Positions 1 to 64,000 of a stretch of 64,000 nucleotides of DNA are shown piece by piece. Location: the NCBI RefSeq assembly GCF_004379335.1, contig NZ_CP038013.1:496001-560000 (forward strand). The letters are read 5' to 3'. Numbering within the stretch: position 1 is the first letter of the stretch; the number at the start of each line of letters is the position of its first letter. The stretch comes from Spiroplasma gladiatoris (GTDB lineage Bacteria > Bacillota_I > Bacilli_A > Mycoplasmatales > Mycoplasmataceae). The translations under genes were made by a program, and so were the position numbers. The notes under the pieces are model-generated. The model saw only the letters and a program-made list of their open reading frames with translations, had not been told where the DNA came from and did not search any database.

Positions 1-363
1 GAGTATAAAGAAGTTAGAAAAAATAATAAAGTTGAGATTAATAAAGTTTCAAAAAGAAATAACTACTTAAAAGAAATTATGGTTCAATCATTTAAGTATG
101 GAATTAAACGTTCTTTATTAATTGGAGTATTTTACATTATTATTTCATTATTATTATCAATAACTTTAACTTCATTAGCTTCATTTGGTTTAAGTGTAAT
201 AATTGGAATTGTTTCTTCGGGAATAATTATGTTATTTATTTGTTTACCAGTTTGAATTTGACTAGAACAAATTAGAATTAGAAATCACTTAACAAGAAAA
301 CGTTTTATAAACGGATTAAAAGTAACAGGTGAAGAACAAATTATCGAAGGGGTTAATGACTAA
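1..363 (+). CDS. secDF: SecDF protein-export subunit, C-terminal part (5' end outside window)
   Basis: Reading frame 1 is open from the window edge to TAA at 361-363, giving 120 residues. It has a hydrophilic start, then two hydrophobic segments (about residues 41-61 and 64-82), then VWIWLEQIR and a basic tail. This matches the end of the SecF half of SecD/SecF, where the last transmembrane helices are followed by a short cytoplasmic tail. The protein would act with SecYEG in the membrane to help drive secretion. The tryptophans of the WIWLE stretch are both encoded by TGA. It lies 3 nt upstream of apt, as expected from the secDF...apt-relA order known in Firmicutes. The assignment rests on the C-terminus and synteny only; another multi-helix membrane protein is possible. 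Confidence 0.65.
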
Positions 364-366
364 TTT

Positions 367-894
367 ATGGACAAAAATTTAAATTTAAAAGATTATATTT
401 TAGATGTAAATGATTTTCCGATTAAAGGAGTGGTTTTTAAAGATATCACTCCTTTATTAAATAATGTTGATGCATTTAAACAAGCTGTTAACCAAATGGT
501 TGAATATGTTAAGTTAAAAAAAGCAAACGTTGTTGTTGCACCAGAAGCAAGGGGATTTTTATTCGCATCAGCTGTAGCTTATGCTGCAGATGTTAGATTT
601 GTTTTGGTTAGAAAACCAGGTAAACTTCCAAGAGAAGTTATTGATATTGAATATGAACTTGAATACAATAAAGGTCATATTCAAATTCACAAAGATGATT
701 TAAATGACCATGATAAAGTTGTTATTGTTGATGATGTTTTAGCAACTGGAGGAACTATGCAAGCAATTATTGATTTAGTTCACCAAAGTAAAGCAACAGT
801 TAATGGTATTGTATTTTTAGCTGATCTTTTGTTTTTGCATGACAAAGATTTATTTAAAGAATACGATTCAAAGTCATTATTGACTTATAAATAA
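367..894 (+). CDS. apt: Adenine phosphoribosyltransferase
   Basis: A 175-residue cytoplasmic enzyme of purine salvage: adenine + PRPP gives AMP + PPi. The type I PRTase fold is visible, with the APEARGF segment typical of adenine-specific enzymes at residues 58-64 and the PRPP-binding loop VVIVDDVLATGGT at about 118-130. Length is normal for the family (170-180). The ATG follows the secDF stop by 3 nt with no strong Shine-Dalgarno, which suggests translational coupling. In many Firmicutes apt is followed by relA; here relA lies 9.3 kb further on, after nrdDG, a permease and two lipoproteins. A terminator hairpin follows at 910-937. Identification is secure. Confidence 0.95.
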   Translation: MDKNLNLKDYILDVNDFPIKGVVFKDITPLLNNVDAFKQAVNQMVEYVKLKKANVVVAPEARGFLFASAVAYAADVRFVLVRKPGKLPREVIDIEYELEYNKGHIQIHKDDLNDHDKVVIVDDVLATGGTMQAIIDLVHQSKATVNGIVFLADLLFLHDKDLFKEYDSKSLLTYK

Positions 895-909
895 ATATTT
901 TATTTTCTT

Positions 910-937
910 AAAAAGTGCTTTATTATAGGCGCTTTTT
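910..937 (+). terminator. Rho-independent terminator after apt
   Basis: AAAAAGTGC (910-918) pairs with GCGCTTTTT (929-937), with one G-T wobble and a 10-nt loop; the 3' arm supplies the T-run. It ends the secDF-apt transcript. Confidence 0.75.
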
Positions 938-1030
938 ATTATCTTTAAACTTGATATTTTTCTTTTTATATGGTTTTATAAGTTTGAAGTAAAAATTAAT
1001 GGGTTGAAAAAATAATATAAAATTTATCAA

Positions 1031-1069
1031 TTCAAAAGCATAAGCACTGGGCGTATAATGTGCTTTGCT
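1031..1069 (+). promoter_or_regulatory. nrdD promoter with inverted repeat around the -10
   Basis: TTCAAA at 1031-1036 and TATAAT at 1054-1059 are 17 nt apart. An interrupted inverted repeat flanks the -10: AGCA-TA-AGCAC (1037-1047) and GTGCT-T-TGCT (1060-1069), with the TATAAT in the 12-nt centre. This geometry suggests an operator, or, if transcription starts further upstream, an RNA hairpin. It does not match the NrdR box consensus. The regulator is unknown. Confidence 0.5.
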
Positions 1070-1114
1070 ATTTTATTTCACTCAAAGTATAAAAATAGAC
1101 AGGGTGGTTTTACA

Positions 1115-3238
1115 ATGAGTGCAAAAGAATTAAATTATAGCAATATGATGAATGAATTCAGTCAAGTTATTTCTACAAAAAACAATGATTTAAAAAATGA
1201 AAATGCTAATATGAGTGGCGATACTGCAAGTGGAAAAATGATGAAATTTGCTTCAATCGGTGCTAAAGATTTTGCATTAGAAAATTTAGTAAATCCTGTT
1301 TATAGTGATTTACATAAAAAAGCATTGATACACATTCATGATTTAGATTACTATCCAACTAAATCAGCTACATGTGTTCAATATAATATTGAAGAGATAT
1401 TTGAGAATGGATTTAGAACAAGAAATGGATTAATCAGAGAACCTCAGTCAATTGGAGTTTATGCTGAGTTAGCGGCAATTATTTTTCAAACTTGTCAAAA
1501 TGAAATGCACGGAGGTCAAGCAATTCCTGCATTTGACTATTTTATGGCACCTGGTGTTAATAAAAGTTTTAGAAAAGCTTTGAAAAGAAATATTGAACAA
1601 TTCTTTCAATTTTTTGATGAAAAAATTAATTTAGAAAAATTACAACTTATTTTAAAAGATGAAGAAATTAAGTTTAAAGAATTAGAATTTGAGCATGTAA
1701 AAAGACATGTTTCAAGTGATAAATTTACTTCTCAAATTTATGACAAAATTAGAGAAATGAGTATTAAAAATGTTGAGTATGAAACAGATCAAGCAATGGA
1801 AGGTTTTATTTATAATTTAAATACTCAACATTCAAGAGGTGGAAATCAAGTTGTTTTTTCATCAATTAATTTAGGAACAGACACCTCAAAAGAAGGAAGA
1901 CAAGTTACAAGATCACTTTTAAAAGCGTTAAGAAATGGTTTAGGAAATGGTGAAACTTCAATATTCCCAATCGTAATTTTTAAAGTTAAAACTGGAGTTA
2001 ATTTTGACGAAGAAAGTTATAATTTCGCAATGAGTATTGGCCAAGATAAATGATTTAGCGAAGAGTTAGTTTGAAAAACTCCAAATTTTGATTTATTTTT
2101 AGACTCAATTAGAACAACTAGTAGCAGATTATTTCCTAATTTCATGTTTTTAGATCAATCATATAATCAACACGAATTATGAAAACCAAATGATAAAAAA
2201 AATTGATATTATGAACCTGCAACAATGGGTTGTCGTACAAGAGTTTTTGAAAATGTAAACGGACCAAAAACTAGTGTTGGTAGAGGAAATTTAAGCTTTA
2301 CTTCAATTAATTTACCTTTTATTGCTTTAGAATTATTAAAAAGCGAAGGAATCTTAAACGAAGGAAAAATTAATTATGAAAAAGCAAATTTTGCTGATTT
2401 AAAATTAAAGTTTTTACAAAAAATAAACACTTATTCTGCTGATGTTTGTGACCAATTATTTGATCGTTATAAGTATCAAATTAGTGCAATGGCAAAAGAG
2501 TTTCCGTTTTTAATGAAAAATAACGTTTTATCTGGAGGGCAAGATTTAGAAGCGGATCAATTTGTCGAATCAGTGTTTAAACAAGGTTCTTTGACAGTTG
2601 GTTTTGTTGGTCTTGCTGAAGCATTAAAAGCGTTATTAGGAGTTCATCATGGAGAAAGTGATGAAGCACAAGAGTTTGGATTACAAGTTGTTCAAGAAAT
2701 TAACAATGTTGCTAATAATTGAAAAACTAAAACAAATTTAAATTTTGGAGTAATTGCAACTCCAGCTGAATCTGTTGCAGGAAGAATGGCAAAAGTAACA
2801 AGAAAAGCTTTTGGATCAATTCCCGAAATTACAAATCGTGATTATTTTACTAATTCTAATCATGTACCAGTTTATTACAATATTTCTGCAATTAAAAAAA
2901 TTCAAAAAGAAGCTGCTTATCATCCAATTACACTTGGAGGAAGTATAAGTTATGTAGAGCTAGATGGAGAAGCTAAAAAAAATCTACATGCAGTTCTTTC
3001 GATAATTAATGCTATGAGAATTAGTGGAACAAATTATGGTAGTTTAAACCATCCAGTTGATAGATGTAAAAAATGTCACTACACTTCATTAATTCCTTTA
3101 AGTTGTCAAAGTTGTGGAAATACTGATATATCTAGAACTAGAAGAATAACAGGATATTTAGTTGGTGACTTAGATGGTTGAAATCAAGGGAAACAAGCAG
3201 AAGAAGCTGATAGAGTAAAACATAAATTTCAAGAGTAA
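1115..3238 (+). CDS. nrdD: Anaerobic ribonucleoside-triphosphate reductase (class III)
   Basis: A 707-residue oxygen-sensitive enzyme that reduces ribonucleoside triphosphates to deoxyribonucleotides with a glycyl radical. Seen: [12 protein letters not shown] in the substrate-barrel region (about residue 131); a zinc site of four cysteines, CKKC and CQSC (about 651, 654, 664, 667); and the radical segment RRITGYL with glycine near 680, followed by [12 protein letters not shown]. In-frame TGA codons encode Trp. The start is ATG 1115, preceded by AGGGTGG; an upstream in-frame ATG at 1058 overlaps the promoter and lacks an RBS. The N-terminus has only about 27 residues before the conserved NENAN segment, so the usual ATP-cone seems absent. 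nrdG follows after 5 nt. Such an enzyme fits a fermentative anaerobe; I believe it is uncommon among Mollicutes. Confidence 0.93.
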
Positions 3239-3243
3239 TTAAT

Positions 3244-3750
3244 ATGAAAATATTAAAAATTTATAAAGAAACAATTAGTGATGGACCTGGAATTAGATAT
3301 TCAATTTATATAGCAGGGTGTTTACATGCTTGTAAAGGGTGTCACAATATGTTAAGTTGAAGTTTCAAATTAGGAAAAGAGTTCACAAAAGATTATGAAG
3401 AAGAAATATTAAAGGATTTAAAAGCAAATCCTTTATTAAACGGAGTCACATTTAGTGGTGGAGATCCAATGTTTAGTTCGATTGAAGTTTTAAAGTTTAT
3501 TAAGAGAATTAAACTTGAAACTAATTTAAATATTTGACTTTATACCGGGTTTACAATTGAAGAGTTAATCGAACAAAGAAACAATAATAAAGAGTCTTTT
3601 GCTAGATTTGAAATATTAAAAGAAATAGATATTTTAGTTGATGGAAGATTTGTTTTGGAGTTATATGATCCTAAAATTTTATATCGAGGAAGTAGTAATC
3701 AAAGGTTGATTGACACAAAACAATACCTGAAAAAAAATAATTTATTTTAA
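3244..3750 (+). CDS. nrdG: Anaerobic RNR activating protein (radical SAM)
   Basis: A 168-residue radical SAM activase that makes the glycyl radical on NrdD by reductive cleavage of S-adenosylmethionine. The 4Fe-4S motif CxxxCxxC is seen as CLHACKGC near residues 26-33, followed by [10 protein letters not shown], the glycine-rich SAM-binding segment. Length is close to other NrdG proteins (150-180). It starts 5 nt after the nrdD stop, so the two form one operon. The start has no clear separate Shine-Dalgarno and probably depends on coupling. A hairpin terminator overlaps the stop. Confidence 0.92.
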
Positions 3751-3774
3751 ACTCATTTAAAATGAGTTTTTTTA
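3749..3774 (+). terminator. Rho-independent terminator after nrdG
   Basis: A near-perfect ACTCATTT/AAATGAGT hairpin is followed by a run of Ts; it starts at the nrdG stop codon. Confidence 0.8.
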
Positions 3775-4127
3775 TTCTTTATTTTATATAACTAGATATG
3801 TTAATAATGATATAATATTATTGGTAAATTTTAACTTTAATTTTAAATTGTTAAAATTTTACTAATTAAATTGATACAAAAATTGTAAAGGAATGAAAAT
3901 ATGCAAAATTCAATCAAAACTTTTAAAAAGTTAATAATTTTCAAAACCAATATATATTTACTTTTAAAGTATTTTTTGGATTTTTTTACCTATGCATAAA
4001 GTAATTAATTTAAAAAATGTATAATAACAAATGTTAATTATACTTATTGAAAGTAAATATAAATTTATAATTTTAAATTTATATTTTTTTTATGTTTTAT
4101 CAATTTAGATATGAAAGGAGAATTGAA
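3775..4127 (+). promoter_or_regulatory. Long structured leader of the APC permease gene
   Basis: This 353-nt non-coding stretch holds TATAAT at 3811-3816. An inverted repeat follows (about 3821-3834 with 3849-3865). A possible 32-codon ORF (ATG 3901, TAA ending 3999) is preceded by AAAGGA. A 13-bp A/T hairpin (4055-4067 with 4074-4086) runs into eight Ts, and the permease RBS AAAGGAG is at 4114-4120. The order promoter, hairpin, small ORF, terminator-like hairpin, gene is what an attenuator would look like. The hairpins contain almost no G-C pairs, so this is tentative, and the small ORF may be chance. Confidence 0.35.
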
Positions 4128-5762
4128 ATGGAAAATAAGAATAATTTAAAAATTGATCCAACTGATGTTTTGCACCCTCAAATTAACAATAAAAACGCAA
4201 GAAAATCAGCTGCATTTGATTTTTGAAGAGTATTTTCTATTGTTTTTGGAAACTCAATTGGAGTAGGGATTTATTTAAAAAGTAAACAAGCTTTATTAGC
4301 GGCACATAATCCCTATATAGTTCTAATTGTGTTATTTTTAATGTCATTTATTGGTGTATCAATGGTGTTTGTTTTTATTGAACTTGGCACAAGCGCAAAA
4401 AACCGATATCATACTCATACTGCATTTGCAGAAACTTTTATAGGAAGAAGAACAGGAAGTTTATTTTCATTATTTTATTGTGTCATATATATTCCTGTTT
4501 ATGTTGGTTTAATGGCAATTACTGTTTCATATTATGTTTTTAGAGTGATCGATGACTATCATGACAATCAAGCATGAATAAATGCTGATATCGAAGCATT
4601 CTTGATAATATTTATAGCAGTTCTAATTATATTTTTTATGTGTATATCAAACGGTTATGCTTCAAACGGGTGATTTAAATATCTACATATATTTTTTAAT
4701 AACTTAAAATTTTTACCATTATTGTTTGTAATTGGTCTTGGTATTTATGCCAAATTTCAATTAAGTACCACTGCATTTGTTAGTTCAAATACTTCTCAAT
4801 GAAAGTTTAGCTATTTTATACTAGTAATTCCAATGTTGCTATTTGAACTTGATGGATTTATGTATGGTTCTAGTATAGAAAAACAAATAACTCATAAAAG
4901 GATGCTTGTTATTGGTCAAGTTGTTGGAGTTATTTTAGTAGTATTTGTTAATGTTTTATTTGCAGTATCTCTATATTTTGGTACAACTGATGCTGATTCA
5001 TTTTCGCTTATTAATTTAATTCTTTCAAAAGAAGCTGCACTTGTTTGCAAACTTATAATTGCTGTAGTTGTTTTGGGTTCGGTTGCAGGATTTACAAGTT
5101 TTGGAGTAATTAATCTATCTAGTACCACAGATAATGATGGAGTTCAATTGGTGCATTACAAAAATGCAAAAGCAATGATTTCGCATCGACTAAGTGGATT
5201 TATAAATGCAATTTTAATATCAATAACTCTAGTTGTAATAACAACAACATCATGGTTAGTTTATCGTGATGGCTTACAAAGAAATGATCAAATGAGTGAA
5301 TTTTACTATGTAGGTCAAGGTGTCACATATTTAATTGATAAAATTAGTGATTCTGTTGTTGTACTTGCTTTTACTACTTACTTAGTATTAATGTTAGCAG
5401 CACTAGTAAATCACAAAACCAATAAAGTTAATGATGTTACAAAAGTAAAAGGTAGTGTTTATTTTAATTCGATTGCTTCAACAATAATGAGTCTATTTTT
5501 ACTTTATATTTTTTATGATATATTTAGTAAGTTTGGATCAAATGATATTGGACAAATTTTACAACCTGCTTTTGTTTTAATTTTTTTACTTGTATTAATG
5601 ATTGCTTTTATAGTTAATGAAGCTAAGTTATCAAAAGTTAATATTGATGAAAACGACTTTATTTTAAGACTAAATCCTAAAAATTGAAATAAAAAATATA
5701 ATCGTCAAGTTGAAACTAATAAATATAAAGAAAAATACAAAAATTTTTATAAAAATTTATAA
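4128..5762 (+). CDS. APC-superfamily amino acid permease
   Basis: A 544-residue integral membrane transporter with about 12 hydrophobic segments. The first helix carries FGNSIGVGIYL (about residues 41-51), the glycine-rich unwound helix that binds the substrate backbone in APC permeases. Further hydrophobic blocks continue to about residue 505, and a basic cytoplasmic tail (NKKYNRQVE...) ends the protein. The substrate cannot be told from sequence; it is probably an amino acid taken up by proton symport or exchange. The start ATG has a strong RBS (AAAGGAG, 7 nt upstream). The gene is monocistronic behind a long leader. It is only distantly similar to the second APC permease at 55761. Confidence 0.8.
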
Positions 5763-5783
5763 ACTTTAAATTAAATTTTATTA

Positions 5784-5798
5784 TTTTTTGTTTATAAT
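5784..5798 (+). promoter_or_regulatory. Promoter of first lipoprotein gene
   Basis: TATAAT at 5793-5798 is preceded by a six-T run (5784-5789). The arrangement resembles the promoter of the paralogue downstream, where the T-run is 17 long. No convincing -35 hexamer is seen. Confidence 0.5.
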
Positions 5799-5819
5799 AT
5801 AAATAAAAAAAGGAGAAAT

Positions 5820-7853
5820 ATGAAAAAAATATTAGGTTTATTATCTGCGATCACATTAACAGCTTCAACCGTATCTTATGTTGTTGCATGTCCTAAAAAA
5901 GAAGTAGAAGAAGGTGAAGGTGAAGAAAATTCAGATACAAACAAACTTCCAGAAGTACCAGATTACAACTTAACTCTTACAGATTATTTAAAAGAAGTAA
6001 ATGATATTATTAATGATGAGGTTAAGAGTGCTAGTGAAACATGATTCCAAGAGGTTAAAGATGACTCAAGTTTTTCATTTATTAAACCTGATGTTATAAA
6101 AAGTTTAAAAGGTATTAATTTAGATGGAACATCTACATCGTTAAAAACTATTTTTGAAAGTCCTGAAAACAACGGTAAAAAAGAAAGATTTGTAAGTGAT
6201 ATTAAAAGTTTAGTTAACTTTCAAAATATTAATGATAAAGTTATAAAACTAAAAGATGATACAAAATATAGTATTTTATTATCATCAATAAATGAAAATG
6301 AACTAATCACTTTAGATGAACAAGCTTTATTGAGTTATGACAGTGGTATAATTAAATTTTCTGAAACAGATCAAATTACTCCTACAAACATTGCAGAAGA
6401 AAATAAACCTAAAGATTCATTCATAAATATTGATACAAAATTTGGTTTTACATTAAAATATTATGAAAATGATGAAAATAAAACAGTTAAAGAAGATAAA
6501 AGTTTTAAAGATTTTGGTTTTAATTTTACTTCAACATCCAATAATGCATTAACTGAACTAATAAATAAAAAAACTAAGGAGCTTAAATATTCATTTATTG
6601 GTGATGTTAATTTTAACACTTTATTAAAAAATGAAAATACTAATAATAATGATGATGATAAATTTATAATTAATGACCAAGATACAATAAAAGAAATGAT
6701 TAAAAATAAATTTAAAGGTAATAATTTTAAAAAAGCTATTGTAGAAAAAATCAAAGAAGGAACAAATATTTTAAATAATAATGTAAAAATTGAGTTTGAG
6801 AACGATGATTCAGAAAATAGTTTTGTTGATTTAACAGATAGAAAATTAAACAGTAACGGAGAAATTTGAGATTATTCATTAAGTGCTACAACAGAAAGTA
6901 AATTTAAATGAAAAGATAATGATGATTACACAACAATTGACGGTTTGGCAAAAAATGAAAAATTATACAACTATATTTTTAAAAAAATTGATAATGAAAA
7001 AGTATTAGAAAAATATGATGAATCTGTATACAATTATGTTAAAGATAATTATAAAAATTGATTAGCTGATTACTATGCGCATATTACAGATAACAATGAA
7101 GCAAAAGCTTCTGAAGGTTTAAAAAAATCAACAAGTTTAGGATTATTTAATATAAAAGGATTAAAACTAAAAATCAACAATTTTTCTGTTGATTTAAGTG
7201 AATTCTATATTGCAGCAGGATATCAAGTTAGTGATGAAGAAATTACAAGTTCTGATTTAAATGAAAATTCTGTAATTTTTAAATCAATTGTTGCAAACTT
7301 AACAAAAGGAATTAAAGCATATCAAGATACATTTGGTATAGAAAACACAACAGATGACTATAAAATAGCTGCTTTTAATGGTGGTGATATAAATGGTAAA
7401 AACTTATGAGATAGCTTTGACCAAAACTATATTTCAGGGCTGTATAGTGGTAATAATAAAGGTGTTGCTATGATGTATTGAGCATCAGTTTTAAGAAGAA
7501 TGAGCAATGTTTTATCACTTGATATTTCAAATAGAAAAGATAATGGACTTGAAGTTCAAGATGCTGCAAGAAAAGTTTTATTAAATAAAGGAAATCAGAC
7601 TGTTTATAATTGACAATTTATTAAAGAAACACTTGTAAGTTTCATATTAAAAAATGATATTAATGGAGACCCTAATACAAATGGGTTCTATATGGATGCT
7701 ATTTATTATTCTGGAGATGATACATCTGATATAAGATTTAAATTAAACTTTATCGATGTTACATTTACTACTGATAGAATTTGAAAGAAATACGGAACAG
7801 TTACTGAAATGTATAAAAATAGATCTATTATTGAAAATACAAGAAAAAAATAA
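5820..7853 (+). CDS. Surface lipoprotein, paralogue 1
   Basis: A 677-residue predicted lipoprotein. The signal peptide is MKKILGLLSAITLTASTVSY followed by VVAC, with the lipobox cysteine at residue 24; cleavage there and diacylglyceryl attachment would place the rest outside the membrane. An acidic linker rich in E, G and N follows. The body is Asn/Lys/Asp-rich without a recognised domain. The RBS is AAAGGAG just before the ATG. A second copy follows at 8008, and the two share long identical DNA blocks (6351-6474 and 6819-7170). TGA tryptophans recur (for example EIWDYS). The function is unknown; adhesion or antigenic variation is an inference from localisation and duplication. Confidence 0.85.
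6351..6474 (+). repeat. 124-bp block identical to 8527-8650
   Basis: By reading both copies, this block is identical between the two lipoprotein genes while flanking codons differ. It ends at an A/G difference (6475 versus 8651). Confidence 0.8.
6819..7170 (+). repeat. 352-bp block identical to 8989-9340
   Basis: A base-by-base reading found no difference across 352 bp between the paralogues. Sequence on both sides is diverged, including synonymous sites, which suggests recent gene conversion or recombination. Confidence 0.85.
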
Positions 7854-7859
7854 CATTTA

Positions 7860-7906
7860 AAAATCTTTAAAAAATTTATTCAAAAATAAATTTTTTAAAG
7901 ATTTTC
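7860..7906 (+). terminator. Rho-independent terminator after lipoprotein 1
   Basis: A perfect 21-bp hairpin (7860-7880 with 7885-7905, loop CAAA). It contains few G-C pairs but is very long. Confidence 0.75.
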
Positions 7907-7954
7907 TTATTTTATATATTTAAATTAGGACAATAATTAGTTTTTTTTTAAAAA

Positions 7955-7985
7955 TTATTGTTTTTTTTTTTTTTTTTGTTATAGT
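7955..7985 (+). promoter_or_regulatory. Lipoprotein 2 promoter containing a 17-T tract
   Basis: TATAGT (7980-7985) is a plausible -10. The 17-T homopolymer at 7961-7977 fills the space where the -35/-10 spacer should be; TTATTG (7955-7960) or TTGTTT (7958-7963) could serve as -35. A change in tract length would alter spacer length and therefore promoter strength. Comparable homopolymer switches are known for Mycoplasma hyorhinis vlp genes. Confidence 0.6.
7961..7977 (+). repeat. Poly(T)17 homopolymer
   Basis: Seventeen consecutive T. The corresponding run before the sister gene is only six T. Slipped-strand mispairing is expected at such a tract. Confidence 0.9.
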
Positions 7986-8007
7986 TGTGTTCATACGGAG
8001 GAAAAAA

Positions 8008-10020
8008 ATGAAAAAAATATTAAGTTTATTATCTGCAATCACATTAACAGCTTCAACTGTATCTTATGTTGTTGCATGCCCTAAAAAGACAACAGAAGAA
8101 AAAACTGATGATAACGGCCCTATCGCAGAAGAGCCAGATTACAACCTAGCTTTGTCAGATTATTTAAAAGAAGTAAATGAAATTATTAACAATGAAGTTA
8201 AAAGTGCTAGTGAAACATGATTTCAAGAAGTTAACGATGACTCAAGCTTCTCGTTTATTAAACCTAATATTATAAAAAGCTTAAAAGGTATTAAAGAGGA
8301 TGGAGAAACGACTTCTTTAAAAACTATTTTTGATAACTCTGAAAATAGTGATAAAAAAGAAGGATTTATAAGTGACTTTAAAAGCTTAATTAACCTTCAA
8401 AATATAAATGAAAAAATTATAAAACTGAAAGAAAATACAAAATATTCTATTTTATTATCATCAATAAATGAAAATGAACTAATTACTTTAGATGAACAGG
8501 CTTTATTAGGTTATGATATTGGTGGAATTAAATTTTCTGAAACAGATCAAATTACTCCTACAAACATTGCAGAAGAAAATAAACCTAAAGATTCATTCAT
8601 AAATATTGATACAAAATTTGGTTTTACATTAAAATATTATGAAAATGATGGAAATAAAACAGTTAAAGAAGATAAAAGTTTTAAAGATTATGGTTTCAAT
8701 TTTACTTCAACATCCAATGCCGCATTAACTGAACTAATAAATAAAAAAACTAAGGAGCTTAAATATTCATTTATTGGTGCTAATAATTTTAACACTCTTT
8801 TAAAAAATGAGAATACTACTAATGATGATGATAAATTTATAATTAATGACCAAGATACAATAAAAAAAATGATTGAAAATAAATTTAAAGGTAATGAGTT
8901 TAAAAATGCTATTGCAGATAAAATTAAAGAAGGAACAAATATTTTAAATAGTAATGTAAAAATAGAATTTGAAAGTAATTCTAATGATAGTTTTGTTGAT
9001 TTAACAGATAGAAAATTAAACAGTAACGGAGAAATTTGAGATTATTCATTAAGTGCTACAACAGAAAGTAAATTTAAATGAAAAGATAATGATGATTACA
9101 CAACAATTGACGGTTTGGCAAAAAATGAAAAATTATACAACTATATTTTTAAAAAAATTGATAATGAAAAAGTATTAGAAAAATATGATGAATCTGTATA
9201 CAATTATGTTAAAGATAATTATAAAAATTGATTAGCTGATTACTATGCGCATATTACAGATAACAATGAAGCAAAAGCTTCTGAAGGTTTAAAAAAATCA
9301 ACAAGTTTAGGATTATTTAATATAAAAGGATTAAAACTAAGAATCAACAATTTTTCAGTTGATTTAAGTGAATTTTATATTGCAGCAGGATATCAAGTTA
9401 GTATCGAAGACATAACAGATGATAAATTAGATGAAAACTCTGTAATTTTTAAATCAATTGTTGCAAACTTAACAAAAGGAATTAAAGCATATCAAGATAC
9501 ATTTGGTATAGAAAACACAACAGATGACTATAAAATTGCTGCATTTAGTGGTGGTGAGATAAATGGTCAAAACTTATGAGATAGTTTCGACCAAAATTAT
9601 ATTTCAGGATTAACTGATTCTAATAAAGGAATAGGTATGTTGTATTGAGATTCTGTTTTATCAAGATTCAGTAAAGTCTTATCACTCGATATTTCAGATA
9701 GAAAAGATAATGGAATCGAAGTTCAAGATGCGGCAAGAAAAAGTTTATTAAGTAAAGGGAATCAAACATTTTATAATTGAGAATTTATTTCAAAAACTTA
9801 TATAGGGAGCACTCTTAAAAAAGATGTCAGTTCAGATTATGATAAAAATGGTTTTATTATATCTAATATATATGACAAAGGTAGTTTAACTTCTGATGTA
9901 AAGTTTAAATTAAACTTTATTAATGCAATATTTACAACTGATAGAATATGGAATCTATATAAAAATGAATCTGAAAGATATAGATATAGAGCGTTTATTG
10001 AAAACACAAGAAAAGAATAA
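8008..10020 (+). CDS. Surface lipoprotein, paralogue 2
   Basis: A 670-residue lipoprotein closely related to the gene at 5820. The signal peptide is MKKILSLLSAITLTASTVSY then VVAC, with lipobox Cys at residue 24. The start is ATG 8008, 6 nt after GGAGG; an in-frame upstream ATG at 7987 lacks an RBS and would spoil the signal peptide. The two proteins differ most in the linker after the Cys, in scattered substitutions, and over the last 70 or so residues. The gene is complete in table 4 and ends before a hairpin terminator. The poly-T promoter suggests expression can switch on and off. Function is unknown. Confidence 0.85.
8527..8650 (+). repeat. 124-bp block identical to 6351-6474
   Basis: Second copy of the shared block within lipoprotein 2. 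Confidence 0.8.
8989..9340 (+). repeat. 352-bp block identical to 6819-7170
   Basis: Second copy of the long identical block; it ends at an A/G difference (7171 versus 9341). Confidence 0.85.
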
Positions 10021-10066
10021 TAAATATTATAAATTATGTTTTTAATTATTTTAAAATTAATACTAC

Positions 10067-10094
10067 AAAAAAATACACTTCTGTGTATTTTTTT
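10067..10094 (+). terminator. Rho-independent terminator after lipoprotein 2
   Basis: AAAAAATACAC and GTGTATTTTTTT form a 12-bp stem with loop TTCT, followed by T residues. Confidence 0.85.
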
Positions 10095-10218
10095 GTATAT
10101 TGTTTATTTTTGATTAAAAGATATAATTATATTTAATTGATATATTTAAATTTTTTAAGTTAATTTATTATAAAATTATTATAATTATATCTTATATTTA
10201 ATAAAAAGGGGCAAAATA

Positions 10219-12528
10219 ATGACAAAAGATATAGGAAATTTTCATTACGTTGAGTGTAGGGATTTAGACACATTAATTACAGAAATGAGAAAATACATTA
10301 AAAAAGAAGATGCTATTGAAGAAGTTAAAAAAGCATATTTTTATGCTGAAGAAAAACATAAAGATCAAAAGAGAAAAAATGGTGATCCCTATATTATTCA
10401 TCCACTTTCAACAGCTTATTATCTTTCTCAATGAAGAATGGGTCCAAAAACTATTATTGCTGGACTTTTACATGATGTTATTGAAGACACACCAGTTACT
10501 TTTGAAGAAGTAGAAGAAATGTATGGGACTGATGTTGCAGATATTGTTGAAGCTGTAACTAAAGTAAGTTATTTTACAGAAGAAAATCGTGCTCAAATGA
10601 AAGCTCAATATTTACGAAAATTATTTTTATCAATGATTAGAGATATAAGAGTAATTATTGTAAAAATAGCAGATCGCATGCATAATATTCTAACATTAAA
10701 ATATATGACGCCTGACAAACAAAAACTAATTGCAAAAGAAACATTAGAAATTTATTCTACAATTGCTCATAGAATTGGGATGAAATCTGCAAAGAACTTA
10801 TTAGAAGATTATTCTTTTGAATATTTAAATCGTGATGAATATAATAAAATCGCAAATTTATTAGAAGAGGATAAAGAAGCGAGATTAGAAATAATAAATG
10901 AAATAATTAATGATATTGAAAGAAAAATTTTATTGGACTCAAATTTAAGTGATGTTGATGTATTTGGAAGATCTAAAACAATATATTCAATTTATCGAAA
11001 AATGCATTTTTTTGGTAAATCATTTCAAGATATCAACGATATTTTAGCGGTTAGAATTATTACTCAAAATATTGATGATTGTTATCGTATTTTGGGTTGA
11101 ATTCATCAAATGTATACACCACTTAGTGGTAGATTTAAAGATTATATTGCAACACCAAAAAACAATTTATATCAATCATTACATACAACATTAGCGAACA
11201 AAGATGGAATTATTTTTGAAGTTCAAATAAGAACAAGAGAAATGGATGATATAGCAGAACATGGAGCAGCGGCTCATTGAAAATATAAAGAAGATGAAGC
11301 AAATATTGATATTGCCGCTAAACAAAGAGAGATTGATGAAAAAGTTGATATGTTTACAAGATTGATGAATCTTGAAAAGTTAGCTTCAAATGGTGAAGAA
11401 GTTGAGTATGATAAAACAATTCAAGTTTATGAAGAAGATGATATTGAACAAACTTTTAAAACTGATTATTTAACAGCGATGATTTATGTATTAACTCCAG
11501 ATGGTCATGTTATTACCTTACCGTTTGGATCATCGGTTTTAGATTTTGCTTACAAAATTCATACTGATGTTGGAAATAAAACAATTGGTGCAAAAATTAA
11601 TGGAGTGTTTTCTCCATATAATACAACTTTAAACTCAGGAGAAATTATTGAAATTCAAACTTCAAATGACGCTGAACCTCAAGAAAAATGATTGAGATTT
11701 GTTATTACAACAACTGCTAGAAAAGCAATTGAACAAAGTTTAGCAAAAAAAGCTGAAATAGAAAAAAAAGAGGAAAAAATAACAAATCAAAAACTAATTA
11801 GAAATACTAAACGTGAAGTTGATCGTTATATAATAGCAAATAATTTAAAATGACAAGTAAACTCAGTTGATGAAATTCAAAGAAAGTTAAAAATATTGGA
11901 TTATAAAAATATTGATGATTTTTTATTATCAGTTGGAAAAGGGGATTTTTCTATTTCTGAAGCTGTAAATTTTGTTTATGTTTCAAAAGAAGAGTTAAAA
12001 GATATTGATAAAATAAACGATATGAAAACAAGAAAATACAAATCAGTTGTTGGTCGTGATGATATAAGAATAAATGGTATTGAAAGAATTAGTTGTGTCC
12101 TTGCTCAATGTTGTTATCCAGTTCCTTTTGAAAGTATAACAAGTTATATGTCTAAAACAAAAGGGATTCAAGTTCATCGAAGCGAATGTGTAAATATTGT
12201 AAATATTAGAAAAACTAAAGATATATTAAAAGCAGAATGAATTAATTCGAAAACAAAAAACAAAAAATACTATGCAAAAGTTAGAATAGAAACTCAAGAT
12301 CGTCCAGGTATTTTACTAGATATTGTAAATATTCTTACTTCAAGAAGAATTAACATATCGCAAATTAAAACAATTGCAAATGAACTTGATTATCTAGTTA
12401 AAGGCAGTTTAATTGTTGAAATTTCTAATTTAGAAGAATTAAATTCATTGTTGAACAATTTAAAAGAATTACCTGGTATTATTAAGGTTAAAAGAGTTCT
12501 TTCTATAGGAGAACGTATTGATTTTTAA
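10219..12528 (+). CDS. relA: Bifunctional (p)ppGpp synthetase/hydrolase, RelA/SpoT family
   Basis: A 769-residue full-length Rsh enzyme that makes and degrades the alarmone (p)ppGpp. The HD hydrolase domain is intact, with IIHPLSTA near 59 and HDVIEDT at 85-91. The synthetase domain has [12 protein letters not shown] (about 251-262), DILAVRI (274-280) and EVQIRT...[16 protein letters not shown] domain ([16 protein letters not shown]), a Cys-containing conserved domain ([14 protein letters not shown]) and a C-terminal ACT domain ([20 protein letters not shown]) follow. Both activities therefore look intact. The RBS AAGGGG precedes the ATG. An ECF-like membrane gene overlaps its 3' end. In related genomes relA sits next to apt; here they are separated. 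Confidence 0.95.
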
Positions 12529-13069
12529 TCAATTTTTTAAGATGAAAAAAATTTTTAATACAAAAAACATAACAATTTGCGCAACGTTAGCAAGTATAAT
12601 GGTTGTTTTAAGTTTGTTCTCTTATTTTTTATCTAATATTACAGGTAAATCTATTTTTCAAATTAGTGATATTGTTTATTTATCAATGTTTGTCACAACA
12701 ATTAATCCACTAGTTTTAATATTTAGCTCTTGTATAGCAGGTGTTTTAATAGATTTATATATGGGAGGATTTATTTTTATTCCATTCACAATTATAATTA
12801 AAATTTTAATTGGTGTTATTGTTTATTTTTTAAATAAAAAAATAAAAATATTTTTTTCTATTCCAATTGCTTATTTATGTATTTATTTATATGTAATCTA
12901 TGTATTAGTTTTATACGATAAAAGTTCAGCTGTTGTAGAATTAATTACTGATAGTATCCAATATTTAGTTACTGTAAGTTTTTCGTTATTAATAATTGGT
13001 TCTAAAAATTGAAAAGAATATAGTAAATATAAAAAAAATAATATAAAAAAAACTAGAATTAAAAGTTAA
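12518..13069 (+). CDS. Probable ECF transporter S component
   Basis: A 183-residue very hydrophobic protein with about five transmembrane segments. The stretch AGVLIDLYMGGFIFIPFTI followed by IIKILIGVIVYFL resembles the substrate-binding subunits (EcfS) of energy-coupling factor vitamin transporters, which have an aspartate-glycine turn then a Pro-x-x-x-x-x-Lys helix. TTG at 12518 is chosen as start because AGGAG (12507-12511) lies 6 nt upstream; the first ATG (12542) has no RBS. The gene overlaps relA by 11 nt and is probably translationally coupled to it. The substrate is unknown, and the shared EcfA/T module is not in this window. The tail is basic. Confidence 0.6.
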
Positions 13070-13096
13070 CTGTTAAAGTTTTAAGATAGGAATAGA

Positions 13097-13125
13097 TTGT
13101 TTCAAATGAACTTTTATGCTATACT
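13097..13125 (+). promoter_or_regulatory. Promoter of gene at 13156
   Basis: TTGTTT (13097-13102), 17-nt spacer, TATACT (13120-13125). Confidence 0.65.
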
Positions 13126-13155
13126 TAATATATTATATGAGAAAGGGTTACATAC

Positions 13156-13965
13156 ATGAAAAAAGAAATGATATACCTACCTATTCTTGAATTTGTGCAA
13201 GCTAATTTAGATTTTAATATTGCTTCAAATAGAAAAGACTCAGAATATGATTTTAACTTTACAAGATGAAAAACACTAATATTTTCAAGTCAAAAACTTA
13301 AATTTGTTTTAAAATATGCTCAATCAGTTTTACAATGATTAAGCAAAGTTGTTGATGTAAAAAACTTTAATGTATCAATCGATACTACAACAGTTGATCG
13401 CTTTAATTTTTCAATTTATGAGTTTGACACACATGTTTTTAACTGTACTTTAGTTACTAACTTTTATCTAATTCCAGAAGAAGATTGATCTTCAAAAATA
13501 TTTGAAATGCACTTTTCAAAATATGATTTAACAAATGGCGTATTAAACATTAAAGACTTAACAAGTTTTTGAAAAGGCGAAGAAGGTTTTGAAAAGTTTG
13601 TAAATATGCTATATGCAATTATAAAAGAACCTTACAAATTTGAAAAGCAAGCACCAATTCAATGACAAGTTGATTTTAAAGATAAAAAATTGTCAAGTTC
13701 TCAAATTAGAATGCAAATTTCTTCATTAATTAATACTGGAATAAGACCTGAAGACCCTTATTTAACAATTGAACAAGCTTTAAAAATTGAACAAGGAGCT
13801 AATCCTGAAATAGTTGCTCAAGAAGCAAAAGCAGAAAATGAAAAAAGACAAATAATTAATCCGATTTGAGACGAAGCAATTGAACAAGAAGCAAAATATA
13901 AAGATTTAAATTTTGCAATGCAAAAGTCTCGTGGAATTGATCCTAAGAAAAAGAAAAGAAGATAA
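13156..13965 (+). CDS. Conserved-type hypothetical protein with basic tail
   Basis: A 269-residue soluble protein that I do not recognise. It has no signal peptide or membrane helix. The N-terminal two thirds mix alpha and beta character with many aromatic residues and seven TGA tryptophans in all. The last 70 residues are charged and probably helical (EQALKIEQGANPEIVAQEA region), ending in KKKKRR, which could bind nucleic acid or ribosomes. It has its own promoter (13097-13125) and an RBS (GAGAAAGGG) and stands alone between relA and a HAD phosphatase. No function is proposed. Confidence 0.75.
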
Positions 13966-14056
13966 TAAAAAATTATATTTAATACACAAATTAAGTATAA
14001 TTTTTTTTATTTAATTTATTTTTGTTTTAAAATAAACTTGTAAGTGAGGAAGAATA

Positions 14057-14893
14057 ATGATTAAAGCAATTTTATTAGATATTGACGGAACTTTAACTAA
14101 TAATCAAAAACAAATATTACCAAAAACAAAACAAGCTCTTTTAGAAGCTCAAAATAAAGGAATTAAATTAATTTTAGCTTCTGGGAGACCTACAAAAGGT
14201 TTATATAAGTATGCAAAAGAGTTAGAAATGGATAAACACAACGGTTTATTAATTTCTTTTAATGGAGCTGTAATATACAATTTTCAAACAAAACAAAAAA
14301 TTTATGAACAAAGTATTGATCATAGAGATGTTATTGATGTATTAAATCATATGAAAAACTTTGAAGTGATTCCAATGATTTATGATGACAATTATATTTA
14401 TGTTAACAACGTTTATAAAAATCAAGTAGCTAGTAAAGTATTTGGAAACATTAATATTATTGAATATGAAGCAAGAAATACAGATTATTTATTATGTGAA
14501 AAACCTGATCTTTCACAAGAGTTAAACTTTAATGTTTGTAAGATATTAGTTGCAGGTGATCCAGATTACTTAATTAATAATTATAAAAATATGGCAAAAC
14601 CTTTTTTAGATAAATTAAACTCAATGTTTACAGCAGAGTTTTATTATGAATTTACAGATAAAGGTGTTGATAAAGCGAATGCTTTAAGTAAAGTTTTGCC
14701 ATCTTTAAATTTAAAACAAGATGAATTAATAGCATTTGGTGATGGTCATAACGATTTAACTATGATTGAATATTCAGGAATCGGTGTTGCTATGGGTAAT
14801 GCAGTCGAAGAATTAAAAAGTAGAGCACAATTTATAACTAAAACAAATGAAGAAGATGGTATTGCATTTGCTTTAGAAAAATACTTGCTATAG
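14057..14893 (+). CDS. HAD-superfamily phosphatase, Cof type
   Basis: A 278-residue cytoplasmic hydrolase. All HAD motifs are visible: motif I DIDGTLT at residues 8-14 (nucleophile Asp8), motif II LASGRPT near 40-46, a Lys near 205 (KGVDKANAL) and motif IV FGDGHNDLTMIEYSG followed by GVAMGNAVEELK. The cap is of the IIB (Cof) type. Such proteins dephosphorylate sugar phosphates, FMN or other small molecules; the substrate cannot be told. RBS GAGGAAG precedes the ATG. A low-complexity gap of 816 bp follows. Confidence 0.88.
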   Translation: MIKAILLDIDGTLTNNQKQILPKTKQALLEAQNKGIKLILASGRPTKGLYKYAKELEMDKHNGLLISFNGAVIYNFQTKQKIYEQSIDHRDVIDVLNHMKNFEVIPMIYDDNYIYVNNVYKNQVASKVFGNINIIEYEARNTDYLLCEKPDLSQELNFNVCKILVAGDPDYLINNYKNMAKPFLDKLNSMFTAEFYYEFTDKGVDKANALSKVLPSLNLKQDELIAFGDGHNDLTMIEYSGIGVAMGNAVEELKSRAQFITKTNEEDGIAFALEKYLL

Positions 14894-15709
14894 TATAAAC
14901 TGTGAAAATAAAAGAACATGTAATGTATTAAAAGGGATTAATAATTTCATTAATTAATTTAAATAAAATAGTTAAATTTATGTTAATAAATAAAGATTAA
15001 TGAAAAAACTGTATATATTTGAATATAATTGACAAAAATCAAAAAATTAATTTGACATAAATATTATTTTTTAATATTTATACTGAAAATATATAAAAAA
15101 ACTAAATTAAAAAACATTAAAAATTTTATAAACAATTTTATAAAAAATAAAAAATATATAATAATTTAATAGCTTAAAAGAGTAAATTGTAAAAAGGTAT
15201 TTGTTAACTTGTTTAAATTTAGAAAAAAAACATAAATTTATTCTAAACCGTTAAATTCTATAAAAAAAGAAATTTTTTATAGAGTAAATAAGTTAGAAAA
15301 TAACTGATAAAAAATTTAAAATACGTATAATTAAAAAACATTATTATTTATTTATTTTAATTAAACACTCTTTAAATATTTTTTCTTTTTTTAAAAAAGT
15401 TATTCAATTACATAAAATAACTAATTATTTAAAAATATAAGAATAAATATTATAGTAACACCTTTTTTAACTCTAATTAATCTTTTAAAACCTTTTGAAA
15501 ATTATAATTATAATAAAAGTAAATAATATTATTGATTTTTAACGTTATTCTTATACAAACACAAAATATTTATAATATTTATAATATTTAAAAAGAATTT
15601 AAAATTTATTTTAATTTTACTGTCTATTGTATAGAATATAAAATTAAAATAATATAATGTTTTTGACTTAGGTCGAAAAGGAAGTAAAAACGAAAAATTA
15701 CTTATTATA
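14894..15709. other. 816-bp low-complexity A+T gap
   Basis: No convincing gene, tRNA or strong G-C hairpin is seen. The stretch is nearly all A and T with scattered short ORFs full of stops. TTGACA at 15052-15057 has a possible TATACT at 15079-15084, but the 21-nt spacer makes a functional promoter doubtful. It could be the remains of decayed genes belonging to the degraded module downstream. Confidence 0.6.
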
Positions 15710-16341
15710 ATGTCAGCTTTTATTTTACTGGCATCCCCATCATATTCATTTATAGATAATATTAATAAAAAATATGATTATAAAGATAATGAATATAATA
15801 GTAAAAGTGAATTAGAAAGTAAAAATAAATTAGATAACTTTTATCAAAGAGCTTATAAACTGTAAGCATTTCAAAAAGTGTTGGAATGGAGATAGGATCA
15901 AATTGAAGCACTAATCATAGATGATCATGAGATAATTATGAAAAATGACAATATGGTGCAGATTTAAAAGATTATTTATCAGACGATGATATTAAAAGTA
16001 GTGGATGAAATTTAGAAAAAGCATTTATAAAAAAATATAAAAAAATAGGAATAAATTTTAGTGCAACAGCCTATGACTACTATGGTTCAAGCCACTCAGC
16101 TTCAAGTTTTTTATTTGATACTAATAATTTACATGATAAAAATGAATATCAAGAAAGACAAATTAATTATTATCATTCTACTTTCGGTGTTTATAATGAA
16201 ATTGACTTAACACAAGGAATTCAAATAAAAAATGGTGAGTTAAGGTATAAAATTAATGTATTTTTAGGAGTTAAAGGTTATGGAGCTAAATGACAATATA
16301 CATCTATAAATGCAAGTTTTAAAAATATCTACTTTTATTAA
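15683..16341 (+). pseudogene. Frameshifted secreted-protein gene next to an ABC exporter
   Basis: Two frames make one protein. Frame A runs from about 15690 through ATG 15710 to TAA 15863-15865 and encodes a signal-like stretch (LLIIMSAFILLASPSYSF) and a charged segment. Frame B is open from 15859 to TAA 16339-16341 and encodes a Trp/Tyr/Ser-rich domain with SNWSTNHRWSWDNY and YDYYGSSHSASSF. Adding one A to the AAA at 15857-15859 would join them without a stop, so a single-base deletion is inferred. The expected start (MKKLLIIM-like) now reads GAA-AAA-TTA, so the start may also be lost. Nearby ABC genes suggest an exported peptide or bacteriocin-like product; the Tyr/His/Ser segment is vaguely like lactococcin 972, but this is weak. 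Confidence 0.5.
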
Positions 16342-16348
16342 ATTTTAG

Positions 16349-16384
16349 AAAATCAAATCTTTATTTAATGATTTGATTTTTTTT
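16349..16384 (+). terminator. Rho-independent terminator
   Basis: AAAATCAAATC (16349-16359) pairs with GATTTGATTTT (16370-16380), followed by Ts. It separates the decayed secreted-protein gene from the ABC genes. Confidence 0.8.
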
Positions 16385-16396
16385 AGAAAGGACTTT

Positions 16397-17100
16397 ATGA
16401 TAGAAATTAAAAATTTAACAAAAAAGTATAAAAATGATAAAGGTGTCTTTGATATTAATCTAAATGTAAAAAAAGGAATGTGTTATGGTTTAATTGGACA
16501 AACGGTGCAGGAAAAACTACAATTATTAGACAATTAATGGGTTTTATAAAGCCTACAGAGGGTAACATAGATATTAATTCTTTAGATGCATGAGCAAAAT
16601 CGAGTTTAATAAAAGATTTTACTGGATACTTACCCGGTGAACTAGCATTTAACAATAACAATTCATTAAAAGATTATATAAATTTTTTAAAAATTTTTAA
16701 AAATGATTATTATGAAGAAGAATATTTAAATAAATTAGCAACGTTTTTTGAACTAGATACAAATATAAAACTAAAAAGTATGTCAAAAGGAATGAAACAA
16801 AAATTAGCTATAATTTGTTCTGTTTTATTTAAACCAAAATTACTAATTTTAGATGAACCAACAACAGGATTAGATCCAATTATGCAAGAAAAATTTAATC
16901 AGTTAATTTTAAGATTAAAAAAAGAAGGAGTAACTATAATTTTGTGTTCACATATTTTTAGTGAAGTAAGCAAATTGTGTGATGTAGTAGGATTTATAAA
17001 AAATGGAAAGTTATTAGAAGAAAACCAAATAAAAGATTGGGATTTAAAAGAACTTGAAAAACATTTTTTAAGTTTATATGAGACTAAAGGAGAATTTTAG
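16397..17100 (+). pseudogene. ABC transporter ATP-binding protein, frameshifted in Walker A
   Basis: The gene starts at ATG 16397 (RBS AAAGGA) and reads MIEIKNLTKKY...GLIG, then shifts frame exactly at the Walker A loop near 16500. As written, translation stops at 16535-16537. Adding one A to the CAAAC at 16499-16503 restores GLIGQNGAGKTTIIRQL and an uninterrupted ORF to TAG 17098-17100 (about 234 residues). The rest is well conserved: signature SMSKGMKQKL, Walker B LLILDEPTTGLDP and switch His (CSHIFSE). It belongs to the CcmA/BcrA-like ATPases that pair with ABC-2 permeases. A real deletion, a sequencing error or a switchable slip site are all possible. Confidence 0.75.
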
Positions 17101-18027
17101 ATGAAAAATAATTTTGTTAAAAAAAATTTAAATACAGTTTTATATAATTTAAAAAGTAATTACAAAATAGTTTTGTTATTTATTTTTATATGATTAATAG
17201 CTGTTTCTATTTCTTTTATCGTTCCATTAATAGATCAAACCTATAATAGCAAAGGCTTTAAAAAGCCCTTCATGGCATCGGGTGATTTAAAAGAAAAAAT
17301 AAATAGCGGAACAACTATAAGTAATTATTCAGGTTTAGGAGAAATGATTTCTATTTTAACTTATGGTTGAATTGGTATTGTTATAAATTTAATTTTCACA
17401 TTAGTTTTTATAAACAAAATTTTAGTGTCTGAATATAAAAACGGACAATTAGCAATATATTTATCTCAACCAATTTCAAGAACTAATGTATTTATTTCAA
17501 AAATTTTAAGTTTATTTTTGTTTCAAATATTAATAATAGCTTCAGGATTTATTTTGAATTTAATAATAATGGGTGTAGGAACGGTTTCTGCAAAAGAATT
17601 TGGCTATTTCATATTTTATAGTTTAAACTTTATTTTAGTAGTATTTTTATTATCGTTAATATTTATGCTTATCTCAATTAATCTATTAGATAAAACATTT
17701 CAATTAAATATATATTGTTGTTTAATTATTGGTTATGTTATATTGAATTTTGGAATATATATGATTTACATTCAATATCGTGATGGTTTAAAAGCATTGC
17801 AATATTTTAAATATATTGATTTAAAATCTTTAGTGATTAATGTTTTTGTTTATAATGGCGAAACTCAAACAACTCAATTAAATGAAACAACCCAATTTGA
17901 AAATAACAAACTTTCAGACATAAATGCTTTAAGAGTTTCTTTAACAATGATTTTATTATCAGCATTAACTCCATTATTATGATGAGCTAATATAAATACA
18001 TTTAAAAAACTTGATTTTAATGTATAG
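17101..18027 (+). CDS. ABC-2-type transporter permease
   Basis: A 308-residue membrane protein starting directly after the ATPase stop (TAG then ATG). The plan is a helix at about residues 22-42, an extracellular loop, a helix near 85-105, the motif SEYKNGQLAIYLSQPISRTNVFISK (about 109-133, positions 17425-17499), then four more helices. The segment in which a sequence of the type E-x-x-x-G-T-x-x-x-x-x-x-P-x-S-R precedes a hydrophobic helix is characteristic of ABC-2 exporters. It would work with the ATPase at 16397; if that is truly broken, this permease is orphaned. A terminator follows at 18077. Confidence 0.8.
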
Positions 18028-18076
18028 TAATTATTAATTTTTAAATTTTATCTAGTGATTTTAATTTAAATAATTA

Positions 18077-18107
18077 AAAACAAGATGATTTATCTCTTGT
18101 TTTTTTT
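18077..18107 (+). terminator. Rho-independent terminator after ABC permease
   Basis: AAAACAAGA and TCTTGTTTT form a 9-bp stem with a run of Ts. Confidence 0.8.
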
Positions 18108-18133
18108 GGTTAAAAATTAACATTTTTTAAACA

Positions 18134-18178
18134 TTTTGGTTGTTTTTGGTTGTATTTTATAAATTTTAGGAATATTAT
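18134..18178 (+). promoter_or_regulatory. fru operon promoter with 10-bp direct repeat operator
   Basis: TTTTGGTTGT occurs twice head-to-tail (18134-18143, 18144-18153). The second copy overlaps a -35-like TTGTAT (18150-18155), with TATTAT (18173-18178) 17 nt downstream. Repeats spaced by one helical turn at the -35 edge suit an activator or repressor dimer. FruR, encoded next, is the obvious candidate; in Spiroplasma citri FruR is reported to activate the fructose operon. Confidence 0.6.
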
Positions 18179-18198
18179 ATCAATGAGGTGATAAATCC

Positions 18199-18903
18199 TT
18201 GTTAAGAGAAGAAAGATTAAAAATCATTTTAGAGTTTGTAAATTCAAATGGTTTTTGTTCAAATGAAGATATATCAAAAGCTCTAGGCATACCTTTTAGC
18301 ACCTTGAGAAGAGATTTGAATGACTTGCAAAGTGAATATAAATTAAAAAGAGTTCATGGTGGTGCACAGTCATTAAAAGAAAAATCTATACTTGAAGAAA
18401 GTATTGTATCTAAACTAGAAAGTAACATTGATGCAAAAATAATTATTGCTAAAAAAGCTCTTAATTGTATTAAATCAGGAGAAACTATCTTTTTAGATGC
18501 TGGATCAAGTACATATCAATTAGCAAAACTTATTAAACCAGAGTTAAAAATTAGAGTATACACAAACTCAATCATTAACGCTCAAGTATTAGCAAATAAT
18601 GGTGTAAATGATGTTTATATATTGCCTGGAAAGTTTAAACCAACTACTAATGCAATATGTGGTGTAGAAACAATTTCTGCTATTAAAAAATATTATTTTG
18701 ATGTTGCATTTATTGGTGTAAATGCAATCGACCATGATTTTAACTTTTATACTACTGATGATGATGAAGCAGAAGTTAAAAAAATTGTCATAGAAAATTC
18801 GCAATTTAGTTTTGGACTTGCAGATAAAAGTAAAATGAAATCAAAATCTTTTATTAAATTTAGTGATAAAAAACAAATTGCACTTATAAATGAAGAGGTT
18901 TAA
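18199..18903 (+). CDS. fruR: DeoR-family regulator of the fructose operon
   Basis: A 234-residue transcription factor. The N-terminal helix-turn-helix reads EERLKIILEFVNSNGFCSNE then ISKALGIPFSTLRRDLNDL (residues 4-43), followed by the DeoR hallmark KRVHGGA. The C-terminal sugar-phosphate sensor domain has LDAGSSTYQLAKLI and the segment FIGVNAI. The start is TTG at 18199, supported by GAGGTG 10 nt upstream and by alignment of the HTH start. It is the first gene of fruR-fruK-fruA and probably senses fructose-1-phosphate. It likely binds the tandem TTTTGGTTGT repeats in front of its own gene. Confidence 0.9.
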   Translation: MLREERLKIILEFVNSNGFCSNEDISKALGIPFSTLRRDLNDLQSEYKLKRVHGGAQSLKEKSILEESIVSKLESNIDAKIIIAKKALNCIKSGETIFLDAGSSTYQLAKLIKPELKIRVYTNSIINAQVLANNGVNDVYILPGKFKPTTNAICGVETISAIKKYYFDVAFIGVNAIDHDFNFYTTDDDEAEVKKIVIENSQFSFGLADKSKMKSKSFIKFSDKKQIALINEEV

Positions 18904-18906
18904 AAA

Positions 18907-19845
18907 ATGATTTATACAATAACTTTAAACCCAGCAATTGACCATATAATTTTAACTAATAAGCCAGTTGAGTTAGGAATAACAAATATTTATAGTGATG
19001 AATATAAAGTTGTTGGTGGTAAAGGAATAAATGCAGGAGTTATTTTAAATAACTTAGAATCAAATGTACAAGCAATCGGAATTTTAGGAGAAAAAAATAA
19101 AGATATTTTTTTAAATAAATTTAAAGAAGTAAATTTAAATAATAAATTTTTTTTAAATCCAGGAAGTACAAGAGTTAATTACAAGATTAAGCATTTAGTT
19201 TCTCATCAAGAAACAGAACTTAACGGAATGGGTTTTGAAACTAATCAAAAAGTTGTAGAAGATTTTTTGAACTATTTAGAATCACATTTAGTTGAAGGTG
19301 ATATTGTAATTGCAACAGGAAGTGTTGCTAGGGGTATATCTAGGCAAATCTACAAAACAATTGGAAACATAGTAAATCAAAAAAAAGCAATACTAGTTTG
19401 TGATGCAACTAATGACTTGTTAAAAAATGCATTAGAAGCAAAACCTTTCTTAATTAAACCAAACCTTGAAGAAATTTATTCAACATTAGGGTTAGAATAT
19501 GAAGAAAATATAAGTTTTGAAAAAGAAAAAGAGTTAATTGAAAAATTACAAAACTTAGGAGCTCAAAATGTTTTATTAAGTAAAGGATCAAATGGAAGCT
19601 TGTACTTTACAGCTGATAAAAAAGTTTATCAAGTTGGAATTGCAAAAGGAAAGTTAGTAAACTCAGTTGGAGCTGGAGATAGTATGTTAGCAGGTTTTGT
19701 TCATGGTATTGACAAAAATTTAGAAATAGAAAAAACATTAAAATTTGCAGCAGCAAGTGGTGCTGCAACTGCTTTTAATGAATGATTAGCATCAAAAGAT
19801 GAAATTATTTCATTGGTTGATCAAATCGAAGTAAGTATCAAATAG
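18907..19845 (+). CDS. fruK: 1-phosphofructokinase
   Basis: A 312-residue PfkB-family sugar kinase: fructose-1-phosphate + ATP gives fructose-1,6-bisphosphate + ADP. Seen: TLNPAIDHII at residues 5-14, the glycine motif VVGGKGINAG near 37-46 and the catalytic signature NSVGAGDSMLAGF near 255-267 with the base Asp in GAGDS. It begins 3 nt after the fruR stop. fruA follows after 11 nt with AGGAGG, so all three are one operon. The gene contains one TGA Trp near its end (NEWLAS). Confidence 0.95.
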
Positions 19846-19856
19846 GAGGAAAATGT

Positions 19857-22289
19857 ATGGAACTTAAAGATTTATTTCATAAACAGATTTCTTTCTTTAA
19901 TGCAGATTTAAAATCAAAAGACGAAGTTATTGAGTTTTTATCTAAAGCATTATTAAAAGAAAAATTTGTTAAAGATGAAAAAGTATTTAAAGACGCTGTT
20001 TACAAACGTGAAAGCGAAGGTTCAACAGGTATGGGTGATGGAATTGCTATTCCTCACGTATTAAATCCAACTGTTGAAAAATCTGCAATTGCATTTTGTA
20101 AATTAAAAAATAAAGTTGACTGACAATCACTTGATGATCAACCAGCTGATCTTATCTTTATGATAATGACCAACGGAAAAGATGGAAATGAACACTTAGA
20201 AGCATTAGCTAATTTAAGTGGATATTTAATCAAAAAAGAAGTTCAAGATGGACTTAGAAGTGCAAAATCAGTAGATGAAGTTAAAAAATTATTAAGTGCA
20301 CCAAAAGCTAAAAAAGAAGAACTAAAAAAAGGTGAATCATATGATGTTATTGGGATAACTGCATGTCCAACAGGAATAGCACATACTTATTTAGCAGCAG
20401 AAAAAATTCAAGAATATGCAGAAGAATTAGGTTTAAAAGCAAAAGTCGAAACTCAAGGTAGACGTGGAGTTGAAAATGTTTTAACAGCAGAAGATGTTAA
20501 AAATGCAAAATATATAATTTTAGCTCACGAAAAAGCAATTAATGGAATGTCAAGATTTAATGGTTATAAAGTTGTAGATACTTCTACAAAAGAAGCGATT
20601 TACAAAGGTAAAGAAATAATTCAAAACTATGAATCACATCCAAAATTAATGAAAGTTGAAAACGCACACGATGAATCTAGCGGTGAAGTTGGTCAATTAG
20701 ATTTAAAACAATTTAAAAAAGTGAAACAAAATCTTCTAGCAGGGGTTTCGAGAATGTTACCATTTGTTGTTGCTGGAGGAATTATTTTAGGATTTGGTTT
20801 CTTACTAGACTATATTTATACAACAGCTATGGGTATGAAAGCGTTCTCATCATGAGAACAATACAGAGATTTCTTTAATTTATCAGATGAAATAGCAAAA
20901 AGTAAATTTAAGTTATTATCTGATGGTAAAATTATTGATCCAGCAGATGCGGAAAAGTTTTTAACTAATCACTTTTCTCAACTTGGACCTGATGGGGTCA
21001 CAATGTGTTATGCATCTGGATCATTTGGAACAGTTTGAGAAGTGTCAAGTTACTTCTCTGCAATTGGTAAAATTGGAATGGAATTAATGATACCAATTTT
21101 AGGTGGATATGTTTGTTATTCAATAGTAGGTCCTCAAGGATTAATGGTTGGTGCAACAGCGGGATTAATGGCAAATAGTGATGGATTTGCTTATTCAAAA
21201 ATAAGCGAAATAGCACCATGAACTGGTGCATGAAGTAGATTTTTACCTAGCAGTTTAGAAGGTATGTCATCTGGATTTATTGGTGCACTAGTTGGAGCTT
21301 ATTTAGGTGCACTAGTTGTATTTGGTTTAACAAAACTAATGAAAAACTTTGGTAAAGGATTACAAGGGGTTAGAGATATAGTATTTATTCCTGTGCTTTC
21401 ATTGCTTGGTGTAGCAGTTATAATGTTAGCAGTTAATATTCCTTTGGGATATGTAATGTATGGATTACAAAAATTTATTTCATTACTAGCAGATAATAAC
21501 TTAATGGTAATTGTATGTATATTGGCTGCATTTATGATGTGTGTTGACATGGGTGGACCTATCAATAAAATAGCTTATACAATCGGTACACTATCAGTAG
21601 GGTTTAATTTAGTAAGTAAAGAAACTAATGCAATTGCTTACGAACAACAAACTATGATTATGACAGCTGCAATGGTTGGTGGAATGGTTCCTCCAATTGG
21701 AATAGCGATAAGTACAGTTTTATTCCCAAAACAATGAACTTTAAAATCAAAAGATGCAGCTAAAACTAATTGATTAATGGGAATGTGTTTTGTTTCAGAA
21801 GGAGCAATACCATTTATGATTGAAGATCCAAAAAGAATTTCAGTGTCAGCAATGATTGGTGGAATTGTTGCAGGATTAATAGTAGGAGTATTTAAAATCA
21901 CAATCGCAGCACCACATGGTGGAATATTTGTAGCACCATTAACAAACTCATTATTATTTGATGGTGATGGGTTGCAAAAAGGAATGGGTGTAGTATTATA
22001 TATAGTTGCATTCATGTCAGGTTCACTAGTAATGGGAGTTGTATTAGGATTCTGAAGATTAGCAGATATTAAAAATGGTAAATTAACTTTATCTTCAACA
22101 AATGGAGTTAAAGAAAGTTTACAAGATAGATTAGCAAAAGCTAATCAATCAAACAATACTAAAAAAGTTGAACAATTTAATAAAAAATTAAACGATTATG
22201 CAACATTTGAACAAAATTTAAAAGCAAAACAACTTGCTTATGCATCAAAAGTTGCTGAAAAAAACAAAGCAAAAAAACAAAAAGCTTAA
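19857..22289 (+). CDS. fruA: PTS fructose-specific EIIABC
   Basis: An 810-residue permease that imports fructose and phosphorylates it to fructose-1-phosphate. Domains are in order A-B-C. The IIA domain has the phosphorylated His at residue 67 (GIAIPHVLNP). The IIB domain has catalytic Cys170 in GITACPTGIAHTYLAAEKI. The IIC domain from about residue 285 has eight or more helices, including MCVDMGGPINKIAY and AAPHGGIFV. The start is ATG 19857, 4 nt after an out-of-frame ATG at 19853, with AGGAGG upstream. A Lys-rich tail and a strong terminator follow. The gene is complete and probably the main fructose uptake route. Confidence 0.95.
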
Positions 22290-22294
22290 TTATT

Positions 22295-22324
22295 AAAAAA
22301 GCACCTAATTTAGGTGCTTTTTTT
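22295..22324 (+). terminator. Rho-independent terminator after fruA
   Basis: AAAAAAGCACC and GGTGCTTTTTT with loop TAATTTA. Confidence 0.9.
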
Positions 22325-22373
22325 ATCTTGTTTTTAGTGTAAAATATAAAAGTTAGAAATTAGGAGTAAGACA

Positions 22374-23612
22374 ATGATCCAAAAACCTAGAGGAACTGAA
22401 GATTTAATTGCAAATCAAGTAAAAGAATTTTTTGCATTAGAATTGATTTTAAGAAATATAGCTGATTTATATAATTATCAAGAAATTAGAACACCTTTTT
22501 TTGAATTAGCAGAACTATTTTTAAGAGGTGTTGGCGAACAAACAGATGTAGTTTCAAAAGAAATGTATATTTTTAATGATAAAAAAAATCGTCAACTTGC
22601 TTTAAGACCAGAAGGTACAGCTCCTACTGTTCGTTCTGTTATTGAAAATAAACTATATATTAATGAAAATTTGCCATTAAAATTATTTTATTTTGGAAGT
22701 ATGTTTCGTTATGAAAGACCTCAAAACGGTAGACAGAGACAATTTAATACATTCGGAGTTGAAGTATTTGGACCTAAAAATCCAGAAATTGATTGTGAAA
22801 TAATTTGTCTAGCAGTACATATGTTAAAAACAATTGGGATTGATGATTTTAAAATCCATTTAAATTATTTAGTAGATGATAATAATCGTCAAATCTATAT
22901 TGATGATTTAAAAAAACAATTAAAAGATGTTAAATTATGTGATGATTGTCAATCTCGCTTAATAAAAAATCCTTTAAGAGTTTTAGATTGTAAAGTTGAT
23001 CAAGATAAGTTTAAAAATATTAAAGATATGAAAGAATATTTATCAGTTGAAGATAAAAATTATTACAATGATTTAAAAAGAAATTTAAAAAATTTAGACA
23101 TTAAAATAATTGAAGATAAAAATTTAGTTAGAGGATTAGATTATTACACAGGATTTGTTTTTGAAATAAAAGATAAAGACCAAAGCACTTTAATTGGTGG
23201 GGGAAGATATGATAAACTTGTTAAACAACTTGGTGATATTGACTTGCCAGCAGCTGGTTGAGGAATGGGAATTGAAAGAATTATTTTGAATTTACAAAAA
23301 CAAAATGTTTCTTTATCAGAACAAAGCAGTCTAGACGCTTATATAATTGGATTAAGTTTAAAAGCAAAAGAATTTGCAAATATTTTAATGTTTATGTTAA
23401 GAAGTGCTGGATTAAAAGTTGATTGTGATTTTATGAATAGAAGTATGAAATCAGCTTTTAAACAATCTGAAAAAAATAATGCTAAAAATATTATTTTAAT
23501 TGGGGATAAAGAATTAAAAGAAAATAATATTATAATCAAAAATCAAAATACAAAAGAAGAACATATTGTTGCTTTTGAAAATATAATTGATTTTATGACA
23601 AAAGGAGAATAA
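22374..23612 (+). CDS. hisS: Histidyl-tRNA synthetase
   Basis: A 412-residue class II synthetase charging tRNA-His. Motifs seen: QKPRGTEDL at residues 2-10, motif 2 with FRYERPQNGRQRQFNTFGVE (about 113-132), the histidine-specific segment GLDYYTGFVFEI and motif 3 AAGWGMGIERI, whose Trp is a TGA codon. The C-terminal anticodon-binding domain is present. RBS TTAGGAG precedes the ATG. aspS follows after 3 nt, the hisS-aspS pair common in Firmicutes. No T-box was seen upstream. Confidence 0.95.
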
Positions 23613-23615
23613 ATA

Positions 23616-25340
23616 ATGGTAAGAACTCATACATGTGGTCAATTAACATTAGACAATATTAATCAAGAAGTTATTTTGCAAGGATGAGTTGCAAAGGTTA
23701 GAAAAATGGGTGGATTAACTTTTGTCGATTTAAGAGATCGTTACGGAATTACTCAACTTTTAATTGGAGAACAATTAAGTTCAAAACTTGAATTACTAAA
23801 AAATGAATATGTAATTCAAGTAAGTGGAAAAGTTATTGAAAGAAAAAGTAAAAATAAAGATATCTTAACTGGAGAAATCGAAATAGAGGTTAAAGATATA
23901 GTTTTAATTAATAAATCTGAATTAACTCCTTTTGAAATTAAAGACAATATCGAATCAAGCGAAGAAACAAGATTGACTTTTCGATATTTAGATCTAAGAA
24001 GAAAAGAAGTTCAAAATAAATTGATAATGAGAAGCAAAATGAACTACTCAATTAGAAATTACTTTAATGATTTAGATTTTATTGAAATTGAAACTCCAGT
24101 GTTTGGTAAATCTACTCCTGAAGGTGCAAGAGACTTTTTAGTGCCTTCAAGATTAAATCCACAAAAATTTTATGCTTTACCCCAATCGCCTCAACTTTAT
24201 AAACAATTATTTATGATTGCGGGGTTTGATAAGTATTTTCAAATAGTAAAGTGTTTTAGAGATGAAGATTTAAGAATTGATAGACAACCAGAATTTACAC
24301 AATTAGATATGGAAATGGGTTTTGCAACATCACAAGATGTTATGGAAACTATTGAAAAATTAGTTAAAAAAGTAATTTTTGATCTTAAAGGCGTAAATAT
24401 CAACGAACCTATTAAAGTAATGTCGTGACAAGAATCTTTTGAAAAATATGGTAATGATAAACCAGATTTACGTTTTGGTTATGAAATTCATTGCTTAGAT
24501 GAAATTTTTAAAAACTCGCAAGTTCCACTATTTATGAATTTAGAAAATAAAACTATTCGCTCAATTTGTGTAAATAATTTATTAAGTAAAAAAGAACTTG
24601 AAAATTTATTAGAAACTGCAAAACAAAATAGTGTTAATATTCTTGGTTTTGCAAAATACGATAACAGCGAATGAAGTGGATCAATTGGTTCTAAATTAAA
24701 TGTTCAAGAAAAACTATCACTTATTAAAAACTTTGACATTAAAAATGAATCAACAATACTTTTTGTTGTTGATGAATATCAAAAAGCTTTGAAAGCATTA
24801 GGGGCTATAAGAAGTCACGTTGGAAAAATGCAAAATTTATGTGATCCTAATGACTATAAATTACTTTGAGTTGTTGATTTTCCTTTATTCGAATGATCTG
24901 AAGAAGAAAATCGCTATGTAGCAGCACATCATCCATTTACAATGCCAAGTGATGACACACTTGATAATTTTGATACAGATAAAGCAAATGCAAAAGCAAA
25001 AGCATATGATATAGTGTTAAATGGATTTGAAATTGGGGGGGGAAGTCAAAGAATTACAGACCCTTCAATTCAAAAGCGTATGTTTGACGCTATTGAACTA
25101 AGTGAAAATCAAATTGAACAAAATTTTGGTTGATTTGTTAATGCATATAAGTATGGAGCTCCTTATCATTCGGGATGCGCTTTAGGTTTAGATAGAATTA
25201 TTATGATTTTAACAGGAGCAGAAAACATTAGAGAAGTTATTGCTTTTCCTAAAAACTCTTCTGGAATTGATCCGATGACTAATGCTCCTGATTTAGTTAC
25301 AAATGCTCAACTAGATGAATTAAAAATTAAAATTAAATAG
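23616..25340 (+). CDS. aspS: Aspartyl-tRNA synthetase
   Basis: A 574-residue class IIb synthetase. The N-terminal OB-fold anticodon-binding domain reads GWVAKVRKMGGLTFVDLRDR (about residues 24-43). The catalytic domain has ETPVFGKSTPEGARDFLVPS, the LPQSPQLYKQ substrate segment, motif 2 FRDEDLRIDRQPEFTQLDME and motif 3 GLDRIIMIL. A GAD-type insertion lies in the middle. GGGSQRI replaces the more usual GGGSIRI. RBS AAAGGAG lies across the hisS end. Nine TGA Trp codons were seen. Confidence 0.95.
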
Positions 25341-25411
25341 ATTAAAAATGTAGTTATTGTTAATGATATATATATTTGATAAAATATTTTTATAGACATG
25401 AGGATTAAATT

Positions 25412-25945
25412 ATGAGTATAAATGAAAGTATAAAAAATTTAATCGGTAATTTATTCAGATTAGATGTTAATTTAGAATACTTTGCGCCAGGTTATATTGG
25501 AGCAAAAAAAATAAGTGAAGAAAATATTCCTTGATTAGGTTTGAAAAATTTAAATAGAGTTGTTTATTTAGCAACAACTTTCAATTATTATTTCTTCGAA
25601 AACATGATTGCAGATGTATCTTTAGCGATTGATGCAAAAGGAAAAGAACCAATCATCGTGGAAGTTAAAGATAGTTTTTTAGAGCTAATTGAATTAGAGA
25701 AATTAGGATTTTTACAATCAAGAGTAAAATCTTTAGGAACAACACAAATGTTTATTTTAAAAGATATTTATAAGTTCATGACTGAAAAATATTCTAAGTT
25801 TAATAATTTTTTTGAAAACGACCCAAACATTAAAAAATTAGCTAAGCATAATGGTCATTTATCAGCACCTTTATTTTTAGAATCAAGTGAAGTTAATGCT
25901 TATTATGAAAAAGGTGCTAAACTAATATTTACAAATGGAAAATAA
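25412..25945 (+). CDS. Hypothetical protein, 177 residues
   Basis: I do not recognise this protein. It has a mixed alpha/beta look: an N-terminal helix, IPWLGLKNLNRVVYLATTFNYYFF, then DVSLAIDAKGKEPIIVEVKD, and a helical Lys/Phe-rich half. No signal peptide, membrane helix or metal motif is seen. The RBS GAGGA precedes ATG 25412 and a single TGA Trp is present. It is convergent with the minus-strand lipoprotein at 25979 and shares a palindromic terminator with it. Confidence 0.7.
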
Positions 25946-25979
25946 AAAATCTTAAATTAATTAATTTAAGATTTTTTAT
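25945..25979. terminator. Bidirectional terminator
   Basis: A near-perfect palindrome centred in TTAATTAATTAA, with A-run on the left and T-run on the right. It serves the plus-strand gene ending at 25945 and the minus-strand gene ending at 25979. Confidence 0.8.
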
Positions 25980-26785
25980 TATTCTGGTATAGATGGGTCT
26001 TTATATGTTAAAACACAATAACCTTTATATTTAGTTGATTCAAAAATTGAGCTTAAAATAACTTTATTACCTTTTACATGTGTCATAACTTCTGCAGTAT
26101 CAATTTTTAAACTTTCATCATTAGTGCTACTATTAATCCTATTTAAAATTTTTCCTTCATCAATTTTTGTTATTTCACCTAAATATTTATCAGGTAATAT
26201 TTTTATTATTGCATCTTCTAAACTTTCACGACTATCATCTTCAATTTCAACATAATCAACTCAAGTGCTTCCATAATAGTAATTTGAATCATTAATAGCT
26301 ACAACTTTCGCTTTGCTTTTAGTAATTGTATCAATTTCAACTTCTTCTACTTGTATATCCGGGTTTAAAGCAATTATTCAATCTAATATATCTTTTTTGT
26401 TTAACCTAAGTTTGCCAAGCGATTTTGTGGTTAATGCATCCTCTAAATTTGTCAAAGCAACTCATTTAACTTCAATACTTCCGTATAAATCAGAGCCTAT
26501 GTTTTCATTGGAAATAATTGTAATAAAACCATCATTATCTACAACCTCAGCAGGATCTACTCCTTCGATTATAACTTGACTGCTAGAAATTAAACCATCT
26601 TTGTCTATTGCATTTAATACACCTTGCATTGACTTTTCTTCGATATTTAAAATACGATCTTTATATATTTCTTCTAAATTTCCGCTACCTAACTTGCTAA
26701 TATTATCGCCAAAACAACTTGTGGTTAAACCAGAAGGAACAGAAATTATATTAAAAACCATTAATAGCGAAAGTATTTTTTTCAT
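25979..26785 (-). CDS. Lipoprotein with three internal repeats
   Basis: A 268-residue predicted lipoprotein. The N-terminal signal is MKKILSLLMVFNIISVPSG then LTTSC, with the lipid Cys at residue 24. After it, three degenerate units of roughly 75-80 residues follow. Each begins with a (N/S)LE(E/D)A-like helix and contains a LG or LN followed by I-x-x-x-x-I. Each ends in a strand with a Y-x-G pattern (DLYGSIEV, YYYGSTWVDYVEI, KYKGYCVLTYK). Small repeated beta-alpha domains of this kind are common in Mollicute lipoproteins. The gene is divergent from pepF and has its own RBS (GGAGAA). Function is unknown. Confidence 0.75.
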
Positions 26786-26847
26786 AATTATTCTCCAAAT
26801 ATATATTATTATAAACTTTTTTGAGATTAATTTCTAGTTTGAGAATT

Positions 26848-26856
26848 TGTTATAAT
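26848..26856 (+). promoter_or_regulatory. pepF promoter, extended -10
   Basis: TG-T-TATAAT (26848-26856), an extended -10, lies 23 nt before the pepF start. No good -35 is visible. Confidence 0.5.
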
Positions 26857-26879
26857 ATTTTTAACTATAAAGGAAATTT

Positions 26880-28682
26880 ATGAAAAGAAAACAAGTAGAT
26901 TCAATATACAAATGAAATTTAAATAATATATATAAAACAAAAAAGAAGTTTAAAAAAGATTTAGATATTGTTATTAAAAAAAATAAAGAGTTATTAAAAT
27001 ATAAAAATAAATTAGGTGATTTTAAAGTCTTTAAAGATTTTTTTTTAGAAAATGAAAAAATTAATAAATTAGAAGAAAAAATGCAATTCTTTTTATGTAT
27101 TTTACAAGTTGAACAAAATAATCAATTTGCATTAGATTTAGAATCTCTATATAGTCAAAAAATGATGGAACTTGATGGTAAGTTTACTTGGATTAGTGAA
27201 GAAGTTAGTAAATTTAATCAAAAAGATTTTTTAAACTTTATTCAAAATGATATAGAACTAAAATATTATTATAAGTATTACCAAGATTTTTTTAAAGAGT
27301 TAAAATATATGCTTCCATATAAACAAAGAAAAATTTTATCAAGAGTTACAAATTCTTCATCAATAATTTATGAAATGTATGAAACACTATTATTTAAAGA
27401 TAATAAGCATCGAAAAGTAGAAATCAATAATAAAATTTATGAATTAAATTCATCAACTTATTCTGATTTATTATTAAATTCTAGACCGATTGAAGATCAA
27501 ATGGTAAGAGTAAAATTCAGTTTAGAATTTAAAAAAGAATTAAAAGAAAAAAAACATACTTTAATTAAACTTTACGACAACATTGTAAGATCGAATATTG
27601 AACATTTAAAATTAATTAAAAAAGAAAATTTTTATGATTATTTCTTTGATAAAGAAGATTTTTACAAATTACACTTAGAAGTTTTACTAAATGCTGCAAA
27701 AGAATCGTCAAATTTAAATAATAAGTATCTAAAATTATACAAAGATTTTTTCAAGTTTGATAATAAATTTTACTCTACAGATACTTCTTTAAAGTTTTAT
27801 CAAGCTGATAAGAATAAAATTAGTGTCGATAATGCCAAAGAAATTATAAAAAAACATTTAAGTTGTTTAGGACAAGAATATATGAATTTTTTAGATATTG
27901 CTTTTGAAAATCATAAAATAGATTATTATGAAGATGAAAATAAAGCAACTGGCGCTTTTACAATTCCTTCTTATGATTTTGATAATTTAATATCTATGAA
28001 TTGAACAGATGATTTTGAATCTGTTTATACTTTAATTCATGAACTTGGTCATTCTGTTCATTCTTTGTTTGCTAATAAGTACCAACCAAAACCTTTAAAC
28101 ACTTTTGGAAATTTGATAGCAGAAATCGCATCAACTTTTAATGAACATTTATTAAGTGATAAACTTTTAAAAAATAGTGATCATAAACAAAAAATAAATA
28201 TTTTACAAAATAATATAGACTTTATTGCTTCTAACTTTTTCTCATCTGCTCGTTGAACTAAATTTGAAATTGAAACATTTAAATTAGTTGAAAATAATCA
28301 AATAATTAATTACAACTCGATAAAAAATATAATTGACAATACTTTTAAAAAATCAGATTTATTAGACGAATATGATGAAGAGTGTAAATATTATGATTGA
28401 ACTCAAATAAGTCATTTATATGAAGAACCATTTTACTTATATAAATATGCAGTATCAATTGCTTTTTCTTATCATTTATATAATGATTTTGTTATCAATA
28501 ATGATTACAATAAATTTATTAGCTTTTTAAAAGAAGGCGGTTCTTTAGAACCATTAGAATTATTTAAAAAATATGGTTTTGATTGTACAAAAAGTGATTC
28601 ATATTTACCATTAATTAAACATTTTGAAAATTTAATTACACAATTAGAAAATTTATTAAAAAAAATTAATACAAATAACTAA
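26880..28682 (+). CDS. pepF: Oligoendopeptidase F (M3 family)
   Basis: A 600-residue cytoplasmic zinc peptidase that cleaves short peptides, probably after import. The zinc motif HELGH is at residues 387-391, followed by NTFGNLIAEIASTFNEHLL, which supplies the third zinc ligand (Glu) about 28 residues later. This is typical of M3B enzymes. The N-terminal helical half is present and the length is normal (about 600). RBS AAAGGAA precedes the ATG. Its last 17 nt overlap the end of a convergent gene on the minus strand. Confidence 0.92.
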
Positions 28683-29361
28683 TAAAAATAGAAATTAATT
28701 TCTTATAAGATAATAAAAAATTATAAGTTTCAATCGTGCTTACTGTAATTTTTAAATACTCATTATTAGTTATTTTTTTCTTTTTTGCTAATTTTTTTGC
28801 ATAATTAATTGTTAAAACTATATTTTTTTCAATCGCAACAACACTAGATTTAGGAATAATATAATCATCTCAAATTATTTTAAGATACTCATCTGTTTTG
28901 AAAATTGTTTTAATTTCATTTTTATAATGTTCAAATACGTTTAAAATTTCTTTATTTGCCAAATCAATCGCAAAAAAACTTGGTTTTGCGATATCTAACT
29001 TATTAGAAAGTACAAAATAATTACACATTGTCTCAATAAATCTAATTAATCCTAATATTTGACAATAATCTCTAATCATTTTTTCAAATTTTTTTAATAA
29101 TTTTAAATCAGTTATAATTAATTTATATTTTTGATTAAAAAAGTTTTTATAGTTATCAATTTCTTTAAAAAGTTTTTCATAATTATTTAAACTATGATCA
29201 TTTGTTATTTCGAATCCAACATTTGTTTTATTAAACTTAAATAATCATTTTTCAAGTTTTTTAATATTTTTATTAAGCTCTTTTTCTCAAAAAAGATTTA
29301 TATTTTTTAAATCTTCAATGTTTATCGAATTAATATTAAAAGATTTAAATTTTTCTATCAT
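28666..29361 (-). CDS. Hypothetical helical protein, 231 residues
   Basis: The frame is open from ATG 29361 (complement) to TAA at 28666-28668, with TGA Trp codons. The protein is rich in Lys, Asn, Ile and Leu and looks almost wholly alpha-helical, without a signal peptide or clear membrane helix. I do not recognise it. It ends inside the last codons of convergent pepF and diverges from a similarly sized helical gene at 29427 across a 65-bp A/T-rich spacer. A visual comparison gives no convincing homology between the two. Confidence 0.65.
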
Positions 29362-29426
29362 ATTATTACCATCTTTCTTAAATACATTTAATATTATATA
29401 TTATAAGAAGATTAAGTGAGGTTTTT

Positions 29427-30134
29427 ATGCTTGGAAAATATGAGTTTTTAGACAGTGAAATAAATTATGTTTTGAAATATTTTGAACCAACTGTTTCATC
29501 AATTTTTATATGGATTGATTATATTAATGAAGCCTTTTTTGATAATAATTTAATTATAAAAAAACTAAAACAAGTAAAAAAACAATTAATGAATATGAAC
29601 TATTTAGATGAATTTCAAGATATAAAAAATCATTTTTTAAACATTTATGATGAAGTGCTATATTTAATGATTAGTTATGAGTTAAAAGAAATTGATTACA
29701 ATTACTATGCTATCGCACCAAAACTTAGAGTTATAAAAGAATTATTTATTCAAGCAGATAATATTGTTAAGTTTTGTTATGATGGTTTAAAAAAATATAA
29801 AAAAGTGCCTAGTATAAAACAATTAAAAAACTTTTTTTTACAAGAACTACAAAATAAATTAACTTTAGTAGAGCGTTTTAATAAATTTTCGACAATTGAG
29901 TTTGATAATCAACAAAACGAGATAATAATTTTATTAAAAAATGAACAAAATATTGATAAGTGATTATCAGGAATTAGTTTAATTTTAGCAATATATGAAG
30001 ATATATTAGATAATTTGTACAATATTGACAAAACTGAACTAAGTTATTTTTGAAAAATAATTTATAGGTTAAATGAGATGCAATCAATTTGTGAAATATA
30101 TCAAAATATTTGTTATTATATTAACGATAAATAA
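29427..30134 (+). CDS. Hypothetical helical protein, 235 residues
   Basis: The ORF runs from ATG 29427, preceded by AGTGAGG, to TAA 30132-30134. It encodes a helical, aromatic-rich soluble protein (SIFIWIDYINEAFF, NYLDEFQDIKNHFLNIYDEV). No known motif is seen. Two TGA and one TGG tryptophan codons are used. It is transcribed divergently from the gene at 28666 and could share regulation with it. Confidence 0.65.
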
Positions 30135-30146
30135 TCTTTAGTATTT

Positions 30147-30174
30147 TTTACTCTATTTACAAAAATAGAGTAAA
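30147..30174 (+). terminator. Hairpin after the 235-residue gene
   Basis: TTTACTCTATTT (30147-30158) and AAATAGAGTAAA (30163-30174) form a perfect 12-bp stem. There is no T-run after it, so it may be a weak terminator or a protein-binding site just before the next promoter. Confidence 0.45.
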
Positions 30175-30327
30175 TGTTATAATTAAAATGTTATAAATAT
30201 TTATTTTATAACGCTACACATACCTTTATAAGGACTTTCAAACTACATTTTAATTAGTAATAAATTAAAGTTAAGTTTGTAAAAAAAACAAATGCCTGTT
30301 CCTTTCAAACGGCATTTGTTTTTTTAT
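30175..30327 (+). ncRNA. Candidate small RNA or leader with strong terminator
   Basis: An extended -10 TG-T-TATAAT (30175-30183) is followed by about 100 nt without an ORF. The G-C-containing hairpin AAACAAATGCC / GGCATTTGTTT (30286-30296 with 30311-30321) then ends in Ts. The 14-nt terminator loop contains TCCTT, which could pair with AAGGA in the upstream stretch ACCTTTATAAGGACTTTC. CTTTCAAAC and TTTCAAAC recur upstream and in the loop. It matches no RNA family I can recognise. It could be a free sRNA or a leader of the gene at 30392. Confidence 0.4.
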
Positions 30328-30391
30328 TACAATTTCTATTAAAAAACATAGAATTTATTGGTGTAAAATAAAAATGAAAAAAGGTGATTGA

Positions 30392-31444
30392 ATGGAATGG
30401 ATTATAAAAATAAATGATAATAAATACAATTTTATTAAATATTTTAATTCTATATTAAAAAGAAGAGATTTATATAATCAAATTAATAAAAAAGGTTTGG
30501 AAATAAGATGTGGTAGAGTTATAAATAATTTAGAATGCAATGCAAAATTAATATTAAATTATAATCCTAGTGTTAGAATTCAGTATTTTTTAACCACTAA
30601 ATTTGATTCAAAACATCAAGAATGATGCATTAATAATATTAAAGAAGAAATCAACTTAAAATGAATAAGAGAAATTATTTCTAGTGATCTTATTAAAAAT
30701 TTTTATGACGATAATTTAGTTCAAATAATTACTTTAAATAATGGTGTTATTAAAAATAACGTATTAAACTATAAAAACTCAAATTTAGAAGAGTTCAAAA
30801 AATTAATTAACTCAAAAGATACAAAAAGCATAACTATTGAAACTGTTAGAAACTATATCTTTGACACAGTTAGAAAAGATAGTGTTAAAAAAGGTTACTC
30901 AGCTTTTGATGAAGACTTTAAAAATCATCATTTTGAAACATTTAATGATGGTAAAAAATACATAGATATTAATATAAAAACAGAGCACTTTATTAACGCA
31001 ATTTTAAAATTTACTTTAAACGATTTTACAAATACAAATTATGAAATAATTCAAAGTGATGGAACTTTGCTTATCGAAATACCAAATATTGATGTTTTTC
31101 ATCTAGAAAAAGCAGATACTTCAACTAATTTAAAGATAAAAAAAGTAAAGGATTTAACAATTAAAAAGAAACTTCAATTTATATTTAAAAATAAAAATAT
31201 AATTAACAATATCATAAAATTAAAAAAAATTGCTAATAATCAATATAGCGAAAGTAAAGTTGATATCAAAACTGTTTATGGATTAAGTTTTATAGTTGAT
31301 AAAAATCGTCATATTTTTCAAAATAAGGATGAGTTAATTATTAAAATGGATGTTTTAGAGTTTGAAGAATTTATATGTGTTAAAAAAAATTACAAATTTT
31401 ACGAATTAGATGAATTTGTAGAAAACAAGTTAAATCAAGGATAA
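30392..31444 (+). CDS. Hypothetical protein, 350 residues
   Basis: A single frame runs from ATG 30392 to TAA 31442-31444. The RBS AAAGGTG decides for this ATG over an in-frame ATG 18 nt upstream. The protein is hydrophilic and Lys/Asn/Ile-rich. Near the N-terminus it has IRCGRVINNLECNAKLILNY and EWCINN, so three cysteines could bind a metal, but spacing does not match a family I know. The remainder is alternating helix and strand. It stands between the sRNA candidate and parE. No function is assigned. Confidence 0.65.
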
Positions 31445-31455
31445 TTTAAAAATAT

Positions 31456-31486
31456 TTGACTTTATTTAAAAACAATATAATATAAA
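31456..31486 (+). promoter_or_regulatory. parE promoter
   Basis: TTGACT (31456-31461) with TATAAT (31476-31481, 14-nt spacer) or TATAAA (31481-31486, 19-nt spacer). Both spacers are off the optimum, so the exact -10 is uncertain. Confidence 0.5.
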
Positions 31487-31558
31487 ATTTGATTATGTTT
31501 AAATTATCAAACATATTTTAATATTTATAGGGTTAAAATAAATTGAAAGGATAAAAAA

Positions 31559-33484
31559 ATGGCAGATTTAAAAAATGAACTTAATTACAATGAAGATAGT
31601 ATTCAAGTTCTCGAAGGTCTAGAAGCGGTTAGAAAAAGACCTGGAATGTATATTGGTTCTACTGATGTAAGAGGTTTACATCATTTAGTGTGAGAAATAG
31701 TTGACAATTCAATTGATGAAGCATTAGCTGGATTTTGTGATGAAATTAATGTTGTTATAGAAAAAGATGGATCAATTACAGTTAAAGATAATGGTCGTGG
31801 AGTTCCGATTGGAATGTATAAGGGTACTAACAAATCAACACCAGAAATAATATTTTCAGTATTACATGCTGGAGGAAAATTTGGTGGTGATGGTTATAAA
31901 ACTAGTGGTGGACTTCATGGAGTTGGGTCTTCAGTTGTGAATGCGCTTTCTTCTAAATTTAAGGTAACAATTTATCGTGATGGAATAATATCAAAAATTG
32001 GATTTTCAAAAGGTGGTAATTTAGTAACACCTTTAAAAAATGCAGGAAATTCAAAATTAACAGGAACAGTTGTAAATTTTTTACCAGATGAAACAATATT
32101 TAGCACTACTAAGTTTTCGTTTTCCACAATCAGCGAAAGACTAAAAGAGTCTGCATTATTAAATTCAGGTTTAAAAATCACTTTAAAAGATGAAAGAAGT
32201 GATAAATTTGTTGAATATAAATATGATAATGGATTGATTGAGTTTGTAAATGAACTTAAAGGTAACCAAAAAGAAATGTGTAACCCAATTTTAATTAAGG
32301 GTCAAGATTCTGAAATTGATGTAGAAATTGCACTTACTTATACTGATGATTTTTCAGAAAACTTAATGGGATTTGCTAACAATGTTAAAACTAGTGATGG
32401 TGGAACTCATATTTCAGGTTTTAAAACAGGTCTTTTGAAATCTTTAAATGAATATGGTAGAGAGCAAGGGATATTAAAAGATAAGAAACTTGAAGCAAAT
32501 GACGTAAAAGAAGGTTTAATTGCTGTAGTTACTGTAAAAATCCCTGAAAATTTAATCCAATATGAAGGTCAAACAAAAGGAAAATTAGGAACTAGTGAAG
32601 CAAAAAGCGCTTGTGAAAAAATCACTGAAGAAATTTTTGGATTTTGATTACAAGAAAATAAAGCAATTGCACTATCGATAATTGAAAAAGCACTTTTAGC
32701 AAGAAAAGCTAGAGATGAAGCTAGAAAAGCAAGACAAGCAATAAGAGATCAAAAAACAAAAACAAGAGGGAAAACAATGTTGGGGAAATTAACCCCAGCT
32801 CAAGGTAAAGATAAATCTATAAATGAGTTATTTTTAGTCGAAGGTGACTCTGCTGGAGGAAGTGCAAAATCTGGTAGAGATAGAAAATTTCAAGCAATTT
32901 TACCATTAAGAGGTAAAGTGATTAATGCAGAAAAAACTAAAATTTTAGATTTATTAAAAAATGAAGAAATAACTTCAATCATCAATGCTATTGGGGCAGG
33001 TATGGGTAGTGATTTTGACATTTCAGATATCAATTATGGAAAAATCATTATTATGACAGATGCAGATACTGATGGTGCTCACATACAAACATTATTATTA
33101 ACTTTCTTCTATCGTTATATGAAAGAATTAATTACTAATAAAAATATTTACATAGCAATGCCTCCGCTTTTTAAAGTTACTCAAAGTAATAAAAAAGATT
33201 TTATATATTTGTGAACAGAAGACGAACTGGCACAATATATGAAAAAAACAAAAAATAAAATTGAAATTCAAAGATACAAAGGTCTTGGGGAGATGAATGC
33301 AATTCAATTGTGAGAAACAACAATGGATCCTGAGAAAAGAAAGTTAATATGTGTTTCAATTGAAGATGCACTTAGTGCTGAAAATACATTCCGTACTTTA
33401 ATGGGTGATAATGCTGAAAAAAGAAAAGAATGAATTGAAGAAAATGTTAAATTTACATTAGAAGATAATGCGGAATTTATTTAA
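31559..33484 (+). CDS. parE: DNA topoisomerase IV subunit B
   Basis: A 641-residue ATPase subunit of topoisomerase IV, which decatenates daughter chromosomes. GHKL ATPase motifs are seen: [24 protein letters not shown] and [22 protein letters not shown]. The Toprim domain has [29 protein letters not shown] and [21 protein letters not shown] is near the C-terminus. It is called ParE rather than GyrB because parC follows two genes on. RBS GAAAGGA precedes the ATG. The end lacks any extension. Confidence 0.9.
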
Positions 33485-33517
33485 ACAAAAATAAATTAAT
33501 ATAGGAGAGTGTTGCGT

Positions 33518-34495
33518 ATGGAAAGTATTGACTTTGATAAAAAAGTTAATATGGTCATTTCAAAATTTGAAGAATACAATAGAATTAATAAAGATATTAA
33601 AAGATTCAGTATCTTTAATAGTTTTAACATCACTTATGAGTTAGATGGGGCTCATTTGTACTTTGAAATGCGCAATACTGATGACGAAAATATAGACTTA
33701 TTAACTTCTGTTGCGAGTGAGCAGTCGTTATTTGTTAATTTAACAAAAGATGCTGAGTTCTTTTGGGCTATAAAAACCTTAAATCGTTTTATTGAAAAGT
33801 CAAAAGAGTCAATGAAAAAAGCCAGAGAACTTTCTAAACCACAAGTTGGTATATTAATATATGATGAATTTACAGATAGTTACTATTTGAATCCAGCAAC
33901 CGGACCTGTTTTATTAAAATCTAAAGAAATCGCAAAAGAAATTGCTTCAACAAGATTAGATATTTTTGCAATATTTATTCATTTAAGAAACACTGTTGTT
34001 GGAAGGGATCGAACAATGGAGCTTGTTGGACTTAATGGTGAAATGATTCTAAAAAAAATACTAATTATAATTGAAGAATTAAATCAATATGAAGTAAAAC
34101 TTAGAAAAATAGAAGGAATTCCAAGGTTTATATGTTTAATCCAAGAGATTGATAGTACAAATTATTACTTTGAAGGATTTTTGACTAATGATTTTGGAGA
34201 AGAAATTGAAATAAAAACTAAACAAAACGAATTACAACAAAAAATGAATTTATTCACTCAAGAAGGACTTGAAGTTGTCTACTCAATGTTAAGGTTAGCA
34301 CAAGACTTTTCAAAACAAATGTTAGATTTAGCAAGAACATTAATTTCTAAAAATGAACCAAAATTATATAAACAAGACACTGTCTCTAAGTTATGAATTT
34401 TAACTTCAGAGGGTAAAAAAACAATGCAAAACCTAAGTATCATGGATTTTTTAAATGAAGACATTTCAGAAATTAATTTTGATATTAATCAATAG
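33518..34495 (+). CDS. Unknown protein encoded between parE and parC
   Basis: A 325-residue soluble protein that I do not recognise. It begins [20 protein letters not shown] and has alternating strands and helices. A central segment reads [20 protein letters not shown], and a later one reads [20 protein letters not shown]; both look like short beta-hairpins of a repeated domain. The ATG at 33518 is chosen because AGGAG lies 10 nt upstream; in-frame GTG and TTG codons just before are too close to it. It lies 33 nt after parE and 14 nt before parC, so it is almost certainly co-transcribed with topoisomerase IV. Confidence 0.75.
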
Positions 34496-34509
34496 AAAGG
34501 CAAAAGATA

Positions 34510-37065
34510 ATGGCTCAAGATAATAAAGAAAAAGGAATTTTAAATCATTCATTAGAAGAACTTATGGGAGATAGATTTGGAAGATATGCCAAATATATTA
34601 TCCAAGAAAGAGCTCTTCCTGATGTTAGAGATGGTTTAAAACCAGTTCAACGTAGAGTATTGTACGCAATGAATGATATTAATTTAACTTTTGATAAACC
34701 TTATAAAAAATCAGCGCGTATAGTTGGAGATGTTATTGGTAAGTACCATCCACACGGAGATACTTCGGTTTACGACGCTTTAGTAAGGATGAGTCAAACT
34801 TGAAAGCTTCATGCACCACTTGTTGATATGCATGGTAATAACGGTTCAATTGATGGTGATAGTGCAGCTGCTATGCGTTATACAGAAGCTAGACTATCTA
34901 AAATTAGTAGTTTATTATTAAAAGATTTACAAAAAAACACCGTTTTATTTGCACCTAACTTTGATGATTCAGAAAAAGAACCAACAGTTTTACCTGGATA
35001 TTTTCCTAATATTTTGGTTAATGGATCAACTGGTATTGCAGCTGGTTATGCTACAAATATGCCTCCACACAATTTAGGTGAAGTAATTGATGCTATTATT
35101 GCAACAATTAAAAATCCTAATATTAAATTAAAAGATATTTTAAAAATTGTTAAAGGTCCTGATTTTCCAACAGGAGCAATTGTTATGAGTCAAGATGGAA
35201 TCAATTCTGCTTTTGAAACAGGAAAGGGAAGGGTTATTATTCAATCAAAAATCCATCGCGAAGATAATAATATTGTTATTGATGAAATACCTTATGAAAT
35301 AGTAAAACAAGATTTAGTTAGAAAAATTGGCGAAGTAGCTGATGCAAATTCAGCTATTGAAATTAAAGAAGTTAGAGACGAGACTGATCGTACAGGACTT
35401 AGAATTGTAATTGAACTTTCTGAAAAAGCAGATTATGAAATAACTAGAAAATTTTTATTAAAAAATACTCCGTTACAAATTTCATATAACTACAATAATG
35501 TTGTTATTGTTGATAAACAACCAAAACAACTAGGTATATTAAATATTATTCAAGCTTATGTAAAACATTATCAAGAAGTTTATCTTAAAAAAACAAAATT
35601 TGATTTAGATAAAGCTGTAAAACGCCAAGAAATAATCGAAGGATTGATTAAAGCTATATCAATATTGGATGAAATTATTGCAATTATTAGAAACTCTAAA
35701 AATAGAATTGATGCTATTGAAAATTTGATAAAAACTTATGAGTTTAGTGAAAATCAGGCTATTGCAATTGTTGATTTAAGACTATATCGTTTAACTTCAA
35801 CAGATATTCTAAAATTAGAAGAAGAAAAAAATGAATTAATGGAGTTAATTAAAAAATTAAATGCAATTATTGGTGATGGTAATGTTTTAAATAACGAGAT
35901 AATCAATGAACTTCAAGAAACTAAAAAAGAATTTAATGTTCCAAGAAGATCTGAAATTGTTCAAGAAATAGAAAACATTGAAGTAGAAATTAAAGAAACT
36001 ATTGTTGAAAAAGATTATGCTATATGAATTTCTCAAGATGGATATATAAAAGCAATTGAAACAGCACAACTTGGAAAAAACACAAGCGAAACATTTAAGC
36101 GTAAACCTAATGACATTTGAATCGCAAATGTTCCTGCTTCAAGTTTAGACTTTTTGTTACTAGTTTCAAGTTCAGGAACTTATTATTCAATTCCTGTTTA
36201 TAAAATTAAACCAAGTAAATGAAAAGAAAATGGTATGCATTTAAATACAGTTGCACAAATGACTGCGCAAAATGAAAGATTGCTTGCTGCATTTGTTGTT
36301 AGAAAATTTAAAAATGCTAAACAAGAAATTTTATTAGCTTCAAAACAAGGTTTAATTAAAAGAACTCCAATTGAAGATTTAGAAACAAAAATGTTTTCAA
36401 AATCATTTAGAATAATGAAGTTGGCAGAAGGAGATGAGTTAGTATCCGCATCTCTTGTAACTTCAAAAACAAAAACAGTAACTATGTTAACACAAACTGG
36501 TTTTTCAGTTAGATATGATATTTCAGAAATCCCAAGTGCAGGTCCTAATGCTAAAGGGGTCAAATCAACTGTTGTTAAAGATGAAGCGATTGTTGCTGGT
36601 AAAGCATTTGATTCAGGAGATATTCTAGTATTAACAAATAAAGGAAATATTAAAAAAGTTAAACAAGATTTAGTTCCAATTATGGCAAGGCCTAAAAGAG
36701 GTGTTAGACTTTATCCGATGAATAAAAAAAGAGATGAGTTTGCAACATTCTTATACAATGTAACAGATAAAGATATTTTAAATATACTTGATGTTGAAGA
36801 TGAGTTAAAACAAATTAAAGTAAACTCATTTAAATATTTAGATCTTGAAAGTGTACCAACTGATTTAGATATGAACGAGATTTTAACAACAACATTAGAA
36901 AAATCTTATATCATAAAAAATGGTGATATACCACCATCTCCAAAATCTTCTGATGATAACGAAGAGTCAAGTTCAACAGTTGTTGCAAAAACAAAACAAC
37001 AAAATAAAGATGTTGAAACTGAAAAAACTGAAGAATTAAAAGTTAATATAGATGATTTAATATAA
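34510..37065 (+). CDS. parC: DNA topoisomerase IV subunit A
   Basis: An 851-residue cleavage-religation subunit. Seen: [20 protein letters not shown], the resistance-determining region [19 protein letters not shown], and [12 protein letters not shown] with the catalytic Tyr near residue 123. Also seen is [27 protein letters not shown]. The long coiled coil and a diverged C-terminal beta-pinwheel follow, ending in a Ser/Glu/Lys-rich tail. The quinolone-sensitive position reads GDTSVYD. RBS AGAAAGG precedes the ATG. It pairs with ParE. Confidence 0.93.
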
Positions 37066-37088
37066 ATACCACTTTGGTATTTTTTTTG
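37065..37088 (+). terminator. Rho-independent terminator after parC
   Basis: AAATACCA and TGGTATTT form a short stem with a run of eight Ts. Confidence 0.8.
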
Positions 37089-37129
37089 TGTAACATAATT
37101 AATGAAAAGAAATATAGAAAGAAATTATC

Positions 37130-39331
37130 ATGACAGAAATAAAAGGTAAAATTAAAAATTTTATATATAACAATGAAGGTTTTGGAATAGCTGTTTTTAC
37201 ATTAATTGACAATGAAACTAGATCAATAGTTATAAGAGGCGAAATTTCTTCGCTAAGAATGAACATTTTTTATGTTTTATCTGGAGAAAGTGTGATTGAT
37301 AGAAGAACAAATAAAACTATTTTTGAAGTAAGCAAGTTTAAAAAATTAGAAAGTAGTTCAAAAGAATCGTGTTTTAAATATTTAATTTCACCATTGTTTC
37401 CCACAATAGGAAAACAATTAGCTACAAGAATTGTAAATTATTATGAAGATCATGTGTTTCAAAAAATTTTAAAAGATCCAAATAGTTTATATCAAATTGA
37501 AAAAATTACAGAAGCACAAGTCAATATAATTATTCAACAAGTTGAATATCACTTTAAAGAAAATAAATTATTAGAAACTTTTGAAGCATATGATTTAAAA
37601 ATAGATTTTTATACTAAACTAGAAAAGTTATGTAAAGATAAAGAAGAAGTATTAGATATTTTAAAGAATGATTTTTATAAATTTGCATTCGAAAATAATC
37701 TTAAACCTTTCAGTGAAGTTGATAAAGTAGCAATAGTTTTTAACCAAGATATAAATTCAGAAGTAAGAGTGAGTTGATGAGCGTTACATATTGTTAACGA
37801 TATTTTAATTAAAACAGGAAATACTTTTACAGACTTGACAACACTAAGAAAAGAAATATTTAAAATATTCACACAATTAAATCAAAACGAATTGTCAAAT
37901 AAATTACTTTATGCTAAAAAAAACAATATTCTATATTTCGAAAATAAAAAAATTTATTCTAAAGAAAGTTACGAAGATGAAAAAATAATTGCATCTAGTT
38001 TAAATGAAATTGAAAATAAAAAAACTAAAAATAATGATTATGATTTTGAAAATCTTTTAATTGAAGTTGAAATTTATATAGAAGAAACTTTGCAAATAAA
38101 AAATTTTAAATATAATAATGAACAAATTTTAGCACTAAAAAATTTTTTAGAAAATAATGTAAGTATTATAACGGGTGGACCTGGTACAGGAAAAACTACT
38201 GTTATAAATGGAATTATTAAATTATATGAGTTAGTTTATAAAGATAAAGATTTTTCTATTGTAGCACCAACTGGTAGAGCAGCGAGTAGAATAACAGAGT
38301 CCTCAGATTATAATGCTTCAACCATTCATAGATTACTAAAGTTTCTAGGAAATAATAGTTTTGAGCATAATTCTAAAAATCCGCTTATAAAAAAAATGTT
38401 AATAATTGATGAGTCTTCAATGATTGATAATCATTTATTTGCTTCTATGTTTTTAGGAATTGAAGGAATTGAGAAATTAGTTTTAGTTGGTGATGTTGAT
38501 CAATTACCGAGTGTAAGTTATGGTAATGCTTTTGAAGATATTATTAAAAGCGAAAAATTCTCAATAACAAAATTACTAATTAATAATAGACAAGTTATTA
38601 CTGATCAAAGTAATTCAATTATTGACTTGGCAACAGCTATAAAAAACAATTCTATTCAAAAATTTAATTTTAATAATTTAAATAATGTAGTCACTTATTT
38701 TAGTAATGACACTAAAGAAAGTTTAGAATACATAAAAAAAATTTATTTACAAAACAGACCCTCAAACATATTAGATGAACTAGTTCACTTACAAATTATT
38801 GCACCAATGTATAAAGAAGATCTAGGAATCGATGAATTAAATAATTTTATTCAAGCAATTGTTAATCCAAAAACATCAACAGAGTATAAAAAAGCTAATT
38901 CAATTTATAGACCAAATGATAAAGTGATGTATACAGAAAATGATTCATTTTTAAAAATTTTTAATGGTGATGTAGGTTATATTGATAAAATATTTTTAGA
39001 TAACAAGAAATATAAAAACTCAAAAGTTTTTTTTAACGAAGAAGAAAAGGAATTAAGTTCTGCACAGTTTTCAAAACTTAAGTTAAGCTATGCATGTAGT
39101 ATACACAAAACTCAAGGAAGTGAATACAATACTGTTATTTTAGTTTTGGATAATTCAAATCGTTTCTCCTCATGAATCATAAACAAAAAAATGATATACA
39201 CAGCTATTACAAGAGCTAAAAAACATTTATATATTGTTGGAGATAAACAACTTTTTTTAAATGCATGTTCAAAAGAAATGAAACCAAGATTAACAACATT
39301 AATAGAAAGAATATTTAACTTAAATAAATAA
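37130..39331 (+). CDS. recD2: RecD2-type SF1B DNA helicase
   Basis: A 733-residue 5'-3' helicase related to RecD but without RecB/RecC in view. The N-terminal OB-like domain reads MTEIKGKIKNFIYNNEGFGIAVF. A helix-hairpin-helix region follows. Helicase motifs: Walker A ITGGPGTGKTT (about residues 347-357), motif Ia VAPTGRAASRI, Walker B LIIDESSMID (about 424-433), VGDVDQLPSVSYG, and C-terminal motifs LSYACSIHKTQGSEYNTVIL and YTAITRAKKHLYIVG. All look intact. The start has a weak RBS (AGAAAG). It probably acts in DNA repair. Confidence 0.92.
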
Positions 39332-39373
39332 AAAAAGTATAATAAATATATAGAAATAACTATGGAGTTTTAA

Positions 39374-40603
39374 ATGAAAAATAAAGTTTTTATAATTTCG
39401 TTTATAAGTTTTGGAGCAGCTTTGCTTTCTTTGTTTATACTATCAATGTCTTTGCTTACAAGTATTAATATTGATGAAGAACTTAAAAAAATTGCAAATG
39501 TTGATAATAATGATCAAGGCTTACAAAATTTTTTACAAACATTAAGACCACAAATTAATAACAAGTTAGATTTAGCTTATTTAATTATGGGAATTGAAAG
39601 TTTAGGGGCAATGTTAAAAATACATTCGCTAGTTGTTGTTATATTTGTATTAGTAAACGCATTTTTGTTACCAATGGTTGGTGTTATATTTGGAACATTT
39701 TCAATTATTTTTATTGCTATGATAATTTTGTCAAGAATAAGAAGAGAGTTTAAATTTAATTATGTAAGAATATCTTCAAAAATTTCTTTTCTAGCTATTT
39801 CAGGAATATTTTTAGTTTTAACAATTGTTGGAGTTACTTTGTTGTCAATTATAGAATCTAGTTATAATGGTGGTAATGGAGAAGTTTCAAAATATTTAGA
39901 TAAGATAAACAATAATACTTTACATAATTGTTTTGATTATGTAACAGCTTATAAATTTGCAACACCAGGTAAAATGTTCTCGTTAATGTTGAATGGAATA
40001 AGTGATACAAAATTAGATTTTGGATCAAATATCATCAATAATAATACTTTTAAAAGTGCAATTTCTATTTGCATTGTTGTTTTACCAATTATAGGTATAT
40101 TAATGGTTTTATCTGGATCGTTTTGAACAGCTACATTTATTACTTCAACTAGAAATCAACATTCAAAATTTTATTATTGATTAAAAAATGTAAGAATTGA
40201 TTCAAAACGAGAGTTTGTTAGAAGTTTATTAAAAGATTATTGATTTTGAATTTCACTTATAGTATTTATTTCAACTATTATTTTTCCAGGGTTCATTCAC
40301 CCTTACAAAACAAAAATTCAAATTTTAATTACTGTAATTAATGCTATATTAATTCCTGTTTGTTTTATTCCATTGATATATGCATGATCGAGAATATTAA
40401 AGATCAGAAGATTTAATTATAATAAAATGATGTTTATTCAAATATTATTATTTACAATTTTGATTATTTTTAATCAATTAATTTTATGGATTTTGTTTAG
40501 AGAAGAAATGCACAAACCAATTTGAGTTAGTTTATCATGACCTTTTATTACAATTACTTTATCTGTAATTTGCTTAATTGGTTTTGTTCAAAAAAAACAA
40601 TAA
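39374..40603 (+). CDS. Polytopic membrane protein, unknown
   Basis: A 409-residue protein with about eight hydrophobic segments. One is at the N-terminus (VFIISFISFGAALLSLFILS), a pair surrounds residues 70-120, and others are at about 140-165, 230-255, 290-310, 320-340, 358-378 and 385-404. A hydrophilic outer loop (about residues 165-230) has few charges. It has no recognised transporter signature. RBS TGGAG lies 6 nt upstream of ATG, and TATAAT near 39339 can serve as -10. The gene ends in a terminator, so it is monocistronic. Confidence 0.75.
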
Positions 40604-40622
40604 TATTAATTATTGTTTTTTT
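40595..40622 (+). terminator. Rho-independent terminator
   Basis: AAACAATAAT and ATTATTGTTT form a hairpin over the stop codon, followed by Ts. Confidence 0.75.
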
Positions 40623-40638
40623 AAAATTATTAATAAAC

Positions 40639-40667
40639 TTAACAAACAAATTAGAATAAAATATACT
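40639..40667 (+). promoter_or_regulatory. Promoter of the nagA operon
   Basis: TTAACA (40639-40644), 17-nt spacer, TATACT (40662-40667). Confidence 0.65.
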
Positions 40668-40684
40668 TGTTAGGAGCAATTATA

Positions 40685-41830
40685 ATGATACTAAAAAATG
40701 CAAAAATTATTTTAGAAAATAAAACAATTGAAAATGGATGAGTTTTAATAGAAGATAAAAAAATAATGTCTATTAACGAAGGGGTTACACAACTTGAAGG
40801 AATTGATTTGCAAGGCAATTTTTTATTGCCGGGTTTTATTGACTGTCATGTCCATGGAGGTTATGGAGTTGATTTTGAATCAGGAACTGTTGATGCTTAT
40901 CAAAAGTTTGCTAAATTAGTTGTTAAAGAAGGTATTACTAGTTATGTGCAAGGAAGTGTTACAAACTCAAAAGAAGATAATATAAAATTTATGAGTGCGT
41001 TTAAAGTTTTTATGAGTGATTACCAAAGTAAAAGTGCAAAATGCTTAGGGATTCATATGGAAGGACCTTTTATTTCTCCAGAAAAAAAAGGTGCTCATGA
41101 ATTAAAATTATTGGAAAAACCAAACCTTAAAACTCTTAAAGAATTAATTGAATTAAGTGGGAATAATATTAGAATTATTACTTACGCACCAGATTTACAA
41201 AATGGTGAGTTTACAAATTACTTATTAGAAAATGACATTTTACCTTCTGCGGGTCATACAAACACAAGTGTTCAAAACTTTTTAAAAGATTACAAACTTG
41301 GTGTAAAACATCTTACACATTTATTTAATGGAATGAGTGGAGTTAATCAACAAGAACCAGGACTTGCAACAGCTGGTCTTTATTTTGATGACATTTTGTG
41401 CGAAGTTATAACTGATTCAATTCATATTCAACCTGATACTTTGAGACTTATTTATAAAATAAAAGGTCATAAAGGAATTTGTATAATAACTGATGCTATG
41501 AACGCCAAAGGTTTAGATGATGGTGAATATAAACTTGGTAACTTAGAAGTTATTAAAGAAGGAATGAAAGTATATTTAAAAGAAGGAAAAGCACTAGCTG
41601 GAGCAGGAGCGACTTATGATCATAATATAAGAGTAATGTTAAAAGAAATTCCTAATCTAACATTAAACGAACTAATTTATATGACTTCGATTAATATTGC
41701 AAAACAATTAAATATTTTTGATAAAACTGGAAATATAGAAGTTAATAAGTTTGCTGATTTAGTTGTATTAAATAAAAATTATGAAGTTGAAAAAACAATA
41801 GTAAATGGAGAAATTGCTTATGAAAAGTAA
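40685..41830 (+). CDS. nagA: N-acetylglucosamine-6-phosphate deacetylase
   Basis: A 381-residue amidohydrolase: GlcNAc-6-P gives GlcN-6-P + acetate. Seen: LLPGFIDCHVHGGYGVDFESG (HxH metal motif, about residues 53-73), the metal-binding Glu in HMEGPFISPEKKGAHE, AGHTN, HLTHLFNGMSG and TDAMNAKG with the catalytic Asp. RBS TTAGGAG precedes ATG. It heads an operon with a small membrane protein, an oxidoreductase and deoC. No nagB is seen in the window. Confidence 0.93.
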
Positions 41831-42410
41831 AATTTTAAACCCTAAATCATATACGATTGCAAAATATTTACTAACAATATCAATGTTATTTTTTTACATT
41901 TTATGTTTTATTATTTTAATTGTAGCTATAAAACAAAAAGATAATACTTTAAGCGATTGATTAAAGAATAATTATTTAAAATTATCAATAATTATGATAC
42001 TTGCAGGAATAGTTTTTGGATCTGTATATTTTGGTTTAAGACTTTTTTTCCATATTAAATCTGAATATAAATATAATAAAAAAGAATTAATTTATGTAAT
42101 AGTCTACTTATTTTGCTTTTCATTGTTAATAATATTTGGATTCTTACTAACATTTTCATATAGATATGATCCGCTTAACGCTTATGTTTTAAATTTCGTT
42201 TTTATCGTCTTTATCTTTGTATTAGGAATTACAATTTCTATTTTAGAAACTTTGTCAAGAATTAAAGAACAAGCAGTTGTAAACAGAACTTGATTTGAAG
42301 CAAATCAAAACTTAAAAGTAGATAACCTAGAAAAAAAAGAACAAATAATAAAAACACAAAAATTATTAAATAAAGATAAAAATCCATTCATGGAGGATGA
42401 AAATGATTAA
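41820..42410 (+). CDS. Membrane protein, four helices, unknown
   Basis: A 196-residue protein starting inside the last codons of nagA (11-nt overlap) and ending 8 nt into the next gene, so it is translationally coupled on both sides. Four hydrophobic segments (about residues 17-40, 55-78, 88-112, 125-147) are followed by a charged cytoplasmic tail ending KNPFMEDEND. No family signature is seen. Its position in a sugar operon hints at a role in that pathway but nothing more can be said. Confidence 0.75.
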
Positions 42411-43383
42411 AATCGGTACAATAGGTACTAGTAATATAACAAAAAAGTTTGTTAAAAGTGCAGTTAATTCTGAAAGCATAAAAATTGTTTGTTGTTATTC
42501 AAGAAACAAACAAAAAGCAAAAGACTTTATTTTGGAAAACAATTTAAATGCTAAAGCTGTTGATTCATTTAATGTTTTAGTTGATGAAGTAGATGCGCTT
42601 TATATAGCAAGTCCAAACGGACTACATTATGAACAAGCAAAATATTTTTTAAGTCAACAAAAACATGTTTTATTAGAAAAACCTTTAGCTTTAAATTATG
42701 AGCAAGCTTGTGAACTTGCAAGTGTTGCAGAAGTAAATAAAGTTATATTAATGGAAGCTTTTAGAACCGCACATTTACCACAATTCAAAAAGTTATTTGA
42801 ATTGTGTAGTGACACTCAACCATTTTTAGCAAATTTTAGTATTACACAATATTCTTCAAGAATGCCAAACGTAAAAAAAGGAATTTATGATTCAGTATTT
42901 GATGAATATTTAGGAAAAGGTTCTACTTATGATTTATTAATTTATCCTGTCGAATTATCAATTGCTTTATTTGGTCCTGTAAAAGAAGTTAAATCTATGA
43001 GATTAACTTTACCTAATAATAGCGGATTAAATGATTTGGTAATCATAAGACATAAAAATAACGTTTTGGTTAACATAACTTGTTCAAAAGCTTCAAAGGG
43101 ATCTAATTATAATGAAATATTATCTGATAATGGAACAATTGATTTTATAGATAATTCCCACCTTAAAGAGATTAACTTTACAAGTTTAAATAATAGCAAA
43201 AAAACAAATATTTATACTCAAAATGAAGAAGTAGATTTTTTTGATTATGAATTAAAACTATTTATAAAAATGATTGAAAATAATGATTATAATGTTAGAA
43301 ATTATTTATTAGATATAAGTTGTGAAGCTGTAAAAGTTTTAAATTGAGTTGAAAAAAACAGTGAAAAATGAGGAGAGTATTAA
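42403..43383 (+). CDS. Gfo/Idh/MocA-family oxidoreductase
   Basis: A 326-residue NAD(P)-dependent dehydrogenase of unknown sugar substrate. The Rossmann motif IGTIGTSNITKKF is at residues 3-15, ALYIASPNGLHYEQA near 67-81, and LLEKPLALNYEQA (the EKP motif) near 90-102. The start is ATG 42403, 6 nt after GGAGG; an ATG at 42397 sits too close to the RBS. It overlaps the upstream gene by 8 nt, and deoC starts at the very next base after its stop. Confidence 0.85.
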
Positions 43384-44046
43384 ATGAATTTAAATAGATA
43401 TATAGATCATACTTTATTAAAGCCAGATGCAAAAAAAAGTGATATTGAAAAGATTTGCAAAGAAGCTATTGATAATGAATTTGCAACAGTTTGTATAAAT
43501 CCGTGCAATATTGAAAATGCAAAAGAGTTTTTAAAAAACTCAAACGTAGGAATAACAACTGTTATAGGTTTTCCTTTAGGAGCATCAACTACTCAAACAA
43601 AAGTTTTTGAAACTCAAGATGCAATTCAAAAAGGAGCAACAGAAATTGATATGGTTATAAACATTGGAAATGTTAAAAATCAAGAATGGAATAAAATATT
43701 AAACGAAATGATTGAAATAAAAAATGCAGCAAAAAATAATATTGTTAAAGTTATTTTAGAAAATTGCTTACTTACAAAAGAAGAAATAGTTAAATGTTGT
43801 AATTTAGCGATTGAAGCAAAACTTGATTTTGTAAAAACTTCAACTGGTTTTTCAACCGGAGGTGCTACTTTTGGTGACGTAGAACTTATGAAAAAAACTG
43901 TAGAGAATAAAATTTTAATTAAAGCAGCAGGTGGTGTAAGAACTTATGATGATGCTATTAAAATGATTGAACTAGGAGCTTTAAGACTCGGAACAAGTGG
44001 AGGAGTTTCAATTGTTAATGGACAAAAAAATGATAAAGAATACTAA
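43384..44046 (+). CDS. deoC: Deoxyribose-phosphate aldolase
   Basis: A 220-residue class I aldolase: 2-deoxyribose-5-phosphate gives glyceraldehyde-3-phosphate + acetaldehyde. Seen: YIDHTLLKPDA (residues 6-16), TVIGFPLGAST, EIDMVINIG, KVILENCLLT, the Schiff-base lysine in FVKTSTGFSTGGAT and IKAAGGVRTYDDA. The ATG follows the previous stop with no gap; its RBS (AGGAG) lies in the end of that gene. Last gene of the nagA operon, ending in a terminator. Confidence 0.95.
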   Translation: MNLNRYIDHTLLKPDAKKSDIEKICKEAIDNEFATVCINPCNIENAKEFLKNSNVGITTVIGFPLGASTTQTKVFETQDAIQKGATEIDMVINIGNVKNQEWNKILNEMIEIKNAAKNNIVKVILENCLLTKEEIVKCCNLAIEAKLDFVKTSTGFSTGGATFGDVELMKKTVENKILIKAAGGVRTYDDAIKMIELGALRLGTSGGVSIVNGQKNDKEY

Positions 44047-44074
44047 ATAAATATCTTAGATATTTATTTTTTTT
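44045..44074 (+). terminator. Rho-independent terminator after deoC
   Basis: AAATAAATATC and GATATTTATTT with loop TTA, followed by Ts. Confidence 0.8.
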
Positions 44075-44109
44075 GTTAGGTTAAGTATAAAGACAAAAAT
44101 AATGAATAA

Positions 44110-44118
44110 TGTTATAAT
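44110..44118 (+). promoter_or_regulatory. Extended -10 promoter
   Basis: TG-T-TATAAT (44110-44118), 25 nt before the ATG of the coiled-coil gene. No clear -35. Confidence 0.5.
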
Positions 44119-44142
44119 ATAAAGTAAATATGGAGGTATTGT

Positions 44143-46377
44143 ATGGCAAAAAGATATGGTTATGAATTAGGAGAATATAATTTACCTTCAAGTATACGTA
44201 AAAGAATTGATGATTTAGTAGGTTTAAGTTTAAATCCTTCTACTATAAATTTGTTAACTAGTGAGTTTTCTCATCTTTCTGAAGATATGAAAGAAAATAT
44301 TGGAAGATATATAGCTAATCTTTTAGAAATTGAAAATGCAATCTTAGAAATTCATTTTAAAAAAATTAAAGAAGAAAACGCATTCGGAAATTCTAAACAA
44401 GAACTTATTATGAAACAAAGACAAAGTAATCTTTTAAGAATTCAACAAATTTTTGCCAATAAAGATTTAGAAAACTTAAGAGCTATTAAATATGATAATA
44501 ATTTTCAACCACAAGAAGATTTGAGTTTAAATAAAAATGATTTAAAAAGATTTATGGTAACGAATAACTCAAATAGTCTTTCAAATGATGATAAACAAAA
44601 ACAAAAACTAAAGTTTTTATCTGAGAAAAAAAGAAGATTAGAGTTAGTAATAGTTGAAGAACAAAATAAGATTAATGAAGCAAAAAAAATTTTTGAAGAA
44701 GCTAAAAAAAATAATGATATTTTAAAACAAAAAAATACTCTAAAAATAATTAAAGAAGCTAATGAAAAATTATTAACTATTGATATTGCAATTAAAAAAT
44801 TTAAATCAGTTGAATTAATTCCTTGAGAAGTATTTTTAAGTGAAGAGGAATTAAATAATTCTGAAGTACAAGAAATTAGAATTAGAGAAACATTAAATCA
44901 AAATATATATAGTCCAAACAAAGAAAATAAAAATTATATAAAAGATGTGAATAAAAAAACAAATAAAACTATCGATGTAACTCAAGAAATAGAATTAAAT
45001 AATTTTTTTGATGTAGATGATTTTGAAGAAGAAGATACAATAAAAAAAAAGATTATAAATAAAAATCAAGAAAAAAAAGATAATAACTTCAAACTTGTAG
45101 ATAGTAAAAATAAGTTGTTAAAGTTTTCAAAAATAATAATACCTAATGGCGAAAATGAAACTAAAGAAGTTTTGGTGAATGAAAACAAATTTCAAAATAG
45201 ATTTGATAAAAAAAAATCTAAACTAGTTAATGAAAAAATAAATGAAAAAATTTATAAAGAAGAGTTTGCAATGAAAAAAAAGTTTAAAGAAAAACAAAGC
45301 GACTTAAACGAAATTAAAGAAAAAAATATTGATGATTTAAATAAAAATAATTTTTTAGAATCAGAAGAAAAAATGTTAGTTAATAAAAAAAGTGAAAATA
45401 AATCTATAAATAATGAAAAAGAACTAAATGAAAAAATTAAAAATGCAAAAAAATTTACTAGATTATACGAAGAAAAAAGAATCTCATTAGAAAGAGAAGC
45501 TGAAAGAAGAAGATTTGAAAGAGATCAAAAAATTATAGATTCTCAAATAAAAGAAAACATAAGTAAAGAAAAAATAATTAAAAAAATTAAAAAAAATTAT
45601 AAATCAAAAGACAAATATTTTGAAAAACTTAAAAAAGAAAAAGAACACTTAGAAAAAGAATTAGCAAATTTAAAGCAAAAACAAAAAGTAGAAGAGTTAC
45701 GTAACATTGAAATTGCAAAAAGAAAAGCGATGAGTTCTATTGAACAAACTTTAAAAAAAGATAAATTTAAAGGAAAAAACCTTCATACTATTTTAGAAAA
45801 AAAATGAATTGCTCATAATGTTAAAGCAACTTTATTCACAAAAGAAAAAGCAATTTCTGTAATAAAAATTATAAAAGATAGAGAACTTTTTTTAAAAAAC
45901 AAAACTAGTGAAGAGATTTCAGAATGAGAAAATTGAAAAAAAGAGTTTAAAGATAATATTGAATTAATTTTGAAAAATGATAGATATAAAGGAAAAAACC
46001 TTCATACTATTTTAGAAAGAAAATGATTAGCATACAATATTAAAAATACATTATTTTCAAAAGAAAGAGCTAATAAAATTATAAATCAAATAAAATCAAA
46101 TCATATAAATCAAAAAGTACCACTATTAAACGATACTAACAAACTAAAAATGAAAAAATATTTAAAGTTTAAAAATGATGAATTAAAAAACAATTTAGCA
46201 ATTGATATTAATGATTTAAATAAAAAATATGATTTTTTAAAAAGAAAAGAAAAACTTAACTTATTAAATAAGAATGAAAAATCTGAATTAAAAGAAATAA
46301 AAACTAATAAAAAAGATTACAGCAATAATAAAATAAATTTAAAAAAATTTATACTAATAAAAAAAACGATTAATTAG
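44143..46377 (+). CDS. 744-residue charged coiled-coil protein with duplicated motif
   Basis: The ORF is uninterrupted in table 4 (TGA Trp at seven or more sites). The N-terminal 110 residues look globular (LPSSIRKRIDDLVGLSLNPS). After that the protein is extremely Lys/Glu/Asn-rich, with long heptad-like helices and an ERRRFERDQK stretch. A motif of about 45 residues is present twice (about 531-575 and 604-648), each with KGKNLHTILE(K/R)KW then A(H/Y)N. There is no signal peptide or membrane helix. RBS GGAGG precedes the ATG. The PTS EIIC gene follows 8 nt downstream. A cytoskeletal or scaffold role is only a guess. Confidence 0.8.
45730..46085 (+). repeat. Two copies of a KGKNLHTILE-containing motif
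   Basis: Copy 1 (about 45733-45867) and copy 2 (about 45952-46085) share KGKNLHTILE-x-KW-x-A-x-N-x-K-x-TLF-x-KE-x-A. The DNA of the core (AAAGGAAAAAACCTTCATAC) is identical in both, and substitutions elsewhere are conservative. Confidence 0.8.
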
Positions 46378-46385
46378 GAGTTTAA

Positions 46386-48335
46386 ATGAATAATAAATTA
46401 AGAAAAAAAATAAATAAAGAAATGAAGTATTCATCAGTTTTTAAAAGTTTTGAATTGTCTTGATATACAAAAAATAGTTTGAAAACTTTTATGAGAAAGT
46501 TAGGATCTACTTTTGGTTTTGTAATTATATTGATGCCTGTTTTTGGTGTAATTTTATCAATTGGAAATTTATTAAACACCTATAACGCACCTAAAGTTTT
46601 AAGCAATTTGTTTACAAATATTGGAACTTTATTATTTACAAATATAGGACTTTGATTCGCAATAGCCTTAACAATTGGTTTTACAAATAATAAAGGGGTT
46701 GCTGTTTATTCTAGCATTATTTTTTATTTTGCTTTTACATTAACAATGGCGGCATTTATACAAACTAAAAACACCAATAACAACACTTTTGACATTTTAT
46801 TTTGAAAAAATTTAGAGCAAAAAATATATTTAACTTCAATCTTTGGATTTTTAACTTTTAACACTGGAGTAATTGGTGGTTTTTTATCTGGAGCGATTAC
46901 AACTTTGATTTATAATCGGTTTAAAGAAACTAAATTAATTGTTGGTCTTGAATTTTTTTCTAAAGAAAAATTTGTATTAGTATTAATCCCATTTGTAGCA
47001 ATTTTATTTGCTATTTTATGACTAATATTTTGACCTTCTATTGGATATTCTTTAAGGTTTTTAGGAATGGGTCTTGCAAATTCGCCAACCGGTTTAGACT
47101 CATTTATATTCGCAACTGTTTCTAGATTTTTAACACCGTTTGGAGCAGGAATGTTGATTCACTCACCACTATGATATACAGAATTAGGAGGAAGTTTAAG
47201 AAACTATGAGGGACAACTATTTGCCCAATATTTACTTAGAACACAACCGGGTAATATTTCATGACTTTCTGAATTTGTAGACATGTTGATGAGTCAAAAA
47301 CCTGGTAGTTGAGCACAAACTAGTGTTGAAGATTTTATTAATGCTTCTAATTTGACTAGTGATGCTAAAAAAGAAATTATAAGTCTTTTGAGTAATTGGC
47401 ATTATAATGTTGGTGATTATCAAGGATCTGCTATTAATTTATTAGATTTAAGAGGTGATCAAGTAATTGCTGCAAATGTTATTAATAATAATTACATAAC
47501 TATGCAAGATTGTTGGAATGTTGGACTAAGAGTTTCAAGGTTTATTGCTGCAGGTTTTGCAAACTCAATTTTTGTACTTCCTGCTATTGGACTAGCTATA
47601 TTTCTACAAATTGATAAAAAAGATCGAAAAAAATACATAGGGTCTTTTATAATTGCGTTTGCATCGTCTGCGCTTCTAGGGATCACTGAACCACTAGAAT
47701 ACATGTTTTGTTATATTTGTCCAATATTTTACTTTGGAGTATATTCTCCAATGTTAGGAATAATTGGTGCTATTAGTTCAATTGCACAACTGAAATTGGG
47801 CACAACATTTTCAACCGGTTTATTTGATTTAATTTTTAATGGTGCAATTCCTACTATAGCTGGTCAAAACACAAGGATATGATTGGTACCAATTTTAGGG
47901 GTTATTTTTGGTGTAATAGAGTTTACAATGGCCTATTTTTATTTTAAATATACAAAATTTGATCCATTTGAAAAGTATTTATCAAAAAAAGATACTATAA
48001 AAGCAAATATCAATGAATTAAAATTGAATTTGTATAGTTATAAAAATATTAAAAATATTAAAGTTGAAGATAATAAATTGATTTTAATTACAAATAAACC
48101 GATTAATATAGAATTTATTGAAAAGTGATTTTCAAATGTTAAATTTAATAGTGATTGTGAGTACAAAATGACTATTAAAAAAGAGTTTCAAGAAACAATA
48201 GAGGTTTTATTTGAATCTTTAAAAGAATCAAATAATTTATCTAAATTTAAAAAAGAAGATAAAAAAGCTTTTTTAACATGTAAAAAAGATTATAAAAGAT
48301 ACAAAAAATCTCTAAAAAAAATTCCAATAAATTAA
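46386..48335 (+). CDS. PTS EIIC of the glucose/GlcNAc family with Cys-less IIB-like tail
   Basis: A 649-residue protein. The membrane part (about residues 30-535) has helices and motifs of the glucose-superfamily EIIC: FGAGMLIHSPLWYTELGG, GFANSIFVLPAI, and GITEPLEYMFCYICP with the substrate-contacting GITEP. After residue 540 a short domain, KNIKNIKVEDNKLILITNKP, aligns with the IIB start (ENI...CxTRLR), but the phosphorylated Cys and both Arg are missing. It ends in a Lys-rich tail. It either needs a separate IIB, or works as a sensor or carrier. RBS AGGAG overlaps the stop of the upstream coiled-coil gene, so they are coupled. Confidence 0.8.
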
Positions 48336-48463
48336 TAATTCATAATATTTTTAAAAAACTAAAATATTGTCAAAAAATATGATATAAATATATTGAAAAG
48401 TATATATGTATGTAACTTTTTTATACGAAATATATATTTTTAAACTAGGAGTTGAAAATAAAC

Positions 48464-48628
48464 ATGGCAAGTGTCATAGTACGTGAAGGTGAACCAATAG
48501 AAAAAGCTTTGAAAAGATTTCAAAAAGTGGCTGCTTCTTCAAAAGCTGAAGCAAGAAAACGTGAATATCACCTAAGTAAAAAAGAAAAACGTATTTATAA
48601 ACAAAAACAAAACAGAAAATTTGGATAG
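48464..48628 (+). CDS. rpsU: 30S ribosomal protein S21
   Basis: A 54-residue basic protein of the small subunit needed for initiation. MASVIVREGEPIEKALKRF and then RKREYHLSKKEKR match bS21. Length is typical. RBS CTAGGAG lies 11 nt before the ATG. The TAG stop forms exactly the three-base loop of the terminator hairpin. Confidence 0.93.
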   Translation: MASVIVREGEPIEKALKRFQKVAASSKAEARKREYHLSKKEKRIYKQKQNRKFG

Positions 48629-48642
48629 TCCAAATTTTTTTT
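48616..48642 (+). terminator. Terminator whose loop is the rpsU stop codon
   Basis: AAAATTTGGA and TCCAAATTTT pair around TAG, followed by Ts. Confidence 0.85.
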
Positions 48643-48718
48643 ATATCATTTTATAATTTGTGTTTTTTTTAAAAATCCTAAAAAAGCAATATATAATAAT
48701 ACTAATAGGAGAATTAAA

Positions 48719-49177
48719 ATGACATCTAAAACAACTAAAAGTACAATATCAAAAAAAGGAGCACCAAAATCAAGTTTATATCAAAAACCTTTAAAAGCAT
48801 CTGCTGGAAAAGTTGTTAAAAAACCTGAAATTTTGGAAGGTAAAAGTTCAAAAATCGCTTTAGTAATGCAATCAAGAGTTATGGTATCTGCTAAAAAAGG
48901 GAAAGGTGATTATTCAAATCTACCTCCAGGGGTTGTCGCTTCTATTAAAAATAAAGAAAGAATCGCAAAAGCTTTAAATATAGACGGCACTAATACAGTT
49001 GATGCAATAAAACAAAAATACGAAATTGATGGTAAACCATTAACCCGTAAAAGAGCTCAAGGTATTATTGAAGAAAGAAAAGATTTTTTTGAAAAAAATA
49101 GAAAAAAATCAATTAAAGCAGCAAATGAATTATCTCCTAAAGCTGAAAAGAAAACTTCAGTAAAAAAAGTTAAATAA
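48719..49177 (+). CDS. Small basic hypothetical protein, 152 residues
   Basis: Very Lys/Ser-rich ends surround a short more conserved-looking centre (GDYSNLPPGVVASIKNKERI then AKALNIDGTNTVDAIKQKY). The N-terminus (MTSKTTKSTISKKGAPKSS) and C-terminus (KKTSVKKVK) resemble histone-like or ribosome-associated tails. It has no signal peptide. RBS TAGGAG precedes ATG and a strong terminator follows, so it stands alone. I do not recognise the family; nucleic-acid binding is inferred from charge only. Confidence 0.7.
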   Translation: MTSKTTKSTISKKGAPKSSLYQKPLKASAGKVVKKPEILEGKSSKIALVMQSRVMVSAKKGKGDYSNLPPGVVASIKNKERIAKALNIDGTNTVDAIKQKYEIDGKPLTRKRAQGIIEERKDFFEKNRKKSIKAANELSPKAEKKTSVKKVK

Positions 49178-49185
49178 TTTTAAAA

Positions 49186-49221
49186 AACTAACTAGTTATG
49201 TAAAATAACTAGTTTTTTTTT
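49186..49221 (+). terminator. Rho-independent terminator
   Basis: ACTAGTTAT (49191-49199) and ATAACTAGT (49205-49213) form a 9-bp stem followed by eight Ts. Confidence 0.85.
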
Positions 49222-49248
49222 CGATTTAAATAAGGGAGGTATATTACT

Positions 49249-49806
49249 ATGTACTATTTAAATGCTAAAGTTATTGAAGTTTATAACAATGAAGTCTTAG
49301 TAGAAGTTAATAATATTGGTTATAAAGGAATTATTGTTAGTAAAAATATAAAAGACATTAAAGTTGGTAAAAATCAAAAAATTTATTTTTATAATTATAG
49401 AAATGAATATACTGATGAATATTTATTTTTTATAAATGAACAAATCTTGAATCTTGCAAAAACATTGTTACAAATAAAATTTTTTGGAATAAAAACATTA
49501 CTCGCATTATTTTATAGCTTAGATTATGAAGAATTAATTGAAGCTGTTAAATCTAAACATTATGATTTAATTAAAGAAAAAACTAGCATAAAAGAAAGTT
49601 TAGTTAAAGAAATTTTTGTAATAGTTGGTTCCAAAGTTTTAAATATAAAATACAATAAAAAACAAATGGAAGTAATAAACTCTTTACATAAATTGGGATA
49701 TAAATTTAGTAGTATTTATCAAGCAATATCTCAAGTTGATGATAAGCTAGATGAAGAATTATTATTTAAAAATACACTGGTGAAATTAAATGAAATTAAA
49801 TGTTAA
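49249..49806 (+). CDS. ruvA: Holliday junction complex subunit RuvA (diverged)
   Basis: A 185-residue protein called by position before ruvB and by its start: MYYLNAKVIEVYNNEVLVEV then NNIGYKGII, the OB domain of RuvA. The first helix-hairpin-helix reads LLQIKFFGIKTLLALFY; the usual glycine pair (IxGIGpK) has become FFG, so DNA contact may be altered. The C-terminal domain III that binds RuvB is present but weak. RBS AGGGAGG precedes ATG. It overlaps ruvB by 17 nt. Confidence 0.85.
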   Translation: MYYLNAKVIEVYNNEVLVEVNNIGYKGIIVSKNIKDIKVGKNQKIYFYNYRNEYTDEYLFFINEQILNLAKTLLQIKFFGIKTLLALFYSLDYEELIEAVKSKHYDLIKEKTSIKESLVKEIFVIVGSKVLNIKYNKKQMEVINSLHKLGYKFSSIYQAISQVDDKLDEELLFKNTLVKLNEIKC

Positions 49807-50740
49807 TTTAAATAGACCAAGTAATTTTGATAGTTATATCGGTCAAGAGAATATAATTAGAAATTTAAAAGTTTATATAAATTCTTCATTGCAGCGTAAA
49901 TGTAGTCTTGATCACATGCTTTTTTATGGATGTAGTGGTTTAGGAAAAACCAGCCTAGCATACTTAATATCTTATGAATTAAATAAGAAAATTTATGTTT
50001 TAAATGGAACAGCATTACAAAAACCTAGTGATATTATTTCACCACTTACTTCTTTAAAAGAAGGAGAAATATTATTTATAGATGAAATACATGCTATCTC
50101 AAAAGAAGTTTTTGAAGTTTTATATCCAGTTTTAGAAGACAATAGTTTAAGCGTAATAATAGGAAAAGATTATAATTCTAAGATTGTTAATATAAACTTG
50201 CCCAACTTTACTTTAATTTGTGCAACAACTGAGTTAAATAAATTATCTGATCCTTTTGTAAATAGATTTCCTATTAGTTTTTATTTTGAAGGTTATAAAG
50301 TCCATGAAATCGCAAAAATATTAGAAATAAATTCTAAAAAGTATAATTTAAATATTAATTATGAAATTTTAGAGTTTATTGCTAACTTTTGTAAAAATAA
50401 TCCAAGAATCGCAATTAATATTTTAAAAAGAATTAATGATTATATTGTGATTGAAAAACCTACTAAAATAACAAAAGAATACATTACTAGTATCTTAAAT
50501 ACTTTAAATATTTATAAATATGGATTAAACAATCAAGATTTGTTTTACTTAAAGATACTAAAAGAAAATAAAGTAATTGGTATTGAATCCATAAAACAAA
50601 TTATGAATACTCAAATATCAATTATAACTAATAATATAGAACCAAATTTATTATTACATGGTATTATAAGAAAAACTTCAAAAGGAAGAGTGTTAACCGA
50701 TAAAGGATTTGATTTCTTAAACGAATTAATTAAAATATAA
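49790..50740 (+). CDS. ruvB: Holliday junction branch-migration ATPase RuvB
   Basis: A 316-residue AAA+ motor. Seen: RPSNFDSYIGQENI (residues 9-22), Walker A FYGCSGLGKTSLAY (GPPGLGKT in most species), Walker B ILFIDEIHAI, sensor 1 FTLICATTE, the arginine finger region DPFVNRFPI and the winged helix at the C-terminus. The Walker A change (PP to CS) keeps the GKT core, so ATP binding is expected. It is translationally coupled to ruvA. No ruvC is seen, as is usual in Mollicutes. Confidence 0.93.
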   Translation: MKLNVNLNRPSNFDSYIGQENIIRNLKVYINSSLQRKCSLDHMLFYGCSGLGKTSLAYLISYELNKKIYVLNGTALQKPSDIISPLTSLKEGEILFIDEIHAISKEVFEVLYPVLEDNSLSVIIGKDYNSKIVNINLPNFTLICATTELNKLSDPFVNRFPISFYFEGYKVHEIAKILEINSKKYNLNINYEILEFIANFCKNNPRIAINILKRINDYIVIEKPTKITKEYITSILNTLNIYKYGLNNQDLFYLKILKENKVIGIESIKQIMNTQISIITNNIEPNLLLHGIIRKTSKGRVLTDKGFDFLNELIKI

Positions 50741-50825
50741 CTTTCAATTTCATTAGCATACGATTTTATAGTCTTTATTGGGTTTTTTAGTGTATAATAA
50801 TACTAAGATTATTGAGAGGTTAGTT

Positions 50826-51326
50826 ATGGATAAAAAAATTTATAATTTGAAAGAATCTAGTCTAGGTAAAATAAACTTTGCAGATGGAACTGTATTTATG
50901 TCAATTTCATTTAATGCAGATAGTGGTGAAAAAGTTAATGAAGTAATTATTTTATCATCACTTGATGAAGCTGTTAGAAAATTGCCTTCATTTGTAACAG
51001 AATTAACTTTCAAGCATGTTCAAGATAAATTAAAATTTCATAATGACATAGTTGAGTGATTGATTGAAAATTGATTAGATCCTGGTATTGTTACTTGTCA
51101 AAAATATATCGCACAACAATATGGTTTTCCAGAATTTTCTGAAATGGACCCAATTAAGTGAATCAAATCTGAACCTGAAATGGTTGCGCTAACTTTATCT
51201 CATATTGCAGGAAGATACACTAATGGTTATTTAAAACTACCAGAAAAAATTAGAAATTTAGAGTTTTGTTGTAGATTTGTAAAAAATGTTTTAGCAATTA
51301 ACTTTTGAGAAGAAAATGAAAAATAA
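50826..51326 (+). CDS. Hypothetical protein, 166 residues
   Basis: A soluble protein I do not recognise. The first half is beta-rich (LGKINFADGTVFMSISFNAD), followed by a helical part with WLIENWLDPGIVTCQKYIAQ and a C-terminal helix ending NFWEENEK. ATG 50826 has GAGAGG 8 nt upstream; an in-frame ATG at 50778 overlaps the presumed promoter (TATAAT 50793-50798). Tryptophans are TGA codons. It is monocistronic with its own terminator. Confidence 0.7.
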
Positions 51327-51352
51327 ACAAGAATAAATATTCTTGTTTTTTT
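51325..51352 (+). terminator. Rho-independent terminator
   Basis: AACAAGAATA and TATTCTTGTT with a T-run. Confidence 0.85.
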
Positions 51353-51383
51353 ATTGATATAATAAAATGAATAGGTGATACAA

Positions 51384-52790
51384 ATGTTTTTTAAAAGTTT
51401 AATTAAAGTAAATTTAAGTATTATTAGTATTTTGCCAAGTGTTTTTGTTTTTGGTTGTTTTGAACCTAATAATGTTATTGCTCATTATGAAATGAATAAT
51501 AATTATGCATACTCAAATATTTTCAAAACCAAAAGTGGAACAAATTACAGTATATTACCAATTTTAGAACAAAAAGAGTCTGAAACTGAGACAATAAACA
51601 ATAACGATCGCTTAATGCAATTGGTTATTGACTATAATAACGGCGAACTAATAATAGATGAAAAAAATTTTAACATGATTTATGAGATAAATTATATCGG
51701 TGGTAAATTAGAAAAAGAAGTTTATAATGATTTATTATCTAAAAATTACGATGAAGCTTCTAAAGTTAAATTTGCATACGATTATTTAGCAAGTGAGTTT
51801 AAAATAAATATTTTTGACAATAAAGATTACGAATTTATTTACGACTATACAGACTTAACTTTGAAAAATAATGTTAAAGATAATAGTTATTATTTAGAAC
51901 AAATTTATGAAGATCAAGAATTATATCTATGTTCAGATCAATACATAGAAATAACTAATGGTAAAAAAATGCTTAATTCAAAATCTAAACTTTATGATAT
52001 TAATACAGTATTAAATTCAAACAATTTAGCTCATTTATTAAATTCTAATCAAATTGATATTAAAGAGTATCAAGATTTAGAAGGAAAAATTAAATATGAA
52101 ATTGTTACTTCAACTACAAATTTAGATGCAATTATTGATGAAAATAAATACTTGGAATTCAAAGAAGAAAGTGAAAGTGAAAATAAGCAGACCAAAAAAT
52201 TTGATCCTAAAAATGTTGATAAAAAAGCGATTTTTAAAGAACTTCAAAATAAAAACAAATTTCAAAGTTTAACTTTTGATGATGTTGATATTAGTGATCC
52301 TGAAAAAATACCAAAACCTAAAGAACAAAAAAATACACAAGAATCAGAAGTTAAAAAATATGACTATTATAAAGTTACTATAAATTCTAAAAGTAACTCA
52401 GCAAAATTTAATGGTGAAGCTAATGTTATTTTAGAAGTAGAAATAATACCAGAAATACCAGTTGATCCAGAAATACCAGTTGATCCAGAAGCATCACAAC
52501 CTAAAAAAACTACTAAAGTAAATCGAGTTAATAATAACAATGTAAACGGTAATTTGGTTAATAACTTTTCTAAAGTATTTTTAAAAATGTTTGATAAACA
52601 GAGTTTAAATTTAAATTTCGTAGTTAAACAAAAAGAAGAAAAAAACAAAATCAAAACAGATGTTAATGAATTTAATTCAGAAGTGAATAAAAAATTTATT
52701 TTAGATGGAAAATTAATATCCAGAATAACTGTTTTAAATACAATAAAAAAAGAAGAGGATGAACAAAATGCTCAAAAAAATTCTTTATAG
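51384..52790 (+). CDS. Lipoprotein with PVDPEI repeat
   Basis: A 468-residue predicted lipoprotein. The signal peptide is MFFKSLIKVNLSIISILPS then VFVFGC, with the lipobox Cys at residue 25. ATG 51384 is preferred to an in-frame GTG at 51375 that lies within the RBS (AGGTGA). The body is Asn/Asp/Lys-rich. Near residue 357 two perfect copies of an 18-bp unit encode EIPVDP. A KKTTKVNRVNNNNVNGNLV linker follows. The next lipoprotein gene starts 23 nt before this one ends, so both are in one operon. Function is unknown. Confidence 0.8.
   Translation: MFFKSLIKVNLSIISILPSVFVFGCFEPNNVIAHYEMNNNYAYSNIFKTKSGTNYSILPILEQKESETETINNNDRLMQLVIDYNNGELIIDEKNFNMIYEINYIGGKLEKEVYNDLLSKNYDEASKVKFAYDYLASEFKINIFDNKDYEFIYDYTDLTLKNNVKDNSYYLEQIYEDQELYLCSDQYIEITNGKKMLNSKSKLYDINTVLNSNNLAHLLNSNQIDIKEYQDLEGKIKYEIVTSTTNLDAIIDENKYLEFKEESESENKQTKKFDPKNVDKKAIFKELQNKNKFQSLTFDDVDISDPEKIPKPKEQKNTQESEVKKYDYYKVTINSKSNSAKFNGEANVILEVEIIPEIPVDPEIPVDPEASQPKKTTKVNRVNNNNVNGNLVNNFSKVFLKMFDKQSLNLNFVVKQKEEKNKIKTDVNEFNSEVNKKFILDGKLISRITVLNTIKKEEDEQNAQKNSL
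52452..52487 (+). repeat. 18-bp tandem repeat, two copies
   Basis: GAAATACCAGTTGATCCA occurs twice in tandem, encoding EIPVDP-EIPVDP. A related partial unit precedes it. The repeat number could vary between strains. Confidence 0.8.
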
Positions 52791-53652
52791 TTTGACAATC
52801 ATATCGCTTTTTGCAACTAGCTCTTTAACTGTAATGTCATGTGAACCAGTAAAATCTTTTCCATCAGTTAGCGCTACAACAACAATATCTAATTTAAATA
52901 ATTTATTTATAGGGAAAGAAATTCAACCAGTATATTTTGATTATTTAAAATATATTAATGGATTTTTTGAACATAGTAATTTTTCTGATGTTTTATCTAC
53001 AAATAAAGTTACTACTAATAAGATTGAAACTAGTAAATTAAGCGAAGCTAACGTTATTTATTACAATGCTTTAAAAAATATTTATAAACCAATCGAGATT
53101 GGAACAGAATTAGATTTTAGTGGAATGACATTTATAATTGAAAATATTTTTATAGATGATTTTGCATTTGTAAAAAATAATTCTACAAATCAATCTCCAA
53201 AAAAAATAAATGAAAATGAAAATGAAAGTCAAGAAGAAGAGCTATTGTCTTATGCAAATACAACAATGGCTATTACAATTTTAAAAGGTTGAGAGACAGT
53301 TGGAAAAATTCTTTTACAAGTAAAAATGGAAGAAAATGACTATTTTAAAAAAAATATTTCAATGATGTTTATAAATAAATGACTAGAAAGTTTATTTTCT
53401 AATTTAACTATTAATAAACTAAATAAATATGGTTGATATGAATATAGTGGTTATGAAATAAATAAGGACAATATTGATAGTTTTAGAACGAGTATAGTAT
53501 CTAAAACTAATAAATTAAAAAACCTAGAAATAACAAATGAAGACATTAGTTTGTGAAACGAAACTAAAATAGAAATAGATAAAAATGGTAAAGAAATCGA
53601 GAAAAAATATTTTGGTTACGAATTAAAAGGTCAAAAATATATTTATGTATAA
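52768..53652 (+). CDS. Lipoprotein, 294 residues
   Basis: The signal peptide is MLKKILYSLTIISLFATSSL then TVMSC, with the lipobox Cys at residue 25. The start is ATG 52768, 9 nt after GAGG; an ATG at 52759 directly abuts it. The mature part has a region rich in Asn, Ser and Glu (about residues 137-160) and a C-terminal domain with WLESLFSNLTINKLNKYGWY. It overlaps the upstream lipoprotein gene by 23 nt. No recognised domain; probably a surface partner of the upstream product. Confidence 0.8.
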
Positions 53653-53682
53653 AAAAACTTCAATTATGAAGTTTTTTTGTTA
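53652..53682. terminator. Bidirectional terminator
   Basis: AAAAAAACTTCA and TGAAGTTTTTTT with loop ATTA. It ends the lipoprotein operon and also contains the stop codon of the convergent minus-strand gene. Confidence 0.85.
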
Positions 53683-54482
53683 TTTAAGATTTTTTTGAAA
53701 ATACTACTTAATCTAATTTTTGCACTAACTTCTTCTGCTATCATTACACCATCATTAAAAATTATTACCTTTGACTTTTCATCCATATCATCTGGATTTA
53801 GTTTTTGCAAATCTTCTTCTTCAATTTCATTTCCAATAATTGTTTCGAAATAGTGTTCAATTATTTCGCAAGCTTCTTCTTTTTTTTCCGAATTATCACT
53901 TGATAATAAAATTTTAAGTTCTTCTTCATAATTTTCAGCTTGTTCAGGATTTTGCGAAGATCAATTTTTTAATTTTTCCACACTTTTTGAAATTTCTGTA
54001 TCAAGAATATAAGTAATGTCTTCTCGATCTATTTCGCTAAAACTAGTATCATTTCCCAATTTATTTAATAAAATAGCATTAATTTCTAAAGCTTTTGATC
54101 CACTTTTTACAATGTTACCAATCTGCATTTTTATGATTAATTCTGTAATTTTTTCTTGAATATTTGTTGGGTTTTCTTTAATTGTGTTCAATAGTTCGCT
54201 TTGAATTTCACTATTAAAACCACCATCAACTTTAAGTTGTAATGAATTTTTTTTAATAAAATTATCAATCTGATCATGTGTTTTTAATTCGCTAACTTGT
54301 TTTTTGATATTAGCTAATAATTGATTTGTAACATTAACATCAGGAATAAAATCACCAATAAAATCTTGTTGAGCTTCTAAAAGTCCATTTTTTAATAAAT
54401 CCAGTTTATCTATAAAAAACTTTTTAAATCATTCTTGTGAAACATTGTTAACAAAATCTTGTAATAAATTATAGTCGCCCAT
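53664..54482 (-). CDS. Hypothetical acidic protein, 272 residues
   Basis: The minus-strand frame runs from ATG 54482, with a strong RBS (AAAGGGG), to TAA 53664-53666, with TGA Trp codons. The protein is acidic and helical (IEHYFETIIGNEIEEEDLQK near the C-terminus) and has no signal peptide or membrane helix. I do not recognise it. The stop lies inside the shared terminator hairpin. It diverges from the exonuclease-like gene at 54579. Confidence 0.7.
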
Positions 54483-54578
54483 AAAAATCCCCTTTACATA
54501 TATATTGTATATAATATAACATTAAATACCAAAAATTAAAAAAATTGATATAATGAGAGAGTAAGTGTAGGAACAACT

Positions 54579-55514
54579 ATGAAAAAAAGAACTATAAATA
54601 TCGTTGATGATGGTTATTTTCTTTTAAATGAACATCAAAATTTTAGATTTGATAAAAATATAGCAAAAAAATTTTTAGAAAAAATTCAATTTCCAATCAT
54701 TATTTTAGATACTGAATTTTTTAATCACTCGCATGATTCGGGAGATTTAAAAAATAAGTTATATAGTGACAAACAAAAAGATATTGTTTATGTTATTCAA
54801 TATAGTTTTGCAAAATCATTTAAAGAGATTGCGTATCGTGATAATTCAAAAGCAATTAAATCAATTTTTATCAAAAGAGGACTTAACGATAAAACTTATA
54901 ATTTTCATGAACAATATTCTAGAATGATTACAAGTTTTTTAAGTATGTGTCGTAATAAAGAAATTAAAACAATCATTTGTGCTGGTGCAAGTAATGATAT
55001 AAAAATAATTAATCAATGAATTAATGATTATAAGCATTTATTTGCAAGAAGGTCATTAAACATGGCATTTTTAAATAAGGAAAAAAATGAGCTAAATGCT
55101 AATTATTTTGATATTTATGAAATATTAGAAAATGCTTTTAGTTTTTCTAATACAAATGCTATTGGTGAAGAATTTTATAACCCAAAAAATTTACCAGTAG
55201 GAAAACAATCTGATCAAATGATAGCGTTAACAAGTTGTAAGAAATTTTTTGATTGATTTGAAAGCATTGATAATAAAATTTTAAAAAATGAAGATGATGA
55301 AATAAGAAGTTTATGCACGATGGCATATAGTTTCTTTTCTTTTCCTAATAATGAAAAAATGAGTTATGACATTTATAAAAACATGATTGAAGTATTAAGA
55401 AAAGTTGTAGTTCATTGTTACAATGATGTATTAAAAATATTAACTTTTTTAGGATTTGTGTATGAGTTTGTTTATTTGCCTTATTCTAAAAACACATTTA
55501 TAAAAAAAGATTAA
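54579..55514 (+). CDS. DnaQ-like (DEDD) exonuclease-like protein
   Basis: A 311-residue protein with possible DEDD exonuclease motifs. IIILDTEFF near residue 46 gives the first D-x-E. TIICAGASNDIKIINQW near 132 gives the second Asp in the usual (N)D setting. LPVGKQSDQMIALTSCKKFF near 207 could supply the last Asp, but without the usual H-x-A-x-x-D or Y-x-x-x-D. The remainder (to residue 311) is unassigned. Trp codons are TGA. RBS is poor (GTAGGA). The exonuclease call is an inference from three spaced motifs. Confidence 0.5.
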
Positions 55515-55530
55515 TTAATTTATAGATTTT

Positions 55531-55559
55531 TTGCAATAATTATTTTTTTTATGTATAAT
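55531..55559 (+). promoter_or_regulatory. Promoter of leader and APC permease
   Basis: TTGCAA (55531-55536), 17-nt spacer, TATAAT (55554-55559). Confidence 0.7.
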
Positions 55560-55591
55560 AAAAATTAAGAAAAGAAAGATAGGAATTAAAA

Positions 55592-55645
55592 ATGTATAAC
55601 TTAGCAATGTTTTGAAGAGAGGTACAACGAAAACTTAAGCACTAA
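55592..55645 (+). CDS. Putative 17-residue leader peptide
   Basis: ATG 55592 to TAA 55643-55645 encodes MYNLAMFWREVQRKLKH (Trp by TGA), with AGGAA 7 nt upstream. The stop codon enters the 5' arm of the first leader hairpin, so a ribosome reaching or stalling at its end would affect folding. Position and RBS suggest a regulatory leader peptide; translation is unproven. Confidence 0.45.
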
Positions 55646-55719
55646 ATATTTTGGTGCTGTTTTTCAAAATATTGGAGTGCGATATCATAATTAAAATTTA
55701 GCTAATAACTAAATTTTTT
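55639..55719 (+). promoter_or_regulatory. Attenuator-like hairpins before the APC permease
   Basis: GCACT (55639-55643) pairs with AGTGC; inside it AATATTTTG pairs with CAAAATATT. An alternative pairing of GCAC with the nearer GTGC competes with this. After it, AAATTTAG (55694-55701) and CTAAATTT (55709-55716) form an 8-bp stem ending in TTTTTT, a terminator located about 40 nt before the permease start. The order leader peptide, alternative hairpins, terminator, gene is that of an attenuator. Confidence 0.5.
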
Positions 55720-55760
55720 ACTTTGAAAAAACAGATAGACAAATAATAGGAGAAAAAAAT

Positions 55761-57422
55761 ATGTCAGAAAGAGCAAAAACTTTAACGAAATTATCGATAT
55801 TGTTTATGAGTTTTGCGATAATTTTTGGTTTTAGAAATATAATTAATAACCAAGTCCAATTTGGACTGTTAGCTTGTGTACTATTTCTAGTTGGAGGAGC
55901 AATTTATGCAATACCAATGGTACTACTAACTTCAGAATTTGGAAGTATACATAAATTAAAAAATCAAGAAGCAGGTTTAGGATCGTTTTGTGCATTTGCA
56001 CTTGGAAAAAAAGGAGGTTTCTTAGCAAGTTGAGCTAGCTACTTTGGAAATTTATTTTTCTTTGCTACTATGGCTCCGTTTACAGTAATTGCGTTAAGCT
56101 TTTTCTTTTATGGAAAAAATGGTTTTGATGAATTAGCCATAGTATTATCAGCTAAAATTAGTGATGCAAACGCAACAAGGTTAAGTACTTGTACATTGGC
56201 ATTATTTGCAATTTTGATTTTTTGAGCAGGAACATATGTTTCTTCAAAAGGTCCAAAATGAATTGGAAAAATCACAAACATTGGAGGAACTGCTAGTCTT
56301 TGTTTAGGATTATTATTCATTTTAATAGCACTTTGTTACGCACTACCAGTAAATGGTGTTGAAGAAACTTTTGGATGAAATTCATTTAACGCACTAGAAA
56401 ATCAATTTAACGGAGATTGATGAAGTTTTATATCAATGTTGCCGTGGTTAATATTTGCATATAATGGAATTGAAACAATTAGTGTTTTTATAAAAGATAC
56501 AAAAGGTGGATCAAGAGCATTTAGAATTGGATCAACTATTGGAATGGTTTGTGTAATATTTTTAATGGTTATAGGAACATTATTATTAAGTATGACAATT
56601 TCACAATCAGATATTGAAAAATGAGGAATATCTAATTCTTACTTTATGGTTTATCCAAAGATTTTAGGAATAAGTGAATCTAGTGGTTGGCACCGTGCAA
56701 TAGTTCATATTGTAGGATTTGTTACTGCCTTAAATGGAATGGGGTCGTTATTCTTTTGAACAGCTGCACCAGCAAAAGTATTTTTATCAGAAGTTCCACA
56801 TAATACAATGGGAAAATATTTATCAAAAACAGATAAAAATGGAATACCATTAAATGCTTTATGAATTCAAGCAATTGTTGTCAGTGCTATTTTAATTATA
56901 GTTGGTACAACTACTTCAGGAGAAGTTGAAGTTGGAGATGATGGTGTAAAAGCTGTTACTAGTTCAAGTGACTTCTTATCAAGAATTCTTCAAGCAACAA
57001 CCTCGCTAGCAACTGTTCAAATGTTTTATTACTTTTGAGCTTATATTTGGTTTAGGTGAAAAAACGATGATGAACCAAGAGATACGAAATTTTTTAAAAA
57101 TAAAATACCAGCCATAATATTAACATCATTAGCATTAGGGTTAGTAGTTATTGCTTTCTTTTTTGGAACAGTTCCAAGTCCAACTCTTTGAAAAAAAGAT
57201 TGAGTTGATGCATTAATTACTTTTATATTAGTATTTGGAGGATTTATATTCTTTATGGGGATTGGATATTTAGTTTGATATCTTCAAGTTACAAGAAAAG
57301 GAATTCAAGAAGATGGCTCAATTGATCAATCAGCAATTATGAGTTCAAAAAATAGAAAAACTAAAGTTTTAAATTCTACAAATGAAAATACAAATATTGT
57401 GGAATCTAAAAAAGTAGAGTAG
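55761..57422 (+). CDS. APC-superfamily amino acid permease 2
   Basis: A 553-residue transporter with about 12 helices. The N-terminal half has SILFMSFAIIFGFRNIINNQ (about residues 12-31), then FLVGGAIYAIPMVLLTSEFG with the conserved Glu, and WLIFAYNGIETISVFIKDTK typical of the amino acid/GABA antiporter-like branch. The C-terminal tail is charged and rich in Lys, Ser and Asn. It resembles glutamate/GABA-type antiporters, but the substrate is unknown. RBS TAGGAG precedes ATG. Expression is probably set by the leader at 55592-55719. Confidence 0.85.
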
Positions 57423-57432
57423 ATGTTTAAAT

Positions 57433-57460
57433 AAAAATCTTATAGCAATATAAGATTTTT
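57433..57460 (+). terminator. Rho-independent terminator after permease 2
   Basis: AAAAATCTTATA and TATAAGATTTTT with loop GCAA. Confidence 0.85.
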
Positions 57461-57533
57461 TATACTTTATTATTTACCTTATTATTTAAAGGTTTATTTA
57501 TTGTATAATTATATAAATATAAGGAGAGAGAAT

Positions 57534-58112
57534 ATGGCTAGCAAAAAAAGTTTTCTACTTTTAAACTACTTTAAACCCTCAATTTATTTAGAAAGTTATA
57601 AGAAAATAAATCTTGACTCTTTAAAAAATAGTGGAATTAAATTAGTTATGTGTGATATGGACAACACTTTAATAAGTTGAAATGAAAGAATTCCTAATGC
57701 AGATGTAATTAAATTTGTAAAAAGTGTTTATGCTCATAACATGGAATTTGTTTTATTCTCAAATAACATTAGAAGTAGAGTTGAAAATTTTGCAAAAAAA
57801 GCTGGTATAAGAAATTATTTCTGAGATTGTAAAAAACCTTTAATGGGTAAATTTAAGTTAGTTAAAAAATTAATGCCATATAAAGAAAATGAAATTGTTT
57901 TAATTGGAGATCAATTAATAACTGATGTTTTAGTAGCTAATCGTGGTCATATAAAAAGCATCTTAGTTTCTCCGCTAGGTAGAACTAATGGAGAGAAAAA
58001 AATTGTGCAATTTTTAGAAGGTTTTATATTAAACAGGTTAACTCAAAAAAATATTTTACATGAAGGATTTTATAACGAAGGAGAACTAGGTGGTAACTAT
58101 GAAATACTCTAA
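57534..58112 (+). CDS. yqeG: HAD phosphatase, YqeG family
   Basis: A 192-residue HAD hydrolase. Motif I is CDMDNTLISW (about residues 40-49), motif II FVLFSNNIRSR and motif IV IVLIGDQLITDVL. NYFKPSIYLES near the start is typical of YqeG. The cellular substrate is unknown; the family is linked to phosphatidylglycerophosphatases and to ribosome-assembly operons. AAGGAGAG precedes ATG. It overlaps yqeH by 14 nt, the same pair as in Bacillus. Confidence 0.9.
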
Positions 58113-59400
58113 AAATAATGAACAAATTGAAGAGATAGAAAAACAACTTGAAGAACTTGAAGATAAAACTTTATTAGCTCACATAAATGGAGAAAAAAAA
58201 CCTAACATAAAGCAAAGAAGTAAAGTTAGTTTAACAGAAGCAAACATTGGTTTAGGAAATACTACAAATATTGACAATGATGGTCCAAAAAAATGTGTTG
58301 GTTGCGGGGTTGAGATGCACAATCTCGACCAAAGAAAACCTGGGTATGTCATCGATGCCCAAAAGCAAGACTACTGTTTAAGATGTTTTAAAATTAAAAA
58401 TTATAACAGCTTAGTAGAACAAGATATTTTTGATGAAGATTTTATTGCAATTTTGGATGAAATAAATAAAAATAATGAAAAAATTCGTTATTATTACGTA
58501 ATTGATATTTTCGATTTACCAGGTAGTAGATTAGAATGATTAGAAAAAATGATTTCTTCAAAAGAAGTTGTTGTTCTAGTTAATAAAATAGATTTATTAC
58601 CAAAAGCAGTTAATAAAGTAAAAATTATGAAGTATGTTAAAAAGTTTTTTGCAGACTCTCCATTAAAAGATTCAAAATTCATTTTAACTAGCTCAATTAA
58701 AAGTGATTATGTATATGCATTAATTAGTGAATTAAAATCTATTGATTATGATCAATATATTATTGGAATATCAAATACAGGTAAATCAAGTTTAATTAAT
58801 GCTTGTTTATTTGCAAATCAACAAGTTCCTTCAATTGTTACAAGTAAATATGTTAATACAACTTTAAATAAAATAAAAATTAATTTTACTAAGAAAAATT
58901 ACATTTATGACACTCCAGGATTGGTTAAACAAAATCATATAGCAACTGCAACTGCATCATCTTATTGAGATTTTTTCTTCTTTAAAAAAGAAATAAAACA
59001 AGTTACATATCAATTATTAAAAGGTCAAACAATTTTTTATGGGGGTCTTGCTTGATTTACATTTGAAGATGGACAGGAAAGATATACAGAAAAAAATAAA
59101 ATTAAAAAAACAAGTTTTCATTTTTATATAAATAAATTAATGCCATTACATAGAACTAAAGCGAATAATATAGAAAATTATTTTAGAAAAAATCGTCACT
59201 CTTTATCACCACGGCTTAAAGACAAAGATGCTAAATTTAAAACAATAAATTATGAGTTTGATAAAAGTGCCGATTTTGATTTACATATTTCAGGATTGGG
59301 ATGAATTAATTTTAAATCATTTATAGGTATGAAACTATCAATAACTGTGCCTGCAACTGAATCAGAGATTAAAGTAAATTTACTTTCTGCAATGATATAA
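58099..59400 (+). CDS. yqeH: Ribosome-assembly GTPase YqeH (circularly permuted)
   Basis: A 433-residue GTPase for 30S maturation. A zinc finger has Cys66, Cys69, Cys93 and Cys96 (CVGC...CLRC). G motifs are in permuted order: G4 NKID (162-165), G1 GISNTGKSS (about 223-231), G3 DTPG (271-274). ATG 58099 is chosen from AGGTGG upstream. The C-terminal domain is long and lysine-rich. It is coupled to yqeG. Confidence 0.93.
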
Positions 59401-59430
59401 TTTTTTATTTAATGAATGAGGTGAGTGCTT

Positions 59431-60405
59431 ATGAAATTAATTTTAACTGTAGAAATAAACAATTTAATGTCTAATGTTGCATTATTAAATCAATATGGAG
59501 AAATCCAACTTAACTTTTTTGTAAATCACGATTTTAAAAATGGTTTAATAGAAAATTTGTATGAAAAAATAAATACAAATTTAAAAAAAGTAGGTTATGA
59601 GCTAAATGATCTTTATGAAAAAATGGGAATAGCAGCTGCTGGTTATATCGATCATAATGAGGGAATTGTTAGATATGCTGGATTATTAAATTTTAACAAC
59701 TTCAATTTAAAACAAAAAGCTCAAGAACTTTTTAAAAAAGAAGTTCTTGTCTTGAATGATGCAAATGCATCAGCATTAGGAGAATTTTGAATAGGTTCTG
59801 CCAAACATTCTGACTCATTAATTTTTTATAAAATTAATTGCGGGATTGGTGGAGCGATTATTTTAGAAGGAAAATTAGTGTCTGGTTCTAGAGGTTTTGC
59901 TGGTGAGTTTGGTCACGGTGGAGGTATATATGATGGCAAAGAAACGAATTACATTTGTTTTTGTGGTGCTAAAGGTTGTATTGAAGCTATTTCAGGAACA
60001 AAAAATATTCAAGATAAGTTTTCTCATTACATAAATCAAAATCCAAATAGTAAGTTAGCAATTTTTTTTAATGATAAAGAATTAGTAACTTTAGAAGATA
60101 TAAACTTAGCATATGAACTAAAAATTGACAATGAGGAGATAGAAAAAATTTTTTGTCATTTATTAAACCCATTAATTAAACATATGGCAACAATGATAAA
60201 TGCATTAGATCCAGAATCAATAATTATTTCAGGTGAAATTATTGTTGTAAAACAAATAGTCTTTAGAATTATTAAAAAAGAAATTTATACATATATAATT
60301 GATAAGGTAGCGGATGAAATAAATATTAAAGAAGCTACTTTAGGGAAAGACGCTCCACTTATTGGTGCGGGTTATTATGTAATTAATGATTGAAAATTTT
60401 CATAA
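59431..60405 (+). CDS. ROK-family sugar kinase
   Basis: A 324-residue sugar kinase. Seen: EINNLMSNVALLNQYGE (phosphate loop region, diverged, lacking the DxGGT of glucokinases), VLNDANASALGEFWIG, GEFGHGGG and the zinc site CFCGAKGCIEAISG (CxCGxxGCxE). LDPESIIISGE precedes the C-terminus. Likely substrates are glucose or N-acetylated hexosamines; this cannot be decided here. The start is ATG 59431 after GAGGTGAG. It sits between yqeH and ynzC. Confidence 0.85.
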
Positions 60406-60419
60406 AAGAAGGAGAAAAA

Positions 60420-60638
60420 ATGGAAACTTTAATTAAAAGAATAAATGAATTAGCAACTTTACAAAAAGAAGATAAATTAACTCCAGAATTAAAAAAAGAA
60501 CAAGAAGTTTTAAGGAAAAAATATATTGAACTTTACAAAAATGGTTTATTAGAACAATTAAAAACAATAAAATTAGTAGATGAAAATGGTAACGACATTA
60601 CTAATGAAAAATTAAAAAGACTTAAAGAACAAAAATAA
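60420..60638 (+). CDS. ynzC: UPF0291 protein (YnzC-like)
   Basis: A 72-residue protein of unknown function. LIKRINELA...EDKLTPELKKEQEVLRKKYI and the late VDENGNDITNEKLKRLK match the DUF896/YnzC family along the whole length. RBS AAGGAG precedes ATG 60420. It lies directly before tkt, as in Bacillus subtilis (ynzC-tkt). Confidence 0.9.
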   Translation: METLIKRINELATLQKEDKLTPELKKEQEVLRKKYIELYKNGLLEQLKTIKLVDENGNDITNEKLKRLKEQK

Positions 60639-60671
60639 GTATTCAAATTAAATTGATACTTATTTTTTTTA
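60637..60671 (+). terminator. Rho-independent terminator after ynzC
   Basis: AGTAT-T-CAA and TTG-ATACT pair with one bulge, followed by a T-run. Confidence 0.65.
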
Positions 60672-60724
60672 GAATTATTAAATAAATAAATTTATAGTTA
60701 TATAATTTATTCGTAAGGAGAAAT

Positions 60725-62689
60725 ATGAATAAACAAAATAAGAACTTAAACGCTTTAAGAATTTTAGGAATTGAAGCTATTAATAAAGCAAATTCTGGTC
60801 ATCCGGGTATAGTTTTAGGGGCAGCTCCAATTTTATACACTTTATTAACAAAAATAATGAATATAAATCCAAAAAATCCAACTTGATTCAACAGAGACCG
60901 ATTTGTATTAAGTGCAGGTCATGGAAGTGCATTACTATACTCTGGTTTGCATTTATCTGGTTTTAATTTATCAATAAATGATTTGAAAGGATTTAGACAA
61001 ATAGATTCATTAACACCAGGCCATCCTGAGTTTGGGCATACTGATGGAATTGATGCAACAACAGGACCACTGGGACAAGGATTCGCAATGGCTGTCGGGA
61101 TGGCTTTAGCAGAAACGCATTTAGCAAAAAAATATAATAAACCAAATTTTGAAATTATTAATCATTATACTTATGTGCTTTGTGGTGATGGAGATTTACA
61201 AGAAGGTGTTTGTCAAGAAGCAATTAGTTTTGCAGGAAGATATCAGCTAAATAAATTAATAGTTTTTCATGACTCAAACAATATCCAATTAGATGCACCA
61301 GTTGAAGTCGCTCAATCAGAAGATATTCAAGCAAAATTTAAAGCAGCAAATTGAAATTGTATTAAAATTAATGATGGTGAAGATTTAAAAGCAATTGAAT
61401 TAGCAATTGAAAATGCTAAAAACTCAAATAAACCAACATATATTGAAGTAAAAACTGTTATTGGGTTAGGTGCCACAAACCAAGGAACTCAAAAAGTACA
61501 CGGAGCTCCTTTAGGAAATGATATTAATAAAGTTAAAGAATATTTTAATTGACAAAGTGAAGACTTTGTTATTCCTAAAGATATTTATGAATTTTATCAA
61601 AAAAATGTAGAATTTAGAGGAAAACAAGTTAATGATAATTGAGATAAACTGTTTAAAGAATATCAAAATCAGTTCTCAGATTTAGCTGATACTTTATTAA
61701 ACTCAATAACTCAAAATTATCAAATTTGCAAAGAAGATCTTTTAAAATTAAATAATAATATAGAACAAGCAACAAGAGTTAGTTCTGGTAATGTACTTGA
61801 TTATTTAAGTAAAAAAATACCAGCTTTAATCGGAGGTAGTGCTGATTTAACTGAATCTACAAAAGCAAAAGGTGCTGATGGAAACTATGATTATAATCAT
61901 TTAGAAGGTAGAAACATAATGTATGGGGTTAGAGAGTTTGCAATGGCTGCTATAAATAATGGTATCGCACTTCATAAAGGACTTTTACCATTTTGTGGAG
62001 GATTCTTTGTATTTTCAGATTATATGAAACCTGCGATTAGACTTGGTGCTTTAATGGGATTGCAAACTTTATCAATATTCACTCATGATTCAATTGCTGT
62101 TGGAGAAGATGGACCAACTCATCAACCTATTGAACAACTTTCAATGATTAGAAGCTTACCTAACATTAATGTTTTTAGACCGTGTGATATGCAAGAAACA
62201 ATTGCTAGCTACTATAATGCTTTACAAGTAAAAAATCAGCCAAGTGTAATAATTGCAACTCGACAAAACTTAAAAGAGTTAAATCATCCTGGTGATATTT
62301 TTGAAAATGTTAAAAAAGGTGCTTATCTAATTAGTGTACAAGATAATCCAGATATTACTTTAATTGCAACCGGAAGTGAAGTTTCACTTGCTTTAGAAGT
62401 AAAAACTATTTTAGAATCAAATAATCATAAAGTTAATGTTGTTTCGATGGTAAATCAAAATGCTTTTGAAAAACAAACACTAGATTATAAAAATCAAATT
62501 ATTAATAAAAATACAAAAAGATTTTCTATAGAATTAGGTTCAACTTATGGTTGACATAAATACTTAGGAGATGAAGGAAAAGCGTTTGGTATAGATCATT
62601 TTGGATATTCTGCACCAGCTAATGACGTTATTAAAAAAATAGGATTTGAAGCAAATAAAATTGCAAAAGAAATTTTAAATACTCTATAA
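60725..62689 (+). CDS. tkt: Transketolase
   Basis: A 654-residue thiamine-diphosphate enzyme of the pentose phosphate pathway. Seen: [15 protein letters not shown] (residues 22-36), [31 protein letters not shown], the TPP motif [14 protein letters not shown] (GDG...), [21 protein letters not shown] and [19 protein letters not shown]. Length is normal. RBS AAGGAG precedes ATG and TATAAT is at 60701-60706. It gives access to ribose-5-phosphate and erythrose-4-phosphate without the oxidative branch. Confidence 0.95.
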
Positions 62690-62743
62690 ACCATTTTTAT
62701 GTTATATTTATATTGTGTTAAATTATACCAAAGGAGTAAAATT

Positions 62744-62959
62744 ATGGAATGATGAATAGTCTTAATAATAGCAATTGTTTGTGCTATTGTTGGTGGAGTG
62801 TTGGGTTTTATTATTACAAGAAAAGTAATTCAAAAACAATTAAAAGATAATCCTCCAATTAACGAAAATCAAATCAGAGCAATGTATAGAAGTATGGGTC
62901 GAAAGCCTTCAGAAGCTGATATTAAAAAAACAATGAATGCAGTTAAAAAAGGTAAATAG
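62744..62959 (+). CDS. yneF: UPF0154 membrane protein (YneF-like)
   Basis: A 71-residue protein with one N-terminal transmembrane helix: MEWWIVLIIAIVCAIVGGVL, then ITRKVIQKQLKDNPPINENQ and RAMYRSMGRKPSEADI, which match YneF. Codons 3 and 4 are both TGA (Trp-Trp), so the gene is invisible under the standard code. RBS AAAGGAG precedes ATG. The order ynzC-tkt-yneF matches Bacillus. Confidence 0.92.
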
Positions 62960-62989
62960 TATAGGGTTATCAGTATTTTAATAATAATT

Positions 62990-63021
62990 AAAAATCACAA
63001 GTTATAATGCTTGTGATTTTT
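62990..63021 (+). terminator. Rho-independent terminator after yneF
   Basis: AAAAATCACAAG and CTTGTGATTTTT form a perfect 12-bp stem. Confidence 0.9.
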
Positions 63022-63148
63022 AATTATAAAAATTGTTTTATAATTAGACTAAAATATAAAATTTTTTTTATTTTTTTAAGTTTTTTTTAAAAAAATAAAT
63101 ATTAATGTATAATCTTTTAGGAATTCTTAGAGAAAGAGAGGTGAGAAG

Positions 63149-63844
63149 ATGATTAAAGCTTTTACAGATAAAAATTTTAAAGATGCAAATGCTTATTTAA
63201 TTTACAATGAAAAAAATCAAGGAATACTAATAGACACTGCGAATAATAGTTATAAAGAAATAATAAGTTTTTGTAAGAAAAAAAGAATTACTTTAACAGA
63301 TGTTTTTATAACTCATGGTCATTTTGCTCACTTTTATGGAATTAATGAAATTAGTAAGAAACTAAATGTTCAAAACGTATATGTTAGTAGAGAAGATTTA
63401 ACAATGCTTTTTGATCCTCATAAAAATGCTAGTACTTTTTTCAATAGCTTAAATGGAGCATGAAGTGCAAAACCTCTTAAAAATCTTAAAGTAATTGTTG
63501 AAGATTGTGAATGAGTAATCAACGAATATTTGTTAAATATTAAAATAAAAAGTGGTCATACAAGCGGTTCTTTAATAATTGAGGTACCAGAATTAAAAGC
63601 AATTTTTAATGGAGATAGTTTATTTTTACATCATGATGTAATTAGTGTTACAAATTCGCCAGTTGAAGAACAAAAAATCTTAGAAAACATTAAATGAATT
63701 TTTCAAACATACACTAAGGAACATACATTTTATCCAGGGCACTATGATTATGGTTTTACAATTGAAGATGTTTTAGAAAGAGATAATTATATTAAGAAAA
63801 AATATATTAGATTATTTAATGAAATAAAAAAATCAAACATTTAA
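63149..63844 (+). CDS. Metallo-beta-lactamase-fold hydrolase, altered metal motif
   Basis: A 231-residue protein of the glyoxalase II-like MBL group. Seen: NAYLIYNEKNQGILIDTANN, THGHFAHFYG (about residues 51-60), SGHTSGSLI, FNGDSLF and YPGHYDYG. The signature H-x-H-x-D-H reads H-G-H-F-A-H, so the Asp that holds the second zinc is missing, while the other ligands are kept. It may use one metal or have lost hydrolase activity. RBS AGAGAGGTG precedes ATG, and TATAAT is at 63108-63113. It ends overlapping plsY on the other strand. Confidence 0.82.
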
Positions 63845-63866
63845 CTTTTTAAAATGTTTGATTTTT
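63827..63866. terminator. Bidirectional terminator
   Basis: AAAAATCAAACATTT and AAATGTTTGATTTTT form a long hairpin that spans the stop codons of both convergent genes. Confidence 0.8.
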
Positions 63867-64000
63867 CATTATCTTCTTTTTTATAATTGAATATTGTTAC
63901 TTCTGTTTTATTAATCAATTTCTTAATATTATCTTTATGTCTATAAATTAATAAAATTGTAGAAAATGTTACTATTAAACATATCACTAAATAACTTTCT
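63841..64000 (-). CDS. plsY: Probable glycerol-3-phosphate acyltransferase PlsY, C-terminal end
   Basis: The minus-strand frame is open from the window edge to TAA at 63841-63843, giving about 52 residues. A hydrophobic helix (YLVICLIVTFSTILLIY) is followed by RHKDNIKKLINKTE, the PlsY ending (HRENIKRLLxGxE-like). A Lys/Glu-rich tail follows. PlsY is the membrane enzyme transferring acyl-phosphate to glycerol-3-phosphate. Its stop overlaps the stop of the convergent gene by 2 nt. The call rests on a short C-terminus. Confidence 0.6.
   Translation of the reverse strand, partial: ESYLVICLIVTFSTILLIYRHKDNIKKLINKTEVTIFNYKKEDNEKSNILKS

What the first reader, a model, noticed from the sequence alone, without database searches (positions are those of the whole stretch)
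55531..55760. Leader-peptide attenuator before an APC permease
A consensus-like promoter (TTGCAA-17-TATAAT), a 17-codon ORF with RBS, competing hairpins that begin at its stop codon and a terminator with T-run all lie before the permease. Classic peptide-based attenuation is rarely described in Mollicutes. The peptide contains Trp (TGA), several Arg/Lys and His near the end, so the signal could be a charged tRNA or a stalling peptide.
Basis: partly seen in the sequence, partly recalled or inferred. Interest (0 to 1): 0.65.

Follow-up and report, generated by a model that had tools for sequence, protein, structure and literature searches.

The report
Rare-arginine-codon leader switch before permease
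In ten species of insect-associated Spiroplasma, an amino-acid transporter gene is preceded by a tiny gene that always carries the same rare arginine codon at a fixed distance before an RNA hairpin, which looks like a ribosome-operated switch of a kind hardly described in these wall-less bacteria.

Summary
The leader ORF is real. In 10 of 11 Spiroplasma (Apis-clade) orthologues the permease is preceded by a short ORF, usually Shine-Dalgarno-led, in frame with CGA-AAR-[CTT/ATG/ATA]. Eleven nucleotides after the C of CGA starts a hairpin (GCAC...GUGC) whose upper stem is re-paired with different bases across species. A pattern search of 60 genomes finds this module once in each of these ten genomes and nowhere else in the genus. 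CGA is rare (16 of 464 Arg codons in the window) yet present 10/10. The 'terminator at 55720' is a weak AU-only stem, and terminators are not uniform among orthologues. Best explanation: a ribosome-dependent attenuator in which the dwell time of the leader ribosome on the slow CGA-AAR pair decides whether the hairpin forms. The signal (charged tRNA-Arg(ICG) or translation speed), the output (transcriptional or translational) and the direction of control are inferred, not shown. Rivals: nascent-peptide arrest, -1 frameshifting at CGA_AAR, an RNA-only element. No Rfam family matches. New variant of a known kind.

The parts
55531..55559 (+). promoter-like sequence TTGCAA-17-TATAAT
   Evidence: -10-like sequences also precede the leader ORFs of the orthologues, but the genome is AT-rich
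55581..55584 (+). AGGA, weak Shine-Dalgarno of the leader ORF
   Evidence: sequence; anti-SD energy -4.2 kcal/mol
55592..55645 (+). leader ORF MYNLAMFWREVQRKLKH (table 4)
   Evidence: in-frame ORF in 10 of 10 orthologues with the motif
55628..55636 (+). conserved codons CGA AAA CTT (Arg-Lys-Leu)
   Evidence: CGA 10/10, AAR 10/10, CTT/ATG/ATA
55639..55680 (+). conserved main hairpin GCAC...GUGC
55639..55665 (+). competing shorter hairpin (55639-55657) plus TGTTTTTC, terminator-like; only in the window and L005
55722..55734 (+). TTTGAAAAAACAG, complementary to the main hairpin's loop (55657-55669); tentative
55748..55752 (+). AGGAG, Shine-Dalgarno of the permease
   Evidence: sequence
55761..57422 (+). 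APC-superfamily permease (AA_permease_2; YjeM/GadC-like)

Best explanation
A ribosome-dependent leader (uORF) attenuator of the permease gene. A ribosome starts on the short leader ORF near the 5' end of the mRNA and reaches the rare codon CGA (read only by the tRNA-Arg with anticodon ACG, presumably ICG) followed by AAR. With this pair in the P and A sites the base of the hairpin lies at the mRNA entry of the ribosome. If the ribosome dwells there, or the leader is not translated, the hairpin can form. If it moves on to the stop codon, which lies in or at the 5' arm, it covers that arm and keeps the hairpin open. The hairpin state then sets permease expression, by termination in species where a U-run follows it and by another route (translation or mRNA stability) elsewhere. 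The natural candidate signal is the supply of charged tRNA-Arg(ICG), or translation speed in general. Shown by comparison: in-frame ORF, CGA invariance, fixed spacing, covarying hairpin, exclusive link to the permease. Inferred: the pause, the signal, the output and its direction.
For: Ten of 11 genus orthologues carry the module; one copy per genome, all before this permease, none elsewhere in the genus; the covariance model separates the ten (E up to 1.5e-6) from the rest (best 1.5e-3). An ATG in the frame of CGA, SD-led in nearly all, in 10/10; other two frames have no SD-led ATG. CGA 10/10 against 16 of 464 Arg codons in the window and 3 of 93 in the permease genes. One tRNA-Arg(ACG), two tRNA-Arg(TCT) found in the window's genome. 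Hairpin arms fit their own species far better than swapped (upper arms -8.45 against -3.86 kcal/mol, 0 of 50,000 permutations), with several pair types. 0-frame stop within 5 codons of the motif in 10/10. CGA was measured as slower than CGU/CGC in a his-leader attenuation assay (PMC4046918). U-run after the hairpin or its upper stem in L007, L009, L011, L012 and after the inner hairpin in the window.
Against: Only one CGA codon per leader, whereas amino-acid attenuators usually hold several sensor codons (own knowledge). No uniform terminator: none found in L005, L010, L013, and in L008 only one that overlaps the permease SD. Lys and the hydrophobic third codon are conserved too, which plain Arg starvation does not need. 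arcA presence does not track the leader (3 of 10 leader genomes), and the permease is YjeM/GadC-like rather than a known arginine carrier. If the hairpin terminates, Arg shortage would lower the permease, odd for an arginine importer. No transcript or footprint data.
Confidence: 0.5

Rival explanations
1. Nascent-peptide arrest: the leader peptide ending Arg-Lys-hydrophobic stalls the ribosome, alone or with a small molecule, as in ErmCL, TnaC or SpeFL; the stalled ribosome remodels the hairpin.
For: Arg-Lys-[Leu/Met/Ile] is conserved as amino acids while the Lys and third codons vary (AAA/AAG; CTT/ATG/ATA). L008, L010 and L013 share a hydrophobic stretch before it (HIVVKKSRKM, KIVVIDRKL, LIIVDARKL).
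Against: Residues before RK are not conserved even in the closest species pairs (2 of 12, 2 of 12, 2 of 7 identical while the permeases are 83-86% identical). The invariant rare codon CGA, rather than the usual AGA, is not needed by a peptide mechanism.
Confidence: 0.17
2. Programmed or hungry-codon -1 frameshifting at CGA_AAR, stimulated by the hairpin 5 nt downstream; ribosomes that slip read through the hairpin, those in frame stop at its base.
For: CGA_AAG is a proven -1 shift context in Bacillus cdd and IS1222 (PMC5009743). The 5-nt spacer to a stem is the classical stimulator geometry (own knowledge). The -1 frame is open through the whole hairpin in 7 of 10.
Against: In the window and L007 the -1 frame stops after one codon, in L013 inside the hairpin; the shifted products share no length or sequence. 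Seven of ten have AAA, not the more slippery AAG.
Confidence: 0.1
3. RNA-only element: CGAAARNNNNNGCAC plus stem is a protein- or ligand-binding RNA or an mRNA-stability element, and the ORF is incidental.
For: The motif reads as a nucleotide string and the stem is strongly conserved in structure. No terminator is common to all.
Against: In-frame ORF 10/10 and a stop within 5 codons of the motif 10/10; synonymous Lys change and hydrophobic replacements at the third codon; no Rfam match.
Confidence: 0.15
4. No regulatory function; inherited 5' UTR sequence.
Against: The surrounding UTR is unalignable while the motif, frame and pairing persist through permeases only 54-86% identical to the window's.
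Confidence: 0.04

Closest known systems
Ribosome-mediated amino-acid attenuators (trp, his, thr, ilv leaders of proteobacteria)
   Same: Short leader ORF near the 5' end, candidate sensor codon just before a hairpin whose arm overlaps the end of the ORF, a transporter or biosynthetic gene downstream.
   Different: A single rare CGA instead of a codon run; no conserved terminator/antiterminator pair; Lys and a hydrophobic codon conserved next to CGA; host lineage is Mollicutes.
Arrest-peptide leaders (ErmCL, TnaC, SpeFL)
   Same: Short ORF, candidate stall near its end, hairpin remodelling.
   Different: Only three C-terminal residues conserved; invariant rare codon.
CGA_AAG -1 frameshift sites (Bacillus cdd, IS1222)
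   Same: Same codon pair; here a stem 5 nt downstream.
   Different: No conserved shifted product; 7 of 10 have AAA, not AAG.
T-box and other amino-acid riboswitches of Firmicutes
   Same: Amino-acid transporter downstream; presumed regulation by the 5' leader.
   Different: No Rfam match at all; translated ORF.

Membership tests
Ribosome-mediated leader-peptide attenuator | translated short ORF near the 5' end of the transcript | tested here: met
   in-frame ORF, nearly always SD-led, 10/10 by comparison; translation itself was not measured
Ribosome-mediated leader-peptide attenuator | conserved sensor codon at a fixed position relative to the RNA structure | tested here: met
   CGA 10/10, stem starts 11 nt after its C
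Ribosome-mediated leader-peptide attenuator | run of codons for the regulating amino acid (typical of the amino-acid attenuators) | tested here: not met
   single conserved CGA; other codons vary
Ribosome-mediated leader-peptide attenuator | mutually exclusive terminator and antiterminator hairpins | tested here: inconclusive
   one conserved hairpin; U-run terminators only in some species; competing inner hairpin only in the window and L005
Ribosome-mediated leader-peptide attenuator | downstream expression responds to the charged tRNA level | not testable with these tools
   needs an experiment
Arrest-peptide leader | conserved peptide residues beyond the last three | tested here: not met
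   closest pairs identical at 2 of 12, 2 of 12, 2 of 7 positions before RK
Programmed -1 frameshift element | shift-prone codons plus stimulatory structure 5-9 nt downstream | tested here: met
   CGA_AAR, 5 nt spacer, hairpin
Programmed -1 frameshift element | conserved open -1 frame | tested here: not met
   stop after one codon in the window and L007
Known riboswitch or T-box | covariance-model match | tested here: not met

The most novel reading that the evidence does not exclude
A codon-pair roadblock switch: the ribosome is held on a poor codon pair (CGA read by an inosine tRNA, then AAR) by a hairpin placed exactly at its mRNA entry, so that the leader senses tRNA-Arg(ICG) charging or modification, or ribosome slippage, through one codon, without a sequence-specific peptide and without a dedicated terminator.
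Probability: 0.3. Interest if true: 0.72.

Novelty: new variant of a known kind. Interest (0 to 1): 0.52.

Why it matters
Mollicutes have few transcription factors, and leader-peptide control is hardly described in them: the literature searches here found no paper on it for Spiroplasma. Ten natural variants with the same codon, the same spacing and re-paired stems make a ready mutational series for asking how a single slow codon in front of a hairpin can regulate a gene, and whether CGA decoding by the single ICG tRNA is used as a signal.

Tried and rejected
Rfam families in the window (gathering, and permissive over 55400-55900) and in ten orthologous loci: nothing relevant. Named Spiroplasma relatives through genome contigs: two scans gave none and then only distant permeases, mostly of Firmicutes. 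Laying the whole genome for codon statistics was not possible, so codon usage is from the window. Arginine deiminase as a clue to the signal: no correlation. Long-range pairing of the hairpin loop with a segment about 34-44 nt before the permease: positions cluster in seven species and the species-swap test gives p 0.002, but single-species shuffles are mostly not significant, so it is kept as tentative. An intrinsic terminator as the common output: not uniform. Frameshift product: not conserved. Looser covariance-model hits outside the ten genomes are near chance level.

Full report
What was checked. The window lies in a 1.16 Mb genome (G000). [quoted passage not shown] TGA is read as Trp: the permease frame holds 14 TGA. 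The promoter-like sequence, the 17-codon ORF and a hairpin at its end are there as described.

Comparison. Eleven of 20 genus genomes, the window's included, hold the permease; the orthologues are 54-86% identical to the window's. Upstream of ten of the eleven there is a short ORF containing Arg-Lys-Leu/Met/Ile at or near its end: MYNLAMFWREVQRKLKH (window), MFNIIFINIINNRKLMH, MNNIINLNLIRGSRKL, MPFFNNKRKLKR, MYNFNLKHVELKKHIVVKKSRKMMHYNI, MFNLWINNKIGGRKL, MKTINLKARNLHISKIVVIDRKLMH, MHILFLKRKIKH, MNFTNFLWNTFEIHCKQIRKL, MLIKSTKIIDKQIKKLIIVDARKLGHRNV. The eleventh (G001, L014, the most diverged permease) has another leader ORF of 41 codons and a clear terminator but not this motif. Orthologues in two other genera lie directly behind another gene, without a leader.

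Specificity. The pattern CGAAARNNNNNGCRCN{20,50}GYGC occurs once in each of the ten genomes, always before this permease, and in no other genome of the genus; two genomes of another genus give one forward hit each, and the reversed control gives 2 hits in 60 genomes. A covariance model built from the ten finds them at E up to 1.5e-6 and nothing else better than 1.5e-3; the ten match by construction, so the informative part is the absence of others.

Translation. In all ten an ATG lies upstream in the frame of CGA without an intervening stop, at 7 to 21 codons, with an SD-like sequence in nine and a poor one in L010. In the other two frames no such ATG exists, apart from one without SD. Anti-SD energies are -4.2 kcal/mol in the window, -1.0 in L010, and -5.9 or better in the rest. 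The 0-frame stop comes 0-5 codons after the motif in 10 of 10. This is the strongest argument that the element works through a ribosome.

Codon choice. CGA makes up 16 of 464 Arg codons in the window's long ORFs and 3 of 93 in the ten permease genes; the leaders have it 10 of 10. The window's genome has one tRNA-Arg(ACG) and two tRNA-Arg(TCT) among the tRNAs found, so CGA depends on the single ACG tRNA. That its first anticodon base is inosine is established knowledge for this tRNA in bacteria, not tested here. CGA was slower than CGU and CGC in a his-leader attenuation assay (PMC4046918).

Hairpin. GCAC (GCGC in L007) starts 11 nt after the C of CGA in all ten. The upper stem uses several pair types at most positions. 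Arms from the same species fit at -14.3 kcal/mol on average, swapped arms at -9.4 (p 2e-5); for the upper arms alone -8.45 against -3.86, 0 of 50,000 permutations. The species are related, so permutations do not give an exact probability, but the arms are largely unlike between species and still pair.

What it is probably not. Trp occurs in three leaders, and the CAC is beyond the stop in three; neither can be the common signal. Residues before RK are not conserved in the closest species pairs (2 of 12, 2 of 12, 2 of 7), which speaks against a sequence-specific arrest peptide. The -1 frame after CGA_AAR is open through the hairpin in seven species but closed after one codon in the window and L007, which speaks against a frameshift product, although CGA_AAG is a proven -1 site elsewhere (PMC5009743).

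Mechanism proposed. With CGA in the P site and AAR in the A site, the first base of the stem lies at position +12 counted from the first P-site base, that is, near the mRNA entry of the ribosome (geometry from established knowledge). A ribosome that dwells there leaves the hairpin intact. One that proceeds to the stop covers the 5' arm. In L009, L011 and L012 the hairpin, in L007 its upper stem, and in the window the competing short hairpin are followed by a U-run, so a free 5' arm would favour termination and completed translation would favour read-through. In L006 and L009 a separate U-run hairpin follows the conserved one; in L005, L010 and L013 no terminator was found by the criteria used. 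The output may therefore be translational, or through mRNA stability, in part of the species. A complementarity between the hairpin loop and a segment 34-44 nt before the permease start in seven species could be part of it, but it is not established.

Signal. The permease is in Pfam AA_permease_2, closest to the YjeM and GadC group but far below the curated cut-offs of those families, so its substrate is unknown. Arginine deiminase was not found in seven of the ten leader genomes. Charged tRNA-Arg(ICG) is the natural candidate, general translation speed the alternative.

Verdict. A genuine leader module, not found described in the sources searched (Rfam); a new variant of ribosome-mediated leader control, with the sensing step, the output and the direction of control inferred.

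Noticed in passing
L014 (G001), about 1255-1475: The most diverged permease orthologue has a different SD-led leader ORF (41 codons, MITDKKIKCKSKIKNLNLYICSLTKISFHSIYCETFYSYLK) and a strong 16-bp hairpin with U-run just before the permease.
   Followed up: partly
L006 and L009 (reverse strand), about 40-85 nt before the permease ATG: A second, AU-rich hairpin with a run of 8-9 U follows the conserved hairpin; it is a better terminator than the one in the window.
   Followed up: partly
window 54579-55514: The gene upstream of the leader (311 aa, no Pfam or NCBIfam match) has a similar C-terminal part in front of the leader in several relatives (L005, L007, L009, L011), so the locus is syntenic.
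   Followed up: no
window 51375-53652: Two proteins with lipoprotein-like N-termini lie upstream, the first with a PEIPVDPE repeat; the second has no Pfam match, the first was not scanned.
   Followed up: no
window 55513-55574: The AT-rich promoter region of the leader is about 79% identical over 57 nt to the region upstream of an alpha/beta-hydrolase-like gene elsewhere in the genome (G000:C1:778381-778437, L002); no leader motif there.
   Followed up: partly
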